In this document: positions 1 through 51,359 of the stretch, in pieces | How the letters are laid out: the number at the start of each line of letters is the position of its first letter | Position numbering within the stretch: position 1 is the first letter of the stretch | Virus record (IMG/VR): IMGVR_UViG_3300049596_000773 | Location: 1 to 51,359 of that record | Reading direction: 5' to 3' (one strand) | DNA from: a virus | DNA: 51,359 nucleotides | Made by a program: the position numbers and the translations under genes | The notes under the pieces: generated by a model | Databases searched by the model: none | The model's input: the letters and a program-made list of their open reading frames with translations, nothing else | What the model was told of the DNA's origin: nothing

Positions 1-127
1 AGAAAAGGCTCGCTCACTGGCGAAAGAACGCGGATTCCACTTCTGATCCATGCCGGACATCTTCGATACGCTCGAAGCTCCGCCAAAGGGTGATGTCTTC
101 GATCAAATTGCCCCCGAATCCAAGGGC
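1..127. repeat. Terminal repeat copy 1 (circular contig overlap)
   Basis: The first 127 bases are identical to the last 127 (51233-51359). The repeat holds the end of one virion gene and the start of the next, so reading is continuous across the junction. A 127-bp exact overlap equals a common assembler k-mer, so it most likely shows circularity of the assembly and not a packaged terminal repeat. Confidence 0.95.
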
Positions 128-3100
128 GACATTTTTGACTCGTTAGCGCCGGAAGCGGTTGACGCGGACGCTCTGGCGGCTGTGGACGAATATCTTGCGG
201 CGTCGTCAAACGTCACGCCAAAGACATCGTTGCCGGAACTCATCACGCCAGCGCAACCCGTCGCCGGGCCAAACATCGAAGGCGCTGGCTACGTGGAAAA
301 GCCGCTGCAATTCACCGCGCCGGAAACGGCACTGGGACAACTTGCGAAAGGCAACATTCCGGGTGCGGTCGGAACTGCGGTCGGAACCGCTGCTGGCGCT
401 GTTCGCGAATCACTGACGCCTATTCTTGGGCCGACCGAGGAACGGATTGCCGCTGAGTCCGTGCCGTGGGGAACCAATCCTGACGGCAGCGTGAAATACG
501 AATACAAGCCGATGGCGGACTTGATGACGCGCAAGGGCATCTTCGCCACGCCGGAAATGTTCGATCTTGCGCCGATTCCGCCCGATCCAAATGATCCTGC
601 GTGGGAGGCTGCACTCAAGGCCGGAACCAATCAGGCGGCGGCGTTTGCAAAGTTTGGCATGAGTCCAGGCGGAGTTTTGATGACGGCTATGGGCGGTGCC
701 GGTGCTCTTGCAAATGCGGCAAAGGGACTGGCTCCGGCTGGGCTTGGAGCGGAGAGCGCGGGCGCAGCGCAGATTGCTTCGACGCTCGCCAAGACAGGAA
801 AGGGTGCCGCTGGCTTCTTCGCCGTGGATATGGCAGCGGCAGCGCCGGAACAATTCGAGCAGGCGTTTAACGCGCCGACATTGCAGGGCAAGATTGAGGG
901 ATGGATTGGGGCGGTGTCGTCACTTGGCTTTTCGGCGCTGGCAACAAAACACGCCCTAGGGAAACCCCTTACTCCAGCTGAAAGCGGAAAGGTGGAAAGC
1001 GTTGCTGAGATAGTAAAGGGAGCGCCGGATGCTGTCCTGGAAGCGGTGGCGCAACCAAGAAACAACTTCGATGTTTATTCGCAAGCCATCGCTCAAAATG
1101 AGCTGATTCGTCGGTTCAAGGAGCAGCAAGCCGCACTCGCGCCGGAAGCCACTGCCGCAGCGGAGGTGGCGGCTACGACGCTGCCGAGTGGCAAGGCTGG
1201 ACCGCCTGACCCGGTGGCGACTGCTGCCGGTGCCGTCAAGACGGCGGAGGCTGCTGCGGCTGCTGGAAAGCCGTTCGCGCCAAACATTGAAGGGCCGATC
1301 ACTGAGGCGCAATACGGGCGCACGTTGGATGCGTTCGACGTGACGGCAAGAATGAAGCGCAAACCATCTTCGCCAGCCCCGTCGGGCACACCCACACCGG
1401 AACAACCGCCTTCGGTGGCTGGCGCACTTTCACCCGAGCCGACACGCACGGAGCCGTCGCCGGTCGCTACCCCGGCGGCGGCTGTGCCGGAAGCGAAGGC
1501 TGCTGAACCTACACAGCAGCAATACGACGCGATGGTTGCGGCTGATCGAGTAAAAAACTTAAAGCGACTCAAAGAGGAACGCAAAGACTTGATTTCGCAG
1601 TATGGAAATCAAGGTGAAAAGCATCCGCTTGGAAGGATGATTGGCGGGCTGAATCCTGCCGCCGTGAAGCTACAATCCATTCGTGGACAAATCGCACAAC
1701 TTGAACGGCTGATTGGCGAAACAAAACCGGAAAAGCCGGTGATGACTCCAATCTCAGGCACGAACGCTAGGCGCGAGATGGGATTGCTTTACGATGTGAA
1801 ATTTGGAGAGCGAACAGGGAAGATTGGAAAAAGCAATTTAGGGAAGTGGTATGCGGTGGAAAACGGCGAGATTGTCACGCAAGATTTCCGCACCGCTGCG
1901 GAAGCGCGTGATGCTTGGGCTAAAGCAGCCACCCCCACCCCCACCCCCGCGCCATCGCCCGCGCCCGCAGCGCAGGCGGCTGTGCCGAAACTCCGCGAAG
2001 GCCAGAAACAAGGTGACTTGCTCGGCGGCAGCGAAGACCTGACGCTGGTTGGCGAGCGCGTGCGAAGCGAAGCGCCCAAACCGAAAGGACCGGAACCGAC
2101 CGTTCAGCAGACCATCAGCGACGCCTTGGACGCCTACGGCGATTTGCCGAGCGCATGGGAGCATCTGGACAATCAGGTGAAGTCGCTGGAAAACAACAAG
2201 GCGAACAAGGCTGCTATCACCCGGCTCAACGCCGCCAAGCGCAAGATTGAGAACACTCTGGAAGAAGAGGCGCGGCGCGCGGAAGTGGAGCAGGTGGATG
2301 CTTTCAATACCGGCCTTTACGAACTGGAAAGCAGCATCAAGGAGCTTGGCGGCATCGCCACTACGACCGGAAAAGGCAAAGGGTCCGGCGGCGAACTGAG
2401 CCGCATCGCAGAGGCGCGGAAAGGCGCGCTCTTGAAGCTGTTTCGCAAGAACGCACCGTCGCATGACACGCTGCGCGAGGGATTGGAGGAACGCGGATTC
2501 CAGTTTTCCACACCGGACGAAATGTTCATGGCGCTGGAAGATTCAATGCGGTCAGGAAAGAAACTTTACGGCAGTCAGTTTCCCGAGGGATACACGGGCG
2601 GACCCGGTGCGATGGGGCCGGTGGAAGCGGCGTATCAGGCGGCGTCACGAAGGATTCTTGGCGGATATAACGCTGAGGTAGAAGCGGCGCAAATCCGGCG
2701 CGGACAGGTGCCGACAGTCAGCGAAGCGCGCAAGGAAGACCCGGTGACATTTGAGAACGCGATGGACGCGATTGAAAAGAATCCGGCACTGCCGGAAAAG
2801 CTGGTCGATGACATTCTCAAAAAGGAAAAGAAGTCCATTACCGATGAGGAGCAACAGATGCTTACCTATCGCCGTGCCGAGCTTGAAAACAAGATGGCGG
2901 CGGAAAGCGAGCGCGCCATTGATCCATCTTTGACACCTGAGCAACAAGCGGTTCACCAGACAAATGCGGAAGTTTTCGAGGCGCAACTGCTTCGCGCAGA
3001 AGAAGCGAATCGCATGGCTGGAACGGCCAGCGGTCGCGCCTTGCGGTCGCGGCAGATGCAGATGAATGACGATTACACCTACGCTGGGCTAATGATGCGC

Positions 3101-6100
3101 GAGCGCCGGGCGACGGGTGATGTTGTTCCAAAGGAACGCGCTGCGGAACTTAAAAAGACCGCCGAGGAATATAAGAAAGCGCAAGCCGAGGTGGACTTGG
3201 AAAGGGAGACTCGTCAAAAGCGGGACGAGGACGCGGTGATGGAAGCCGTAGTGGTCGAGATGGAAAGGGAATTGGAGGCTGCGGCGAAAACCGGAGCTAC
3301 CTATCATCCCAGCGTCATGCAGCACGCCAAGGAAATCGTGGAGCGCGCAAAAGGTGAGGCGGCGGATGCGTGGAAACGAATCCGTAGCCAAATGGGCAGC
3401 GAATCCGGCGCAGTGGGTGGTATTGGCGGACCCAAAGGAGAAGGTAATTACCTAGGCAAACCCACTAAACAGCAAATCGCTGCGAAGAATCGCGCAACCC
3501 TAATAAACGACGTTGCTCTCATTCTAAAGGCTAGGGTCTATGAGTTTGGTGTCAAGATGGCGGAGGCGGCGCAATACGTTCTTTTGAAGTCCGGCGACAT
3601 GGGTGACAGCATCCGTCCGATTCTTGCCAGAGCCGTAGCCAAGGCGAACACGATGATGGAACGGGAGCTTAATACGCGCCCGCAAAAGGTAAAAGAAGCT
3701 GTCAAAACCGGCGCGACGGCACCGGAGAAGCAGCCCAAAGCCAAGCCAACTCCAGAGTCGTATATCGACAAGGGGAAGGCGTCCGTGGTAGCTGGCGACG
3801 ATCCGCTTTACCGGAAGGAAATCGGCGAAGCGATTGATGGTGGAAATGTCACTGTCGAAACGCATAAGCTGATGAGCAGCGCGAGAAAGCTCGTTTATGA
3901 CATCGTGGTGGCGCATTGGGAGAATGGCGTGCGCGGAACTGATGCACTCATGGACGCGGCGCTCAAGACTGTGCAGGAATTTCTGCCAGATGCCACGTTG
4001 CGCGATATTCACCGGGCTTACGGCGAATACGGCAAGGTGAAGTTCCCAAACAAGGACGCTTTGAGCATGCAGCTTTCCGCCGCTTATCGGGAAACGAAGC
4101 TGATGGAGGATATTGCCCGCATGGAGAAGGACGACAAGGATGCGTTGCGTCGCGGATTTACACCGGCAAAGCCAAACCTTCGACAGCGTGAGCTTGCCAG
4201 TAAGCGTGCGGAGTTGCAAAAACTCAGGCAAGGAGAGCCATCTCCTGAAAAGTTGGCAGGAATCCAACAGGCGCGTCAAACCGCCTTGAAGAACCGGATG
4301 GAGGTCTTGGACAAGATGCTCAAGACTGGCGAAAAGCCGCCCAAAGGCCGAAAGGTGCCGGATGATGTTTTTACCGAGCAGTTGAAAAGCGAGAAGCAGG
4401 CAATGCAGGATTTGTGGAATGAAATCGAGGCAGCCAAGAATCCTCCACCACCTGAGCACATTGTTGAACTCGCCAGACTGCAAGACCGCGCCGACATCCT
4501 TCGTGACAGGCTGGCAAGAATGGAGCTGACTCAGCCAAAGGCCGAAGGAAAACCCACTGTGGATACGGCAGAGATTGCCGCTGCAAAGGCTGAAATAAAG
4601 CAGCTTTCCGACACGATGGCAGAGCTTCGCAAGCCCGTCCCGCTCTCCGACGCTCAGAAAGCGCTCGACAGCGCATTGATAGCACGCGAACGCGCCGGTC
4701 AGACCTTGGACGACATATCCACTGGCAAGGTGAAAGACCCGGCGAAGATCAAGGAGGCGCTGACGCAACTGGAAGAGGATGTTCGCCTCGAAACCGATGC
4801 GCTCAAGGCGCTGGCCGCCGAGATGCGCCGGGACGCCAAGCCAAAGAGTGATCCTGGCTATCTGAAAGAGCAGGCGCAAATCAAGGCACTCGAACGCGCC
4901 ATTGCCAGCTACGCCGAGAAAGTGGCGAAAGGTGACTTGGCCGGCAAAGGCAAGGTGCAGGGGCCGGACTCGCGCCGTGTAGCGCAGTTGAAGGCCATCC
5001 GCGATTCGCGCCGTGCCGCGTATCAGGCGGCTAGGAACGCCGGAAAGCCGGTGCTATCACCGGAACAGCGTTGGAACGCCACGCGACTAAAGGCACTGAC
5101 CAAGCGCGAGGCCGACTTTAGGGAGAAGATTCGCACCGGACAGTATGCGCGCCCTCCCAAAAGAGTTCCGCCGAAGATGGATCAAGCCACGCAGGACGCG
5201 CAAATCCGTGTGGATGCGATAAAGCAAAAGTTTCTCAAAGAGCAGTTCGATTACTACCAGAAACAACGCGCCACTAGCAAAAAGATCGTGGACGGCATCG
5301 GGCAGACGCTTCGTGCTGGCATCAATATCGTTTCCTCCACCGATTTGAGCGGATTCCGTCAAGGCATGGGCGCAACCATGATTGCTTTTGGAAAGACCGT
5401 GTTTCCGGTGGATGTCCGTCGCGGAGTTTCTGGCAAAACGCAGGTTGTTCTGACCAACCCGCTTAAATCGGCCATGATGATCCTAAAGCCGACCGCACGC
5501 ATGATTGTGGCCGGAATTTCGGAGCAAAAAGCGAGGCGCATGGAAAAGGCGAGAGAGAACCGGCCAAACGCCAAAAGCGGAGCGTATGACGCGATGGGCA
5601 TTGACCAGACAACTTTGGATACAAAGGTTCGCTCAAAGCATGAGGAAATGATGTATTCCGTTCTGGACGAATGGGCGCAGCTTCCAATACGCACCGGCTC
5701 AACCGGCAAAACCATCATCACGGCACCCGGAAAAGTTGCCGCCAAGGTTGTTCACGCATCCAACCGCGCCTTCAACACGCTGCTCAACGAAATGCGGCTG
5801 GACCTAGCCGATGCGCTTCTCGCGGAAAACTTTAGGGACCGCGCCCCGAGTCCAGCCGAATTGAAGGTGCTTGGAAACTTGGTGAACATATCCACCGGAC
5901 GCGGGAACATCAATCCAACCCTCGCCAGAGGCGCGGGGTTTGTGTTTTGGGCACCGTCACTTTTTGCCAGCCGTGTTAAGGGACTGACAATGGAACCAAT
6001 CTGGAGCATAAAGCAGCCATTCAAAGGAACAGGCCGCGCTCGCGCTGCTATTGCCAAGGACTACGCCCGCGTGATTATCAGCGGATACTTGCTCTGGAAA

Positions 6101-6568
6101 GTTGGGCAGATGTTCAGTGATGACGACGTTGACACCACTAACCCTACATCCAGCGACTTCGGCAAGATCGTTCGCGGCAACACGCGCATTGATCCGTGGG
6201 GAGGACATCAACAAGTTGCAGTTTTTGCTGCCAGAGCAATTACAGGAAAAACCACTTCCATAACCGGCAATGAGAGGGAAAACAACCTTGGCGATGTGAT
6301 TGCGAATTTCGGCAGAAACAAACTGCGACCGGACTGGGGAGCACTTTGGAACGCTTACGAAATTTACCACGACAAGCAAAGACCCGGAAGGCCGCAAACC
6401 TACTCAGAGGTTGTTGCGTCCATGTACACGCCCATGTCACTGCGCGATATTGCCGAGGTAATGCGCGACCGGGGCATGAGCGAAGGAGCGATTATCGAGG
6501 CTCTGGCCATGTTTGGCGCTGGCGTTGCTGTGTATGGCGACGAGGATGAGGCAAAGGCACGCCGATGA
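50..6568 (+). CDS. Giant internal virion / polyvalent-type protein (2172 aa)
   Basis: This is the largest gene of the phage and probably an internal virion or ejected protein. The N-terminus has three short repeats of the type DIFDxL / GDVFDQI / GDIFDSL in residues 3-33, a pattern I know from giant polyvalent phage proteins. A Gly/Ala-rich hydrophobic stretch follows at about 205-265. Pro/Ala linkers lie near 430-490 and 620-650, and long charged helical segments near 700-1750. The C-terminal 300 residues contain a hydrophobic segment (IISGYLLWKVGQMF, about 2010) and end in a part resembling the large-polyvalent-protein C-terminal domain (vPMSLRD...G...Y). It overlaps the terminase gene by ATGA. 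No protease, transglycosylase or polymerase motif was recognised. Placement before TerL and after two other internal-type genes supports a virion role. Confidence 0.75.
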   Translation: MPDIFDTLEAPPKGDVFDQIAPESKGDIFDSLAPEAVDADALAAVDEYLAASSNVTPKTSLPELITPAQPVAGPNIEGAGYVEKPLQFTAPETALGQLAKGNIPGAVGTAVGTAAGAVRESLTPILGPTEERIAAESVPWGTNPDGSVKYEYKPMADLMTRKGIFATPEMFDLAPIPPDPNDPAWEAALKAGTNQAAAFAKFGMSPGGVLMTAMGGAGALANAAKGLAPAGLGAESAGAAQIASTLAKTGKGAAGFFAVDMAAAAPEQFEQAFNAPTLQGKIEGWIGAVSSLGFSALATKHALGKPLTPAESGKVESVAEIVKGAPDAVLEAVAQPRNNFDVYSQAIAQNELIRRFKEQQAALAPEATAAAEVAATTLPSGKAGPPDPVATAAGAVKTAEAAAAAGKPFAPNIEGPITEAQYGRTLDAFDVTARMKRKPSSPAPSGTPTPEQPPSVAGALSPEPTRTEPSPVATPAAAVPEAKAAEPTQQQYDAMVAADRVKNLKRLKEERKDLISQYGNQGEKHPLGRMIGGLNPAAVKLQSIRGQIAQLERLIGETKPEKPVMTPISGTNARREMGLLYDVKFGERTGKIGKSNLGKWYAVENGEIVTQDFRTAAEARDAWAKAATPTPTPAPSPAPAAQAAVPKLREGQKQGDLLGGSEDLTLVGERVRSEAPKPKGPEPTVQQTISDALDAYGDLPSAWEHLDNQVKSLENNKANKAAITRLNAAKRKIENTLEEEARRAEVEQVDAFNTGLYELESSIKELGGIATTTGKGKGSGGELSRIAEARKGALLKLFRKNAPSHDTLREGLEERGFQFSTPDEMFMALEDSMRSGKKLYGSQFPEGYTGGPGAMGPVEAAYQAASRRILGGYNAEVEAAQIRRGQVPTVSEARKEDPVTFENAMDAIEKNPALPEKLVDDILKKEKKSITDEEQQMLTYRRAELENKMAAESERAIDPSLTPEQQAVHQTNAEVFEAQLLRAEEANRMAGTASGRALRSRQMQMNDDYTYAGLMMRERRATGDVVPKERAAELKKTAEEYKKAQAEVDLERETRQKRDEDAVMEAVVVEMERELEAAAKTGATYHPSVMQHAKEIVERAKGEAADAWKRIRSQMGSESGAVGGIGGPKGEGNYLGKPTKQQIAAKNRATLINDVALILKARVYEFGVKMAEAAQYVLLKSGDMGDSIRPILARAVAKANTMMERELNTRPQKVKEAVKTGATAPEKQPKAKPTPESYIDKGKASVVAGDDPLYRKEIGEAIDGGNVTVETHKLMSSARKLVYDIVVAHWENGVRGTDALMDAALKTVQEFLPDATLRDIHRAYGEYGKVKFPNKDALSMQLSAAYRETKLMEDIARMEKDDKDALRRGFTPAKPNLRQRELASKRAELQKLRQGEPSPEKLAGIQQARQTALKNRMEVLDKMLKTGEKPPKGRKVPDDVFTEQLKSEKQAMQDLWNEIEAAKNPPPPEHIVELARLQDRADILRDRLARMELTQPKAEGKPTVDTAEIAAAKAEIKQLSDTMAELRKPVPLSDAQKALDSALIARERAGQTLDDISTGKVKDPAKIKEALTQLEEDVRLETDALKALAAEMRRDAKPKSDPGYLKEQAQIKALERAIASYAEKVAKGDLAGKGKVQGPDSRRVAQLKAIRDSRRAAYQAARNAGKPVLSPEQRWNATRLKALTKREADFREKIRTGQYARPPKRVPPKMDQATQDAQIRVDAIKQKFLKEQFDYYQKQRATSKKIVDGIGQTLRAGINIVSSTDLSGFRQGMGATMIAFGKTVFPVDVRRGVSGKTQVVLTNPLKSAMMILKPTARMIVAGISEQKARRMEKARENRPNAKSGAYDAMGIDQTTLDTKVRSKHEEMMYSVLDEWAQLPIRTGSTGKTIITAPGKVAAKVVHASNRAFNTLLNEMRLDLADALLAENFRDRAPSPAELKVLGNLVNISTGRGNINPTLARGAGFVFWAPSLFASRVKGLTMEPIWSIKQPFKGTGRARAAIAKDYARVIISGYLLWKVGQMFSDDDVDTTNPTSSDFGKIVRGNTRIDPWGGHQQVAVFAARAITGKTTSITGNERENNLGDVIANFGRNKLRPDWGALWNAYEIYHDKQRPGRPQTYSEVVASMYTPMSLRDIAEVMRDRGMSEGAIIEALAMFGAGVAVYGDEDEAKARR

Positions 6569-8391
6569 CCGCCAAAACCAAACCAGCGCAGCGCATCAGC
6601 TACGACAACTTTGCGCTGCCGCCCGGTTATGAGCCGTGGCATCTGTGCCTGACCAAGTTCGGACTCGGCAAAGGCGAGGAAAAGCTGAAATGGTTCAAGC
6701 GTCTCGTCACTGAGCTTTGGCCGGAACCGCTTTTCATGTGGGACCGTTGGAGCGACCTGTTCTTTGGCGCGCTGTGCGGGGCGAAGGAAACCGTGGAGCG
6801 CACCATCGGCACGACGTTTGAAGCGGATTATGCGTGGTGGGAGCAACTGACAAGCACCGGGGCGGCGGGAACGGGCAAAAGCTCAAGGGCTGCGCTGTGG
6901 ATTCTCTGCAACTGGCTGTGCGCCCGCGAGCACACGACCTGCATGCTGACCTCAACCAGCGTCACCGCGCTCAAGCAGCGTATCTGGAGCGAACTGGTGG
7001 ATTGGATACAGAAGTGCAAGCAACCGTTGTCCGACCCGACGATTGGCTGGCTGCAAATCGTGCCGTCCGACACCATCATCCGGTGGAGCGGTGAGGACAC
7101 GAAAAGCGCCATCTTCGGGCGTGCCGTCGATCAGGGCGGTTCCGTGGATAACGCCGTGGGCCGCATCAAGGGTATTCACAACCGGCGCGTGTTTGTCGTC
7201 ACGGACGAAATGACGGCCATGCCCGAGGCGATTGCCAAGGCGTGCCGCAACCTGGACTCAGGCACGATGGAATTTCAGTTCATCGGGCTGGGGAACGCCA
7301 CCGATTACTCAGACCAGCACGGCATCTACTGCGAGCCGGTGAACGGCTGGAATAGCGTCACGGTGAATGACGAGTTTTGGCTGACCAAACTCGGCGGCTG
7401 TTGCGTGCATCTGGACGGGCACAAGTCGCCGTCGCTGGATGATCCGGCCAAGTTCCATTTCTACATCGGGCGCAAGAAGCTGGAAAAGGACGCACGATTC
7501 TTTGGCGGCGAGAACACGCCGGATTACTGGCGTGAGTGCCGGGGCTTTTGGGCACCGTCCGGCCTGTCCACGACGGTCATGGATGCGTTTCTGCTTTCGC
7601 AGTTCAACACCGCCGACAAAGCTGTGTGGAAGGCGCGATGGGAGATGGGCGCGGGCTTCGACGTGGCGTTTGAAGGCGGGGACCGGCGCGTGCTTTACCC
7701 GTTCAAGTTCGGAGAGTTTGCCAGCGGCGTGACGGGCATCGAGTTTCAAGCGCCGGTCATCGTGAACATCGACATGACTCAGGACAAACGCTTCATCCAC
7801 TACGGCATTGCCGCTGCCGTGGAGGAAACGTGCCGGAACTACAAGATCAACGGCCAGTCGCATCCCATCCCGCCGCGCAACCTGGCGTGCGACGTGACCG
7901 GCGAAGGCGCGGGACCGTTTGGCATCATGTCGGGAAGCTGGTCGCGCGACATCATCCCTGTGGAGTTCGGTGGCGCGGCGGAAAAGACGGCGGTATCCAC
8001 GGACAGGCCGACGACGTGGCACGAGCTTTACGGGAACAAAGTGACGGAAATCTGGTATTCAATGCGCCGGTTTATCGAGGGCGGACAGGTGCGCGGGCTG
8101 ACCGACGCCGACACGATCCGCGAGTTGACTTCCCGCGACTACATCCGCAAGGGCAACAAGACGCATGTGCTGCCAAAAAGCGAAATGAAGAAGCTCAAGG
8201 CGCGCAGCCCCGATTTGGCAGATGCGGCCTGCATAGCCGCCTTTGTGCTTCGCAAGAAAGGCATCATGCCGGCGGGCGTGGCGGACAATGTGGTGGTGGA
8301 TGCGACAGCATGGAACACGGCGGCAGAAAAGATGAATATGGAAGGGGATGAATCGGATTACGAAGATTCGACCGCAGCTTTTGCGATATGA
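6565..8391 (+). CDS. terL: Terminase large subunit
   Basis: This is the ATP-driven DNA packaging motor and nuclease (608 aa). The ATPase half has a Walker A P-loop GAAGTGKS at residues 99-106 and a Walker B segment ending VVTDE at 211-215. The RNase H-like nuclease half shows three acidic positions in the right order: D366 (GFDVAFEGGD), D443 (ACDVTGEGAG) and D550/D553 (SPDLADAA). The length is normal for the family. It starts in an ATGA overlap with the giant protein gene and is followed by a second ATGA overlap, so it sits in the rightward virion operon. No separate small subunit was recognised next to it. The HTH protein at 41564 is one possible candidate. Confidence 0.93.
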   Translation: MTAKTKPAQRISYDNFALPPGYEPWHLCLTKFGLGKGEEKLKWFKRLVTELWPEPLFMWDRWSDLFFGALCGAKETVERTIGTTFEADYAWWEQLTSTGAAGTGKSSRAALWILCNWLCAREHTTCMLTSTSVTALKQRIWSELVDWIQKCKQPLSDPTIGWLQIVPSDTIIRWSGEDTKSAIFGRAVDQGGSVDNAVGRIKGIHNRRVFVVTDEMTAMPEAIAKACRNLDSGTMEFQFIGLGNATDYSDQHGIYCEPVNGWNSVTVNDEFWLTKLGGCCVHLDGHKSPSLDDPAKFHFYIGRKKLEKDARFFGGENTPDYWRECRGFWAPSGLSTTVMDAFLLSQFNTADKAVWKARWEMGAGFDVAFEGGDRRVLYPFKFGEFASGVTGIEFQAPVIVNIDMTQDKRFIHYGIAAAVEETCRNYKINGQSHPIPPRNLACDVTGEGAGPFGIMSGSWSRDIIPVEFGGAAEKTAVSTDRPTTWHELYGNKVTEIWYSMRRFIEGGQVRGLTDADTIRELTSRDYIRKGNKTHVLPKSEMKKLKARSPDLADAACIAAFVLRKKGIMPAGVADNVVVDATAWNTAAEKMNMEGDESDYEDSTAAFAI

Positions 8392-9023
8392 ACGAGATGA
8401 CGCTGACAAATAGAACGATGGTTCCGCCCGGTGGATACCCATTCAAGCACCCGATCACCGGCCACAATTTCAACAGCGGCACATACAATTTACTGCTTTG
8501 GCAGGTTCGCGACTACTGCACTGCCAACGGATTTCCGCCCGTTGCCGAGGCGGAAATCGAGCAATATATCTGCGAGCAGCTTGGTCCGCAGACCGCACGC
8601 CGTTTCTGTTCCGGTGACGGAATCTCGGTCAGCGGCGTGGATTTGCAGTGGAGCGATATTTGGGCGGGGACGAAGGTACTGGCGTCATTCATCATCGGGG
8701 GTCGCAAGACGGTGGACAGGGCGGAAGCTGAACGTCGGGCGCAAATTTGTTTTCTGTGCAGCCGCAACGCCCGATATTCCAAACCGTGCGGCGGGGACTG
8801 CCCTGAACTGGCCGACACTGTTGCAGCGATTGTCGGAGGCGAAGGAACCACGCGGGATTTGGACCTGCACGCCTGTTCCGTGTGCAAATGCAGCAATAAA
8901 GCACAGGTTTGGGTGCCGATTGAGCACCTGAAACGCGGCGTGACGCCGGAAATTATGCCGCTTTTCCCGCCGAAATGCTGGAAACGGCAGGGAATTGAGG
9001 AAATGGACGCGGAAACCGTTTGA
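8388..9023 (+). CDS. Cysteine-rich, probably zinc-binding virion-operon protein
   Basis: I do not recognise the family of this 211-aa protein. The N-terminal half carries an aromatic, proline-rich stretch (PPGGYPFKHPITGHNF). The C-terminal half has a cluster of cysteines, CFLC, then CGGDC, then CSVCKC, then KCW, spaced like paired zinc ribbons. It lies between terminase and portal, where phages often encode small packaging or head-completion factors, so a packaging accessory role is possible but unproven. The start is fixed by the ATGA overlap with terL. Its stop at 9021-9023 lies just before the late-promoter palindrome at 9027, so the portal gene can be transcribed separately. Confidence 0.7.
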   Translation: MNEMTLTNRTMVPPGGYPFKHPITGHNFNSGTYNLLLWQVRDYCTANGFPPVAEAEIEQYICEQLGPQTARRFCSGDGISVSGVDLQWSDIWAGTKVLASFIIGGRKTVDRAEAERRAQICFLCSRNARYSKPCGGDCPELADTVAAIVGGEGTTRDLDLHACSVCKCSNKAQVWVPIEHLKRGVTPEIMPLFPPKCWKRQGIEEMDAETV

Positions 9024-9047
9024 CTATTTACGCAAACAACGTAAAAA
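9020..9047 (+). promoter_or_regulatory. Late-promoter candidate with TTTACG-N7-CGTAAA palindrome (portal)
   Basis: The sequence TTGACT (9020-9025) is followed after 16 bases by TAAAAA (9042-9047). The spacer is almost filled by a perfect 6-7-6 inverted repeat, TTTACG-CAAACAA-CGTAAA (9027-9045). The same palindrome with the same 7-base gap occurs only at 17042 and 48439, both also at the head of structural genes. The portal ATG begins 12 bases after the palindrome. Whether it is an activator site, an operator or an RNA hairpin is not decided by sequence. Confidence 0.65.
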
Positions 9048-9057
9048 CTCCGCACAG

Positions 9058-11418
9058 ATGACAAACCAAGCTCCTCCAGACGGGAAACTTGCTGACTTAA
9101 CCAAGTCAGGGGAGCCGATTAAATCGCGCGTCTCAGACCCGAAGCACGCGCTGAAAATCTGTCAGCGATTCGTTAATGACGACCGGCTAAGGGCTGCTCG
9201 TCGCGCCAAAGTGCAAGGCGCATTTGACGGCAACGCCCCAAAGGCGCAAGGCGATCTTATCAAGGCCGGACGCGGAAATGACTCCAACTTAAACTTCAAG
9301 CGGCATCGCGGAAACATTATGAACGCGTGGACACCGTTCTTCGATATGGTGTGCGAGGTTCCGCTCTGCATTGACGGCGATCTGGACTACGGCGACGCGG
9401 CTCAGGACGCGGAATTGATGCGCGGGTTTGCCGAGTATTTTCACAGCATGGTTTTCAACTGGCGCGGGTTTGACGATATGAGCCAGCTTTGCGACCTGCA
9501 AATGCTTCTCCACGGTCCCGGCGTGCTGGCGTGGGAGGATTCGCTGGATTGGCGTCCGAAGGCGATTCTGGCGGGGAACATATACTTTCCAGACGGCACC
9601 GAGCTTTCCTTGGACAACTGCGAAATGGCGATGGTCTTTACGCCCATGAGCGCCGGCCAACTCTGGCGCAAGATTGAGAACGAAAAGGCCGCAACGGCAG
9701 CGGGATGGAATGTCGAGGCGGTGAAGCAGGTCATCATGGACAGCGCCACCAACGGCAGCGAAGCCTACGGATGGAATCGCGAGTGGCAGCGGTGGAATCA
9801 GGCGTTTAAGAACGGCGACATCTACGTGACGCAAACGCAGACGAAACGCATCCAGCTTTCCACGTTGTTTGTCGAGGAAATGGACGGAACGATTTCGCAG
9901 AAGATCGTCCCCGCAAAAGAGGGGCAGGCAAATTTCGATTTCATCTTTGACAGCCAAAGCCGGTATGAGGGCTGGGACCAGTGCATCTGTCTGTTTCCCT
10001 ACGACATTGGGGCCGATGGAACGTATCATTCCATCAAAGGACTTGGCACCGACATTTATCCTTTCTGCGCGTTGCTGAATCAGATTGACAACAGCATTGC
10101 TGACCTTGTGGTAACAGGCATCAAGCCGATGTGGCAACCGACCACGAACGCCAAGTTGGAAGACTTCAAGATGGTCAAATGGGGTGGCGGCAACTTCATC
10201 CCGAACGGAATCAACCCGCTCCAGTTGAACATGAGTCAGGGGATCAATCCGGCGCTGGAAGTGTCTGCGGCGTTCACGCAAACGTTAATCCAGAACACCG
10301 CAGCATCCAACCAGAATGACTTGGCCGCGCCGACCGTGGAGGAAACCGCCAAGGGCGCGATGATTCGCGCCGCTGAGCGCGCGAAGGTTTCCAAGGGACT
10401 GCACAACCGATACATGCGATGCAAAGACCGGCAGTATTCGGAGATGTGGCGTCGGGCGACAAACCCTGATTTGAAGCCTTGGCATTCTGGCGCAAAAGAG
10501 GCGCTAAAGTTTCAGGAACGGTGCTACAAACTTTGCGACAAGCTGGGAGTGGAGCATAAAGCGTTGCAGGCTGTGACAGGCATCCGCGCCAATCGTTCGC
10601 TGGGGCTTGGCAGCGCAGCCATGCGAATTGAAATCGTCAATCAGTTGATGGCGAACATAGACCGCTTTGATGAGGTGGGGCAGAACGAAATCAAACGCCA
10701 GTTCGTTTCGGTGATGACGAGCTTCCACAGCGTTGACGCCATTGTTCCAAGTCTCACAACCGGACGGGACGCCACTAACGATGCGGCACTTGCGGCGCAG
10801 GAAGACAATGGCTTCTCGATGCTTGGCGAAGAGGCGGAGGCGATGGTTGTGCCGGGACAAAATCACGTCATTCATCTGGAGGTTCACATTCCGTCTATGC
10901 AGAAAGATATGGCGATGTGCCAAGCCGGAGAGCAGGCACCGGAAGAGTGCGACAAACGATTGGAGGCGAAAGGCAAACACGCGGGAGAACATCTTGCCAA
11001 GCTCGCTGGAAATCCTACGCGCAAACGCGAATACAAGCAGTTCAAGATGGCGTTGGATGAGATGGCTGCGTTCAAGGATCAACTTGAAGCCATGCTGGAA
11101 CAGCAGGCAGAAGACGCGCCTCCGCCGCCTGACCAGCCGACGCCTGAGATGGCGAAGGTGCAGGGCAATCTGGCGATCAAAGCCGAGAAAGAGCAGGCTA
11201 CGATGCAACTGCGCGAGCAGAAGCAAGCGTTCGATCAGCAGATGAAGCTGCAACAAGCGCAATTCGATGCTATTTTAGCCAAGGCGAAGCAGGATGCTAA
11301 AATCGCAATGGAAGACGCTGATACGGCAGCATCCATCAACCGTTCCACGGCAGAGAGTCGCGCCTATACAGCGATGGACATGGAAAAGGCAGCAACCGAA
11401 AAAACCGATGAGAAATGA
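9058..11418 (+). CDS. Portal protein
   Basis: This is the 786-aa dodecameric head vertex protein of a P22/N4-like size class. It forms the DNA channel and docks the terminase. The call rests on size, on position after terL and before the scaffold, and on portal-like content: NAWTPFFDMV near the N-terminus, YHSIKGLGTDIYPF near 325, and the IKPMWQPTTNAKLEDF region. The C-terminal 150 residues are a long, charged, Gln-rich coiled coil (QLREQKQAFDQQMKLQQAQF), as in large podovirus portals with a barrel. A longer in-frame start exists at 8995, but it would run through the upstream stop overlap and the 9027 palindrome, so ATG 9058 is preferred. The gene overlaps the next by ATGA. Confidence 0.82.
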   Translation: MTNQAPPDGKLADLTKSGEPIKSRVSDPKHALKICQRFVNDDRLRAARRAKVQGAFDGNAPKAQGDLIKAGRGNDSNLNFKRHRGNIMNAWTPFFDMVCEVPLCIDGDLDYGDAAQDAELMRGFAEYFHSMVFNWRGFDDMSQLCDLQMLLHGPGVLAWEDSLDWRPKAILAGNIYFPDGTELSLDNCEMAMVFTPMSAGQLWRKIENEKAATAAGWNVEAVKQVIMDSATNGSEAYGWNREWQRWNQAFKNGDIYVTQTQTKRIQLSTLFVEEMDGTISQKIVPAKEGQANFDFIFDSQSRYEGWDQCICLFPYDIGADGTYHSIKGLGTDIYPFCALLNQIDNSIADLVVTGIKPMWQPTTNAKLEDFKMVKWGGGNFIPNGINPLQLNMSQGINPALEVSAAFTQTLIQNTAASNQNDLAAPTVEETAKGAMIRAAERAKVSKGLHNRYMRCKDRQYSEMWRRATNPDLKPWHSGAKEALKFQERCYKLCDKLGVEHKALQAVTGIRANRSLGLGSAAMRIEIVNQLMANIDRFDEVGQNEIKRQFVSVMTSFHSVDAIVPSLTTGRDATNDAALAAQEDNGFSMLGEEAEAMVVPGQNHVIHLEVHIPSMQKDMAMCQAGEQAPEECDKRLEAKGKHAGEHLAKLAGNPTRKREYKQFKMALDEMAAFKDQLEAMLEQQAEDAPPPPDQPTPEMAKVQGNLAIKAEKEQATMQLREQKQAFDQQMKLQQAQFDAILAKAKQDAKIAMEDADTAASINRSTAESRAYTAMDMEKAATEKTDEK

Positions 11419-11690
11419 CTAAGGCGGATTTCATTAAGGAGTGGGGCGCGGACTGGCGCAAACTGGCAGGCAGACCAATCTTCTCGGCGCTTTTATCAGC
11501 GATAGATGATGAAAGCCCTTCGCGAATCATTGCCGTGCGAAGTGATGCGGACGTTCTGCACGGTGGACCCGTGCTGGCCGCTGAGATTCGAGGGCATGAA
11601 CGGCTGCGCGCCTTCCTCGTTTCACTATCCACCGAGCAGGACAAACATTTTGAGCCGGACGACAAATTCGGAGAACCTGAAAAAATATGA
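11415..11690 (+). CDS. Small hypothetical protein between portal and scaffold
   Basis: This 91-aa protein begins in an ATGA overlap with the portal gene and ends in an ATGA overlap with the scaffold gene, so it is surely translated within the head operon. It is acidic, with a helical middle (HERLRAFLVSLSTEQD) and a short charged tail. I recognise no domain. A head-assembly accessory role is only inferred from position. Confidence 0.7.
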   Translation: MTKADFIKEWGADWRKLAGRPIFSALLSAIDDESPSRIIAVRSDADVLHGGPVLAAEIRGHERLRAFLVSLSTEQDKHFEPDDKFGEPEKI

Positions 11691-12853
11691 GCACCACCAT
11701 CGCGGAAGCACCGCCAGCCGAAAACAAGCCAAGCCCGTTTCATGCGGCGCTGGAAAATGCGTTCAAGGGAGACGACGCGCCACCTGTCGAAACCAAACCG
11801 GAAGCAGTCGCCAAGCCTGCCGAGGCTGCTAAGGAAAGCTCTAAGTCGGTTCCTGACACACTGTTCAAGAAGCCGGACGCCGACGCGAAGCCGCCCGAAG
11901 AAGCGCCGCCAGCCAAAGCTGCTGCGGATGAAATCGCCGAGCCGCCAAAGCTGGACGCCAAGGGCAAGGCAGGGTGGGAGGCGTTGAAGAAAACGGCGCG
12001 AGAAGAGGCGACCAAGCGGGCGGAACTTGAGAAGCAAATAGAGGAGTGGAAATCCAAAGGCCGCGATCCTGAGACGCTGGAAAAGCAGCTTGCCGAGCGC
12101 GACAAGAAGCTGTCTGAATACGAGACTAAGGTGGCGCGGGTTGACCTGGAATCGAGCGAGAGTTTCCAGCGCGAAATCGTAGAACCGCGCAACCGCGAGA
12201 TGCAACGCGCCAAAGCATTTGCCGAAGAAATCGACGCAAACCCGGAGGAACTGACTGCGGCACTGTCACTGACCGGAAAGGCGCGGGCCAACGCGCTGCG
12301 CGATCTGGCGCTTGACCTTGACCCGGTGCAAAGCGGTCGGCTTGGCCGCATCATTGAGAAGATGGACGAGTTGCATGAGCGCGCCGAGTCGGAGCGGGCC
12401 AATGCCAAGACGTATTTGGAACAGCGCACGGAACGCGAGCGTCTGGACAAGCTGGCCGAGCATGGCGAGTTCGTAAAAACCAAGTTCTTGCAATTCGAGG
12501 ACACGACCAAGCGGCTCAAGGCGCGGCTGGAAATCCTAAACCAAGTGGACGGTCACGAAGATTGGAACACCAAGTCAAAGGCCGTTGTGGAAAGCGCCCG
12601 CGCTTACATTCAGGAAAATCCCTACGCCGATGTGGAGGCGGTGATTGAGGCGAAGGCCATGCCGGTTTATCGTGAACTGTTTCTGGAAACTCGCGAACGC
12701 GAGGCGGCACTGGAATCAAAGGTTGCTGAAATGGAGAAGGAACTGAAAGCGATTCATGGACGTTCACCGTCTCTGACGCAGCGCGGGGCAGCGGCAGAAG
12801 TTGGCAACAAGAAGCCGTTTAGCTCCATGATTGCGGAGGCGTTCGGGCAATGA
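11687..12853 (+). CDS. Scaffolding protein
   Basis: This 388-aa protein most likely guides capsid assembly and is then removed. Residues 1-110 are Ala/Pro/Glu/Lys-rich and look disordered. Residues 110-370 are almost entirely charged helix (for example KKTAREEATKRAELEKQIEE), which is typical of coiled-coil scaffolds. The C-terminus ends in a short conserved-looking segment (KKPFSSMIAEAFGQ) that could be the coat-binding tail. It follows the portal and precedes the capsid gene, although five non-structural genes now separate the two. No protease signature was seen, so the scaffold may be recycled and not cleaved. Confidence 0.75.
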   Translation: MSTTIAEAPPAENKPSPFHAALENAFKGDDAPPVETKPEAVAKPAEAAKESSKSVPDTLFKKPDADAKPPEEAPPAKAAADEIAEPPKLDAKGKAGWEALKKTAREEATKRAELEKQIEEWKSKGRDPETLEKQLAERDKKLSEYETKVARVDLESSESFQREIVEPRNREMQRAKAFAEEIDANPEELTAALSLTGKARANALRDLALDLDPVQSGRLGRIIEKMDELHERAESERANAKTYLEQRTERERLDKLAEHGEFVKTKFLQFEDTTKRLKARLEILNQVDGHEDWNTKSKAVVESARAYIQENPYADVEAVIEAKAMPVYRELFLETREREAALESKVAEMEKELKAIHGRSPSLTQRGAAAEVGNKKPFSSMIAEAFGQ

Positions 12854-12854
12854 A

Positions 12855-12939
12855 TACTAACGACATACCGACCCCAAGCTCAGCGACTGCGGAGGCGAGT
12901 CCGCGAGCCGAAGCAGTTCGCTGGAGCGCATGGTTGGGC
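12855..12939 (+). repeat. attC-like site A
   Basis: The site begins with TACTAAC (12855-12861) and ends with GTTGGGC (12933-12939), which fits the GTTRRRY box of integron attC sites. The arms AAGCTCAGCGACTGC (12876-12890) and GCAGTTCGCTGGAGC (12913-12927) pair fully except for an unpaired T and an unpaired G in the second arm. That is the extrahelical-base pattern used by integron integrases. It lies just past the scaffold stop, and its reverse strand encodes NHALQRT. Confidence 0.8.
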
Positions 12940-12954
12940 GACGTTGGATTGCGG

Positions 12955-13284
12955 CTAGAATCCGTCATCTGTAAAAGTGTCTGGAGGATCGCTTTTGTCC
13001 GCAAAGTCGTTCCATCGCTGCTTATCATTATTCGCCTGCGCTTCCTTGAACTTCGCATGTTCTTGTTGAAGCTCCAGATGTGTTGCGAGCAGCGCCGAAT
13101 TGCGAAGTTCTGCCGTCTCAAGGCTGATAACGAGCGATTCATTTCTAGCCTTCAATTCGGAAAAAGACCTGTCAAACGCAGCGGCTTGGTCACGTATGCT
13201 GATAACTTTCGGTTTCCATTCTGAAACAGATGCGCCGCTGGTGAATATACCATCAAGAAAATCAATTAGGTCTGCGGATGTCAT
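12955..13284 (-). CDS. Hypothetical coiled-coil protein inside a cassette-like insert
   Basis: This leftward 109-aa gene lies within an otherwise rightward head operon, between attC-like sites A and B. The protein starts MTSADLIDFLDGIFTSG, continues as a heptad-rich helix (FSELKARNESLVISLETAEL, then LELQQEHAKFKEAQ) and ends in an acidic tail (DPPDTFTDDGF). I recognise no family. The opposite strand is open from 12850, but it reads as attC arm followed by antisense, so I judge the leftward frame real. It is most likely an acquired gene. Confidence 0.6.
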   Translation of the reverse strand: MTSADLIDFLDGIFTSGASVSEWKPKVISIRDQAAAFDRSFSELKARNESLVISLETAELRNSALLATHLELQQEHAKFKEAQANNDKQRWNDFADKSDPPDTFTDDGF

Positions 13285-13287
13285 AAT

Positions 13288-13407
13288 ATGAATAAATCGA
13301 ACGAGATGCAGGGTGCTCAGTCGCCTAAAAAACAAGCTCAGCGAATGGCGAAGCGAAGCGGAGCCGGTTCGCTGGAGCGTGCTGGTATGTCTGGAGGAAA
13401 GCCGTGA
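13288..13407 (+). CDS. Small basic peptide overlapping attC-like site B (doubtful)
   Basis: This is a 39-codon frame from ATG 13288 to a stop that overlaps the GTG start of the next gene (GTGA). The product is short and basic (KKQAQRMAKRSGAGSLERAG). It is largely the translation of attC-like site B, so it may be a by-product of the inserted element. It could still serve to bring ribosomes to the glycosyltransferase start by translational coupling. Confidence 0.3.
   Translation: MNKSNEMQGAQSPKKQAQRMAKRSGAGSLERAGMSGGKP
13317..13386 (+). repeat. attC-like site B (decayed)
   Basis: The arms AAGCTCAGCGAATGGC (13328-13343) and GCCGGTTCGCTGGAGC (13362-13377) pair with a bulged G and one extra base, like site A. 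The left box reads GTCGCCTAAAAAAC, which is the complement of site A's right flank (GTTGGGCGAC) with a base change and three extra A residues. The right GTTRRRY box is lost. It therefore looks like the worn attC belonging to the cassette that begins at site A. Confidence 0.5.
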
Positions 13408-14318
13408 TTCTCGTCATTGCGTTCTGCCAGAAAGACAAGGCGACAACCGTTCGTCTTGCCAACTGGATTGCAGAATTAGGTGGCACGTCCCGGCATGATC
13501 TGCTGCTAGCATTTCACGAAGACACCACGCCGGACCCGATTCACGAAATCCTCAAACCGCACTTCAACCACGTCGGCGGATTCAAGATTAGCGACTCGGA
13601 GACGACTTACCCGGCCATTGCCAATATCATGTGGCATGAGTGCGTGAAGACCGTTGCTGACCAGTTCAATGTTCCGTGGTTCTGGATGGAACCGGATGCC
13701 GTGCCGCTGGTGCCGGAGTGGTTGGACAAGATCGAGGACGAATACCTTGCGGCCAAGAAGCCGTTCATGCTGGACAAGGTGATTACGCCTACGCGCTCGC
13801 ACAATAGCGGCGTGGGAGTGTATCCAGGCAGGGTGCGAGACTACACCATTCGCCTGTGGGAGCTTTCAAACATCCCGTGGGACGTATTCTTGGCGGAGGA
13901 GTTCACGCCGTTCACGCATCATACCGCGCTGATTCACGACAAGTTCTATCGGGTGTGGGAAGACCCGAACAGCGGTCCTCCGATTTTTCCTGACGCAGCA
14001 TCGCTGTCCATCATTGAACCGGGTGCCGTGCTTTTCCATCGTAACAAGGACGGCAGCCTAATGGATCGTCTGCGCGAATCGCGGGGTGGTGTAATCGCAG
14101 CACAGCCGCACTCATCGGCGGTAGGAGCTTGTTCAAGTCAAGCCCCCGCAACTGTGGACACGGATGCACTGCTGCGGAGAATCGCGGAACTAGAAGAAAA
14201 GCTGAAATTACAAACTGTAACAACTTCGGTTACAGAAGGAAAAAAACAGCGCACGCTGGAACAGATTCAGGCCGCAAAGGACAGGATGGCGAAGGCGCGT
14301 GCCGGGAGGAAGAAGTGA
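13404..14318 (+). CDS. Glycosyltransferase-like protein with C-terminal coiled coil
   Basis: The 304-aa product begins MILVIAFCQKDKATTVRLANWI, which looks like the nucleotide-sugar-binding start of a GT-A fold. It has EPDAVPLVPEWL at 96-107 in the position where a metal-binding acidic motif is expected. The last 70 residues are helical and charged (ALLRRIAELEEKLKLQ), probably an oligomerisation or virion-anchoring tail. GTG 13404 is preferred because GGAGG lies just upstream and the start overlaps the preceding stop. It is the first of five transfer-type genes placed between scaffold and capsid genes. The donor and acceptor cannot be read from the sequence. Confidence 0.55.
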   Translation: MILVIAFCQKDKATTVRLANWIAELGGTSRHDLLLAFHEDTTPDPIHEILKPHFNHVGGFKISDSETTYPAIANIMWHECVKTVADQFNVPWFWMEPDAVPLVPEWLDKIEDEYLAAKKPFMLDKVITPTRSHNSGVGVYPGRVRDYTIRLWELSNIPWDVFLAEEFTPFTHHTALIHDKFYRVWEDPNSGPPIFPDAASLSIIEPGAVLFHRNKDGSLMDRLRESRGGVIAAQPHSSAVGACSSQAPATVDTDALLRRIAELEEKLKLQTVTTSVTEGKKQRTLEQIQAAKDRMAKARAGRKK

Positions 14319-15004
14319 ACTGCGACATCTTCATTCGCAGCTACGAAAAGGATTTCGAGTGGTTGAAATACTGCCTTCGTTCCATTCAGAGATTCGCCAC
14401 CGGATTCAGGAACGTAATTGTGGTGGTGCCGAATGGACAAACGCCACCGACCGGGCCAGTCGAAAAGGTGTTCTTTGTGCATGAAGGATGCGACGGATAC
14501 ATGCACCAGCAACTTACCAAGCTGCACGCGGACTGCTTTTCGGACGCTGACGTGTTTCTCTGCATGGATAGCGATACGATATTCACTCGGCCAATCTCGG
14601 CTGGAGATGCGTTTGCGCCGTGGCTTTACACGCCATACGCCAGCCTGAACGATCCGAACACGATGACATGGCGGAAGGTGGTGGAAAAAGCCATTGGGGT
14701 ACTGCCGGACTACGAGTTCATGCGGCGGCATCCACTGAGCGTTCAGCGATGGATGCTGCACGGATTACGCGAGTTCTTCTGGCAAAAGCACGGCATGAGC
14801 TTGGAAAGCTACATCATCGCGCAGCCGGGACATGAGTTCAGCGAATGGAACGTCATCGGCGCTTGGCTGTGGTATTTTCATCGGAGCAAAGTCCAGTGGC
14901 AGAATACGGATGAGAAATTGGGTGTTCCGTTCGTGCATCAGTCGTATTCGTGGGGCGGACTCAACGATGACATTCGCAAGAACATGGAGGCGGCGCTGGT
15001 ATGA
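14315..15004 (+). CDS. Glycosyltransferase-like protein (DUF6492-like)
   Basis: The 229-aa protein opens with DIFIRSYEKDFEWLKYCLRS, a pattern of DUF6492-type glycosyltransferases, and has a clear DxD motif in CMDSDTIF (D85, D87) for metal and nucleotide-sugar binding. Later motifs include HEFSEWNVIGAW and PFVHQSYSWGG. The start is GTG 14315 with a GGGAGGA ribosome site, overlapping the previous stop as GTGA. An ATG far upstream in frame (14129) would overlap the previous gene by 190 bases and is rejected. It ends in an ATGA overlap with the next gene, so the cluster is one operon. Confidence 0.6.
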   Translation: MNCDIFIRSYEKDFEWLKYCLRSIQRFATGFRNVIVVVPNGQTPPTGPVEKVFFVHEGCDGYMHQQLTKLHADCFSDADVFLCMDSDTIFTRPISAGDAFAPWLYTPYASLNDPNTMTWRKVVEKAIGVLPDYEFMRRHPLSVQRWMLHGLREFFWQKHGMSLESYIIAQPGHEFSEWNVIGAWLWYFHRSKVQWQNTDEKLGVPFVHQSYSWGGLNDDIRKNMEAALV

Positions 15005-15756
15005 TTTACACCTTCGACACAAAGCGGTCGCAACTGCGGGAGGGATTCTATCAGACCGGCAGCGGGCCGCGTCGCGTGCTGATTGTCGGCTCCTGTCGCA
15101 CGATGGCGTTCCTGAACTATCTCGCAACGTGGAACGAGATGAGCGGAAACGGACTGACAATCCGTTACATCAACCCGTTTGACTGGCACTGGAACTCAGT
15201 GGACGAACTGGTGGATTTGGAAAAGGCAATTGACGCTCTGGAAATCAACAGCGGAATCCTTTCCGTGATAGGAGACACCGAGATATTCATTCACGAACAC
15301 TACGGAAACTACGGGATGTTCAATACCTCGCGTGAGGCATCCAAGAATATCTACCAGTTCGGGATGAAAGCGGAAACCGACATCAGCATCCCAAACTTTC
15401 ACGATCATTTCATTCTCTACAACGATTTCGCGGCGTTCGGCGAAGTGCCGGAAGATTGGAAGGAGCGTGGATTGGCAGCGGTGGAAAAGTTTTGCGACCT
15501 CTGCGCTAAAACCAGCTTCCCTGAGATGGCTGATTACTTCCGAAACAACTGGCGGCATACGCGCCTGTTCTGGACTCCAAATCATACCGGCGCGCTGTTC
15601 ACGCTTTACCTATTCCGGCAGATGAATGACAAGTTTTTGCATTTTTCTATGGAAAACGAGTTCTGGCAGCAGATTTGCGGTGACGATATGTTCCGCGATC
15701 CACATACTCCAGTCCATCCAAAGGACATCGAAGCCTACGGCCTAACCTGGAATTAA
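15001..15756 (+). CDS. WcbI-like polysaccharide-biosynthesis protein (tentative)
   Basis: The 251-aa protein carries VLIVGSCRTMAFLNYL at 26-41, like the G-x-C glycine/cysteine turn at the start of WcbI-type capsule-synthesis proteins. A second conserved-looking block is WTPNHTGALFTLYLF near 193. It lies in the glycosyltransferase cluster with an ATGA overlap to the gene before it. The match is by motif only. The reaction could be acyl or sulfate transfer, or the protein may just share the fold. Confidence 0.4.
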   Translation: MIYTFDTKRSQLREGFYQTGSGPRRVLIVGSCRTMAFLNYLATWNEMSGNGLTIRYINPFDWHWNSVDELVDLEKAIDALEINSGILSVIGDTEIFIHEHYGNYGMFNTSREASKNIYQFGMKAETDISIPNFHDHFILYNDFAAFGEVPEDWKERGLAAVEKFCDLCAKTSFPEMADYFRNNWRHTRLFWTPNHTGALFTLYLFRQMNDKFLHFSMENEFWQQICGDDMFRDPHTPVHPKDIEAYGLTWN

Positions 15757-15760
15757 CATC

Positions 15761-16249
15761 ATGATTGAAACGCTAAATTGGGGGAGTCATCTTCCGGCGC
15801 TTATGGCCTGCGCGGCAGTATGCGAAGGTCCTGTTTTGGAAATTGGATGCGGACACTTCTCAACGCCATGCCTTCACGCAATTTGTTCGGCGCTAAATCT
15901 TCCGCTGGTCACAACTGAATTGGACGATAGCTGGAGAGAACAGTTCACAAGCTATTCCACACACGGACACCAAGTTCTTAAACAAACAGACGCTCTGTTG
16001 CAGGAACTAGCAAAGCAGCAATGGGGATTGGTTTTGGTAGATGACCAAGCGGATACGCGAGTTGACCGACTTAATTTGTTCTTCGATTCCGCTCGGTTTG
16101 TTTTGTTTCACGACGCTAATTTCCCTGAATACAAACAAATTTTGGATGGATGGATCGCGGGTCGCGGATGCTTCAACCGAACTTATACGCGTTACGGCCC
16201 ATTTACTTTAGTCGTATCCAAAACCCATCCAATTCCTGAGTTTGGATAG
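15761..16249 (+). CDS. Class I methyltransferase-fold protein
   Basis: The 162-aa product has VLEIGCGHFSTPCLHAIC at 28-45, which is the AdoMet-binding motif I of class I methyltransferases. LVTTELDD at 57-64 fits motif II and WGLVLVDDQAD fits motif IV. It is short for an active enzyme and lacks an obvious substrate domain, so it could modify a small sugar donor. Base composition here and in the next gene is more A/T-rich than in the head genes, which hints at separate acquisition. Confidence 0.5.
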   Translation: MIETLNWGSHLPALMACAAVCEGPVLEIGCGHFSTPCLHAICSALNLPLVTTELDDSWREQFTSYSTHGHQVLKQTDALLQELAKQQWGLVLVDDQADTRVDRLNLFFDSARFVLFHDANFPEYKQILDGWIAGRGCFNRTYTRYGPFTLVVSKTHPIPEFG

Positions 16250-16252
16250 GCC

Positions 16253-17008
16253 ATGAAAATTGACCGAATAATGCTGGTTTGGGATGGAAACCCATTTTAT
16301 GAGGGTTTTTACGAAATGCACCAGCGTATTTGGGCAAAGCTCGGCATTGAAACGGCCTTGGTATTTGTTGCAAATGGAGAAAACGAACATTTGATCCCGT
16401 CCACCGGGGATGTTCGCGTTCTTTACGACAAGAGCAAAGTTCCGTTCACCCCGCCACCCGGACGCAACTGGAAAGCGACAATGGCAATTATTCATGGGCC
16501 GCGCCTGTTTCCGGGAGAGGTAATTAGGGTTTGTGGAATGGATCAATTTCCCGCCAGCCGACAATTTACTGACGCAGTGGACAAGGTGCCTTATGACGAA
16601 TTAGCAACATCCATCGGAGACATTACCCACGTTCCGACTGGCAGTATTGTTGCTCACCACGATGTATGGACTCGCATAATGAATCCGGCTCCAATGGATT
16701 TCACAGAGCTCATTGAATGGACGTGGGAGCGAAAGCCTGGCGCAAATTACGGATACGCAGAAACCTCTATTGGCTGGGGAAATGATGAGGTGACATTTGC
16801 TAATTTAATGCAGCAATGCCAAGGGCTGAAAGTGCGAACCCTTTTTCGTGACTGCTGGACAGATTGGCTGGATCGCACACTTGGTATTACGCAGATTGCA
16901 CCCGACGATCAATTATTGAAAGAAGGGTACTACACCGAACTTCATGTTCGCCAACCATTGTCGGATTGTGACAAAAAAACATTCGAGAGGCTGGTTGAAA
17001 TACTGTAA
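16253..17008 (+). CDS. Putative glycosyltransferase-related protein
   Basis: This is a 251-aa protein of the sugar cluster. It starts MKIDRIMLVWDGNPFYEGFY and contains FPGEVIRVCGMDQFPASRQ near 88-106, HVPTGSIVAHHDVW near 125, and GWGNDEVTFANLMQ near 173. The layout (binding start, central acidic turn, then an aromatic acceptor-like segment) recalls glycosyltransferases, but I recognise no specific family. It ends 25 bases before the capsid-operon promoter at 17034. Confidence 0.35.
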   Translation: MKIDRIMLVWDGNPFYEGFYEMHQRIWAKLGIETALVFVANGENEHLIPSTGDVRVLYDKSKVPFTPPPGRNWKATMAIIHGPRLFPGEVIRVCGMDQFPASRQFTDAVDKVPYDELATSIGDITHVPTGSIVAHHDVWTRIMNPAPMDFTELIEWTWERKPGANYGYAETSIGWGNDEVTFANLMQQCQGLKVRTLFRDCWTDWLDRTLGITQIAPDDQLLKEGYYTELHVRQPLSDCDKKTFERLVEIL

Positions 17009-17033
17009 TGGCGTGGGGTTTCAAAAATAATCG

Positions 17034-17062
17034 TTGACCTTTTTACGGAAGTGCCGTAAAAA
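17034..17062 (+). promoter_or_regulatory. Late-promoter candidate with TTTACG-N7-CGTAAA palindrome (capsid)
   Basis: TTGACC (17034-17039) and TAAAAA (17057-17062) are 17 bases apart and flank the palindrome TTTACG-GAAGTGC-CGTAAA (17042-17060), whose arms here extend to TTTTTACGG/CCGTAAAAA. It lies 153 bases before the capsid ATG, leaving a long untranslated leader. The same element occurs before the portal gene and at the divergent late region. Confidence 0.7.
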
Positions 17063-17215
17063 CCTGTTCAGAGGTTCTATTCAGCCGTGCTCCTCCGGTA
17101 AAACTTGGGCTGTATCACAGGGATTGGCCCGCCTGAAACCAAAACGTGCGCCTGCTATCGGCGGGGATTTCGCACGGTTTCACGTCCACACACGCAGTTT
17201 TACCTACCTACTCTC

Positions 17216-18466
17216 ATGGCCTGTCCCAATCCGTTTTCAGCAATCCAAATCGCGACCGAGTATCTCGGCAGAGAAATTTACGGCATCCCCACTCCGGCGA
17301 CGCCTTACTTCAACTTCGTCGAACGCGGCGTGTTCCCCAAGAACGCGGGCGTTACGATGTCCACATTCATCGCCGGTCGCGTCGAACCTGACAGCAAATC
17401 CGCTGGCTGGTCTGCCGTCACTCTTGACGGCGCTGGTTCCGGCACTACCGGGCCGACCATCACTGGCGGCATATGCGCGGACAGCTTTACTGCTGTTCCG
17501 GTCGGCTTCGACACGCTGCAATACTCGCCCCGCAAGCTCCAGCTTCAAGGGCCGTCCATCTGCCGCGACACGCTCACCTTCGCGCATCAGCCGACCAAGT
17601 TCATTCAGCAGCACTACATCCCGTCGCTTGCCCACTACGTGAAGCGTAAGATCGACTTGGAGTTCCGCGACCAGATCATCAAGTTCTCGAACAAGATGTC
17701 CCTCGCTGCGGGCGGTTTCTCCAATGTCGTCACCGCCACCACTAACCCGACCGTGAAGCCGACTTCGCAGTTGAACTGGACTTGGTTGGACGGCGTTGCT
17801 GTTCGCCTAATCGGCGATGGCGCGGCCAACTCGGACGGCGACGTGATTGAGATGGGGCCGGACGGTCCAGTGTTCCCTGCCTTCATCGGCCTGGAGGCGC
17901 TGAATCGCCTGTTTATGAACGGACCCGCTTCCGCTCCTACCGCCTTCCGTCAGGACTTCCAGTATGCCGACATGGGCAAGGGCGCAATGGCCGAAACCAT
18001 GAAGGCAATCGGCGCTTCCCGGCAGATCAAGAACTTCCGGTTCGCTCCAGTCACGAATCCGCCTCGGTTCACTTGGAACAACCAAACTCTCGTCGAGGTC
18101 GAGCAGTTCGAGTTCACGGACGCCACGCACGGTCAGAAGTCCGTGGAAACTAGCGCGTATCAAAACGCGGAATACGAAGCCATCGTCATCCCGCATCGTC
18201 GCCAGTTCAAGGCGGACATCCTAACACCGGACAACGCCGGACTCGACTTCGATCCAGGCATGTGGACTGGCGACTGGAAGTTCGTCACGGGCGGAGAGCG
18301 CATCGTATCGAACAACGTGTGCTTCGACCCGCTGCACAAGTGGGGAGCGCACTTCGCCGAGTTCTACTACGCGCCGGAACCGATCCACACCAACTACGGC
18401 TGGGTGCTGTTCTACAAGCGTTGCCAGAACGATCAAGCCGTGACGGTCTGCACGAGCGGCCTGTAA
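17216..18466 (+). CDS. Major capsid protein
   Basis: This is very likely the major head protein (416 aa). Supporting points are its location after portal and scaffold, its own strong-looking promoter and its own terminator, as expected for the most abundant virion protein. Its composition is that of a soluble beta-rich shell protein, with few charged helices. Notable blocks are TPATPYFNFVERGVFP near 25, GFDTLQYSPRKLQLQG near 97 and FEFTDATHGQKSVETSAYQN near 298. No N-terminal delta domain or protease site was seen. An upstream in-frame start (17105) is rejected because ATG 17216 gives a compact N-terminus, MACPNPFSAIQ. Confidence 0.75.
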   Translation: MACPNPFSAIQIATEYLGREIYGIPTPATPYFNFVERGVFPKNAGVTMSTFIAGRVEPDSKSAGWSAVTLDGAGSGTTGPTITGGICADSFTAVPVGFDTLQYSPRKLQLQGPSICRDTLTFAHQPTKFIQQHYIPSLAHYVKRKIDLEFRDQIIKFSNKMSLAAGGFSNVVTATTNPTVKPTSQLNWTWLDGVAVRLIGDGAANSDGDVIEMGPDGPVFPAFIGLEALNRLFMNGPASAPTAFRQDFQYADMGKGAMAETMKAIGASRQIKNFRFAPVTNPPRFTWNNQTLVEVEQFEFTDATHGQKSVETSAYQNAEYEAIVIPHRRQFKADILTPDNAGLDFDPGMWTGDWKFVTGGERIVSNNVCFDPLHKWGAHFAEFYYAPEPIHTNYGWVLFYKRCQNDQAVTVCTSGL

Positions 18467-18486
18467 GCAACCCGCAACCATCAACC

Positions 18487-18518
18487 GGGCGGTCCTGAGC
18501 AATCGGGACCGCCCTTTT
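18487..18518 (+). terminator. Rho-independent terminator after the capsid gene
   Basis: A 9-bp GC-rich stem GGGCGGTCC / GGGACCGCC with a short loop is followed by CTTTT. It sits 20 bases past the capsid stop and before the fibre gene, so it can set the level of capsid over downstream transcript. Confidence 0.85.
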
Positions 18519-18530
18519 GGGTGAAAACCT

Positions 18531-20303
18531 ATGGCGACCATCACCGTAACGACGTTCTGGAACATGGATTCGCGGAAGTGGACGAGCGACCTGCTTGGCA
18601 CCACGGAGCAAGGACCGTTGGCCGGCCTCGTCCAGGGTGACATCGTGAAGTTCGCCGTGCGGTTCGTGCAAGGCGGCGTAGCGGTGGCGCTGACTGCCCC
18701 GGTCTTCACCGCATCTGGCATAAAGGCGTTGAACGACTTCACCGGCGGCTACCTCATCCAGCTTTCCGCGCCTGTCCTGAGCGACACCACGCTCTATACT
18801 TTCACCGTCTCGCCGCTTAACAGCGCGCAACTGAACACGTTTTTGCAGACGTATCGGAATACGTGGTGTGCGCTGGAACTTTACGACAGCGCCAACGGCA
18901 TACTCACGACTCCATTGGAACTGCAAATCACGCCGGGATACAGCCTGAGCGGGACGCCGACGGACAATGTGGATGGCGTAATTGTCGTCGCCGCTGGCAA
19001 GACCGTAACATTCCCGCTCTCGCTCACGTTCCCGAGCGCGGCGGGGACGAATGGCTACAAGCTGACCACCGACGGCGCAACAACGCTGAGTTGGACGGCT
19101 GACAATGCTGGGGCACCCGGAGGCAGTAACACACAGGTTCAATACAACAACAACGGCGCTTTTGGAGGCTATGCCATCAGCGGCACCGGCAGCGTGGCGA
19201 TGACGACAAGCCCGAGTTTCACCACGCCGAGCTTGGGCGCGGCCACGGCGACGAGCATCAATGGTATCACGATCACAGGCTCGGGCACGCTCACGATGGA
19301 GGGCAGCATCAACACCAGCGTCAACGGCGGATATATCAACACTGGTGGCAACGGAAGTGCTTTTGGTGGCAACATTGACACTTCTAGTGATATAGGAAAC
19401 CAAGCTGGCGGCTCCATTAACACCAGCGGCGGCAGCAGCGGAGCAGGCGGCAGCATAAACACCAGCAACGGTGGCGGAAACATTGACACCACGGCAGGCG
19501 GCAGCATCATCACCGGAGCAGGCGCACTGACTGGCCCAGCCGGCGGCGGCACCATCGCGCTGACTAGCGACATCACCGGCGGCACGCTGGCGGGGAGCTT
19601 CACCACGCTGGCGGTCAACGGGAAAAGCCTGACGCTCGGCGCAAACTTAACCACCAGCGGCACCGACCTCCCGACGTTCGCTTTCCCATCGGCGGCAACG
19701 GCGCGCACCTACACCTTCCCGACGACCACTGCGACGCTGGCGCGCACCGATGCGGCGCAGACGCTCACCGCGACGCAAACCATCTCCGAATCAACGGACA
19801 GGAACGGAGCTGCAGCAGGGGCATCACTGACCATTAGCGGGGCGGCATCCGTAGGGCCAGCCTTTAAGATGTCCACCACTGCGGCAGGCACGTTTAGTGT
19901 ATTTGTCCATGCCACAAACGGGCATACATACGTCGGCACAGCATCGGGTTCGCTTATTGTGACGAGCGGAGTCAACAGCAGTGGATCAACCATGTTCTCG
20001 GTCACAAGTGGCGGCGCTTTTTCCATACCTGGCACGCTCGCCGTCACCGGAGCCACCACGCTGACCGGACTGCTTACGGCCAATGGCGGAATCACACTTG
20101 GAGACGCGCAGAACATCGCGGTCAACACCACGACCGGCACGAAGATTGGCACGGCTACCACGCAGAAGATCGGATTCTGGAATGTCACTCCAGTAGTGCA
20201 ACCAGCCGCCGTGGCGGACAGTAGCGGCGTGCTGATGGACCTGACCACGCAATTCAACGCACTACTCGCCAGACTCCGATCCGCCGGAATAATCGCCACC
20301 TAA
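18531..20303 (+). CDS. Tail-fibre or head-decoration type structural protein
   Basis: This is a 590-aa Gly/Ser/Thr-rich structural protein. Residues 1-145 form a compact N-terminal domain (FWNMDSRKWTSDLLGTTEQG) that could attach it to the virion. GGSNTQVQYNNNGAFGG near 200 is a motif I know from phage fibres. Residues 245-330 carry irregular short repeats (GGSINTSGG, GGNIDTTAGG), followed by Thr/Ala-rich beta repeats typical of fibre shafts. The C-terminus (AVADSSGVLMDLTTQFNALL) is a common end of such proteins. It lies directly after the capsid terminator, so it is either a receptor-binding fibre or a head fibre. Confidence 0.65.
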   Translation: MATITVTTFWNMDSRKWTSDLLGTTEQGPLAGLVQGDIVKFAVRFVQGGVAVALTAPVFTASGIKALNDFTGGYLIQLSAPVLSDTTLYTFTVSPLNSAQLNTFLQTYRNTWCALELYDSANGILTTPLELQITPGYSLSGTPTDNVDGVIVVAAGKTVTFPLSLTFPSAAGTNGYKLTTDGATTLSWTADNAGAPGGSNTQVQYNNNGAFGGYAISGTGSVAMTTSPSFTTPSLGAATATSINGITITGSGTLTMEGSINTSVNGGYINTGGNGSAFGGNIDTSSDIGNQAGGSINTSGGSSGAGGSINTSNGGGNIDTTAGGSIITGAGALTGPAGGGTIALTSDITGGTLAGSFTTLAVNGKSLTLGANLTTSGTDLPTFAFPSAATARTYTFPTTTATLARTDAAQTLTATQTISESTDRNGAAAGASLTISGAASVGPAFKMSTTAAGTFSVFVHATNGHTYVGTASGSLIVTSGVNSSGSTMFSVTSGGAFSIPGTLAVTGATTLTGLLTANGGITLGDAQNIAVNTTTGTKIGTATTQKIGFWNVTPVVQPAAVADSSGVLMDLTTQFNALLARLRSAGIIAT

Positions 20304-20309
20304 AAACCA

Positions 20310-20744
20310 ATGAAAGACCTATTCACAATTCAAACCGAATCCGGCCAGCTATGGCTCGACATCAAAGCGCAGCTTGACGCGAAAGACGCGCAACTCGCCG
20401 ACCAAGCCACTGAAACGAACCTCGCGCGCCAAGCTGCCACCGACGCTCACGCTGCCGCGCTGGCCGCGCTGGCAGACCAGCACGCCGCAGCTCTCGCACA
20501 AGCCGCAACCGACCAAGCCGCCGCTGTGGAGGCCGCGAAGCTCGCAATCCAAACCAACCTTGACGCGCTCGTGACTGCCGCCGAAACCGCACACGCCAGT
20601 GGCGACTTGGATGCCGTCGCAGCGGTCATCGCGCAAGCCCGCTCCTACACCACCGCAGCGCGCCGGGCGAAGATCGAGGCAGACCTCGCCGCCGCACAGG
20701 CCGCTGCCGCCGCACACGCCGCCGCGCTCGCCGCTCTCGCATGA
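20310..20744 (+). CDS. Alanine-rich coiled-coil protein
   Basis: The 144-aa product is about half alanine and reads as one long amphipathic helix (LADQHAAALAQAATDQAAAV). No domain is recognised. It starts seven bases after the fibre gene and ends in an ATGA overlap with the PAS protein gene, so a structural or fibre-associated role is likely. The repetitive codons suggest growth by local duplication. Confidence 0.6.
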   Translation: MKDLFTIQTESGQLWLDIKAQLDAKDAQLADQATETNLARQAATDAHAAALAALADQHAAALAQAATDQAAAVEAAKLAIQTNLDALVTAAETAHASGDLDAVAAVIAQARSYTTAARRAKIEADLAAAQAAAAAHAAALAALA

Positions 20745-21412
20745 GCGACGAAACCCACATCGGCGACGCAGCGGTGCGCGAAGGAGTAGCCTACGGCGTC
20801 GGACTGCTTCTGTCCGGGATCGTCGCGTGGCTGGCGCTGGCGAGAAAGCGCATCGCGCAATGGTGGAACGCCGGAAAGGTAGAGCGCGCAGAAAGCGCTG
20901 CCGCGATGCGCTCAATCGCGGAATCGCTCAAAACTCTATCCGCCGATTTCCGCGAGAAGTCCGCGAAGGACGATGAGATCATCGCGACGATTCGGGACGG
21001 CTTTCGCGCTCTTCTGGACGGGCATCGCGTGAACGCCAAAATGGCCGAACTGGCTCTCGAAAGCTCGCCAACTCCGATGTGGAGATGCGACGCGGAAGGC
21101 AATGCCGAATGGGTCAATCCGGCATGCGCGACTTATTTTGGTTTGCCAGTGCGCGAAATGCTGGGCAGCGGATACCAGGCGCGAATCCATCCCGACCATC
21201 GAAGGAAAGTCCGCGAGGCTCTTGACCGGACCATTATGTATCACGAGCCGTATAACGTGGAGTATGCAGTGAGGGGGGAACGAAGCTGGAAAAACAGCTT
21301 CGCCAGCGGCAAGCCGATTTTGTCCGAGGACGGCAAGACGCTGCTCGGCATCCTAGGGATTGTGGAGCCGGTGGACGCCACCACGGAGCGACCGGAGGAA
21401 GACGCCGCCTAG
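20741..21412 (+). CDS. Membrane-anchored PAS-domain protein
   Basis: The 223-aa protein has one membrane segment at 15-34 (GVAYGVGLLLSGIVAWLALA), a charged coiled-coil linker at about 46-98, and a PAS sensor domain at about 103-212. PAS landmarks are AELALESSPTPMWRCDAEGN, WVNPACATYFG, a middle helix with HPDHRRKVREALDR, and a closing strand LLGILGIVEPVD. PAS domains bind small ligands, haem or flavin, or sense redox or light, but no output domain is present. Such sensors are unusual in phages. The position between fibre genes and the cassette and lysis regions leaves open lysis timing, signalling interference or membrane sensing. The N-terminal part alone resembles small phage membrane proteins. 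Confidence 0.7.
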   Translation: MSDETHIGDAAVREGVAYGVGLLLSGIVAWLALARKRIAQWWNAGKVERAESAAAMRSIAESLKTLSADFREKSAKDDEIIATIRDGFRALLDGHRVNAKMAELALESSPTPMWRCDAEGNAEWVNPACATYFGLPVREMLGSGYQARIHPDHRRKVREALDRTIMYHEPYNVEYAVRGERSWKNSFASGKPILSEDGKTLLGILGIVEPVDATTERPEEDAA

Positions 21413-21484
21413 TCTCGGGCCAGGTTCAGCCCGCGAAAACTTTCCGTTGACAGGCGCATAAGCGGGGGCAAAGTGGGGTCACTT

Positions 21485-21865
21485 ATGAGCGGCATTAAAT
21501 CGGGCGACATTGTGAATTGGCGCACAACAAACGGGCGTGGAAATCCATGCTCACGCCGGGCTGAGGTGTATTTCGCGCCACAAAGCGATACGGTCATGCT
21601 TTACGTCTATGGTCTCAAAAAGCTCAAGCGGGTGCCGCTGTCTGAGGTTCGCGCTATACGCACAGCACAGCCTAAAGTGGAAGCCGTCGCGGAAACCGTG
21701 AAGCGAATGGACTGCCCGAGTGTGATGCGCGAGCACCTGTGGAGCATCGAGCGTGAAGGCATGATCGAATGCCTGTGGTGCTTCCAGAGGCGTCGCTCGG
21801 AGGATAGAGAGCGGCATACCGTGCGCGGTCAACGACTGGCGCAAGAGACGCCACCGAATGCCTGA
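21485..21865 (+). CDS. Hypothetical cassette protein
   Basis: This 126-aa protein of unknown family starts MSGIKSGDIVNWRTTNGRG, which looks like a small beta-barrel start. It has a KKLKRVPLSEVRAI segment and a paired-cysteine turn (IECLWCFQRR) near the end. The C-terminus runs into attC-like site C, as cassette genes often do. An alternative GTG at 21473 would add four residues. Confidence 0.55.
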   Translation: MSGIKSGDIVNWRTTNGRGNPCSRRAEVYFAPQSDTVMLYVYGLKKLKRVPLSEVRAIRTAQPKVEAVAETVKRMDCPSVMREHLWSIEREGMIECLWCFQRRRSEDRERHTVRGQRLAQETPPNA

Positions 21866-21903
21866 AACCTTTCGCGCCAGTTCGCTGCACCAAGTGGGTC
21901 GGC
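21827..21903 (+). repeat. attC-like site C (degenerate)
   Basis: The left box is GGTCAAC (21827-21833). The arms AACGACTGGCGC (21831-21842) and GCGCCAGTTCGCTGCAC (21874-21890) pair with a bulged T. The right box is GGTCGGC (21897-21903) and is a poor GTTRRRY. The first box matches the GTTGAC at 21446, the presumed left edge of this cassette. Confidence 0.6.
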
Positions 21904-21946
21904 GTGTCTGGCGCACGTAACCAAACGCGCGAAGAGCCAAACTAAT

Positions 21947-22189
21947 ATGAAGACACTGCAACCAGAAGAAACAATGTATGCCCTCTACTGCCGACTGGAC
22001 AACAGCCGGGAGTGGTGGGCGCAAGAGACGACCAAAAGCAAGGAGGATGCTGAATACTGGCTCAAGCGAAACCGCGAGCGAGAGACCGGGCGGGTGTATG
22101 TGCTCGTGAAGAAAGTGACGACGTTTGAAGTCATCGACGGCGCGGACTCGGAAGCGCCAGATTCGCCGACCGTGGGAGATCAGAGATGA
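21947..22189 (+). CDS. Small hypothetical protein (cassette region)
   Basis: The 80-aa acidic protein has an aromatic N-terminal half (MYALYCRLDNSREWWAQET) followed by DAEYWLKRNRERETGRVYVL. I recognise no family. A second ATG nine codons in (21974) is also possible. It ends in an ATGA overlap with the next gene. Confidence 0.55.
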   Translation: MKTLQPEETMYALYCRLDNSREWWAQETTKSKEDAEYWLKRNRERETGRVYVLVKKVTTFEVIDGADSEAPDSPTVGDQR

Positions 22190-22515
22190 TCGCCGTCCAA
22201 GACATTCCAGATTCAGTGAAAGCTCGCCTCGGCGATCATTCTCTGGATCGACTGGGTAGGTATCTGGAGCGGCGCGCTGCTAACTGTGAGACTGGGAGAA
22301 AGGTATGCCGCGACATGGAGCGGCCGTGGAGCCCGCCTGTGCCGCTCACTGACTCCGAAATAATGGAAATATCCTACAACCTCGACAAGGCGGGCGCGGC
22401 GGAGGAACGACGTGAACGGCGAGCCGCGAAGAAAGCTGAGAACCAGCGGCGCTGCGAGGCCGGGAAGATACCTAACGCAAAGATCAGCGGCGAGACGCCG
22501 CGCCAAGACCTATGA
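22186..22515 (+). CDS. Small hypothetical protein ending in attC-like site D
   Basis: This 109-aa protein has a charged C-terminal helix (EERRERRAAKKAENQRRCE). Its last 15 codons are the left box and left arm of attC-like site D, and its stop lies in the site's loop, overlapping the next start as ATGA. I recognise no domain. Confidence 0.5.
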   Translation: MIAVQDIPDSVKARLGDHSLDRLGRYLERRAANCETGRKVCRDMERPWSPPVPLTDSEIMEISYNLDKAGAAEERRERRAAKKAENQRRCEAGKIPNAKISGETPRQDL

Positions 22516-22570
22516 AAAACACGACAGACTCAAAACGCGGCGACTCGTTCGCTGCATCGCCGGGTTCGGC
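22470..22570 (+). repeat. attC-like site D
   Basis: The left box ACCTAAC (22470-22476) fits RYYYAAC exactly. The arms CAGCGGCGAGACGCCGCG (22485-22502) and CGCGGCGACTCGTTCGCTG (22536-22554) pair with one mismatch and one bulge. The right box is GTTCGGC (22564-22570). The loop holds the ATGA stop/start overlap of two genes. Confidence 0.75.
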
Positions 22571-22745
22571 AAATAACGGTGAATCGAAGTGGGCGTGGAT
22601 GATGAGATGGTGCCGGGAGAAAGGCGTGTCGCCAGCCAACGCAGCCATGTGGGAACTGGCTGAGAAACGGTGGATCGAAGCTAATTCGCCGAACGTCTCA
22701 AGCTCAGCGGCGACGCCGGGCGAAAGGAGCACCGATGTCCGCTGA
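22512..22745 (+). CDS. Small hypothetical cassette protein
   Basis: This is a 77-aa protein whose first 20 codons are the right half of attC-like site D and whose last 20 are the left half of the next site. The middle (KWAWMMRWCREKGVSPANAA, then MWELAEKRWIEAN) is helical and Trp-rich and is probably the real domain. I recognise no family. The unit is a complete cassette, since its flanking boxes GTTCGGC and GCCGAAC are complementary. Confidence 0.5.
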   Translation: MKNTTDSKRGDSFAASPGSANNGESKWAWMMRWCREKGVSPANAAMWELAEKRWIEANSPNVSSSAATPGERSTDVR

Positions 22746-22787
22746 CCTCCCAAGCCCGGAGTCGTCCGCTGGAGCGCGTGGTTATAC
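22688..22787 (+). repeat. attC-like site E
   Basis: The left box is GCCGAAC (22688-22694) and the right box GTTATAC (22781-22787). The arms AGCTCAGCGGCGAC (22701-22714) and GTCGTCCGCTGGAGC (22761-22775) pair perfectly apart from an unpaired T and an unpaired G. The loop contains GAAAGGAG and ATG 22735, the ribosome site and start of the methyltransferase gene. Confidence 0.8.
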
Positions 22788-23553
22788 CCCGTTGGACGTG
22801 AGCGCCGCGTCGAATCGGGAATTGGAGTGGGAGGCAGGTGCGGAGCTTCGTCCCTACTACCATGCCGAAGGCATCACCATCTTTCACGGCGACTGCCGCG
22901 CGATACTGCCGCGCCTCAAAAAGCTCGACCTGCTCTGCACCGACCCTCCCTACGGAATCGGCTTCGCCGCGATGCCAACCAAGTGGCAGCGCCGCGCCGG
23001 AAAGCAGGCCGAAGCGTGGGACGATGACAGCGCCGAGGAATGGCTGATCGGCATGGCTCGCTCAAAAGCCGAGCGGCAAATCATCTGGGGCGGCAACTAC
23101 TACGACCTCCCGCGCGCCCGGTGCCTGCTCTCGTGGTATAAGCCGGACGCGCCGCCGAGCATGGGCAACGTGGAATACGCCTGGACGAACCTGAACCAAA
23201 ACTCCCGGCAAATCTCGCACTCGATAAGCGCCACGAACGCGGAGCGGCTGGGGCACCCAACGCAAAAGCCGCTGCGCGTGATGCTCTGGACGCTCGGCCA
23301 AGTGAGCGAGGTAAAGAGCGTGCTCGACCCGTGGATGGGAAGCGGGACCACGCTGCGCGCCGCGAAAGACTTGGGACTTCGCGCCATCGGAATTGAGCGC
23401 GAGGAAAAATACTGCGCTATGGCTGTCGAACGACTCGCGCAAAGTGTTCTGTCTTTGGGGGCGGGGGTTGGAGAGTGCGACGCGAACGGCAGTGCGGAAA
23501 AGGGGTATAACGAAAAAGCTGAGCCGCACGCTGGGCTAGGAGGGCCATCGTGA
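22735..23553 (+). CDS. DNA methyltransferase 1 (beta-class N6-A/N4-C type)
   Basis: This 272-aa enzyme should transfer a methyl group from AdoMet to adenine N6 or cytosine N4 in DNA. The catalytic motif DPPY lies at 70-73 and the AdoMet motif I, DPWMGSGTT, at 198-206, so the order is that of the beta class. KSVLDP and GIEREEKYCAMAVERL around motif I also fit the family. ATG 22735 has a strong AAAGGAG in the loop of attC-like site E. The first 18 residues are then attC-encoded, and a start at GTG 22798 cannot be excluded. No restriction enzyme lies nearby, so self-protection of phage DNA is likely. Confidence 0.85.
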   Translation: MSADLPSPESSAGARGYTPLDVSAASNRELEWEAGAELRPYYHAEGITIFHGDCRAILPRLKKLDLLCTDPPYGIGFAAMPTKWQRRAGKQAEAWDDDSAEEWLIGMARSKAERQIIWGGNYYDLPRARCLLSWYKPDAPPSMGNVEYAWTNLNQNSRQISHSISATNAERLGHPTQKPLRVMLWTLGQVSEVKSVLDPWMGSGTTLRAAKDLGLRAIGIEREEKYCAMAVERLAQSVLSLGAGVGECDANGSAEKGYNEKAEPHAGLGGPS

Positions 23554-23603
23554 GCGCGCAAACTATCCCAGCCCAGAGTGTCGGCTCCAGCGCGTGGTTA
23601 GAG
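23505..23603 (+). repeat. attC-like site F
   Basis: The left box GTATAAC (23505-23511) is the exact complement of the right box of site E. The arms AGCTGAGCCGCACGCTGGGC (23517-23536) and 23571-23591 pair with an unpaired T, an unpaired C and one mismatch. The right box is GTTAGAG (23597-23603). The loop has AGGAGG and the GTGA stop/start overlap of the two methyltransferase genes. Confidence 0.78.
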
Positions 23604-24482
23604 CCCATTCGCGGAGACGGCGCGCCGCACGCAGAATCCGAAGGGGTGGGGGGACTTCGTAAATACTCCGCCGCAGGCCTGACCTTGTATCTCGGCGACT
23701 GGCGCGAGCATCGCGACCTGCTCGCGGGCGTGGATGCGGTAGTGACTGATCCGCCGTATGGATTCGGCTACGACCCGGCGCGAAGCCGCAAGGCCGTGAA
23801 CGTGCAAAGGGGACTGGCGCTCGTTGATCGCGATTGGGCGCAGATTGAAGGCGAAGCCGAGGAGTTCGACCCGCGCCCGCTGATTGATCTCGCGCCGGTC
23901 GTGGTGCTCTGGGGAGCGAACCACTACGCGCACCGGCTGCCGAGCAGCAAGCGGTGGTTCGTGTGGGACAAGCGGGATGGGGTGGCGAGCGACAACCAAT
24001 CTGACGCGGAAATGGCGTGGTGCAATGTCGGTGGCTCCGTGCGGCTGCACCGCCAGCTCTGGCGCGGAATCGCGCGGGCGGGCGAGGAGAACATCGCCAC
24101 GGCTGGCGCGAAGCTGCACCCGCACCAAAAACCGGTCGCGCTGATGGCATGGTGCATGGAGCACGCGAAAATCCCGGTCGGCGCGCTGGTAGCTGACCCG
24201 TATTTCGGGAGCGCCTCGACTGCGATTGCGTGCCTTCGTACGCAACGGCGTTTCGTGGGATTCGAGATTGATCAAGCTCACTTTGACACGGCGGTTGCGA
24301 GGATTCACGGCGAGCTTTCGCAACGGGATTTCTTCACGGGCGGCGGGGGTGGATTTTTGCCTTTAACACCGTCGCCCGAACAGCCGCGCTTGGGCTCTAA
24401 CGAAAAGGTCAGCGACTCGCCGCCGCTGGCTTCCAACAACACGAAAACCGCGAACGGCGAGTTCGCTGCACCGCTTGGTTAG
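23550..24482 (+). CDS. DNA methyltransferase 2 (beta-class type)
   Basis: The 310-aa protein shares the fold of its neighbour. DPPY is at 67-70 and a motif I variant, DPYFGSAST, starts at 216 where DPFxGSGT is usual, so the Gly-to-Ala change may lower activity. HPHQKPVALMAW is a good family block. It starts at GTG 23550 after AGGAGG, both in the loop of attC-like site F, overlapping the previous stop. The stop TAG lies inside the right box of site G, as in classical cassettes. The last 45 residues are low-complexity and attC-derived. The sequence differs enough from methyltransferase 1 to suggest a different target. Confidence 0.8.
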   Translation: MSAQTIPAQSVGSSAWLEPIRGDGAPHAESEGVGGLRKYSAAGLTLYLGDWREHRDLLAGVDAVVTDPPYGFGYDPARSRKAVNVQRGLALVDRDWAQIEGEAEEFDPRPLIDLAPVVVLWGANHYAHRLPSSKRWFVWDKRDGVASDNQSDAEMAWCNVGGSVRLHRQLWRGIARAGEENIATAGAKLHPHQKPVALMAWCMEHAKIPVGALVADPYFGSASTAIACLRTQRRFVGFEIDQAHFDTAVARIHGELSQRDFFTGGGGGFLPLTPSPEQPRLGSNEKVSDSPPLASNNTKTANGEFAAPLG

Positions 24483-24484
24483 GC
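24395..24484 (+). repeat. attC-like site G
   Basis: This is the best-formed site. The left box CTCTAAC (24395-24401) complements the right end of site F and the right box is GTTAGGC (24478-24484). The arms GTCAGCGACTCGCCG (24408-24422) and CGGCGAGTTCGCTGCAC (24455-24471) pair with an unpaired T and an unpaired C. The reverse strand reads NQAVQRT. Confidence 0.85.
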
Positions 24485-24495
24485 GCGATTGACTT

Positions 24496-24813
24496 ATGAT
24501 AACATACGGAACACCAGAATGGGAAAACCGACAGAGATACAGAACGTATCAATGGAACCAACTCAGAAAACGGTTGATTCGCGATGCGTGTAAAACGTGC
24601 CAGCGATGCCGCGAGCGAAGCTACGGATATGCGGCAAAAGCAAATCCATTGCAAGTTCATCACACCTACTACTTGCGCGACAAGAATCATGCGCCGTGGG
24701 ACTACCCTGACTCTTGCTTTTTGGTGCTTTGCAAGAAATGCCACGAACGCGAGCACGCAACCAACTCGGTTCACTATTATGACGCACACCCGCACGCAAG
24801 ACGTATCGCCTAA
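24496..24813 (+). CDS. HNH endonuclease-like protein
   Basis: The 105-aa product has zinc-ribbon cysteines CKTCQRC at 32-38 and a second pair at LCKKCHE. The HNH core is LQVHHTYYL near 52-60 and WDYPDSCFLVLCKKCHEREH near 68-87. The size and Cys4-HNH layout match small phage HNH nucleases, which nick or cut DNA and often help packaging or mobility. It occupies the last cassette, between site G and the half-site GCCTAAC (24808-24814), so it probably arrived as a cassette rather than as the packaging HNH of a head operon. Confidence 0.75.
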   Translation: MITYGTPEWENRQRYRTYQWNQLRKRLIRDACKTCQRCRERSYGYAAKANPLQVHHTYYLRDKNHAPWDYPDSCFLVLCKKCHEREHATNSVHYYDAHPHARRIA

Positions 24814-24814
24814 C
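24808..24814 (+). repeat. Terminal half attC box GCCTAAC
   Basis: GCCTAAC complements the right box of site G (GTTAGGC), and the match extends outward (TATCGCCTAAC against GTTAGGCG-C-GAT). No hairpin arms follow, so the last site of the array is truncated here and ordinary phage genes resume at once. Confidence 0.5.
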
Positions 24815-24822
24815 CACAGAAT

Positions 24823-25137
24823 ATGCGAAGAATGAAATCTTTTTGGCAGCGCAAGCGCGTGAAGACATGCGCGAAAATGCAGCGGTGGCGCGATGCCAAG
24901 GAGCGCAAGCGGCTCGCGTCTGATGAACTTGTTCGAGTCGAATGGCGCGGCAGGCTTGAACATTCCATCACCTTCCACAATCGACTGACCGGCGAAATGC
25001 ACACGTTGGACTTGCGACGCGGAAAACGGCGCGACCAATTCGCCGCCGAGGTGGACGGCAAGCCGTGGCGCGTGCTATCAGCAACGCAGCTTGGCAAGCT
25101 GATCCGAGACAAATTCAAACCGCACATAAGAGAATGA
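24823..25137 (+). CDS. Small basic hypothetical protein
   Basis: This 104-aa protein starts with a very basic helix (FWQRKRVKTCAKMQRWRDAK) and continues with a mixed strand region (HSITFHNRLTGEMHTLDLRR). It may bind nucleic acid, but no family is recognised. It ends in an ATGA overlap with the next gene. Another ATG three codons in (24832) is possible. Confidence 0.55.
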   Translation: MRRMKSFWQRKRVKTCAKMQRWRDAKERKRLASDELVRVEWRGRLEHSITFHNRLTGEMHTLDLRRGKRRDQFAAEVDGKPWRVLSATQLGKLIRDKFKPHIRE

Positions 25138-25292
25138 AAAAAACCCGATACCCCAACAACATCAAACTAGGCGTGACCAAGCCGCAAGCCGCGTGGATAA
25201 AGCGCGAAGCAAAGGCGCGAGCACTCAGCGAAGCGCAGGTCGTCAGAACGGCTGTTGACCACGCTCGCGGATGCGTTACGGTGCATCAGTGA
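25134..25292 (+). CDS. Ribbon-helix-helix-like small protein
   Basis: The 52-aa product reads NIKLGVTKPQAAWIKREAKA followed by LSEAQVVRTAVDHA, the strand-helix-helix layout of CopG/Arc-type DNA-binding dimers. ATG 25134 overlaps the previous stop, and its own stop overlaps the GTG of the spanin-like gene. It could regulate the lysis genes that follow. Confidence 0.6.
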   Translation: MKKTRYPNNIKLGVTKPQAAWIKREAKARALSEAQVVRTAVDHARGCVTVHQ

Positions 25293-25768
25293 ACCGCCTC
25301 GCCCTACTTGCGGCAATCCTCCTTGCATCATGCCAAAGCGCACCCGTAAAAGCCCGCAAGATCATGGCCCCGGTGGCAGCGAAAGCGGCCAAGGCGGGCA
25401 AGATCGTCGCAAAGCAGACCGGCAGCATCGGGCGATTGAAGGCAAGCGTGGCGGAGTCCGTGGAGGTAGCGGAAAAGCTGAACAAGGAACGCCCGGACGG
25501 CGACACAGCGCGGCTAATCCTTTCCCTCCGCATCGCCGCGTCGGAGACGGATGCGCTTCGTGGATCGAATGAAGAACTCAGACTCACAATCAGCGGAATG
25601 GAGGTCGCCATCGCACAAGCCCAGGACAAGATGGCCGTTGAGATCGCCGGGGCTGAGACGTGGAGGACGTGGGCGTGGCGGTGGTGGTGGGCTTTCGCAG
25701 GCACGGTTGCCAGCGTCGCCGCGCTGGTCTATTTTCGCGCTCAAATCCCATTCCTGAAATTCCTATGA
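25289..25768 (+). CDS. u-spanin-like lipoprotein with C-terminal membrane anchor
   Basis: The 159-aa protein has an N-terminal lipoprotein signal with lipobox LASC (Cys15), a long charged helical middle, and a C-terminal membrane segment (WWWAFAGTVASVAALVYFRA) before a short tail. A lipid anchor for the outer membrane and a C-terminal inner-membrane segment in one chain is the layout of unimolecular spanins, which fuse the two membranes at the end of lysis. It precedes the holin-like and endolysin genes. GTG 25289 is chosen for its overlap with the previous stop; ATG 25271 would add six residues. If right, the host has an outer membrane. Confidence 0.65.
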   Translation: MNRLALLAAILLASCQSAPVKARKIMAPVAAKAAKAGKIVAKQTGSIGRLKASVAESVEVAEKLNKERPDGDTARLILSLRIAASETDALRGSNEELRLTISGMEVAIAQAQDKMAVEIAGAETWRTWAWRWWWAFAGTVASVAALVYFRAQIPFLKFL

Positions 25769-25944
25769 AATTCCCAATACTCGCCGCCGCTCTGCTCTTC
25801 ACCGGCTGCTCAAGCCTCACCACGCGCGAAGCCGACCGCACATGGGAAAGCGTCGGCGAGCCGTGGACGCAACGCCCGCCGACCGGGCCCGACACGGAAC
25901 GCACCGTTGACGCGGACGGAAACCCAAATTTCGGACCGCGATGA
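25765..25944 (+). CDS. Small lipoprotein (o-spanin-like)
   Basis: This 59-aa protein has a signal peptide MKFPILAAALLFTGC with the lipobox FTGC and a mature Pro/Asp-rich chain of about 45 residues, the size of Rz1-type outer-membrane lipoproteins. It overlaps the spanin-like gene (ATGA) and the holin-like gene (ATGA). If the gene before is a u-spanin, this lipoprotein is redundant. Alternatively the two form an unusual pair. Confidence 0.6.
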   Translation: MKFPILAAALLFTGCSSLTTREADRTWESVGEPWTQRPPTGPDTERTVDADGNPNFGPR

Positions 25945-26342
25945 AATTCCTAAAGCTGCTATCCGCCGCATTTGTTTCGCGCAAGTTCCTGATGACAATT
26001 TTCGGGCTGTGCGCCTTGTGGCTCGTTTATTGGAAGCAGGTGGACTACCTGTATTCCTTCGTCGGACAAGGGACGGATATTGTCGCCGCATACGTCTCGA
26101 TCACTCGGGATTTCATGCTGGCCTTTACCGCCGCCGTGCTGGCGTATCTAGGCGTCAACGGCGTGGTGGCGTGGAAACACAACACCGAGAGCGTGCTGAC
26201 TCAGGTGGCGGAAAACGTCAAGAGCGAGCACACCGAAAAGCGCGAGGACATTCAGCGTGTAATTCACGAAAGCGCGGAGCAGTTTCGAGACGACCTGAGC
26301 TATCGCCCCATCCAACCCGACACCGAGGAAACATTCCGATGA
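25941..26342 (+). CDS. Holin-like membrane protein
   Basis: The 133-aa protein has two membrane segments, FLMTIFGLCALWLVYW near 16-31 and MLAFTAAVLAYLGVNGVVAW near 58-77, followed by a charged C-terminal helix of about 50 residues. Size, topology and position immediately before the endolysin, with ATGA overlaps on both sides, support a holin that controls lysis time. No sequence family was recognised. Confidence 0.6.
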   Translation: MKFLKLLSAAFVSRKFLMTIFGLCALWLVYWKQVDYLYSFVGQGTDIVAAYVSITRDFMLAFTAAVLAYLGVNGVVAWKHNTESVLTQVAENVKSEHTEKREDIQRVIHESAEQFRDDLSYRPIQPDTEETFR

Positions 26343-26806
26343 CCTGGCCAACCGAAGCGCAGTGCCCGAAATTCTACGGGCCGAAGGGCGAGAACCAAAC
26401 CAGCATTGCGCTGCCGTTTCCGATGGTGCTCGATTGGGACAAAACGAAAACCATTCGCACGATTACCTGCCACGAAAAGGTTGCCGCGCCGATGACGCGG
26501 ATTTTTCAAAACCTGCTGGCTCACTACGGTCTGGAAAAGCTGCGGGAGCTTGGAATCGACCAGTTCGGCGGATGCCTCAACGTGCGCCTCAAGCGCGGGA
26601 GCAAATCGTCTTGGAGCATCCATAGCTGGGGATGCGCCGTGGACCTCGACCCCGACCGCAACGGACTACGCGAGACGAGCAAGACCGCCCGCTTTGCCCG
26701 ACCGGAGTATCTGCCCATGTGGAAGATCATCGAAAACGAGGGCGCGGTCAGCCTTGGCCGTGCGCGCAACTTCGACTGGATGCACTGGCAATTCGCCCGC
26801 CCATGA
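26339..26806 (+). CDS. Endolysin, M15-type peptidase
   Basis: The 155-aa enzyme should cut peptide cross-links in peptidoglycan. The zinc site is visible as SIHSWGCAVD (H95, D102) and DWMHWQF (H149), the S-x-H-x-x-G-x-A-x-D and x-H-W pattern of the VanY/L-Ala-D-Glu peptidase family. There is no signal peptide or binding domain, which suits a holin-released lysin of a phage of a Gram-negative-type host. ATG 26339 overlaps the holin-like gene stop. A longer in-frame opening from 25907 is only read-through of that gene. Confidence 0.85.
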   Translation: MTWPTEAQCPKFYGPKGENQTSIALPFPMVLDWDKTKTIRTITCHEKVAAPMTRIFQNLLAHYGLEKLRELGIDQFGGCLNVRLKRGSKSSWSIHSWGCAVDLDPDRNGLRETSKTARFARPEYLPMWKIIENEGAVSLGRARNFDWMHWQFARP

Positions 26807-26898
26807 TTGCCAACTCTCAATCCTTCGGAGCGTCCTTCATCGGCCTGGTTGCGCTCGTCATTTTCCTCGCCGTGGTCTGGAAAGGGATGCGCGAGTGA
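26803..26898 (+). CDS. Tiny single-pass membrane peptide
   Basis: This 31-aa frame starts in an ATGA overlap with the endolysin stop and encodes one membrane segment (FIGLVALVIFLAVVWKGM). The overlap and strong hydrophobicity make it a credible lysis accessory such as a pinholin-like or antiholin peptide. It is too short for a firm call. Confidence 0.5.
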   Translation: MIANSQSFGASFIGLVALVIFLAVVWKGMRE

Positions 26899-26993
26899 AA
26901 GCCCCGGTTTGCGCTCTCGCTTGGGCCGTGGCAACGCTGGCGACGGCGACGCTGTTGCGGTGGCTGACGGGGCGGGCGGATGAAGTGAAATGA
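26895..26993 (+). CDS. Second tiny membrane peptide
   Basis: This 32-aa frame from GTG 26895 overlaps the previous stop (GTGA) and contains one hydrophobic stretch (VCALAWAVATLATATLL) followed by a basic and acidic tail. It may be a partner of the peptide before it. It is the last rightward gene of the lysis cluster. Confidence 0.4.
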   Translation: MKAPVCALAWAVATLATATLLRWLTGRADEVK

Positions 26994-27138
26994 GACGCGA
27001 ACCGTTGTCCGCACCGGGAGTATTACCTCTGCGGCTGACCACCAACACGGTTTTCTATGGTCATTTGGAACGGACTAACCAGCACGGCTGCTGATCTCTA
27101 ACTGGCCGTCGCCAGTATTGCCCGCGCCTCAATTCACT

Positions 27139-27330
27139 TCACCGGCTACGGTTCCGCGCTTGCGACGCTTTGTCAAGCAGCCGCAACGTCGCGGCCTTGT
27201 CCATGCGCCGCACCATCCCGGCGGCTTTTGCGTTCGCACGGCGCAAGGCTTGCGTGCGCGCAGAGAGGGCAAGCTCCCGGTGTAGGAGCTGGAACTCATC
27301 GGCTGCCAGAAGCGTTTCGTTCGCGTTCAT
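27139..27330 (-). CDS. Small leftward helical protein
   Basis: This 63-aa protein (MNANETLLAADEFQLLHREL then RTQALRRANAKAAGMVRRMD) is all helix and basic toward the end. It is the only leftward gene in this part, facing a divergent gene at 27469 with inverted repeats between them, so it may be a small regulator. I recognise no HTH with certainty. Confidence 0.5.
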   Translation of the reverse strand: MNANETLLAADEFQLLHRELALSARTQALRRANAKAAGMVRRMDKAATLRLLDKASQARNRSR

Positions 27331-27355
27331 GTGCGGATTGCTAGCACATTCAATT

Positions 27356-27457
27356 GTAACCGTCAAGGTTACGTTTGTTGAGCGTCAACGGGTTGCAAAC
27401 AAAATGCAGGGGACAGCAAAAAAGAATTGGACAACTGCCCCACGTTGCCCCAACGTG
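27356..27457. promoter_or_regulatory. Divergent control region with three inverted repeats
   Basis: Between the leftward gene (start 27330) and the rightward gene (start 27469) there are three inverted repeats: GTAACC-GTCAA-GGTTAC (27356-27372), TTGA-GCG-TCAA (27378-27388) and CACGTTG-CCC-CAACGTG (27441-27457). Such a set in a divergent spacer suggests operators for early genes. No clear -10/-35 pair was fixed. Confidence 0.5.
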
Positions 27458-27468
27458 CCCCACACCAA

Positions 27469-27639
27469 ATGAGCAAAGCCCGCCACGTCCGAATCCAAGG
27501 ATACATCGCAGACAAGCTGATTTCCTTCTATAAGAACAACCCTTTTGCGCCTTCATTGAGCCAGCTTGTGAATCGTGAGTTGATGGCCGCACTTGGCGCA
27601 AAGCAGAAGTCCAAACGTGGCACGAAACCCGCTAACTAA
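27469..27639 (+). CDS. Small DNA-binding-like protein
   Basis: The 56-aa basic protein (VRIQGYIADKLISFYKNNPF, then LSQLVNRELMAAL) looks like a ribbon-helix-helix or short helical repressor with a lysine-rich tail. It directly follows the CACGTTG palindrome 12 bases upstream, so autoregulation is plausible. Confidence 0.5.
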   Translation: MSKARHVRIQGYIADKLISFYKNNPFAPSLSQLVNRELMAALGAKQKSKRGTKPAN

Positions 27640-27644
27640 CCGGC

Positions 27645-27866
27645 ATGAACTATCCAAACGCATCCGCCTTCCTTGCCGCCCGCTTTGTTGATCTCGGCAA
27701 GTATCAAGAACTGCAAAAGCAACTCGCCGAGAAAGAAGCCGAGACGACGCGGATCGTGAAGGCACTTGGCGAAGCGGTCAAGCGCCGCAACGACGCCGAG
27801 TCCATGCTGACACGGCTCAAATTCCAGCGCCAAGATAACGGCGTTTGGGTTAACATCGAATTATGA
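27645..27866 (+). CDS. Small coiled-coil protein
   Basis: This 73-aa protein has one long charged helix (ELQKQLAEKEAETTRIVKAL) and a short C-terminal strand (QDNGVWVNIEL). It overlaps the next gene by ATGA. No function is recognised. It belongs to the chain of small early genes. Confidence 0.5.
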   Translation: MNYPNASAFLAARFVDLGKYQELQKQLAEKEAETTRIVKALGEAVKRRNDAESMLTRLKFQRQDNGVWVNIEL

Positions 27867-28093
27867 AACCAACAACCCCAGCATACCACCGCGATATAGA
27901 CTCCGCGCACAAGCGCGCGATGGACATGAAACACGCTTGCTACCACGAGCGGATTGACCGTGACCTCGCGCTATTCCGAGCGAAGCTGCTCACGCTTGCG
28001 CTCCTGACCGCGCTCGCCGTTCTCGTCTGGTCACTAGGCAGCACGGAAAACGGGCGCGACGTTTGCCAACTCATTGCCCGACTATTTCAATGA
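27863..28093 (+). CDS. Small membrane protein
   Basis: The 76-aa product has a His/Arg-rich N-terminal half and a membrane segment near 43-57 (LLTLALLTALAVLVW) with a short external or periplasmic tail. It overlaps the next gene by ATGA. It could be an inner-membrane host-takeover peptide; nothing specific is recognised. Confidence 0.5.
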   Translation: MKPTTPAYHRDIDSAHKRAMDMKHACYHERIDRDLALFRAKLLTLALLTALAVLVWSLGSTENGRDVCQLIARLFQ

Positions 28094-28326
28094 GCCAACC
28101 CGACAATACCCTGCTAAGGCAATTTTGCGATTGCAGCAAACCGGCGACAGTAAAGCGCGGCAACGCGAAGATGTGTCAGAGCTGTGCCGACACAGACAGC
28201 AAATCGCCTCCTTACGTTGCAGGACGCAAACCCAAGACGACCATCGGGACGTTTTCATACATCGAAATCACCCAACGCTGCCGAGAGTTTTTCGAGCGAA
28301 ATGGGCTGAACCAGTTTGGATATTGA
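28090..28326 (+). CDS. Small zinc-binding-like protein
   Basis: The 78-aa protein has CDCSKPATVKRGNAKMCQSC near the N-terminus, two cysteine pairs spaced like a zinc ribbon, and a helical C-terminal part (TQRCREFFERNGLNQFG). The start overlaps the previous stop. The function is unknown. Confidence 0.5.
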   Translation: MSQPDNTLLRQFCDCSKPATVKRGNAKMCQSCADTDSKSPPYVAGRKPKTTIGTFSYIEITQRCREFFERNGLNQFGY

Positions 28327-28328
28327 AT

Positions 28329-28541
28329 ATGAGCACACCACTTACACCGTGGGAGCAGGCTATGGCCGCAATGCGCGAGGATGAGGACATGCGCGCTGGC
28401 AAAGCGGCTGCACTGGAAAAGCAGAACGCCGAAGGATACCGCTACATGGGCGAAATGAATCCGCTCAAGCACATGCTGCCGGACGTGGTGGCAGCGGAAC
28501 AGCGCGCGGCCTGCAAAGTAAGACAGGAGGGAAACAGGTGA
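28329..28541 (+). CDS. Small hypothetical protein
   Basis: This 70-aa methionine- and glutamate-rich helical protein (MAAMREDEDMRAGKAAALEK) has no recognised domain. It overlaps the next gene at a GTGA. It lies two bases past the previous stop, so it is in the same transcript. Confidence 0.45.
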   Translation: MSTPLTPWEQAMAAMREDEDMRAGKAAALEKQNAEGYRYMGEMNPLKHMLPDVVAAEQRAACKVRQEGNR

Positions 28542-28783
28542 GCGCCAGCCTGCCATCCGAAGAACTGCCACGCCGCGTCGCACGCGAGGTTGCGGACGAG
28601 TTGCGCGGACGGCGCGAAATGGACGCCGCCGATATGCGGGCCGAGATGGAAGACTTTCCGCTGCCGCTCGTTGGCCTCGTCAACATTCCGATCAGCAACC
28701 TCGACAACTATCCGCCAGGAGAACTGGCATCCGCATCCGGGAAGACCGATGACAAACAAAAAGAAAGAAACGAAACGAAATGA
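28538..28783 (+). CDS. Small hypothetical acidic protein
   Basis: This 81-aa protein starts at GTG 28538 after AGGAGGG. The N-terminal half is an acidic/basic helix, and the C-terminal half has a Pro-rich turn (PLPLVGLVNIPISNLDNYPP) and a charged tail. It is upstream of the SSB-like gene and overlaps it by ATGA, so a role in DNA metabolism is possible. Confidence 0.45.
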   Translation: MSASLPSEELPRRVAREVADELRGRREMDAADMRAEMEDFPLPLVGLVNIPISNLDNYPPGELASASGKTDDKQKERNETK

Positions 28784-29181
28784 ACCTAAACGAAGAGTTC
28801 CCGAGCAAGTGGCTGTCTGGTGATGAAATCGAAGACCCGCGCACCGTGATTATTAGCGACGTGGAAATTGTCGAGTTTGACAGCCGCCAACGTCCAGGAC
28901 AGAAAGACCGCAAGGTTGCTCTGCACTTCAAGGGCGAAGACAAAGGCATGATCTGCAACGTCGGCATGCGTAACATCGTGATGGGCTTTTACGGCCCCGA
29001 CACTGATGACTGGATCGGCAAGCGCATCCGCATTATGTCAACGCCGTTCACGAATGACAAGGGCGAGACGAGTATGGTCTGCCGCATCCATCCAAAGAAG
29101 CCCGAGGCGGCAGCGCCAGCCAAGCCTAAGCCTCCGGTCAGCGACAACGACGGCGGGCCTGACTTGCCCGAGGACTTCTAA
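28780..29181 (+). CDS. Single-strand DNA-binding-like protein
   Basis: The 133-aa protein resembles a family of small phage proteins with an OB-like core (VIISDVEIVEFDS, then VALHFKGEDKGMICN, then DDWIGKRIRIM). It ends in a linker of Ala/Pro/Lys and an acidic tail, GGPDLPEDF, like the protein-docking tail of SSB. I infer that it coats single-stranded phage DNA or recruits replication partners. The family match is from memory of the pattern DDWIGK, so the call is moderate. Confidence 0.55.
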   Translation: MNLNEEFPSKWLSGDEIEDPRTVIISDVEIVEFDSRQRPGQKDRKVALHFKGEDKGMICNVGMRNIVMGFYGPDTDDWIGKRIRIMSTPFTNDKGETSMVCRIHPKKPEAAAPAKPKPPVSDNDGGPDLPEDF

Positions 29182-29234
29182 CCCCCTGTTCACACACCCG
29201 ACGCCGGGCGGGAGAATCCCGGCACTACTTTCCA

Positions 29235-29687
29235 ATGCCCGAGCAAGACCGATGGGACGCGTGGTGGGAAACGGACGAGGGGAGCGCCGAAGAGGCTAGG
29301 GCTTTCGACAAACTTATGACCGAAATGACAGACGCAATGCGGCGCTGTATGCACCGCGAGCCCGCGCTTAGAAAACCAAATGCTAATCCTCAAACTAATA
29401 ATACCGGGACGACTCCCAAGCTGGAACAAGATACTCAGCATGGGCCACTGGCAGAGGGCCAAGCTAAAGAAATGGCAGCAGACCGAGTTCATATCCGCTT
29501 TGAGTCTGTCCGAAAACGCCTGCTCGATCCCGACAATCTGTGCGAAAAGTGGACTCTCGACTGTCTCCGATATATCGGCGTCATTCGCGGAGATGAGCCG
29601 GACAAAATCACACTCGAAACAACGCAACGCAAGGCCGCGAAAGGCGAAGCGGAGCACACGCTAATAACCATCACTTACCCATTATGA
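29235..29687 (+). CDS. Hypothetical protein whose C-terminal half is RusA-like
   Basis: This 150-aa open frame starts with an acidic part (DRWDAWWETDEGSAEEARAF) and passes through a low-complexity stretch near 50-85 that looks like out-of-frame coding. It ends with the second half of a RusA-type resolvase: LLDPDNLCEKWTLDCLRYIG and GDEPDKITLE. The first half of RusA lies in another frame from 29380. The frame as it stands is therefore probably a hybrid made by one or two frameshifts. Confidence 0.4.
   Translation: MPEQDRWDAWWETDEGSAEEARAFDKLMTEMTDAMRRCMHREPALRKPNANPQTNNTGTTPKLEQDTQHGPLAEGQAKEMAADRVHIRFESVRKRLLDPDNLCEKWTLDCLRYIGVIRGDEPDKITLETTQRKAAKGEAEHTLITITYPL
29380..29687 (+). pseudogene. 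rusA-like: RusA-like Holliday-junction resolvase split by a -1 frame change
   Basis: From ATG 29380 one frame reads LKLIIPGRLPSWNKIL and MGHWQRAKLKKWQQTEF, the IPGxPPSxN start of RusA-type resolvases. The matching acidic core, DPDNLCEKWTLDCL and GDEPD, lies one base back in the other frame (about 29500-29600). A -1 change near 29483-29500 joins the halves. No canonical slippery heptamer is present there, so a sequencing error or a real mutation is likelier than programmed slippage. RusA enzymes resolve four-way junctions during phage recombination. Confidence 0.55.
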
Positions 29688-29860
29688 AAGTAGAAAAGCA
29701 CATTACGATCCACCTGAACGAAGCCGAGGCCGACGCGTTGACAAAGCTACTCGGCTCACACAGCGACACATTCAAGGTGAAGCTGGGCTTGACGCTGGAC
29801 GAAGCGAAACTGATAACGCAGATGTGGAAGAAGCTGCCGCACCCGGAGGAACAAGAATGA
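29684..29860 (+). CDS. Small hypothetical protein
   Basis: This 58-aa protein (HITIHLNEAEADALTKLLGS, then LTLDEAKLITQMWKKL) has a strand followed by two helices. It might be a small DNA- or protein-binding module but matches no family I know. It overlaps the RusA-like stop and the next start (ATGA each). Confidence 0.5.
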   Translation: MKVEKHITIHLNEAEADALTKLLGSHSDTFKVKLGLTLDEAKLITQMWKKLPHPEEQE

Positions 29861-30024
29861 GCGAAGAACTGCAAACCCTGCTCGAAGCCTCGCGCCGCAT
29901 GGTCGAGACTCGCGACCTGATTATTGCCGACCAGGAGCGCGAAATCCGCGAACTGCGCGAGGCGTTGCACGGCAGACCCGACCCCGAGTGGGACGGCTCG
30001 CGGGCATTGGAGGTGACGACGTGA
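29857..30024 (+). CDS. Small coiled-coil protein
   Basis: The 55-aa product is one charged helix (EELQTLLEASRRMVETRDLI, then DQEREIRELREALHG). It overlaps its neighbours on both sides and has no recognised family. Confidence 0.5.
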   Translation: MSEELQTLLEASRRMVETRDLIIADQEREIRELREALHGRPDPEWDGSRALEVTT

Positions 30025-30248
30025 ACCTTTTCGACATACCAGAAACGCCGCTGCCGCCGCTGGAAGCCGCGCGCAAACGGCTTGCAAAAGCGATTGAAGC
30101 GGAACGCGAGGCGGAGCAAGCGGACAGGAACCGCGACAACGGGCCGGAGCCGTGTCCGGCGCTGGAGTATGCTCGGCAGCAACGGATCGTCACCGAGCAG
30201 GTTGTTGCGGCGTTAGAACGCGAAACAATCAAAGGAGCCAATTTGTGA
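30021..30248 (+). CDS. Small hypothetical protein
   Basis: The 75-aa protein begins MNLFDIPETPLPPLEAARK at GTG 30021 and continues as charged helix. DNLFDIP-type starts are frequent in phage accessory proteins and may be a docking motif, but this is only an impression. It overlaps both neighbours. Confidence 0.45.
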   Translation: MNLFDIPETPLPPLEAARKRLAKAIEAEREAEQADRNRDNGPEPCPALEYARQQRIVTEQVVAALERETIKGANL

Positions 30249-30457
30249 ACACACCCGAAGAACAAGCTATGCGGATGCTATTGGCTGAGCGGGATGCCGA
30301 GCGCACGGCGCGTCGGGCGCTGGCCGAGGCGCTGCAAAACCTCCTTGAGTGGGCGGAGTGCGTTGCACCTCGGGCCGGAGTGAGGATGGGCGACAAAAAC
30401 ACCGCAGCCGCTACGGACGCTAAGGCCGCGCTCGATCTCGCCGCCAAGCTGCCATGA
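30245..30457 (+). CDS. Small hypothetical protein
   Basis: This is a 70-aa helical protein from GTG 30245, preceded by AAAGGAG. The core is LAERDAERTARRALAEALQN followed by LLEWAECVAP. Such short helical proteins with a Leu-rich middle are common in phage early regions. The function is unknown. Confidence 0.45.
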   Translation: MNTPEEQAMRMLLAERDAERTARRALAEALQNLLEWAECVAPRAGVRMGDKNTAAATDAKAALDLAAKLP

Positions 30458-30759
30458 CCGACGACCTGTTCACTCTCGCAGCCCGCTACCCGTCCGCGCC
30501 GGGACACCGCGACACGGACACCAGCCGCGAGGCCGCGAAGGACATGGCCAGCCGCGTCACAGGGCTGCGCTTGGCGGTCCTTGGCGCGCTGGCGCAGGAC
30601 CGGACAGCGGACGAGTGCGCCGCCGTGCTTGGCGAGTCTGTGCTCGCTGTCAGGCCGCGTACTACGGAGCTAAAGCGGCTCGGCCTTATCACCGACACGG
30701 GCGAGCGCCGGCCAAACGCGAGCGGGAAACGGGCGATTGTTTGGAGGCTGACCCTATGA
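30454..30759 (+). CDS. Winged-helix-like DNA-binding protein
   Basis: The 101-aa product has the pattern of a small phage HTH protein: HRDTDTSREAAKDM, then LRLAVLGALAQDRTADECAA, a recognition-helix-like RPRTTELKRLGLI, and a wing ending RRPNASGKRAIVWRL. It probably binds DNA as a regulator of early genes. Its last 48 bases recur exactly at 32068, where a remnant copy lies. It overlaps the PAPS-reductase-like gene by ATGA. Confidence 0.65.
   Translation: MTDDLFTLAARYPSAPGHRDTDTSREAAKDMASRVTGLRLAVLGALAQDRTADECAAVLGESVLAVRPRTTELKRLGLITDTGERRPNASGKRAIVWRLTL
30700..30747 (+). repeat. 48-bp direct repeat, copy 1
   Basis: The 48 bases are identical to 32068-32115. They encode the wing and C-terminus (GERRPNASGKRAIVWR) of the winged-helix protein. 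Confidence 0.9.
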
Positions 30760-31712
30760 CAACCACTGAACGAACCGAATACGACGCCCTGTGCCTGCTC
30801 TGGCACGCTACGGAACCAATGACGGCGGCGCAGACCGCTCGAATGGACGAGCTGCACGCGATGACATTAAAAGCACCGCCAGTTTATCCACTTTCGGCTG
30901 AGCCAATTCACATAATCAGCCTTGGCGCAGGCGTGCAAAGCAGCACGATGGCGCTGATGGCCGCGCGCGGCGAGATTACGCCAATGCCGTCTTGTGCGAT
31001 CTTTGCCGATACGCAGGCGGAGCCGCAGAGCGTTTATCGCTGGCTTGACTGGCTGGAAAAGCAACTGCCGTTTCCAGTGCATCGGGTGACGGCTGGAGAC
31101 TTGGCTGAAACCTCAACGCGGGTGAGGGAATCGTCCAGAACGGAAGGAGCAAAATACCTTTCCCACCTTGTTCCTGCCTTCACTCTTTCCGCCACTGGCG
31201 AGCGCGGCACTTGGTTTCGGCAATGCACGGATAAGCACAAATTGACCCCGTTACGCAAGGCGATTGACCGCGAACGCGGAACGTCCCAGGCAATAGTTTG
31301 GATTGGAATTTCAAGTGATGAGGCGAGCCGAATGAAGCCAAGCAGAATCGCCGGAATCAGCCACATTTTCCCGCTGATTGACGGGGCGAAAACTTTCAGC
31401 CGCCGTCAATGTCTGGCGTGGATGCAGGAACGCGGTTTTCCGACGCCGCCGCGTTCAAGCTGCTCATTTTGCCCCTACCATTCAGACAACGAATGGCGGA
31501 GGTTGCGCGACACCGAGCCGGAGGCGTTCGCGGCGGCAGTCGTCTATGAAATGCGGATGCAGGAGGCGGCGGAAAAGATAGACCGTCTTGACTCAGTTCC
31601 ATACCTGCATAATTCGCGGGTGCCTTTGTTGGACGTTGATTTCTCCACCGATGAAGACCACGGCCAGCAAGTCATGTTTCAAAACGAGTGCGAGGGAATG
31701 TGTGGAGTATGA
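30756..31712 (+). CDS. PAPS-reductase-like adenine-nucleotide hydrolase-fold protein
   Basis: The 318-aa protein has the PP-loop fold. SLGAGVQSSTMALMAA near 52-67 is the P-loop-like start, IFADTQAEPQSVYRWLDWLE near 83-102 is the second landmark, and SCSFCPYHSDNEWR near 238 supplies two cysteines. It resembles phage proteins annotated as phosphoadenosine phosphosulfate reductase or DndC-like. Possible jobs are sulfur transfer to nucleic acid, nucleotide activation or sulfur supply. ATG 30756 overlaps the previous stop; the longer frame from 30615 is read-through. Confidence 0.75.
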   Translation: MTTTERTEYDALCLLWHATEPMTAAQTARMDELHAMTLKAPPVYPLSAEPIHIISLGAGVQSSTMALMAARGEITPMPSCAIFADTQAEPQSVYRWLDWLEKQLPFPVHRVTAGDLAETSTRVRESSRTEGAKYLSHLVPAFTLSATGERGTWFRQCTDKHKLTPLRKAIDRERGTSQAIVWIGISSDEASRMKPSRIAGISHIFPLIDGAKTFSRRQCLAWMQERGFPTPPRSSCSFCPYHSDNEWRRLRDTEPEAFAAAVVYEMRMQEAAEKIDRLDSVPYLHNSRVPLLDVDFSTDEDHGQQVMFQNECEGMCGV

Positions 31713-32047
31713 AGCCGCCCGTCCCGCTTACGCCAGACGAGATGACGGAGCTTGGCTCTTTGCTGATGCCGCAAAGCGCCTGCAACCACGCATGGGAGAC
31801 GATGGAGCAATGCTTTGAGTGCGGGGCGATCCGGCCCGCGCAGGATGAACCAACGCCAATACTGGACGACGAAATGAAAGGATGCCCGATGAAAACCAAA
31901 GACGCCAAGGAAGAACTCGAAACGCTCCGCCGCATGATCCGCGAACTCGCGGGCTGTGAATGGCAGGGAAAGGACGTGACCACAAAGCGCCTGATATTTG
32001 AGGCGCGCAAAGCAGCCGGGTGGAAGCGAACCGACTGGACGAAATGA
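31709..32047 (+). CDS. Small hypothetical protein with Cys pair
   Basis: The 112-aa product has ACNHAWETMEQCFECGAIRP near 24-43, a C-x-x-H and C-x-x-C cluster like a zinc knuckle, and a helical C-terminal half (ELETLRRMIRELAGCEWQG). It starts in an ATGA overlap with the PAPS-reductase-like gene. The function is unknown. Confidence 0.5.
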   Translation: MKPPVPLTPDEMTELGSLLMPQSACNHAWETMEQCFECGAIRPAQDEPTPILDDEMKGCPMKTKDAKEELETLRRMIRELAGCEWQGKDVTTKRLIFEARKAAGWKRTDWTK

Positions 32048-32124
32048 CTCGCTACACGACGACCAGCGGCGAGCGCCGGCCAAACGCGAGCGGGAAACGG
32101 GCGATTGTTTGGAGGTTGCGGTGA
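32044..32124 (+). pseudogene. Remnant copy of the winged-helix gene's 3' end
   Basis: A 26-codon frame starts at ATG 32044 (overlapping the previous stop) and reads GERRPNASGKRAIVWRLR. It holds only the C-terminal wing of the protein at 30454. It is best explained as what is left after a duplication followed by deletion, or as the target of homologous recombination between the two 48-bp copies, which would delete the 1.3 kb between them. Confidence 0.6.
32068..32115 (+). repeat. 48-bp direct repeat, copy 2
   Basis: The 48 bases are identical to 30700-30747 and lie in the remnant frame at 32044. Confidence 0.9.
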
Positions 32125-32198
32125 ATCGTTCTGCCGACGCCGGGAAAACGATCAGAGGCGAAGAAAACCGCTTGCAATCGGCGCGGGGGTGATGCGCC

Positions 32199-32240
32199 GT
32201 TAAACTCTTTGTAAAACAACGCTTTACAGTTAACTTAACG
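32199..32240 (+). promoter_or_regulatory. Control region before the replication genes
   Basis: A perfect inverted repeat TGTAAA-ACAACGC-TTTACA (32210-32228) is nested inside a wider one, CGTTAA (32199-32204) and TTAACG (32235-32240), with a GTTAAC palindrome beside it. The region is A/T-rich against its surroundings and ends 19 bases before the initiator start. It could be a promoter with operators or part of an origin. Confidence 0.5.
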
Positions 32241-32258
32241 TAGTTTATGATTCCTTCC

Positions 32259-33056
32259 ATGTATGCCAAACTGTTTTCCCGAATTGCTCAAAGCTCTCTG
32301 ATGGAAGAGGACGTTGAGGTTCGCTACTGCTTTATGATGCTGCTCGCCATTGCCGACTCGACCGGCGACGTGATCGGCACCGACATCGCGCTTGCCCGCA
32401 CTGTCAACCTTCCGCTGGATACGTTTCGCCGTTGCATCGCAGAATTGATGGAACCAGACCCCGACTCAAACTCACAGGTTTTTGAGGGCCGAAGGATCGT
32501 TTCGAGCGAAAACGGGCGCGGCTATCGCGTGGTTAACTACATCACCTATCGGCAGATTAAGACGAATGACGAGAAGCGCGCATACATGCGTGAGTATATG
32601 CAGCGGCGTCGTAAAGGGCTGAAAGCTAACGATGTAACCCCATGTAAAACTCTGTTAAGCGATGTAACACATTCAGAAGCAGAGGGAGAATCAGAAGAAG
32701 AAGCAGATACAACCCTACCACCTTCCCCGCCGCAAGCGGCGAAGAGGACAAGGAAAGTGGTGCTTCGCTTGGAATGTCCGGCCTTTCGAGAATTTTGGAC
32801 AGCCTACCCGAAGAAAATCGCAATTGCTAACGCGGAGGCCGCTTGGATGAAAAACGGATGCGCTCAATTCCTCCCAAAGATTTTGACAACTGTTCGGGCG
32901 TTCAAAACATCCGATCAATGGACGAAAGACGGCGGGCAATTTATTCCAAACCCGGCAACGTGGCTGAACCAAAGACGATGGGAGGACGAGCTTTCGCCTG
33001 TAAACTCTCGCTTTATGACTGCCGACACCGTGGCCGACCCCGACGAGAAATTCTGA
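32259..33056 (+). CDS. Replication-initiator-like winged-helix protein
   Basis: The 265-aa protein has an N-terminal winged-helix domain (KLFSRIAQSSLMEEDVEVRY through ARTVNLPLDTFRRCIAELM), then a basic linker (YMREYMQRRRKGLKAN), an acidic stretch, and a C-terminal domain with FWTAYPKKIAIANAEAAWMK and FIPNPATWLNQRRWEDEL. The latter is a pattern of phage replisome organisers that load a helicase loader. It lies directly before the DnaC-like gene. MYAKLF at 32259 matches the start of its paralogue (MFAKVF at 42487), so ATG 32247 is less likely. Confidence 0.7.
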   Translation: MYAKLFSRIAQSSLMEEDVEVRYCFMMLLAIADSTGDVIGTDIALARTVNLPLDTFRRCIAELMEPDPDSNSQVFEGRRIVSSENGRGYRVVNYITYRQIKTNDEKRAYMREYMQRRRKGLKANDVTPCKTLLSDVTHSEAEGESEEEADTTLPPSPPQAAKRTRKVVLRLECPAFREFWTAYPKKIAIANAEAAWMKNGCAQFLPKILTTVRAFKTSDQWTKDGGQFIPNPATWLNQRRWEDELSPVNSRFMTADTVADPDEKF

Positions 33057-33057
33057 C

Positions 33058-34002
33058 ATGGAACACGACTCCACTGAAACCAGCCGCGCCCGCCTCGAAG
33101 CCGAAGTCGAAGCGTTCAAGACCCGACAAGCCGAAGCTGACGCTCTGCTAGCAGAGCGCGCAACCTCACGCGACAGCCGACGCAGAGACAGCCTTATCGG
33201 ACTCGACAACGTGGTGGAAATCGGTTCTTTGATGCCGGAAATTGTTGGCGTTTTCGAGCGGACAGCGAAAAGGGCTGCGGAGTTTCGGGACTCTTTGCGT
33301 CCCATGTTTTCCGATCTTCGACCGAAACCTTGCCGACATCATCCGCTAGTCATGCGGGAACCGGCATGGGACGAGACGATTGCCCGCTCACGCGACAGCG
33401 GAACATTTACGCCAGCCTTTGCGCCGTGCTGTGAGTGTCGGGACGAAAAGACCAGCGAAGCGCGCCGAGCGTTTTGGCGTAGGCGCGGAGTGGAGGAACG
33501 GAACATTGACGCTAGCCTAGACAACTTTTTTCCGCTCGGTGATGCCAAAAAGACCGCTGTTCTCGAAAAGGTCTGCGCGTGGCAGGCCAAAGGAACGGGC
33601 TTTCTGCTGCTCTACGGTTCTCCGGGGACCGGAAAGGGACATCTCGCAACCGGATGCCTTAAAGCACACGGTGCCGGACTTTTTGTGAAGCAAGCGGACA
33701 TGCTGCGCGACCTGCGCGACAGCTACGCAACCAATTCGACCACGGCATGCGTGTCGGCATGGCAGGATGCCGGGCTGCTGGTAGTGGACGAGTTCGGACT
33801 CAGCGGCGGAGGGAAGGACGAGGAGCCGATGCTTTACCAAGTTCTCGCGCACCGATACGACCACCGCCGGCCAACCGTCATTACAGCAAACCTGAATCTG
33901 GACGAGCTAAAGGCGCGGCTTGGCGAACGGCTGGTTGACCGCATCCGCGAGGACTGCACACACGCCCCGATGACGTGGGAAAGCTACAGGAGGTCCGCAT
34001 GA
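33058..34002 (+). CDS. DnaC-like helicase-loader ATPase
   Basis: The 314-aa AAA+ protein has Walker A GSPGTGKG at 187-194 and Walker B LLVVDEFG around 240-247, followed by TVITANLNLDELKARLGERL and DRI, the sensor and arginine-finger region of DnaC/IstB-type loaders. The N-terminal third holds a coiled coil and a cysteine pair (APCCECRDEK). It probably loads the host DnaB helicase at the phage origin together with the initiator at 32259. The phage has no polymerase or helicase of its own, so it depends on host replication enzymes. Confidence 0.85.
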   Translation: MEHDSTETSRARLEAEVEAFKTRQAEADALLAERATSRDSRRRDSLIGLDNVVEIGSLMPEIVGVFERTAKRAAEFRDSLRPMFSDLRPKPCRHHPLVMREPAWDETIARSRDSGTFTPAFAPCCECRDEKTSEARRAFWRRRGVEERNIDASLDNFFPLGDAKKTAVLEKVCAWQAKGTGFLLLYGSPGTGKGHLATGCLKAHGAGLFVKQADMLRDLRDSYATNSTTACVSAWQDAGLLVVDEFGLSGGGKDEEPMLYQVLAHRYDHRRPTVITANLNLDELKARLGERLVDRIREDCTHAPMTWESYRRSA

Positions 34003-34082
34003 CCGACCCAGCGGAAGCCGAGCGCATCGCGGCGGCGGCTAGGGAGGCGGCGGCGCGGTTTCGGGAGGGCATGGGGCGGTGA
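33999..34082 (+). CDS. Very short helical peptide (doubtful)
   Basis: This 27-codon frame starts in an ATGA overlap with the loader gene and overlaps the next GTG start. It is an Ala/Arg/Glu helix (ERIAAAAREAAARFREGM). It may serve only for translational coupling. Confidence 0.35.
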   Translation: MTDPAEAERIAAAAREAAARFREGMGR

Positions 34083-34288
34083 CCACCCTCGCCGACATCC
34101 TCGCGCGCCTTAACGCCGCCGTGCGCGCTGGCGAGGAAGCGGGCGATGCGATCTCCGACCACTCCGACGATCCGTTCGCTCGGATACTCCTGCAACAGAC
34201 GCGGCTTGCGACCGCCCGGCACCGGGAATCTAGGGACATGCTCAGGGCGGCGATCAGGGCGACGAAAAAAAGTGCGACGCATGAGTGA
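34079..34288 (+). CDS. Small hypothetical protein
   Basis: This 69-aa helical protein from GTG 34079 reads LADILARLNAAVRAGEEAGD, then DDPFARILLQQTRLATAR. It lies in the replication gene string and overlaps the next gene by eight bases. The function is unknown. Confidence 0.45.
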   Translation: MTTLADILARLNAAVRAGEEAGDAISDHSDDPFARILLQQTRLATARHRESRDMLRAAIRATKKSATHE

Positions 34289-34481
34289 AACCCTGACACG
34301 ACAAGCTCTTTCCCATCGCGCCAAGCGCGCCGCTGGTCTGTGCCGCTGCGGAGCACCGTCAGAAACCTCGCGCTGTCCGTCCTGCTCCGAGCGAGAGCGC
34401 ACACAGGGAAGCCGTTATGCCAAGCGGAGCCGGGTGCGAGGCCGTCCCACGCAAAAAGATTTGACGAAAGGCCAGCTTTAG
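34281..34481 (+). CDS. Small zinc-ribbon-like protein
   Basis: The 66-aa protein has CRCGAPSETSRCPSCSER near the middle, with spacing C-x-C and C-x-x-C as in small zinc ribbons, within an otherwise very basic chain. It could bind nucleic acid. Confidence 0.5.
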   Translation: MSETLTRQALSHRAKRAAGLCRCGAPSETSRCPSCSERERTQGSRYAKRSRVRGRPTQKDLTKGQL

Positions 34482-34528
34482 CATAAATACATCGTGCCGA
34501 GTGAGCCCCGGCACAGAGAAAGCATTAC

Positions 34529-34624
34529 ATGAAATCAAACCCAAAAACAGACGCCTCAAGTCTATTCGCCGCCGTAGTAATGCACGGGCTCACGGCGGAT
34601 AGTCTTGAGGTTTTTGCTGTATGA
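34529..34624 (+). CDS. Tiny frame overlapping a terminator-like hairpin (doubtful)
   Basis: A 31-codon frame (SSLFAAVVMHGLTADSLEVF) ends in an ATGA overlap with the HNH gene start. Most of it lies in the long hairpin at 34554-34610, so the apparent coding may be a by-product of that structure, or the frame may couple HNH translation to it. Confidence 0.3.
   Translation: MKSNPKTDASSLFAAVVMHGLTADSLEVFAV
34554..34615 (+). terminator. Long hairpin with T-run before the HNH gene
   Basis: CCTCAAG-T-CTAT-T-CGCCG (34554-34571) pairs with CGGCG-GATAG-T-CTTGAGG (34593-34610) over about 17 pairs with two mismatches and a small bulge, and TTTTT follows. It may end transcription of the replication string, leaving the HNH gene poorly transcribed, or act as a target structure for it. 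Confidence 0.55.
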
Positions 34625-35385
34625 GAACCAAAGAACAGTTGCGAGCCAGTCAGGCCGCGTATTGCGCCAGACATCCAGACAGAGTGCGCGCCACAAGGGC
34701 GGCATACGCGGCCCGCAACAGAGACAAAATACGCGCTAAAAAATCCGCTCGCAGACTTGAAAATTTAGAAAAGGCCCGCGCCGATGATTTGAGGCATCGC
34801 TCCAAAAATCCAGAAAAAACGCGCGCCAGCCAATCCAAATGGAGGAATGCAAATAAAGAAAAGGTGCGAGCAAGGAGGGCTAAATACAACGCCAAAAATG
34901 CGCACAAAGCCCGTGCTTATAGTAAGGCTTATCACTGGGCAAACAGAGAAAAAGCTTTAGCCTATAACAAGGCTTACCGGGCCGCAAATGTAGATAAAGA
35001 GCGAATCAGGAAAGCTGCATATCGCATCGCAAATATAAAGCATGTTCGCGCTAGGTGGGCGGCCTACTACGCCACAAATCCAGAGGCTCAGATAAAAGCC
35101 CGCCATTTGCGACGAGCTAGGGTGATGAACGCCATCACAGGAAACCTTAAAACCATTGCAGCGTGGGAAAAATCTTGGAAATCAAAAAAGTTTGCCGTCT
35201 GCTATTGGTGTTCGGTCCGTGTTTTAAGCAGAAAATGCCATGTTGACCACATTCATCCCATCTCCAAAAACGGCGCGCACAGCATAGAAAACCTCTGCAT
35301 ATCGTGCGCCCTGTGCAATTTAAGAAAAAGCGCAAGCACAATAGACATCTGGAACAACCAGATCAAGCAGCCCGTATTACTATAA
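34621..35385 (+). CDS. HNH endonuclease with N-terminal tandem repeats
   Basis: The 254-aa protein starts with about ten copies of a 13-14-residue basic repeat of the type YxARNxDKxRAxx (residues 10-160), each a likely DNA-contacting helix. The C-terminal domain is HNH: VCYWCSVRV, then CHVDHIHPISKNGAHSIENL and CALCNLRKS. It is probably a free-standing homing-type nuclease that contacts a long target through the repeats. Codons are far more A-rich (AAA for Lys) than in the genes on either side, a sign of separate origin. Confidence 0.8.
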   Translation: MRTKEQLRASQAAYCARHPDRVRATRAAYAARNRDKIRAKKSARRLENLEKARADDLRHRSKNPEKTRASQSKWRNANKEKVRARRAKYNAKNAHKARAYSKAYHWANREKALAYNKAYRAANVDKERIRKAAYRIANIKHVRARWAAYYATNPEAQIKARHLRRARVMNAITGNLKTIAAWEKSWKSKKFAVCYWCSVRVLSRKCHVDHIHPISKNGAHSIENLCISCALCNLRKSASTIDIWNNQIKQPVLL

Positions 35386-35414
35386 CAACCCAGCCAACCC
35401 GGAAAAAGACTAAA

Positions 35415-36296
35415 ATGAACATGACACCAGACCAAATCGAACAATGGAAGGACGCCTGCAACGCCCTTCGAGACGGCGAGCGAATCCAAGTGCAACTCCT
35501 GAGCGGCGAATGGTCCGATACGGCGATCTTCGATCCGCGCCTGCCACACCGCCGCAAGCCCAAGCCTGCCCCGTGGTCCCTTGCCGACCACATGCGCCGC
35601 TTTTTCCCGACATGGGACGAGGCGACGATGCCGTTGCACCGCACGGACTGGACTGAGGACATGCTGCCGGATGGGTGGAGGCCGTTGCTGAAAGGGGAAG
35701 CCTACAAAAATGGAGATGAATTTAAGCTCGGGTCAGAATGGAGAGTAGAAACCAACGTAAGCTCTTATCAGACGACCGATTACTGCCACTACCACACCCG
35801 CACCAGACGCCCGCTACCCAAGGCCGCCCCGTGGACGCTTCCGCCACCGCCCGCCGGCCAGCAATGGCATCGCACGGATTGGACGGAGGACATGCTGCCA
35901 GAGGGGTGGAGGCCGCTTCTGTATGACGAAATACCGCAATTCGGAGATCAGGTGTGGGAGTTCGGGAAAGGGCCGTGGGGAAAATATGTGACCGCCGAAC
36001 CGCGTCACTCCGCACACAACCACACGCGCACGATGCGCCCGGTCCCATCGCCGCCGCGCATGGTGCCGTTGACGCGCGCAGACGTGCCGTTCGGCAGCGT
36101 GTTCCGCGCGCTGTCCGGCAGCGATTTCCTGCCGGTGCAGACCTCAGATCACGGCATTACACTGGCGTTGCATGGCGAATCCGGCTTCCGAGGGTGGACG
36201 CAACTGCAAAGCATGGGCTGGCTCATCCACCGTCCAGGCGACAACGACGCAGACGGCAAGCCGGTTTGGCGCAAATGCGAAAAGGAGGCGAAGTGA
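35415..36296 (+). CDS. Protein with duplicated WTEDMLPxGWRPL domain
   Basis: The 293-aa product contains two copies of a 60-70-residue unit, HRTDWTEDMLPDGWRPLLKG (near 76) and HRTDWTEDMLPEGWRPLLYD (near 153). Each continues to a HTRTRRPLP or HTRTMRPVP end. A third, different domain follows (residues 220-293, FGSVFRALSGSDFLPVQ). It looks like a small beta-domain protein grown by duplication. I know similar repeats from phage accessory genes but no function. ATG 35415 is chosen; the upstream in-frame opening overlaps the HNH gene. Confidence 0.6.
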   Translation: MNMTPDQIEQWKDACNALRDGERIQVQLLSGEWSDTAIFDPRLPHRRKPKPAPWSLADHMRRFFPTWDEATMPLHRTDWTEDMLPDGWRPLLKGEAYKNGDEFKLGSEWRVETNVSSYQTTDYCHYHTRTRRPLPKAAPWTLPPPPAGQQWHRTDWTEDMLPEGWRPLLYDEIPQFGDQVWEFGKGPWGKYVTAEPRHSAHNHTRTMRPVPSPPRMVPLTRADVPFGSVFRALSGSDFLPVQTSDHGITLALHGESGFRGWTQLQSMGWLIHRPGDNDADGKPVWRKCEKEAK

Positions 36297-36538
36297 ACCC
36301 GGCAATCTCCCGATGCTGCACATGCGGAGCTGAATGGCTGACCGGAGAGGACGGCTCGCACTCGTGCGCCGTGCATCTCAACCGCAAGCTCGCCAAGTGC
36401 CGGTCGGGGCTTGAAGACGCCAAAGAGATCGTGGAGCACGCCCAAAGCTACGCGCTCACGCGAGAATCATACCCCGACGCCGAATTTTACCGGGAAGCCG
36501 GAGAGCGCATCCGCGAAACCCTCGACGCCATCAAATGA
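36293..36538 (+). CDS. Small zinc-binding-like protein
   Basis: The 81-aa protein starts at GTG 36293 after AAAGGAGG and has CCTCGAEWLTGEDGSHSCAVH near 8-28, a C-x-x-C plus C-x-x-H cluster. The rest is helical (KEIVEHAQSYALTRESYPDA). The function is unknown. Confidence 0.5.
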   Translation: MNPAISRCCTCGAEWLTGEDGSHSCAVHLNRKLAKCRSGLEDAKEIVEHAQSYALTRESYPDAEFYREAGERIRETLDAIK

Positions 36539-36744
36539 CCGCCGCCGACCGCCTCGCCACCATCCGCGCCCGTTGCGTGCTTTTTTCGCGGCAGGATTAC
36601 CGCCCTGACACGTCACTTCCCGCTAGCCTACCCTCGACCACGGTCGCAATGGCGCTGACCTGCATCGCCGCAATCGACACCTGCCAGCCAATCACAAAGG
36701 AAAATCTGCCGCTCGTGCAGTCCATCCTCGACGCCTGGACATGA
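36535..36744 (+). CDS. Small hypothetical protein
   Basis: This 69-aa protein overlaps its neighbours by ATGA on both sides. It contains MALTCIAAIDTCQPITKENL near the C-terminus. No family is recognised. Confidence 0.45.
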   Translation: MTAADRLATIRARCVLFSRQDYRPDTSLPASLPSTTVAMALTCIAAIDTCQPITKENLPLVQSILDAWT

Positions 36745-37013
36745 CCCGCTCCCACCCGGTTTTCGTCACGCCCTTGTTCGCCGAGCTGAAAGCGGCGGTC
36801 GCTGGCGTTGCGGATATGCCCCTAGAATCGCCAGAAATGCCCGCTGGCGCGGTTTTGGTTGCGAAACGTGCCGACATGCCAGACCCACCCTCGGCGCTGG
36901 AATTGGCTGAACGGGCAAAAAACCGCTGCCAGAGAGGAAACTTACTCTGGCAGCGGCATAATTTTCCGGGCATCTTTGCGCCCTGCACCCAATGCGGGCA
37001 AGTGCGCGGTTAG
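36741..37013 (+). CDS. Small hypothetical protein, last gene of the rightward early string
   Basis: The 90-aa product ends with a Cys pair (FAPCTQCGQVRG). Its 3' part contains the perfect hairpin at 36923-36956 that serves the convergent operon, so the C-terminal residues may be shaped by that element. The stop overlaps the stop of the leftward gene at 37010 by four bases. Confidence 0.5.
   Translation: MTRSHPVFVTPLFAELKAAVAGVADMPLESPEMPAGAVLVAKRADMPDPPSALELAERAKNRCQRGNLLWQRHNFPGIFAPCTQCGQVRG
36917..36956 (-). terminator. Terminator of the leftward operon inside a rightward gene
   Basis: CCGCTGCCAGAG (36923-36934) and CTCTGGCAGCGG (36945-36956) form a perfect 12-bp stem with a 10-base loop. 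On the minus strand six T residues follow, the form of a rho-independent terminator for leftward transcription. It lies within the coding part of the convergent gene at 36741. Confidence 0.8.
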
Positions 37014-37216
37014 GCTTTGGTTTCGGTTTCCCCCTCGGCGCGCACCCTCGGTGTCCAGTCGCGCCGTTTGCAAGCGCCGCGCCCGGCGCGCCCGGCTTTC
37101 GAGCGTGCCTTTCGGGCTTTCACGGTCATCGCGTAAGGGCTTTTAGGGTCGCCCGGCTGCTTGCGCGGACGGCCACGGCCTCGGGTCGGTTTTGGTTTTG
37201 GTTCGGTGGTGGTCAT
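37010..37216 (-). CDS. Small AT-hook-like basic protein
   Basis: The 68-aa protein is extremely basic and contains the AT-hook core GRGRPRK near 13-19, then KARKARSKAGRAGRGACKRR. It is likely to bind the minor groove of DNA. It is the last gene of the leftward block. Its N-terminus (MTTTEPKPKPT) is coded by an AACCAAAA-rich stretch, as in several neighbours. Confidence 0.6.
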   Translation of the reverse strand: MTTTEPKPKPTRGRGRPRKQPGDPKSPYAMTVKARKARSKAGRAGRGACKRRDWTPRVRAEGETETKA

Positions 37217-37220
37217 GGGA

Positions 37221-37673
37221 TTAGGCGGCGAGGGCTGCATTTCTGATCTTGCGAACGGCCAGCATGGCGCTGCCGTCGTCATACGAGCCGACAATGGCGA
37301 TCTCCAGCTCCGGGTTTTCAACGTCCAGCTCGAATGGACCGGCGCGCAGCCAGTCGCGCACGCCGCCCCAGGATTGCGTTTGGATGTGGGCAACGGCTGG
37401 CGCGCCAATCTCCCGACGGCACGTCGTGGCGGTCAGCGTGCCTTTGAATTGCGCGCAAAGCCAGTAGTCGTCTCCGTGCTGATAAACCGGGACCTTCTGC
37501 GGCGCGCAGGTCACATAGTCCGTGTCGGCGGCGTTGTTGCCGTATTGTGTGAATACGTGCTCGGCCTTCAAGGTGAGCGTCCCGACAAGCCGCGAGTGCC
37601 TGCCGTGGGCGTTTGGTTTCCATGCGTATTTTTCCGCAAGTGCGGGCGTGGTTTTGGTTTCGGTAGTGTTCAT
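37221..37673 (-). CDS. Hypothetical protein of the leftward block
   Basis: The 150-aa protein appears to be beta-rich (RLVGTLTLKAEHVFTQYGNN, then DDYWLCAQFKGTLTATTCRR). It ends in an aspartate-rich region (FELDVENPELEIAIVGSYDD). No family was recognised. The start is preceded by a run of AAACC repeats and not by a purine ribosome site. Confidence 0.55.
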   Translation of the reverse strand: MNTTETKTTPALAEKYAWKPNAHGRHSRLVGTLTLKAEHVFTQYGNNAADTDYVTCAPQKVPVYQHGDDYWLCAQFKGTLTATTCRREIGAPAVAHIQTQSWGGVRDWLRAGPFELDVENPELEIAIVGSYDDGSAMLAVRKIRNAALAA

Positions 37674-37760
37674 CGGTTTTGGTTTTGGTTTTGGTTTGCG
37701 GTGCGGCGGAATTGCCGTCCCCGTCGCTCCCCGACACTTGCCGGGAAGCGCGTGGGGGCG

Positions 37761-37898
37761 TCACTTGCGCGTTGCTCTCAGTGTTTTCCAGTCGCACCCT
37801 CGGAGGTCGTGTGCGGCGGCGTAGTCAATCGCATCCTCGGCGGAATCGGCACGCACCACGCACCGAAACCAGCCATCCGTTACAGTCCAGAGGCTCAT
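37761..37898 (-). CDS. Small hypothetical protein
   Basis: This 45-aa protein (MSLWTVTDGWFRCVVRADSA, then EDAIDYAAAHDLRGCDWKTL) looks like a complete strand-helix module. Its ATG overlaps the stop of the upstream gene (ATGA), which supports expression. Confidence 0.5.
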   Translation of the reverse strand: MSLWTVTDGWFRCVVRADSAEDAIDYAAAHDLRGCDWKTLRATRK

Positions 37899-38239
37899 TT
37901 CGCTCCTCCCCTCGCCAGTTGTAGCGCCGCGCGGGCTTCTTCGACCCGCATCTCCACAGACCGGCGCAACGGCTCGCGCAACTGCGCGCTTTCCTTTGCC
38001 CAATCTTCCCACAGAGAAACCACGCTTTCCAGCGCAGCCAGGAGCGCGGGAGCGGCGGCGATGAGCCGGGCGTCGGCGATGCTGCGCGCCGAGTTTATCG
38101 GATGGCAGACTATCGGCTCGCCTCCGCGCCACACAGTATCCACGTTGGCCAGCCAAGGGCCGGGCGTATGCGTTGCAGCCTGCACGGGCTGCGCGTCCGG
38201 CTTTGGTGCCGGGGTCGGTTGGGTTGTGGTCGTGGTCAT
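37895..38239 (-). CDS. Conserved phage protein of the HTPGPW / ARLIAAAP family
   Basis: The 114-aa product has HTPGPWLANVDTVWRGG, then ARSIADARLIAAAPALLAAL, the signature of a small protein found in very many phages and prophages. Its function is not known. The helix after the signature (WEDWAKESAQLREPLRRSVE) is typical. The N-terminus is Thr/Pro-rich linker. Confidence 0.75.
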   Translation of the reverse strand: MTTTTTQPTPAPKPDAQPVQAATHTPGPWLANVDTVWRGGEPIVCHPINSARSIADARLIAAAPALLAALESVVSLWEDWAKESAQLREPLRRSVEMRVEEARAALQLARGGAK

Positions 38240-38240
38240 G

Positions 38241-38429
38241 TTAGGAGTTTTGCGGGATTTGAACGATTTTCAGGCCAGTGCCGCGCGCGGCACGCTCAAC
38301 ATTGCGCTTTACGGTGTCGCCCCATAACTGCCTGCCATTCGGCCAGATAGCGGCCCAGTAGTGGCCGGGTTTGAGACGTGCCGAACGCGTGCCGCCGGCG
38401 GGCTTGGGAGTGGTGGGTTTGGTTTGCAT
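38241..38429 (-). CDS. Small hypothetical protein
   Basis: The 62-aa basic protein has a Pro/Lys N-terminus and a compact domain (GHYWAAIWPNGRQLWGDTVK, then RNVERAARGTGLKIVQI). Its sequence looks like a single small alpha/beta unit. No family is recognised. Confidence 0.5.
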   Translation of the reverse strand: MQTKPTTPKPAGGTRSARLKPGHYWAAIWPNGRQLWGDTVKRNVERAARGTGLKIVQIPQNS

Positions 38430-38433
38430 AAAA

Positions 38434-38772
38434 TCAGGCGGTAACAGGCTCGGCGCAATCGGGCTGCGGTTCCTCGGCGACATTGCAGGCGGCGAGCCAC
38501 ACAAGGCGCGAAAAGTTCGCGTCATCGTCGGCCAGCTCCTCGGCATCCCATGCGCCGTATTCGGACAGCTCGGCTCGGATGCTGTCAGCGGTCGGACTAT
38601 TCGGAAACGCATCCTCGGCGATCTGCGCGCGCACCCTCGGCACCCAGCGGGCAACGTCGGCATCGCAAGGGCCTTGGTGTGAGCAATCGAGAACGCACCG
38701 GCCAGGCAGGCGCAACTCGAAACGATTGAAGGATGCCCAATAAAGGGCGGATGGATTGAGTTCAGTTTTCAT
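38434..38772 (-). CDS. Hypothetical protein of the leftward block
   Basis: The 112-aa acidic protein has SALYWASFNRFELRLPGRCV, a Cys/His group (CVLDCSHQGPCDADV) that may bind metal, and an acidic helical end (AWDAEELADDDANFSRLVWL). The start follows AAACCAAAACCAAA on the coding strand. The function is unknown. Confidence 0.5.
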   Translation of the reverse strand: MKTELNPSALYWASFNRFELRLPGRCVLDCSHQGPCDADVARWVPRVRAQIAEDAFPNSPTADSIRAELSEYGAWDAEELADDDANFSRLVWLAACNVAEEPQPDCAEPVTA

Positions 38773-38855
38773 CGGATTTGGTTTTGGTTTGTGCTCGGGC
38801 CGGAATTGACCCGCGCTTGCTCGCCCCCGGACGGCCAGGGGCGAGACGGCGCGGG

Positions 38856-39374
38856 TCAGGCGGCGATTTCCTCCTGCGGCTCGTCCAGCTTTAGCGCCTG
38901 CCAAAGTGGCTTGGCGGTAAAGTGGAGGTCTAGCTCGCCACCCTCGGAGATGATTTCGGCAATGCTGATATAGCCAAGCTCGCCGCCGTCGCCGAAAAGG
39001 TCAGCGTGGCCGAACGCCTGCGACTGTTCGCCGGGCGTGCTATCATCCGGCGCGCCTGCATCGCGCTCGGTGATAAGCCAAGCGGCGCTCCCTCCGGCAA
39101 AGTAGCGCAAGCGCGCCACGGCGCGCATCCCCTGCCCATCGGTTTCGTAGCTTTTCGGCATGGTGCGGATTGTATCGAAAAGCTCGCTGATCTTCGCGCG
39201 GAACCAATCGCCTTCCTCGCCTTTTGCCCCCTCGATCATCGCGGCAAGCTGGCCGTGGCCGATAAAGAAGCGCAAGGCGGAAAGCTGCGCGCTGAGGGTG
39301 GCGGTGCGCGAGGGTTTCGCGCCATCTGTCGGCTGCATCGCGCCGACTGCGTTTTGGTTTGTTGGTGCTGTCAT
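38856..39374 (-). CDS. DUF2958-like protein
   Basis: The 172-aa product has LRFFIGHGQLAAMIEGAKGE near the N-terminus and a C-terminal domain with the DUF2958 pattern: ARLRYFAGGSAAWLITERD, then ELGYISIAEIISEGGELDLH and FTAKPLW. Proteins with this domain are carried by plasmids and phages and are often near single-strand-binding or anti-restriction genes, but the role is unknown. Here it sits downstream of the MoxR/vWA-like pair in one operon. Confidence 0.6.
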   Translation of the reverse strand: MTAPTNQNAVGAMQPTDGAKPSRTATLSAQLSALRFFIGHGQLAAMIEGAKGEEGDWFRAKISELFDTIRTMPKSYETDGQGMRAVARLRYFAGGSAAWLITERDAGAPDDSTPGEQSQAFGHADLFGDGGELGYISIAEIISEGGELDLHFTAKPLWQALKLDEPQEEIAA

Positions 39375-39380
39375 AAAATT

Positions 39381-40166
39381 TCAGTTGGCCGCGTCCAGCT
39401 CGGCAATCGCCTTTTTCACTTCGCTGTCACTCCCCCAGCGTGTCGCGCTGGTCAGATAGCCTCCGCCTGCATCGTGCTTCGTGTATCCATATTTCGTGGC
39501 GCTGATCTTCGTCACGGCGCGGGCCGGGAAGCGTTCCACAAGGGCGAAAAGTAGGCGGCGGTAAAAGCTGGGGTGTCCGCAAGCGAAAGCGAGGGCGGCA
39601 GGGTGCATCCGGCTCCCGGCTTCCTTCACGCGAATTTCCATCGCGAAAACTGCCGGGCCGTTCTCCTGGCTTCCGATACTCTTTTTCACCCAAAGCTCCA
39701 CGCGATTTCCGCCCGCTTCGATGCGGTTGACAGCGGCACAAACGGCCACGGCATAATCCATAATCGTCTGCCCGCTAACGCCAGACGAAAAGTTGAGGGC
39801 GACATTCACGCGGCGAACGGTTTTTCCTCGAATCATCACGCGCCTGCTTTCCGTCATGTTCTCGGGGTCGCCGCTGCAGAAGCGCGCAACGTCGCAATCG
39901 TCGCCGCTGACATCGTAGCGCGTCACGCTCCGGCGCGTGGCAGTCTTCGCCCCTGCTGCCACCTTGCGAGCCGCTAAAGCCTTCGCCGCCTTTTCCGCGC
40001 CGTCTTTCCATCCGCTGGAAGCGAGGGCCAGCGCGGCAGCAAGGGACGGTGTGCCGAAAAAGCGCTCGTCGCCGGGTCTGTCGCTGGCGCTTCCGGCTCC
40101 GGTCTGCCGGGGCTGCTGGCAGTAGGAAACTACCTCCGCCATGCTTTTTAGGGTGAGCGTGTGCAT
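39381..40166 (-). CDS. Probable vWA-like partner of the MoxR ATPase
   Basis: The 261-aa protein has a central segment VNVALNFSSGVSGQTIMDYA followed by VAVCAAVNRIEAGGNRVELW. It is laid out like the first strand, metal loop and helix of a von Willebrand A domain, but with Asn in place of the usual first Asp. MoxR-type ATPases normally act with vWA proteins, and this gene starts one base after the ATPase stop. I infer a two-protein remodelling machine. ATG 40166 (MHTLTLKSMAEVV) is chosen because the longer frame would overlap the ATPase gene. Confidence 0.5.
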   Translation of the reverse strand: MHTLTLKSMAEVVSYCQQPRQTGAGSASDRPGDERFFGTPSLAAALALASSGWKDGAEKAAKALAARKVAAGAKTATRRSVTRYDVSGDDCDVARFCSGDPENMTESRRVMIRGKTVRRVNVALNFSSGVSGQTIMDYAVAVCAAVNRIEAGGNRVELWVKKSIGSQENGPAVFAMEIRVKEAGSRMHPAALAFACGHPSFYRRLLFALVERFPARAVTKISATKYGYTKHDAGGGYLTSATRWGSDSEVKKAIAELDAAN

Positions 40167-40167
40167 T

Positions 40168-41352
40168 TTAGAGAGCCTCCCGGAAAGCGGTTTCAAGGGC
40201 CCGGGCTTCATCTTCCGGCAATCCGCGCGTGATGAGTCCGGGAATCAGCCAATCAATGCCAAGTCCGGCGCGGCAGAGTTTCGCGCCCATAATAGATGCG
40301 CGAGGGGAAACAGTGTGGCGCATCTGGAGCGCTTCGCATTTCGCCCTGGCCGCGAGAACGCCAGCGTGCCACTTCTCCGCGCTCACCACTCCGCCAGCGT
40401 CAAGTTTGCACTCCTGCTGCTGCGGGCCGGCAACGCCTGCGGCTTGCGCCTCCATTGCTTCATCGTAGGGGAACGCGAGGAAAAAGAAGCGGTCGAGCGT
40501 GGAGGCATCTAATTCCATTGCGGCCGTATAGAGATTCGACGCTCCGGTGCCGGCGGTGTTCGCCCCGGCGATGCACCGGAAGTTCTCGTTGCGGGGGATG
40601 ATTCCGGCGGGTGTGCTCATTGAACCGTTGGCAAGCGGTGTGTTGAAGGTGGTCAAGATCGCGCCGTCCGCGCGGTCCATTTCGTCCGCTAGCCACACTC
40701 CGCCGTCCCGATAAAGGCGCACAAGCGAGGTGTCGTGATAGCAGCCGGCGGCGTCGCGATAGCCAAGGAGTTTCGCTTCCGACATTCCTGGGCCGAAAGA
40801 TTGAAACTCGAAGGGCAAAGCAAGGGCGTCCGCTATGGCATGGGCAATGGTGGACTTTCCACCTCCTGCCGGTCCGCACAAGTAGAGCGGGACACCGGAC
40901 GAAACGACAGCACACGCGATAGGGAAAAGCCAATGCTGCCCTTCTACGGTGCGAGTTTGCCCGGCGCTTACTACGTCAACGACAACCCGACGGGGCGCAA
41001 CTTTCGCCGCTTCATCCGCTGCAATGGCGCGCACTGCGTCTTCATCTAGGGGCAAAGCCTGGGGTGTCACACTCTCCATTGCTGCTCTGATAGCATCCGC
41101 CAGCGCTGCGGCGGCATCGCCTCCAGCGCGCACCGTAGCAACGGGACGCGCGGCGGGAAGCGGCAGCAATTCATTCTGTAACGCTGCGAGCAGTTCCGCG
41201 CGGCTCATGGCGGCCACGGTGCTGCTCGGCTCGCCGCCAGCTTCGCGGATGTCTCGGCGAAGATGGGAGCGAAGTCCGGCAACTAGCGCGCTGTCATTCA
41301 CGGCCAAGCGTTCAAGCTCGGCCACGTCGTATGGTTTGGTTAGGTAGTTCAC
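40168..41352 (-). CDS. MoxR/CobS-type AAA+ ATPase
   Basis: The 394-aa protein has a helical N-terminal part, Walker A GPAGGGKST near 159-167, a LLGYRDAAGCYH pore-loop-like region, Walker B VWLADEMDRAD near 217-227, and sensor 1 GANTAGTG near 262. FNTPLANGSMSTPAG and ASTLDRFFFLAFPYD are strong MoxR/CobS features. Such ATPases remodel protein complexes or insert metal cofactors with a vWA partner; in phages the target is unknown. The only start is GTG 41352. It heads the leftward operon. Confidence 0.8.
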   Translation of the reverse strand: MNYLTKPYDVAELERLAVNDSALVAGLRSHLRRDIREAGGEPSSTVAAMSRAELLAALQNELLPLPAARPVATVRAGGDAAAALADAIRAAMESVTPQALPLDEDAVRAIAADEAAKVAPRRVVVDVVSAGQTRTVEGQHWLFPIACAVVSSGVPLYLCGPAGGGKSTIAHAIADALALPFEFQSFGPGMSEAKLLGYRDAAGCYHDTSLVRLYRDGGVWLADEMDRADGAILTTFNTPLANGSMSTPAGIIPRNENFRCIAGANTAGTGASNLYTAAMELDASTLDRFFFLAFPYDEAMEAQAAGVAGPQQQECKLDAGGVVSAEKWHAGVLAARAKCEALQMRHTVSPRASIMGAKLCRAGLGIDWLIPGLITRGLPEDEARALETAFREAL

Positions 41353-41386
41353 AAAAGGAGATTTCCCCGTTTATCTCTACTTGTCT

Positions 41387-41401
41387 AGCGAATATTTCGC
41401 T
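41387..41401. promoter_or_regulatory. Palindrome AGCGAA-TAT-TTCGCT between divergent genes
   Basis: A perfect 6-3-6 inverted repeat lies 35 bases before the leftward ATPase gene. It sits in the divergent spacer with the HTH gene and is probably an operator. Confidence 0.55.
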
Positions 41402-41484
41402 GAGTGGATACGATAGTCCACAAGCCGCTGAAACAAAGCCTTTTGCAAGGTCAAAAAAAGTTGCGTTTCGGCATTTTCTGTCAT

Positions 41485-41527
41485 GTGGTCACACGTAGTC
41501 TCGCCCGTGGTCACACGTAGTCACACG
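41485..41527 (+). promoter_or_regulatory. Direct repeats GTGGTCACACGTAGTC before the HTH gene
   Basis: GTGGTCACACGTAGTC occurs at 41485-41500 and 41507-41522, exactly 22 bases apart (two helical turns). A third partial copy, GTAGTCACACG, follows at 41517-41527. This face-matched spacing is typical of operator or iteron arrays bound by a dimeric protein, most simply the HTH protein encoded just downstream. Confidence 0.6.
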
Positions 41528-41563
41528 CTTGCCAAGCTGCCAGTGATGCGCTATCTCACGGCC

Positions 41564-42049
41564 ATGCCAACACCCGCTTCCGCTGTTCCTTGGTCCGATG
41601 TCGAAACTATGGTCAAGGCCGGTATCGGCGTTCGCGAAACCGCGCGCCGGCTCGGACTAGACGAGGAACGGATAAAGCGCCAAGTCTCGCGCAAAGGCTG
41701 GGCTCCCATGTCCCCAGCCGTCAAGCTCCAGCAAGCCGAACAGGCGCTCTCTGTAGTTCGCGAGGAGCTTTGTCCCCAAGTCCCCACGGCTGCCGATATG
41801 CTAGCACAAGCGAACGCGGAGAACTCGCGGCGCGGTCGTGCCGCGCTCCTCCGTGGCGGTGCTGAGGCTGCCGAGGACTGGGCCGCCCTGGACTCGTCTG
41901 AACGCCTGGAGCGCGCTCCACAGGCGGCCAGCCTCACCAAGGTGCTGGCCACCGCTGGCGACTGGGCCAGCAGCCAGCGCGGCAACGTGCGGATCAATAT
42001 CCTGGCCGCTGATCCCTTCGCCCAAGTCCAAATCGAGGCTGATAAATAG
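41564..42049 (+). CDS. HTH DNA-binding protein (regulator or small-terminase-like)
   Basis: The 161-aa protein has an N-terminal HTH: WSDVETMVKAGIGVRETARR, then LGLDEERIKRQVSRKGW. A helical region and a C-terminal segment with RINILAADPFAQVQIEADK follow. Resolvase-like HTHs of this kind occur in regulators and in small terminase subunits. An ending with ILAADPFAQ-type sequence is also seen in terminase small-subunit-like proteins. ATG 41564 is preferred; 41546 and 41483 would place the coding start in or near the GTGGTCACACG repeats. Confidence 0.6.
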   Translation: MPTPASAVPWSDVETMVKAGIGVRETARRLGLDEERIKRQVSRKGWAPMSPAVKLQQAEQALSVVREELCPQVPTAADMLAQANAENSRRGRAALLRGGAEAAEDWAALDSSERLERAPQAASLTKVLATAGDWASSQRGNVRINILAADPFAQVQIEADK

Positions 42050-42486
42050 CTAGACCGTAACGTAATAAAACGCCACTCATATAAAGCAGAGGCCAGCTCG
42101 GCACGCGCGAGGGCTGCGCCAGGATGGGTGCCGGTGCGGTGGCAGGGCCGGTGCTAGCACGCGCGGAGAGGGTAAGGAATCCATTATTTTACAGGCCAGC
42201 GCGGAGGGGGCGGGGGAGGGGGCTTTTCCGTGCGTGCGCGTATAGGGGCGTCTCTCCTTCCGTCGAGCAAAATCGACTTTTCTAGTAATTCTAACGGGCC
42301 TGTCCCCGACCGGCACCGTAGCTTCCCCCTGAGCTGCGCTGGTCTGTGAGCTGTCCTGGGGCGTGGGCGGTGGCGGTTGCGAGCACCGTCTAGCACAGTT
42401 TCAACAGTGCCTATTCTTCTTCTTCTGTCTGGGTTGAAAACGCTAAATATGTTGACAAATGTTGAAAGCTGCTATTTACTCTGTAA
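42050..42486. other. 437-bp gene-free region; candidate origin or control region
   Basis: No supported gene lies here. It holds a G-run block GGAGGGGGCGGGGGAGGGGG (42203-42222) able to form a quadruplex, a short hairpin GTCGA-GCAAAA-TCGAC with TTTT (42262-42281), and a GCAC-GTGC hairpin enclosing TTTCAAC (42393-42410). Three GTTGAAA-type repeats follow (42434, 42452, 42462), the second of which is TTGACA. ATTTAC-TCT-GTAAAT lies directly before the winged-helix gene. The mix of iteron-like repeats and A/T-rich bases next to an initiator-type gene fits an origin or a regulated early promoter. Confidence 0.45.
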
Positions 42487-42933
42487 ATGTTCGCTAAAGT
42501 CTTTCAACAAATCTTCGATTCCTCGATTGCCGAGAATTACCGCTATCGGCACATTTTCATGGATATGCTGGTCTTGGCGGACCCGGATGGAGGCATTGAC
42601 ATGACGTTGGAGGCGATAGCGCGAAGGACGAATGTGCCGGTGGATGAGTTGCGGGAGGCGATTACGGCCTTGAGCCTGCCGGATGCGTCGTCGAGGACAC
42701 AGGAGTTTGAGGGGCGGCGGTTGGTGCCGATTGACGCGAAACGAAGCTGGGGCTGGCGGGTGGTTAGCTACGGGCATTACCGGGCGATTCGGGACGAGGA
42801 GACGCGGAGGCAGTATCAGCGGGACTACTACGTTGAGCGGAAGGCGAAGAAGTCGCTGAAAAAGCAGGTTCGGACGGCACGAGACGGCAATCCGCAGGCG
42901 ACCATGACACCGAGGGCACCGCATGAACCTTGA
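42487..42933 (+). CDS. Second initiator-type winged-helix protein (short paralogue)
   Basis: The 148-aa product matches the N-terminal half of the protein at 32259: MFAKVFQQIFDSSIAENYRY, then ARRTNVPVDELREAITALS, EFEGRRLVPID and WRVVSYGHYRAIRDEETRRQ. It lacks the C-terminal helicase-loader-binding part and ends in a basic tail. It could compete with, or regulate, the full-length initiator, or act at a second site. It follows the repeats in 42399-42483. Confidence 0.65.
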   Translation: MFAKVFQQIFDSSIAENYRYRHIFMDMLVLADPDGGIDMTLEAIARRTNVPVDELREAITALSLPDASSRTQEFEGRRLVPIDAKRSWGWRVVSYGHYRAIRDEETRRQYQRDYYVERKAKKSLKKQVRTARDGNPQATMTPRAPHEP

Positions 42934-43117
42934 GGAACGGCAATTCCTGCGCCGGAAACGGCTCTTAAACGCGCCGTTAGGCGTTCCGGGTGGTTGGCTG
43001 AGGGAAGTGAGTGCGGCGGGCAAGGAGGTCCATTCTCTTTACTGCCAGTGCTCGGATTGCTGGAGGCCGGTCACAGATGAGGACAGGGCACGGTGGGAGA
43101 AGAAGCGAATCCACTGA
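42923..43117 (+). CDS. Small Cys-containing protein
   Basis: This 64-aa basic protein has YCQCSDCWRPV near 40-50, a possible zinc knuckle, and a charged C-terminal helix. It overlaps the previous gene by 11 bases. The function is unknown. Confidence 0.5.
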   Translation: MNLEERQFLRRKRLLNAPLGVPGGWLREVSAAGKEVHSLYCQCSDCWRPVTDEDRARWEKKRIH

Positions 43118-43121
43118 AATT

Positions 43122-43340
43122 ATGACTGCTGAACAGGAAAAACTGATTGAGGACTACATCGCGCATTTCTTCCCTTTTGACGGAAAAAAGTGCGAGTGCG
43201 ACAAGGAGGCTGGCGTAAAGTGCAAGTTTGCCCGATTCACACCGGAAATGTGGGAGCCGCTAACCTCTGGCGATCCAAATCACAGCTTTTCATCCAGCAA
43301 CCGCAGCACGCCGAGCCAGTTCTCGCGCGTCTTGAAATAA
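43122..43340 (+). CDS. Small hypothetical protein with overwritten 3' end
   Basis: The 72-aa product has a good N-terminal part (EKLIEDYIAHFFPFDGKKCE, then CDKEAGVKCKFARFTPEMWE). Its last 20 codons (Ser/Arg-rich) are antisense to the leftward gene at 43280. The tail is probably not native, and the gene may have been truncated when the leftward gene came in. Confidence 0.45.
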   Translation: MTAEQEKLIEDYIAHFFPFDGKKCECDKEAGVKCKFARFTPEMWEPLTSGDPNHSFSSSNRSTPSQFSRVLK

Positions 43341-43537
43341 ATCTCCATCGTGGTCGCGCCGCCCTTCTCGTTCATCAGGTAGATGTCGATGCCGTAGAGT
43401 GAAGTGTCGTCCTTGTAGGCGTAGTAGCCCTTGAAGTCGATCTGGTTGAACGTAAACATCACGTATCCGTCCACATAGACCTTGACCCGCCCGTTGAAGA
43501 TTTTGAAGTCGTAGGTGAATTGAGGCTTGGCTGGCAT
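43280..43537 (-). CDS. Small leftward hypothetical protein (moron-like)
   Basis: The 85-aa protein reads as an all-beta fold: FTYDFKIFNGRVKVYVDGYV, then FKGYYAYKDDTSLYGIDIYL and TTMEIYFKTRENWLGVLRLL. It lies alone on the minus strand, overlaps the end of the rightward gene by 61 bases, and is flanked by a strong hairpin upstream (43548-43579). That is the look of a single-gene insertion with its own signals. Confidence 0.6.
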   Translation of the reverse strand: MPAKPQFTYDFKIFNGRVKVYVDGYVMFTFNQIDFKGYYAYKDDTSLYGIDIYLMNEKGGATTMEIYFKTRENWLGVLRLLDEKL

Positions 43538-43547
43538 ATCCCCAACT

Positions 43548-43579
43548 CTCCCCTTGACTTTGCCTTTAGTCAAGGGGAG
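43548..43579. promoter_or_regulatory. Perfect 12-bp hairpin between divergent small genes
   Basis: CTCCCCTTGACT (43548-43559) and AGTCAAGGGGAG (43568-43579) pair perfectly around an 8-base loop. The arms contain TTGACT on both strands. It lies between the leftward start at 43537 and the rightward start at 43589, so it may be a two-way operator/promoter. GGGGAG is also a ribosome-site-like stretch for the rightward gene. Confidence 0.55.
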
Positions 43580-43588
43580 GTTCGGGCC

Positions 43589-43813
43589 ATGAGCTACGCA
43601 AGAACTGCCAGTCTGCACAGGAATGGCGAAAAATTAGCTGTGCTGGTCGAAGTGGGGGTCCGAGACGAACGCCGCCTGCAAGTCCTGCTGGCTGAAACGC
43701 TCACCGCAATGGCTTCGCTGGAACGGGACGTGGAGAGCATGAGCGATGAGGCTGTCGCCGTGTATCTGGAGCAACGAGCGAGTCAGCATGTGACAATCAC
43801 CCCAAATCCATGA
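43589..43813 (+). CDS. Small hypothetical protein
   Basis: The 74-aa product begins MSYARTASLHRNGEKLAVLV and has a helical, acidic second half (LERDVESMSDEAVAVYLEQR). It overlaps the next gene by ATGA. No family is recognised. Confidence 0.45.
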   Translation: MSYARTASLHRNGEKLAVLVEVGVRDERRLQVLLAETLTAMASLERDVESMSDEAVAVYLEQRASQHVTITPNP

Positions 43814-44022
43814 CTTCATCACCACTTCCCACCCAAGCCCCCGCCAAGCGCGCCTGGACGCCCCGCCTGAGCGTCGCAGCGCGGTCCCTGACCGTTGGCA
43901 TGTATCTGGACTGCGCTGACCGTGCCGAGGCGCTGTGCGTGCAGGCGTATTGGCGCAATCGTGGTGGCGACACGCGGCGGATGACTGGACCGGACTTTGT
44001 GCGCGTTTGGAGGCTGGCTTGA
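43810..44022 (+). CDS. Small hypothetical protein
   Basis: This 70-aa basic protein has a Pro/Ala linker start and a compact helical core (YLDCADRAEALCVQAYWRNR, then RRMTGPDFVRVWRL). Its layout suggests a small DNA- or RNA-binding module, without firm evidence. Confidence 0.45.
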   Translation: MTSSPLPTQAPAKRAWTPRLSVAARSLTVGMYLDCADRAEALCVQAYWRNRGGDTRRMTGPDFVRVWRLA

Positions 44023-44039
44023 ACGGAATCAAATAGTTG

Positions 44040-44067
44040 TTGCGCGATTGTTTCGCGTGTGTTATAC
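44040..44067 (+). promoter_or_regulatory. Promoter with operator for the RHH gene
   Basis: TTGCGC (44040-44045) and TTATAC (44062-44067) are 16 bases apart. A perfect inverted repeat CGCGA-TTGTT-TCGCG (44043-44057) covers the spacer. The site ends ten bases before the ribbon-helix-helix gene, so autorepression is likely. Confidence 0.6.
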
Positions 44068-44076
44068 GTTTGTGCA

Positions 44077-44220
44077 ATGAAGAAATTCACTGCCAGTATC
44101 AACACCCGCGTCACTCCGGCGACGCGGGATAACCTCAAGAAAAAAGCGCAACAGCGCAAAATCCGCCTGACCGACATCGCCCGCGAAGCTTTGGAGGAAA
44201 AGGCAAAATCTGACCTATGA
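44077..44220 (+). CDS. Ribbon-helix-helix regulator-like protein
   Basis: This 47-aa protein reads KFTASINTRVTPATRDNLKK, then KIRLTDIAREALEEKAK, the strand-helix-helix pattern of the CopG/Arc family. It follows a promoter whose spacer is a palindrome and overlaps the next gene by ATGA. It probably controls its own operon, including the conserved protein at 44217 and the structured array behind it. Confidence 0.7.
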   Translation: MKKFTASINTRVTPATRDNLKKKAQQRKIRLTDIAREALEEKAKSDL

Positions 44221-44825
44221 AATCCATCACTACAACGTGGACGGGCATCCGTCCGCTCATCATGTCGAATCCGCAGACCGTGGAAATCGCCAATCCGTTC
44301 GCGGTCAATTCGCGGCGAATCAACAACCTCCTGAAAGCCGCGCGCAAGAAGGGCGACGAAAACCGCATGGCGGAACTTGCCGACGAACAAAAGCGCGGCG
44401 ATTGGGAGGCAAGTGCCTATTGGGACACGAAAGAAAAACGCTTCTTCATTCCTGACACCTGCCTTCTAGCTTGCATCCGCAACGGAGCGGCGGCGGCAAA
44501 GAAGGGCAAGGACATCGACCGCGCCGTGATTATCACGGAAACGGAGGCGATCATCGAAACGGAAATCAAGCACAACAGCCTCGACGCCTACTATGCTGAT
44601 GACGCCTTCCGGCTGGAGTGCCCGGCAAAGGTTCCGCCCAAGACCGGCGCGCTGATATGGAAAGTGCGCTGCATGATGCCGACTGGATGGAAACTCAGCT
44701 TTGGCATCGAGTTTGACGAGAATATCGTCGCCGAGAAGTCGCTCCGCGAGGCGCTGGAATTGGCTGGGCGTCTCAGCGGAATCGGCGGATGGCGTCCCAA
44801 GTTTGGACGATTTTTAGTGAGCTAG
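44217..44825 (+). CDS. Conserved phage protein with GxGxWRPxxGRF ending (RAMP-like fold suspected)
   Basis: The 202-aa product belongs to a phage family I recognise by an N-terminal WTGIRPLIMSNP (PLLMHN-like) and a C-terminal GIGGWRPKFGRFLVS, with FIPDTCLLACIRNGAAAAKK between. The Gly-rich ending and domain outline recall RAMP/Cas7-type RNA-binding folds, but this is an impression and no such function is proven. It sits directly before the array of four structured units and may be their partner. Regulation is probably by the RHH protein just upstream, with which it overlaps by ATGA. Confidence 0.5.
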   Translation: MKSITTTWTGIRPLIMSNPQTVEIANPFAVNSRRINNLLKAARKKGDENRMAELADEQKRGDWEASAYWDTKEKRFFIPDTCLLACIRNGAAAAKKGKDIDRAVIITETEAIIETEIKHNSLDAYYADDAFRLECPAKVPPKTGALIWKVRCMMPTGWKLSFGIEFDENIVAEKSLREALELAGRLSGIGGWRPKFGRFLVS

Positions 44826-44860
44826 GCGAGGTCGGGTTATGCGACGCCTTGCAATGACTG

Positions 44861-44903
44861 GCCGCACACACCGCGCACGGGAAACCGTGGGCGGCAGTGC
44901 GGC
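44861..44903 (+). repeat. Structured unit 1
   Basis: The outer stem is GCCGCAC/GTGCGGC (7 bp). The inner hairpin CCGCGCACGG-GAAA-CCGTGGGCGG has a GNRA tetraloop and one G-G mismatch. The internal loop is ACA/CA. Confidence 0.8.
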
Positions 44904-44951
44904 GTGTCATGGAACGGCATGGCGTGGTCAGGCGAAGCGAAGCGGTGACGG

Positions 44952-44990
44952 GTCCACACACCGCGCTCTTTCGGGAGCGCGGCAGTGGGC
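44952..44990 (+). repeat. Structured unit 2
   Basis: The outer stem is GTCCAC/GTGGGC. The inner hairpin CCGCGCTC / GAGCGCGG is closed by a TTTCGG loop. The internal loop is again ACA/CA. Confidence 0.8.
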
Positions 44991-45038
44991 GCGGCGCAGT
45001 GGCGCAAGGTGTTGCGTTGCAGCGCATGGCAGCGCGCG

Positions 45039-45079
45039 GCCTCTCACACCGCATCCGTTCGCGGGTGCGGCAGAGAGGC
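45039..45079 (+). repeat. Structured unit 3
   Basis: The outer stem is GCCTCTC/GAGAGGC. The inner hairpin CCGCATCCG-TTCG-CGGGTGCGG has nine pairs (one G-T) and a UUCG tetraloop. The internal loop is ACA/CA. Confidence 0.8.
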
Positions 45080-45131
45080 GCGGATTGGCGCTGCTAGGCT
45101 GGGCGACACATGGCATGCCCCGGCGCGGCGA

Positions 45132-45170
45132 GGCAAACACACAGCGGCTCACGGGCCGTTGCAGTTTGCC
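45132..45170 (+). repeat. Structured unit 4
   Basis: The outer stem is GGCAAAC/GTTTGCC. The inner hairpin CAGCGGC/GCCGTTG has one G-T pair and a 6-base loop. The internal loop is ACA/CA. The next bases (TTGCGCCAATGGGTTAGGCG) look like the right end of the attC-like sites elsewhere in this genome. Confidence 0.75.
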
Positions 45171-45221
45171 TTGCGCCAATGGGTTAGGCGATGCTGAGCC
45201 ATGACTGGCAATGCACAATCA

Positions 45222-45244
45222 CCCACCTGAGACGTGGGCAGTTT
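45222..45244 (+). terminator. Small hairpin before the next gene
   Basis: CCCAC-CTGAGAC-GTGGG (45222-45238) is followed by CAGTTTT and then the ATG at 45246. It may end the array RNA or regulate translation of the next gene. The stem is only five pairs. Confidence 0.4.
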
Positions 45245-45245
45245 T

Positions 45246-45713
45246 ATGACAACAGAACCAAACCAAGACAGTTCAGGCGATGCCGTCAGGCTTCCGCTCT
45301 GGAAAAACGCCCTCGACAAAATGCGCGCAACCGGCATCGGCTACGGGGAAGTATTCGACGCCAAGTTCTTCGAGGATGAACTCCGCACCAAACGCGACTC
45401 AATGCAGTTCGGACTCGGCATGTCGGCCATTCGCCGCGAACTGGAAAAGGACGGTTACTACATCACTGGACGCGGACAGAAGGGCAACCAGTTCGTGATC
45501 GTGCCGCCTGAGTCTAACGCTGACGTGATGGGTGGCTACGCCCGGCAGGCGCTAGATTCGCTGAGTCGAGGCTTCATCCTTGGAACCAGCACGCGACTGG
45601 ACACGCTCTCCAAGCGCGACCGCGACCGCCACGAATCGCTGCTGGCAAAAATGGCCACACGATTGGCGTTGCTGAAACTTCCAATTGGAGAAGCGAGAAA
45701 GTTGCTAAAATGA
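45246..45713 (+). CDS. Hypothetical protein downstream of the structured array
   Basis: The 155-aa protein has FEDELRTKRDSMQFGLGMSA, then IRRELEKDGYYITGRGQKGN and FVIVPP, a helix-rich start followed by a strand pair like a winged helix. The C-terminal half is a long helix pair (SKRDRDRHESLLAKMATRLA). I recognise no family by name. Its start lies just after the hairpin at 45222, so its translation could depend on the array RNA. An earlier ATG (45234) lies in the hairpin and is less likely. Confidence 0.6.
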   Translation: MTTEPNQDSSGDAVRLPLWKNALDKMRATGIGYGEVFDAKFFEDELRTKRDSMQFGLGMSAIRRELEKDGYYITGRGQKGNQFVIVPPESNADVMGGYARQALDSLSRGFILGTSTRLDTLSKRDRDRHESLLAKMATRLALLKLPIGEARKLLK

Positions 45714-45853
45714 AGCCCCCGCCCATCACCTGCACCCTCTGCGGCGCGCTGGCTCGCCGACATCTGAACCTGTGGCAGTGCCGCCGGAATCCGCGCCACA
45801 TTGCGGACCTGTTGCGCCGGGTCTGGTTCGTGTGCGGAGAGAATGGGAACTAA
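45710..45853 (+). CDS. Small zinc-ribbon-like protein
   Basis: This 47-aa protein has CTLCGALARRHLNLWQCRRN, with C-x-x-C and a later Cys, and a basic C-terminus (DLLRRVWFVCGENGN). It is in an ATGA overlap with the gene before and is the last rightward gene before the convergent late operon. Confidence 0.5.
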   Translation: MKPPPITCTLCGALARRHLNLWQCRRNPRHIADLLRRVWFVCGENGN

Positions 45854-46584
45854 AGCTCCACCGGGAGCAGCGGCTTGGCGCGGGCGGCGAGTTTCAGCCG
45901 CCAGTAGTTTGCAGCGGTGGCGAACTGCTCGGCTGGAGTCACGCCACGGTTCGTCTCGTGCGCGGAAATGTGCGCGTCGCCGATGCGGTCCCAATGGTAG
46001 CTAGGCTGTCCATCGAAGTCGCGGCGGTCGAAATATGAGTTCCCTGCAATCCACAGGTCCGACCCCACCACCACGTCCGGCGTGAACAGCTTAAAGCACA
46101 GGTCCACTTCGGCGGGAGTCAGTGTCTCGAAAAGCGTAACTTGCCATCCGTGGTAGCTGATCTTCTTGGTGTGATCTGCGTAATGCGCCGTGTAGTTCTG
46201 ACCGCACACGGACAGCGGAAACTCGTTGCGCTCGTTGACGCGATTCCAAGCCGCGACCATTTGCGTGATGTGCTGCGGGTCAATCCAATCGTCGTCATCG
46301 AGGATCGTCCAGCAATCCGTCCGCACCATTTTCAGGTTGGCGACGTGTTGATAGACCGGGCGCAGGTAGGTGTCCTCGTCGTTGACGACTTCGGTGCGGA
46401 GCCGGTGCGAGTCCGGGACGTTGAGCAATCGGAGCGGCGTCGGATGGCGGTTGATGATGAGCAGACGCGCCAACGGGTAATCCTGCGCCATGAACGAGCG
46501 GATGGCGCGAGCAATCTTGTCGGGGTGCCCTCCCACGGTTTCCATGATGACGGTGACGGTCGGGTTCTGGACGTGTGTTCTCAT
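45850..46584 (-). CDS. Family-2-type glycosyltransferase
   Basis: The 244-aa enzyme has TVTVIMETVGGHPDKIARAI and SFMAQDYPLARLLIINRHP at the N-terminus, the nucleotide-sugar-binding start of GT2 enzymes. The acidic motif ILDDDDWID is at 94-102. An aromatic region follows (PSYHWDRIGDAHISAHETN). It is the last gene of the leftward late operon, behind a collagen-like fibre gene, so the simplest idea is that it glycosylates the collagen-like Thr residues of that fibre, as in some large viruses. ATG 46584 is chosen; the longer frame is antisense of the GPT repeats. Confidence 0.75.
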   Translation of the reverse strand: MRTHVQNPTVTVIMETVGGHPDKIARAIRSFMAQDYPLARLLIINRHPTPLRLLNVPDSHRLRTEVVNDEDTYLRPVYQHVANLKMVRTDCWTILDDDDWIDPQHITQMVAAWNRVNERNEFPLSVCGQNYTAHYADHTKKISYHGWQVTLFETLTPAEVDLCFKLFTPDVVVGSDLWIAGNSYFDRRDFDGQPSYHWDRIGDAHISAHETNRGVTPAEQFATAANYWRLKLAARAKPLLPVEL

Positions 46585-46586
46585 GG

Positions 46587-47345
46587 TTATGGTCCGCTGG
46601 GGCCGGTAGGCCCCGTGGGTCCCGTGGGTCCCGTTGGCCCCGTGGGTCCGGTAGGTCCGGTAGGGCCAGTCGGCCCCGTTGGGCCGGTTGGGCCTGTCCC
46701 CGCCGTCCACGCCCAGTTCGGCACAAGCCCCCAGATCAACTCTCCGCCGGACGTGGCTTTCCGAGCCTTTTGCAGATGGGTGGTGGTAAGCTGGTCGATG
46801 CGAAGGCTTGTTTTCAGGTCCGGGAAATCGCCGGGATCAGGAAACGGCGCGTCCGGCATACCATTGACCGTGCTCTTTCCGGTCTGGCAGGCGCGAACGT
46901 AGGCAATGGGTTGTCGCCAGACGTTGCTTACCCCGGCGTTGTTCGTGAACATCGAGTTGCCCATTGTTGCGCTCGGTCCCCACGTAAGAGTTGGGCCTGC
47001 GGTGATTGCTCCGGCGAAGCTAAACGTCATCTCCAGCCACACCCAATCCCCGCTCGTCAGGGTCATCCGGTTGTCGATGTTGGCGATGGCGGCGGTCTGT
47101 GTCAGGTCGGCTTCATCGAGGAAAATCCATCCGCGCCGCACGTAGGCGTAAGCGGTCGTCTCGGCATTGGACGTGAAGCCCGCGCCATACACCTCGAACG
47201 GGTGGAGCTTGAGCAGCGCCGGGATGCGGGTGAGAGAATCGGGGTTGCGCCCAGGATATTCGGACGCGCCTCCGGCATCCGGCTCCGGCAGTCCGGCTGG
47301 AATGACTTCCCGGATACGGGCCAGCGTGGCGTCAAGTTCTTCCAT
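46587..47345 (-). CDS. Collagen-like tail fibre protein
   Basis: The 252-aa product has an N-terminal globular part (residues 1-205, including DDxD-poor, Trp-rich [17 protein letters not shown]) and a C-terminal run of about 14 GPT triplets from about residue 210 to the end. Collagen-like Gly-Pro-Thr repeats form trimeric rods in phage fibres. It is unusual that the repeat is at the very C-terminus with no head domain after it. At the DNA level the repeat can slip, so length variation between isolates is likely. It overlaps the structural gene upstream by one base. Confidence 0.8.
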
Positions 47346-48427
47346 CAGAACGTATCAGCTTGAATCTTGGTCAGCCGCCAGAGGTTGTATTTCCAGTATT
47401 CAACCACTGCGGAAAGCACCACTCCGGTTCTTCCCGGATAGGCGCTGGCTGTCGGCGAGGTGTTTCCCCACGAAACGGATTCAACGATGTAGGGCCACTT
47501 TGGGTTTTCCGTGCCGGTGGTGTATGGCCCCAGCGTCACAGCGTTGGTCAGCACGTCGCTTTCGCGGATGGCCGGGATAAACCACGGGTCACGGACGAGA
47601 TCAATGGTGCCGGGATTTTCCAGCGTCAGAGCAGCTTGTGCCGCCAGCATGTTCGCCTGGGTTCCGAATGTCTTGGTGCGCGTCATCTTGACTTCGCGAG
47701 TCATGGATGCGCGCTTTGTCCACACGATGCTCAAAGCCGGGGTGCCGTCACGGGCTGTTGTCGAGTTCAGCACCGCATTTGTAATCAGCGCCGGAGCCTT
47801 CATCTTGCCGGTCGGGTAGTCCACCACCGACAGGGCCGCAAAGCTGGAAAGCGTCGTGGTGACTTTCATGCCGTGAACGGCTGAAATCGGCTGATAAGTG
47901 ATTTCGCTGCCTGCAACCTGCGTGAATGGCAGGGTTGGCTTTGCGATCATCTGCATCGTGACAGTGACTTCGGTGCCAGTGTCTCCGTCCACTTCGGCCC
48001 GTATCATTTCCGTTCCCGGCAAATCTCGGGTTTCGTTGATTTCCGTGGCGATCAGGTCGTCGTTTTCCTGCTCGTAAAAATTGCGAATCAACACGCCTGA
48101 ATCCACCGTTTCAGAACTGGCAATGTTGGCTTTGATATTTCTGCGGCGCTTAACCGTGACGATTTCGCTGTCGCGATCAATCCGGGTGCTCGTTACCCAC
48201 GGGCCGGGAAAAATCGAGTAGGACCACATGACGCGCCCATCGTTTTCTGCGGGAGCAGCGCCATGAAAGACGTGATTCGGCCAATTTACTTCGTCGGGAT
48301 GCGGTGCAAGGTCGGCTGGAACGGCGTAGCCGGGGGCGCGCGGGTCGCACAGGATGCCGAGAATCGGGTAGTCCGTGTTGTCGGCGTCATATCCGGTAAT
48401 TACCGTTAATTTACCAAGCTGGGGCAT
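47345..48427 (-). CDS. Tail or fibre structural protein
   Basis: This is a 360-aa protein with no recognised family. Composition is beta-strand-rich with many Thr, Asp and Ile ([20 protein letters not shown], then [20 protein letters not shown]), as in tail-hub, baseplate or fibre-base proteins. It heads the leftward late operon and starts 12 bases from the divergent late palindrome, which makes expression with the virion genes likely. ATG 48427 is preferred over GTG 48436. Confidence 0.55.
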
Positions 48428-48430
48428 GTG

Positions 48431-48462
48431 GCGCACTATTTACGTGAGTTGCGTAAAAAGCA
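48431..48462. promoter_or_regulatory. Divergent late control site with TTTACG-N7-CGTAAA palindrome
   Basis: TTTACG-TGAGTTG-CGTAAA (48439-48457) lies between the leftward structural operon (start 48427) and the rightward virion operon (start 48499). The flank ACTATTTACG is shared with the portal site. TAAAAA follows at 48454 as a possible -10. A near-palindrome AAAAAGCAATTGCCTTTTT lies beside it (48456-48474). One factor could switch on both late operons from here. Confidence 0.7.
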
Positions 48463-48498
48463 ATTGCCTTTTTGCTGCATCCGTGTAAATCGGGAGTC

Positions 48499-49197
48499 GT
48501 GTCCTTCACCATTGCCAATGCCGTTGCGCGTCTCACAGGGTCGAGGTTCAACCTCTTCCTGACGCAAAACGGGCAGATGAGCAACGTGCAGCAGCTCCAA
48601 CGCATCAATCAGGTGCTCGAACAGTTTTGGCTGAAAGGCTCGTGGCCGGGGCTGCACACAGAGGCAACGGTGACATCATCCGGTGGCGTGATTACTCTGG
48701 ACGCCTCGTATTTGCGGCTGGACGGACTGGCCGCATCCAATGACTTCACCGCGCCGGATACCGGGTGCTGGACGAACATTGCCATCAAACCGATGCAATA
48801 TCGGTGGCAACCGGGCGGGCCGGGCTATTTCGATCCGACCGACGTTTGCGGCGTGGTTGCCTACGATCTTGGCGATGTCGGCGGGGTGCGGAAGTATCAA
48901 CTGACCGGGGACGCGGCGACGCTCGACACCTACGAATACAGGGGTTTTGCCCGCAAACGCTACGTGTGGGCGACGGCTGACAGCACGGTTGTTTCACCAG
49001 ATTGCTACCCGGCGCTGGAAATGGGCGTGCGCGCCTACAACGCCGAGGATGAGCAGGCCGACAACGCGGATGCGCTATGGGCGAAGGCGTTTCAGGCGTT
49101 GAATGATAGCATGGGACAGTTCAATGAGGGAAATGAATACGGCGTTCTCCAAACCGATCCTGCAATCAGCATGGGGCAGGTCGCGAACCTGATCTAA
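48499..49197 (+). CDS. Head-tail connector / adaptor-type protein
   Basis: The 232-aa product has SRFNLFLTQNGQMSNVQQLQ and INQVLEQFWLKGSWPGLHTE near the N-terminus, and a helical C-terminal part LEMGVRAYNAEDEQADNADA with ALWAKAFQALNDSMGQF, the kind of sequence found in podovirus connector and tail-tube-A-like proteins. It is the first gene of the virion operon. GTG 48499 has GGGAG six bases upstream; TTG 48472 would read through the late control site and is rejected. Confidence 0.55.
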   Translation: MSFTIANAVARLTGSRFNLFLTQNGQMSNVQQLQRINQVLEQFWLKGSWPGLHTEATVTSSGGVITLDASYLRLDGLAASNDFTAPDTGCWTNIAIKPMQYRWQPGGPGYFDPTDVCGVVAYDLGDVGGVRKYQLTGDAATLDTYEYRGFARKRYVWATADSTVVSPDCYPALEMGVRAYNAEDEQADNADALWAKAFQALNDSMGQFNEGNEYGVLQTDPAISMGQVANLI

Positions 49198-49200
49198 ACT

Positions 49201-49965
49201 ATGGCACGCTGGCAACCATCCTACTTCCAAACCCCGGACGAAAAACGAATGGCGGCAATTCGCGCCAATCCCACAAACCTGCCGACGCGACAGGTCCGCC
49301 CGATGCTGCCGAATAATTACGACGCCACGGGCGGGACAAACAAGTGGGGCGCGCCCAACGCCAGCATCCCGCAGTATTTGGAGAACAACCGGAAAATGTA
49401 CACGATGGAGGATGTGCCGAAACCCGGAGGTGCTACCGGATCGCCTGTTTCACCCAATGCGCCCGATGGAAGACCGTTGACGCAAGTGCGAACAAGCAAC
49501 GGCTGGCAAACTCCAAACCAGCAAACATCAGTAGATATTGCACGCCGATACGGCGGAGGCGCACAGGCGCAAAACACAGCCGTTTATGCACAGCGCGGTG
49601 TGTGGGGAGCGCCTGACACCACCGTTGGAACCGGACCATCGCAAGGCGATGTCATGGATATGGAACGGGCCGGTGCGGTTGGTCCTGTTGCTCAATCATC
49701 CAAAGACGCATGGCAGCGCAAAGAACTAAAACCTGCTTTAGCCCGGCTTTCGGCGCAGCCAAATGCGGCGCAAAGATGGGGCGGATTAACCGGCGAGTTG
49801 AACCGACCAATGGGACAAGGCGCGCTCGACATGACTCCCGAGAAAAGAATGGCTGCGGCCAATGATTCTGCCAGGCAGTCGTATGACTACTATGCACGAA
49901 GGGACGCCCGCAGGTTTGGCGGAGGCGGTCAAGGCCGTTCCAACCGTTCTAACATGGCTTTCTGA
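49201..49965 (+). CDS. Internal-virion-type hypothetical protein
   Basis: This 254-aa protein is Gln/Asn/Gly/Pro-rich and probably disordered (ANPTNLPTRQVRPMLPNNYD, later RRYGGGAQAQNTAVYAQRG), ending in a basic Gly-rich tail (ARRFGGGGQGRSNRSN). Such composition and its place before a coiled-coil protein and the giant protein fit an internal or ejected virion component. No domain is recognised. Confidence 0.55.
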   Translation: MARWQPSYFQTPDEKRMAAIRANPTNLPTRQVRPMLPNNYDATGGTNKWGAPNASIPQYLENNRKMYTMEDVPKPGGATGSPVSPNAPDGRPLTQVRTSNGWQTPNQQTSVDIARRYGGGAQAQNTAVYAQRGVWGAPDTTVGTGPSQGDVMDMERAGAVGPVAQSSKDAWQRKELKPALARLSAQPNAAQRWGGLTGELNRPMGQGALDMTPEKRMAAANDSARQSYDYYARRDARRFGGGGQGRSNRSNMAF

Positions 49966-49967
49966 TT

Positions 49968-51278
49968 ATGGCTGCACTTGACGAAAAACCAATTAGCGCA
50001 AGGTCTGGGCGTTCCGCCTACTACGGAGGAGGCGCTAGTTCCGCTGGTGGCGACATGACGGATTACCAGCGGCAATCCTTGGAGATGCGGCAGGCTGCGA
50101 CCAGCAGCAATGAGGCTTTTCGGCAGGCTGAAGCAATGCGAAGGGCAGAGGAAGCGGCGCAAAAATCCACCACCGCAGACTCACGTTTCCGCGACACGAT
50201 GAACTACAGGCGTGGAACACAAGCCGCCGCAGAATCGCGTTTTCGTGACACTATGGACTACCGGCGTAGTGCACAGGCCGGGGTGCAATCGCGCTTCGAT
50301 CAAGCACAGGCGCTTCGCGAAGAAATGGAGGCGCGTCGGCAGGAAAACGATGAGCGAACCGCACTGCAATCCGCCCGCAGACTCAAGCTGGACGTGGATA
50401 AGGATGCGCGCGCCATTGAGTTTGAGGAAAAGAAATTCCAAAACGTCGAAGGCTTCGACAGGGAGGTTTCGCAGATTGAGGCAATGTGGGGCGACGATCC
50501 GGTGAGGGTTGCCGCAATGACTGTTTCCGCAGCGCGAAAGTTTCCGCTTGCCACAGAGGACAAAAGGACATTTTCCCAAGTCGAACACTCCCGCAAGTTG
50601 CTGGAAAAGTGGCAGGTCCATCCAAAGCTGCCTACGGCATTATGGGAGGCTAGCGAGTTTGATCCGCGCACGATGGGTGCTGCTGACGCAAGGCAGTATC
50701 TCGGAACGATTGCGGCCAAATATCCAGAGGTCGCAAACGATCCCACGCTGGCCGCGACGTTGAAGGCCAAGATGGAACAGGTGGATATGATCGAGTCCAG
50801 GGCAACAAAGGTTCCCGAAGGATTGGAGCCGTCCAGCGCCACCATTGGACCGGACGGAAAGGTTTCCAGAACGTATCGCGCCCAAAAGGAGGCAAAGGAC
50901 ACCACGGCAAAAGCCACACAGGAAGCCTACAAAATGGCGGCTGACAATCTCGCCAAGGCACAGGACGACCGGAACGCCGCCGCCAAAGTGATGCAAGCCA
51001 TAAAGCTCAAGGTCACTACCAATAATCCGAACGCGGCACAGATAGCGGCAATTAGCGAAGCGCAGAGCGTCATCGACAAGCAGGACAAGATTGTTGAACG
51101 CTGGCAGAAACGCCTTGATAAGGAGGAGGCAGCATGGGACGAAAACAGGGGCGTGGCATCGCCAGTGCCGACCACCAAACCAATCGACGTTGACAGCGCA
51201 AAAGCTCTGCTGAAAGAAGCTGGTGGAGATAAAGAAAAGGCTCGCTCACTGGCGAAAGAACGCGGATTCCACTTCTGA
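49968..51278 (+). CDS. Coiled-coil internal virion-type protein
   Basis: The 436-aa protein begins with a Gly/Ser segment, then three copies of a short repeat (SRFRDTMNYRRGTQAAAESR type, residues 65-108), then long charged helices. The C-terminus is SAKALLKEAGGDKEKARSLA with KERGFHF. Its short repeats and length suit an ejected or core protein. The 3' end is inside the 127-bp overlap, so on the circle it is followed three bases later by the giant protein gene at 50. Confidence 0.6.
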   Translation: MAALDEKPISARSGRSAYYGGGASSAGGDMTDYQRQSLEMRQAATSSNEAFRQAEAMRRAEEAAQKSTTADSRFRDTMNYRRGTQAAAESRFRDTMDYRRSAQAGVQSRFDQAQALREEMEARRQENDERTALQSARRLKLDVDKDARAIEFEEKKFQNVEGFDREVSQIEAMWGDDPVRVAAMTVSAARKFPLATEDKRTFSQVEHSRKLLEKWQVHPKLPTALWEASEFDPRTMGAADARQYLGTIAAKYPEVANDPTLAATLKAKMEQVDMIESRATKVPEGLEPSSATIGPDGKVSRTYRAQKEAKDTTAKATQEAYKMAADNLAKAQDDRNAAAKVMQAIKLKVTTNNPNAAQIAAISEAQSVIDKQDKIVERWQKRLDKEEAAWDENRGVASPVPTTKPIDVDSAKALLKEAGGDKEKARSLAKERGFHF

Positions 51279-51359
51279 TCCATGCCGGACATCTTCGATA
51301 CGCTCGAAGCTCCGCCAAAGGGTGATGTCTTCGATCAAATTGCCCCCGAATCCAAGGGC
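51233..51359. repeat. Terminal repeat copy 2
   Basis: Identical to 1-127. It contains the end of the coiled-coil gene and the start of the giant gene for the second time, and should be removed when the genome is written as a circle. Confidence 0.95.

Follow-up and report, generated by a model that had tools for sequence, protein, structure and literature searches.

A phage locus with a Vipr-family RAMP protein, NN-GGY guide tracts and structured RNA tails is probably a member of the VIPR systems

VIPR systems were reported in 2026, and phages are thought to use them to silence the genes of rival phages (PMC13142463). They are proposed as an ancestor of the CRISPR RAMPs. The preprint gives as their hallmark a vrRNA of NN-GGY pentanucleotides (9-16 tandem YNNGG repeats), while its experiments on the system of Escherichia phage SUSP1, a Felixounavirus whose system is classed there as type II, addressed RNP assembly, a 1-nt skip, DNA binding, repression and rival-phage targets (PMC13142463). 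Here we describe a locus in IMG/VR virus record IMGVR_UViG_3300049596_000773, of which positions 1 to 51,359 were analysed (this whole stretch of 51,359 nucleotides is called the window; related loci are labelled L002, L003 and so on), and compare it with the SUSP1-type region as it stands in phage wV8. The locus is very probably (about 0.93) a phage-borne VIPR system. This reading draws on protein family and fold, pentamer periodicity, a conserved RNA tail, gene-array co-occurrence and Vap1 homology; the five properties addressed in SUSP1 would carry over from the experiments on that phage (PMC13142463).

The locus opens with an RHH-like ORF which shares an ATGA overlap with the gene for a 202-aa protein, here named vipr; the array (44823-45241, ~390 nt of hairpin array) lies directly 3' of vipr and is followed by a gene for a helix-rich protein, here named vap (Table 1). 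The first-pass annotation had given this same order, and the ORFs confirmed it. The first repeat of tract A overlaps the vipr stop codon and the last tail ends 4 nt upstream of the vap ATG.

Table 1. Features predicted at the window locus, with T-arm elements seen at other VIPR loci
Feature	Position	Strand	Details
RHH-like ORF, possible regulator, accessory	44077..44220	+	47 aa; ORF call and weak NikA-like match
vipr gene, predicted RAMP-fold Vipr-family protein	44217..44825	+	202 aa; G-loop GIGGWRPKFGRF; phrog_4652, PDB 36pp, AF2, Csm3/Cmr4 fold
putative vrRNA guide tract A	44823..44862	+	NN = TA GA CG TA GA CT AA CT (CG)
tail hairpin 1	44863..44902	+	outer stem, ACA/CA internal loop, inner stem
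putative vrRNA guide tract B	44903..44953	+	NN = GT AT AC AT GT CA GA GA GG CG (CC)
tail hairpin 2	44954..44990	+	
putative vrRNA guide tract C	44991..45040	+	NN = GC GC GG AA GT GT AG AT AG GC (CT)
tail hairpin 3	45041..45077	+	
putative vrRNA guide tract D	45078..45134	+	NN = GC TT GC TA TG GA AT AT CC GC GA (AA)
tail hairpin 4	45135..45169	+	
putative vrRNA guide tract E	45170..45216	+	NN = CT GC TG TA GA TG CA CT AA (AC); frame re-read by eye
last tail	45217..45241	+	simple hairpin 45222-45238, then CAGTTTT
vap gene, predicted diverged Vap1-family partner	45246..45713	+	155 aa from ATG; helical, possible winged helix
T-arm elements (other loci)	L036 4455-4605 (reverse complement); L121 1509-1803; L137 5768-7383; L138 6702; L018 6384; L019 3801		

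Elsewhere in the window we noted an ORF ending in Gly-Pro-Thr collagen-like repeats (46587-47345, minus strand) with an adjoining ORF that is, by eye, a probable glycosyltransferase (45850-46710, minus strand), as well as a gene of the PAPS-reductase family (30615-31712, plus strand; phrog_424, E 7.5e-47), a DNA methyltransferase (22735-23553, plus strand), a DnaC-like helicase loader (33058-34002, plus strand) and two tandem copies of a 54-nt unit within an ORF (50173-50280).

The 202-aa protein matched phrog_4652 (E 1.8e-32), which also takes in all 69 of its relatives in A1, and PDB entry 36pp, "SUSP1 Vipr protein", the match through which the name Vipr was reached (E 8.8e-18 with the sequence and 6.5e-44 with the family profile). 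When an AlphaFold2 model made with 70 relatives as input (pLDDT 93.4) was searched with Foldseek, every match listed was a chain of a CRISPR RAMP complex, the best being Csm3 (E 3.7e-6; VIA-align Z 11), and the best solved-structure matches were Csm3/Cmr4 chains. G-loop residues were near-invariant across 70 sequences. None of Pfam, NCBIfam and PADLOC named the protein with confidence, and one member had weak Csm3 matches (E 0.02). Judged by sequence and predicted structure, the protein is a RAMP of the Vipr family, and so the RAMP-like fold which had been proposed from the outline of the protein and its ending (the C-terminus is indeed GIGGWRPKFGRFLVS) was recovered when its predicted structure was compared with Cas7/RAMP folds.

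Before and between the hairpins there are five tracts of 8-12 units each, all in one 5-nt frame, in which two variable letters are followed by GGY or a decayed form of it; the first-pass annotation had rightly seen a hairpin array, but that finding missed these tracts. GGY was in frame in 23 of the 48 units (mean 8.9 and maximum 15 in 2000 dinucleotide shuffles) and NGY in 39 of the 48 (null mean 19.3, maximum 27). Tract A had GGY in 4 of its 8 triplets and tract E, the most decayed, in 3 of 9. Among the close relatives strict GGY made up 29-83% of triplets, reaching 100% within single tracts, which can be wholly GGC, and hypervariable NN letters stood in fixed NN-GGY frames, most of them 8-12 units long within a range of about 8-19. 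The repeats of a vrRNA are thus recognisable in the window despite a strict GGY share of 48%, a value which suggests that some units may be decayed or may use a looser NGY motif. Rfam gave no credible match in the window array and none at the gathering threshold in 18 related loci.

This mixture of triplets could also be explained by a VIPR locus in decay, with gene and partner intact but with several guide units that have lost GGY and their function, and the higher GGY counts in L004 (69/83) and L003 (35/45), together with the degenerate first units found in all relatives, would agree with this. We nevertheless consider decay rather unlikely, since Vipr is 88-100% identical to its relatives with the G-loop intact, NGY is kept in frame well above the null expectation, and L002 and L005-L009 have the same NN letters in tract A although some triplets of the tract differ. 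Such retention of NN while triplets vary is what would be expected if NN holds information, with few changes seen.

The window array folded far better than its shuffles (z -6.1), into four stem-loops built alike and spaced 87-94 nt apart, plus the simpler fifth. The 20 distinct tails of the window clade had a common plan, in which a 4-bp outer stem leads through an internal loop of 3/2 nt (ACA/CA) to an inner stem of roughly 8-10 bp capped by a tetraloop. In their alignment 99.2% of cells were paired and 8 of 12 pairs had compensatory double changes, with none of 500 shuffles as high, and pairing fell to about 37-40% when the partner was slid by one column; as the structure was derived from the same sequences, this slide control is biased towards the structure, whereas the compensatory changes are independent of that bias. 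The common structure and its compensatory changes indicate that the hairpins are RNA tails, and these are under selection at the RNA level, so that the conserved, structured 3' tail of VIPR systems is present here.

The first-pass annotation had suggested a decoy, an anti-defence RNA or a packaging RNA, and a phage-encoded RAMP fold beside a hairpin array is what such an RNA bound by a RAMP protein, for instance a mimic of a CRISPR repeat, might look like; RNA-based anti-CRISPRs do exist. Hypervariable NN letters in fixed NN-GGY frames between the hairpins would however be needless for a repeat mimic, and the protein family includes the experimentally characterised Vipr. We regard this explanation as highly improbable and have replaced it, because the array is built like vrRNA guides, from NN-GGY tracts with a structured tail.

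The first-pass annotation had also suggested autoregulation. A proposal in which the RHH protein controls its own operon, and the array serves the gene after it as a leader or attenuator, would draw on the ATGA overlap and on the last window hairpin, which with its CAGTTTT scores as terminator-like and stands just before the vap start codon. A hairpin followed by CAG/AAG-TTT(T)/CTTT just before the vap ATG was present in 11 of 13 relatives (not in L010 and L011), and the nearness of the last tail to that codon means that Vipr binding there might affect translation of vap. The RHH ORF itself resembled NikA weakly, with a score under the Pfam cut-off. When the DNA ahead of vipr was compared in 11 relatives, 9 of them had a homologue of this ORF (82-100% identity); no RHH gene was found in the upstream DNA of L011 and L012, suggesting that it is not a core part of the system, and the overlap was not conserved among relatives. 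Moreover, arrays differ widely in length and in their number of units (3-8), and in other phages, such as wV8 and LittleE, vap comes straight after vipr without an intervening array, all of which makes an operon of this kind improbable.

The vap accessory gene that adjoins vipr in VIPR systems was present as well, a homologue lying directly 3' of the array in 13 of 13 close relatives. The profile of the window Vap family, from which wV8 gp94 and its kin had been left out, matched the family profile of wV8 gp94 (hhalign probability 94.4, E 8.4e-8), which belongs to phrog_5926 and sits in the position of SUSP1 vap1. Seven of 21 members of the window Vap family matched phrog_5926; the window Vap itself gave no direct match to it, and the link passes only through its relatives. 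Both phrog_4652 and phrog_5926 are labelled 'unknown function'. By profile comparison the downstream gene is a diverged relative of SUSP1 Vap1. Its model was mostly helical with a small beta wing, and Foldseek returned many MarR proteins with a best E of 0.075, so that the earlier description of a helix-rich protein held while its winged-helix likeness is weak.

The association of gene and array extends well beyond the window. In the 13 close IMG/VR relatives (Vipr 88-100% identical, one of them a 68-residue fragment at 91%) an array of 3-8 units followed vipr every time, with near-perfect GGY tracts in several. A scan of IMG/VR for (GGCNN)x7, using DNA only, gave at least 120 stretches, and a protein profile search found a Vipr relative in 83 of the 120 listed; the array was on the same strand as vipr in 82 of 84 comparisons, at a median distance of 97 nt, and no such arrays occurred in 27 unrelated control loci (247 kb). 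A genome scan for Vipr yielded only distant relatives (28-31% identity) in L144, L145 and L146, which are Clostridia or related contigs. Distant relatives in cultured phages (Felixounavirus, Listonella phage phiHSIC and Mycobacterium LittleE) also had pentamer tracts, of GGT in wV8 and GC-centred in phiHSIC, and none were seen beside the Vipr relative of Gordonia phage Trine in the stretches read. With arrays standing beside homologues in very diverged phages, the first-pass proposal that protein and RNA array form one system gained support.

Two observations from the same loci are recorded here. The other 37 of the 120 listed pattern loci (among them L016, L039, L044, L075, L091, L110 and L120) had NN-GGC runs, several of them long, with no recognised Vipr gene in the stretches examined; contig ends, chance, a diverged Vipr or orphan arrays are possible explanations. 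In some VIPR loci the element after the tract has a perfect tRNA T-arm (5-bp stem, TTCRANY loop; Table 1), stacked on an acceptor-like stem in L036 and L121. There were 12 T-arms in 45 kb of array and 24 in 1.63 Mb elsewhere, and ARAGORN named one such element tRNA-Pro. It is possible that tRNA-processing enzymes are used on these arrays; such T-arms are not mentioned in the main text of PMC13142463.

Like the SUSP1/wV8 system, the window locus combines a RAMP protein homologous to Vipr with tracts of NN-GGY (GGT-rich in wV8), structured tails and a Vap1-family partner. It differs in that its Vipr is ~30% identical, its GGY integrity is lower with many triplets NGY, its array lies between vipr and vap whereas SUSP1 arrays flank both, and an extra RHH gene leads the operon, as in most relatives. 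Its tail is a two-stem hairpin with an ACA/CA loop, as given by pseudoknot-free folding, where a pseudoknot is predicted for the SUSP1 clade (PMC13142463). With the Class 1 CRISPR RAMPs (Csm3/Cmr4, Cas7) the window Vipr shares an RRM-type fold and C-terminal G-loop, at ~13% identity and with an array period of 5 nt rather than 6 nt. Membership of Class 1 CRISPR-Cas was considered and rejected, as there were no identical direct repeats of more than 12 nt in 43500-46500 and no Cas matches among the scanned ORFs neighbouring vipr.

In a tree which included no reference sequences of other VIPR types, the window fell into a 34-row group with the SUSP1-type phage wV8 (97/96), and a Vap1-type partner was present in 26 of these 34 rows compared to 0 of 47 across the root. 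This grouping and partner distribution suggest that the window locus is likely type II-like. Taking this together with the Vipr match, the NN-GGY tracts, the RNA tails and the Vap1 relative, we place the locus among the VIPR systems as a new member, on the type II-like side with SUSP1.

If the window system works as that of SUSP1, Vipr subunits would coat the array transcripts, one per NN-GGY pentamer, holding GGY and leaving the NN pairs exposed as a spaced code. The complex would then bind double-stranded DNA matching NN-x-NN-x (the 1-nt skip) and block transcription there, a Vap1-like DNA-binding partner may help repression, and the hairpins of fixed architecture would close each guide tract as 3' tails, probably marking its processing. 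Exact matches in IMG/VR were found for none of guides D (20 letters), B (18) and A (18), and no self-target of guides A-E was found within the window. Guide C had five IMG/VR matches, all of one sequence family and mismatched at both end units, which were treated as chance. With the 16-letter cores of D and B, most hits fell for each core in a single coding motif that recurred, and the units on either side of these hits agreed no better than by chance; we take the D-core motif to resemble anaerobic ribonucleotide reductase and the B-core motif to resemble phage tail-type proteins. Against ~1.5 Mb of loci, which may contain no targets, a 1-nt skip had no advantage over other skips or over shuffled guides. 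As no convincing DNA target emerged in IMG/VR (A-D), in the window (A-E) or in related loci, the mechanism rests on homology to the system tested in the preprint. Should the preprint's code hold, a 1-nt skip would read tract B as V-I-T-I-V-[HQ]-[DE]-[DE]-G-R-P, tract C as A-A-G-[KN]-V-V-[SR]-[IM]-[SR]-A-L and tract D as A-[FL]-A-Y-[CW]-[DE]-[IM]-[IM]-P-A-[DE]-[KN], readings in which TA and TG could also start stop codons and which would agree with targets in coding DNA.

We tentatively entertain, at somewhat less than even odds, a distinct VIPR sub-branch, RHH-led and with two-stem-tail arrays between vipr and vap, in which NGY is tolerated, the first guide is kept for a standing target and later units turn over. 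The IMG/VR scan shows that the DNA pattern alone can find vipr gene and array together. The window locus and its relatives would add to VIPR a lineage that has another kind of RNA tail and in which intact and degenerate guide motifs are mixed; such a lineage may help in studying the extent to which GGY is required, the processing of arrays and the turnover of guides.

Follow-up and report, generated by a model that had tools for sequence, protein, structure and literature searches.

A phage locus that very probably encodes a VIPR system with five vrRNAs, one of which matches Sak4-like genes of other phages

The DNA analyzed here (the window) comprises 51,359 nucleotides, positions 1 to 51,359 of IMG/VR virus record IMGVR_UViG_3300049596_000773. 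On its plus strand, an array of five units, each composed of a guide tract of tandem pentamers and a tail, lies between a gene for a 202-aa RAMP-like protein, vipr (44217–44825), and the next ORF (45246–45713). Guide tract 1 (44823–44862) has eight repeats, with variable dinucleotides (NN) TA GA CG TA GA CT AA CT, and the stop codon of vipr lies within its first repeat, TAGGC; tail 1 (44861–44903) has the form GCCGCAC-ACA-hairpin-CA-GTGCGGC, as seen both by folding and in the tail alignment. Tract 2 (44904–44953; 10 repeats, GT AT AC AT GT CA GA GA GG CG) and tract 3 (44991–45040; 10 repeats, GC GC GG AA GT GT AG AT AG GC) are followed by their tails (44952–44990 and 45039–45079, respectively). 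Tract 4 (45080–45134; 11 repeats, GC TT GC TA TG GA AT AT CC GC GA) precedes a tail (45133–45169) of the GCAAAC type, the commonest among relatives. Tract 5 (45170–45214; nine repeats, CT GC TG TA GA TG CA CT AA) ends in a terminal element (45215–45245) made of ACAATCA, a short hairpin (stem 45222–45238) and CAGTTTT, a form common to the relatives that makes up the tail of unit 5 and is possibly a terminator. Thirteen viral relatives, which were found via the upstream protein, carry the same kind of hairpin at the same place in varying number, with GGCNN tandem pentamers between many of them.

The initial annotation of this DNA had described four bipartite hairpins with outer stems, ACA and CA loops and GAAA or TTCG tetraloops. 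All of these are present, with ACA starting at 44868, 44958, 45046, and 45139 and a spacing of 88–93 bases. Folding of a 461-nt region gave z = −6.1, with 0 of 100 shuffles equally stable. The annotation had also proposed that pairing is kept while the stem sequence changes and had named covariation with homologues as the test; both expectations were borne out in an alignment of 23 distinct tails taken from the window and its relatives, in which standard pairs fill 99.0% of pair cells against a shuffled mean of 75.5% (0/500) and the covariation score reaches 0.632, compared with 0.188 after shuffling. Sliding the partner columns by one to three positions leaves only 33–49% paired, changes occur on both sides in 10 of the 14 pairs of the outer and inner stems, and invariant C-G pairs flank the ACA and CA loops. 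A covarying two-stem tail follows tracts 1–4, and a short hairpin follows tract 5. Searches of Rfam at gathering and permissive thresholds with the window array and 16 array loci returned no credible family, and BLAST of the array against phages gave one weak match. The same GCAAAC-ACA/CA tail as in the window occurs beside a very divergent Vipr (locus L036) and a similar one (L059). In five relatives an extra ACA/CA tail stands far downstream of the main array, beyond the candidate accessory gene discussed below (L003:4433, L004:5831, L007:5621, L010:1542, and L013:5429); the window showed no tail at that place. At vipr loci L016, L024, L049, L081, and L057, the separators between GGCNN tracts are an ~55-nt hairpin, GTTCA, ACCGCAGGC, and AGGC, so the type of tail or separator differs by clade.

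The 40–55 nt preceding each hairpin form a tandem pentamer tract of 8–11 repeats on the scaffold NN-GGY. In the window this scaffold is degenerate at its first G (27/48 repeats); repeat position 4 is G in 44 of 48 repeats, and position 5 is C or T in 42 of 48. Many tracts of the relatives consist purely of GGCNN, their NN being hypervariable. Over 438 tracts the scaffold reads G in 97%, G in 97%, and C/T in 99%, with NN variable; because these tracts were selected by their GGY scaffold, only the variability of NN is a free measurement. The NN composition of 396 guides best fits codon positions 1 and 2, with weights of 0.74 for the coding strand (bootstrap 5% bound, 0.70) and 0.23 for the opposite strand and other codon phases near zero; the simple correlation of NN composition with codon positions is moderate (0.60). 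A search of viral sequences with the DNA pattern (GGCNN)6GGC alone recovered at least 120 stretches, and among the matches listed a vipr homologue was present in 82 of 120 loci, compared with 2 of 120 control loci matched for total size, which were contigs fetched later with guide 1. The tracts were on the same strand as vipr in 80 of the 82 loci at a median distance of ~50 bp, some of them upstream of the gene. Very long NNGGY stretches of up to 140 repeats, with no visible tails, were seen at L023:6308–7008 and at L052; these are perhaps the overlapping “staggered” arrays of the preprint that describes VIPR (PMC13142463).

A profile of the upstream protein matches PDB 36pp, “SUSP1 Vipr protein,” over its full length (E = 2e-41). 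Its AlphaFold2 model, built from a 77-row alignment, has a pLDDT of 94, and the best Foldseek matches are Csm3/Cas7 subunits of CRISPR complexes; a structure prediction from the single sequence reached a pLDDT of only 39. The family phrog_4652 is matched by 77 of 77 aligned relatives and by the homologue of Felixounavirus wV8. Both the full-length sequence match and the Csm3/Cas7 fold therefore mark the protein as a RAMP homologue of the Vipr clade. Because it is a full-length homologue of PDB 36pp, the locus is identified as a VIPR system and its units as vrRNAs. Early TRAP-like and diversity-generating-retroelement interpretations of GGCNN were abandoned upon the identification of Vipr. A 47-aa ORF directly upstream of vipr (44077–44220) shows weak NikA-like similarity that stays below the Pfam cut-off.

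VIPR (Viral Interference Programmable Repeat) was first described in 2026 as a phage weapon and is a newly proposed RNA-guided system, thought to be older than CRISPR (PMC13142463). As defined there, it comprises the RAMP protein Vipr and a vrRNA of 9–16 YNNGG repeats, in which GGY is constant and NN varies, ending in a structured 3′ tail; double-stranded DNA is read by the NN pairs, with a single base skipped between one pair and the next, usually the codon wobble position, and genes of competing phages or prophages are silenced upon binding (PMC13142463). The window locus fits this definition, with tracts of 8, 10, 10, 11, and 9 repeats, except that guide 1 falls one repeat short of the published range and GGY is relaxed to (G)GY; in the relatives GGCNN is canonical. 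Almost certainly, then, the locus is the VIPR system of an uncultivated phage, consisting of one Vipr and five vrRNAs, with guide 1 matching Sak4-like genes and with expression and silencing presumed. The initial annotation, which had seen a structured RNA matching no class familiar to it, was right that the RNA is structured and noncoding; the RNA also lies outside Rfam, but its class is a described one, as the units fit the vrRNAs reported in 2026. Likewise, its four-unit array holds for the four hairpins but overlooked the pentamer tracts, the half of each unit that carries more information, as well as the fifth tract and the terminal hairpin. Each hairpin forms the 3′ tail of a guide RNA, and the targeting information sits in the tracts between the hairpins.

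What is already known here is the VIPR class; what is new is a member with a tail form absent from the preprint's main text (PMC13142463). The VIPR of Escherichia phage SUSP1 (PMC13142463; PDB 36pp) is likewise phage-borne, with a homologous Vipr, GGY/NN tracts that each end in a structured 3′ tail, and an array adjoining vipr and a second, small gene. However, the window Vipr is ~30% identical to that of SUSP1, as judged from Felixounavirus homologues; the SUSP1 tail as published is pseudoknotted, whereas each window tail is a hairpin of two stems with ACA/CA loops; and the published SUSP1 system targets a satellite, whereas guide 1 of the window fits a Sak4-like gene. Hammerhead-interspersed VIPR arrays (fig. 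S19 of the preprint) also alternate structured elements with guide tracts, but neither a hammerhead ribozyme between units nor any other Rfam family was matched in the window array and the 16 array loci. With class 1 CRISPR-Cas (Cas7/Csm3 plus crRNA) the locus shares the RAMP fold, repeating RNA units, and a guide with a structured handle. In contrast, its guide is noncontiguous, using two of every five RNA bases, its array has no unique spacers between identical repeats, and a scan of the neighboring genes found no recognized adaptation genes or other Cas subunits.

Among the five guides, guide 1 alone has a DNA match of the kind expected from the one-base skip. The published rule (PMC13142463), applied without adjustment to its eight repeats from TAG to the tail, yields TANGANCGNTANGANCTNAANCT, that is, the pattern TAxGAxCGxTAxGAxCTxAAxCT with 16 specified bases. 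Exact matches to this pattern number at least 120 in viral contigs, and all but one of the matches listed encode Y(D/E)RYELKL in frame 0 and in one protein context (YDRYELKL throughout, YERYELKL once), the base that is skipped being the wobble base of each codon. Since the wobble position is skipped, synonymous changes there leave the match intact. A sampled target protein belongs to AAA_24 (PF13479, 4e-50) and to the Sak4-like ssDNA annealing proteins of phrog_124 (9e-56); the family was assigned on this one member, the others being judged by shared sequence context. The window's own record, which may be a fragment, contains no guide 1 site at up to three mismatches and no detected AAA_24 homologue. 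These sequence data suggest that a Sak4-like gene is probably the natural target of guide 1. Sak4-bearing contigs L211 and L222 also encode a Vipr homologue.

The match could instead be a coincidence with a conserved motif, the real target of an otherwise genuine VIPR system being another. This is unlikely, even though guide 1 is the shortest of the five and guides 2–5 yield no target. When 1,000,000 guides of eight NN were sampled at random from the natural NN pool, not a single one hit as many as 10 of those contigs, and nearly all listed matches lie in the codon frame that the rule predicts. Moreover, the homologous guide 1 of relatives L005 and L007 keeps all NN pairs of the window while two scaffold bases have changed; for guide 2 the relatives show one NN change and one scaffold change, too few to test. 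At the corresponding place in relative L010 (array following L010:1–623), the guide reads AGxGAxATxATxGAxCTxAAxAT, and its near matches, with one or two mismatches, include SDMIELKL and NDMIELKL in DUF669 proteins of Sak4-bearing contigs. This is only suggestive of two phage clades directing their guides against two genes within a single recombination module. As for the other guides, exact patterns of guides 2–5 had no matches in viral contigs, and guide 4 had none in genomes. Guide 2 had two unrelated genome matches, in an HlyD-like protein of a Schwartzia genome and in a Curtobacterium gene; both were rejected as targets, their number being about that expected by chance. Guides 2 and 4 had no match with up to three mismatches in 50 Sak4-bearing records. 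When 396 guides were pooled against a small set of fetched loci, the one-base skip gave no excess over shuffled guides; this null result may be expected because the target set was so small, and it is still not supportive.

The array might, alternatively, act in cis as a structured leader or attenuator of the next gene (45246), the hairpins controlling its transcription or translation and the tracts serving as mere linkers. Its end does adjoin the downstream ATG, and the terminator-like hairpin with CAGTTTT stands before that gene. Against this, unit number varies among close relatives, whose arrays span 291–708 nt, NN is hypervariable within the tracts, and the tracts co-occur with vipr, in some cases upstream of it, making such a leader very improbable. 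That the array is a low-complexity artefact, or that the 121-aa open frame at 44839–45204 is a protein-coding gene, can be practically dismissed, since the frame has no Pfam or PHROG match, the array lengths of relatives differ by non-multiples of three, and the structure covaries; the initial annotation, too, had seen no credible protein gene here.

If the VIPR reading is correct and the published SUSP1 work can be transferred to this locus, the array would be transcribed and cut into vrRNAs of ~90 nt, and Vipr subunits would coat each tract via the GGY triplets, exposing the NN pairs. These would pair with double-stranded DNA as NNxNNxNN, and binding would silence the target gene. Guide 1 would read the YDRYELKL codons in the Sak4-like (AAA_24) annealing-protein genes of many phages. 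By this analysis, the most likely role would be the silencing of recombination genes of competing phages or prophages, the carrier record having no such site. A broader proposal, which we regard as reasonably likely, is that VIPR phages carry broad-spectrum guides that read the first two codon bases of a highly conserved recombination-module motif (Sak4, perhaps DUF669 in a sister clade), such that one vrRNA would fit that gene in very many phages without wobble escape, while the carrier would be spared by lacking the gene. The recovery of vipr by pattern alone and the decoding of one guide in codon phase to a conserved gene back the noncontiguous code with sequence data independent of the preprint. 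The locus also adds a strongly covarying tail form and points to a specific candidate target, the recombination gene of Sak4-like type in competing phages. Should this be confirmed, it would suggest that directing a guide against conserved codons can give it a broad reach.

The ORF downstream of the array (45246–45713, plus strand, 155 aa) is a candidate vap (Vipr-accessory) gene. It has no Pfam, PHROG, or NCBIfam match, consistent with the initial annotation, which had placed the array between a conserved phage protein, now identified as Vipr (phrog_4652), and a hypothetical one. It is conserved at the same position in the relatives, placed as a vap gene would be; comparison with the wV8 gene beside vipr gave no clear relation. 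Elsewhere, the window carries a phosphoadenosine phosphosulfate reductase-like gene (30615–31712; phrog_424) and, on the minus strand, an ORF (46587–47345) that ends C-terminally in a collagen-like run of GPT repeats.
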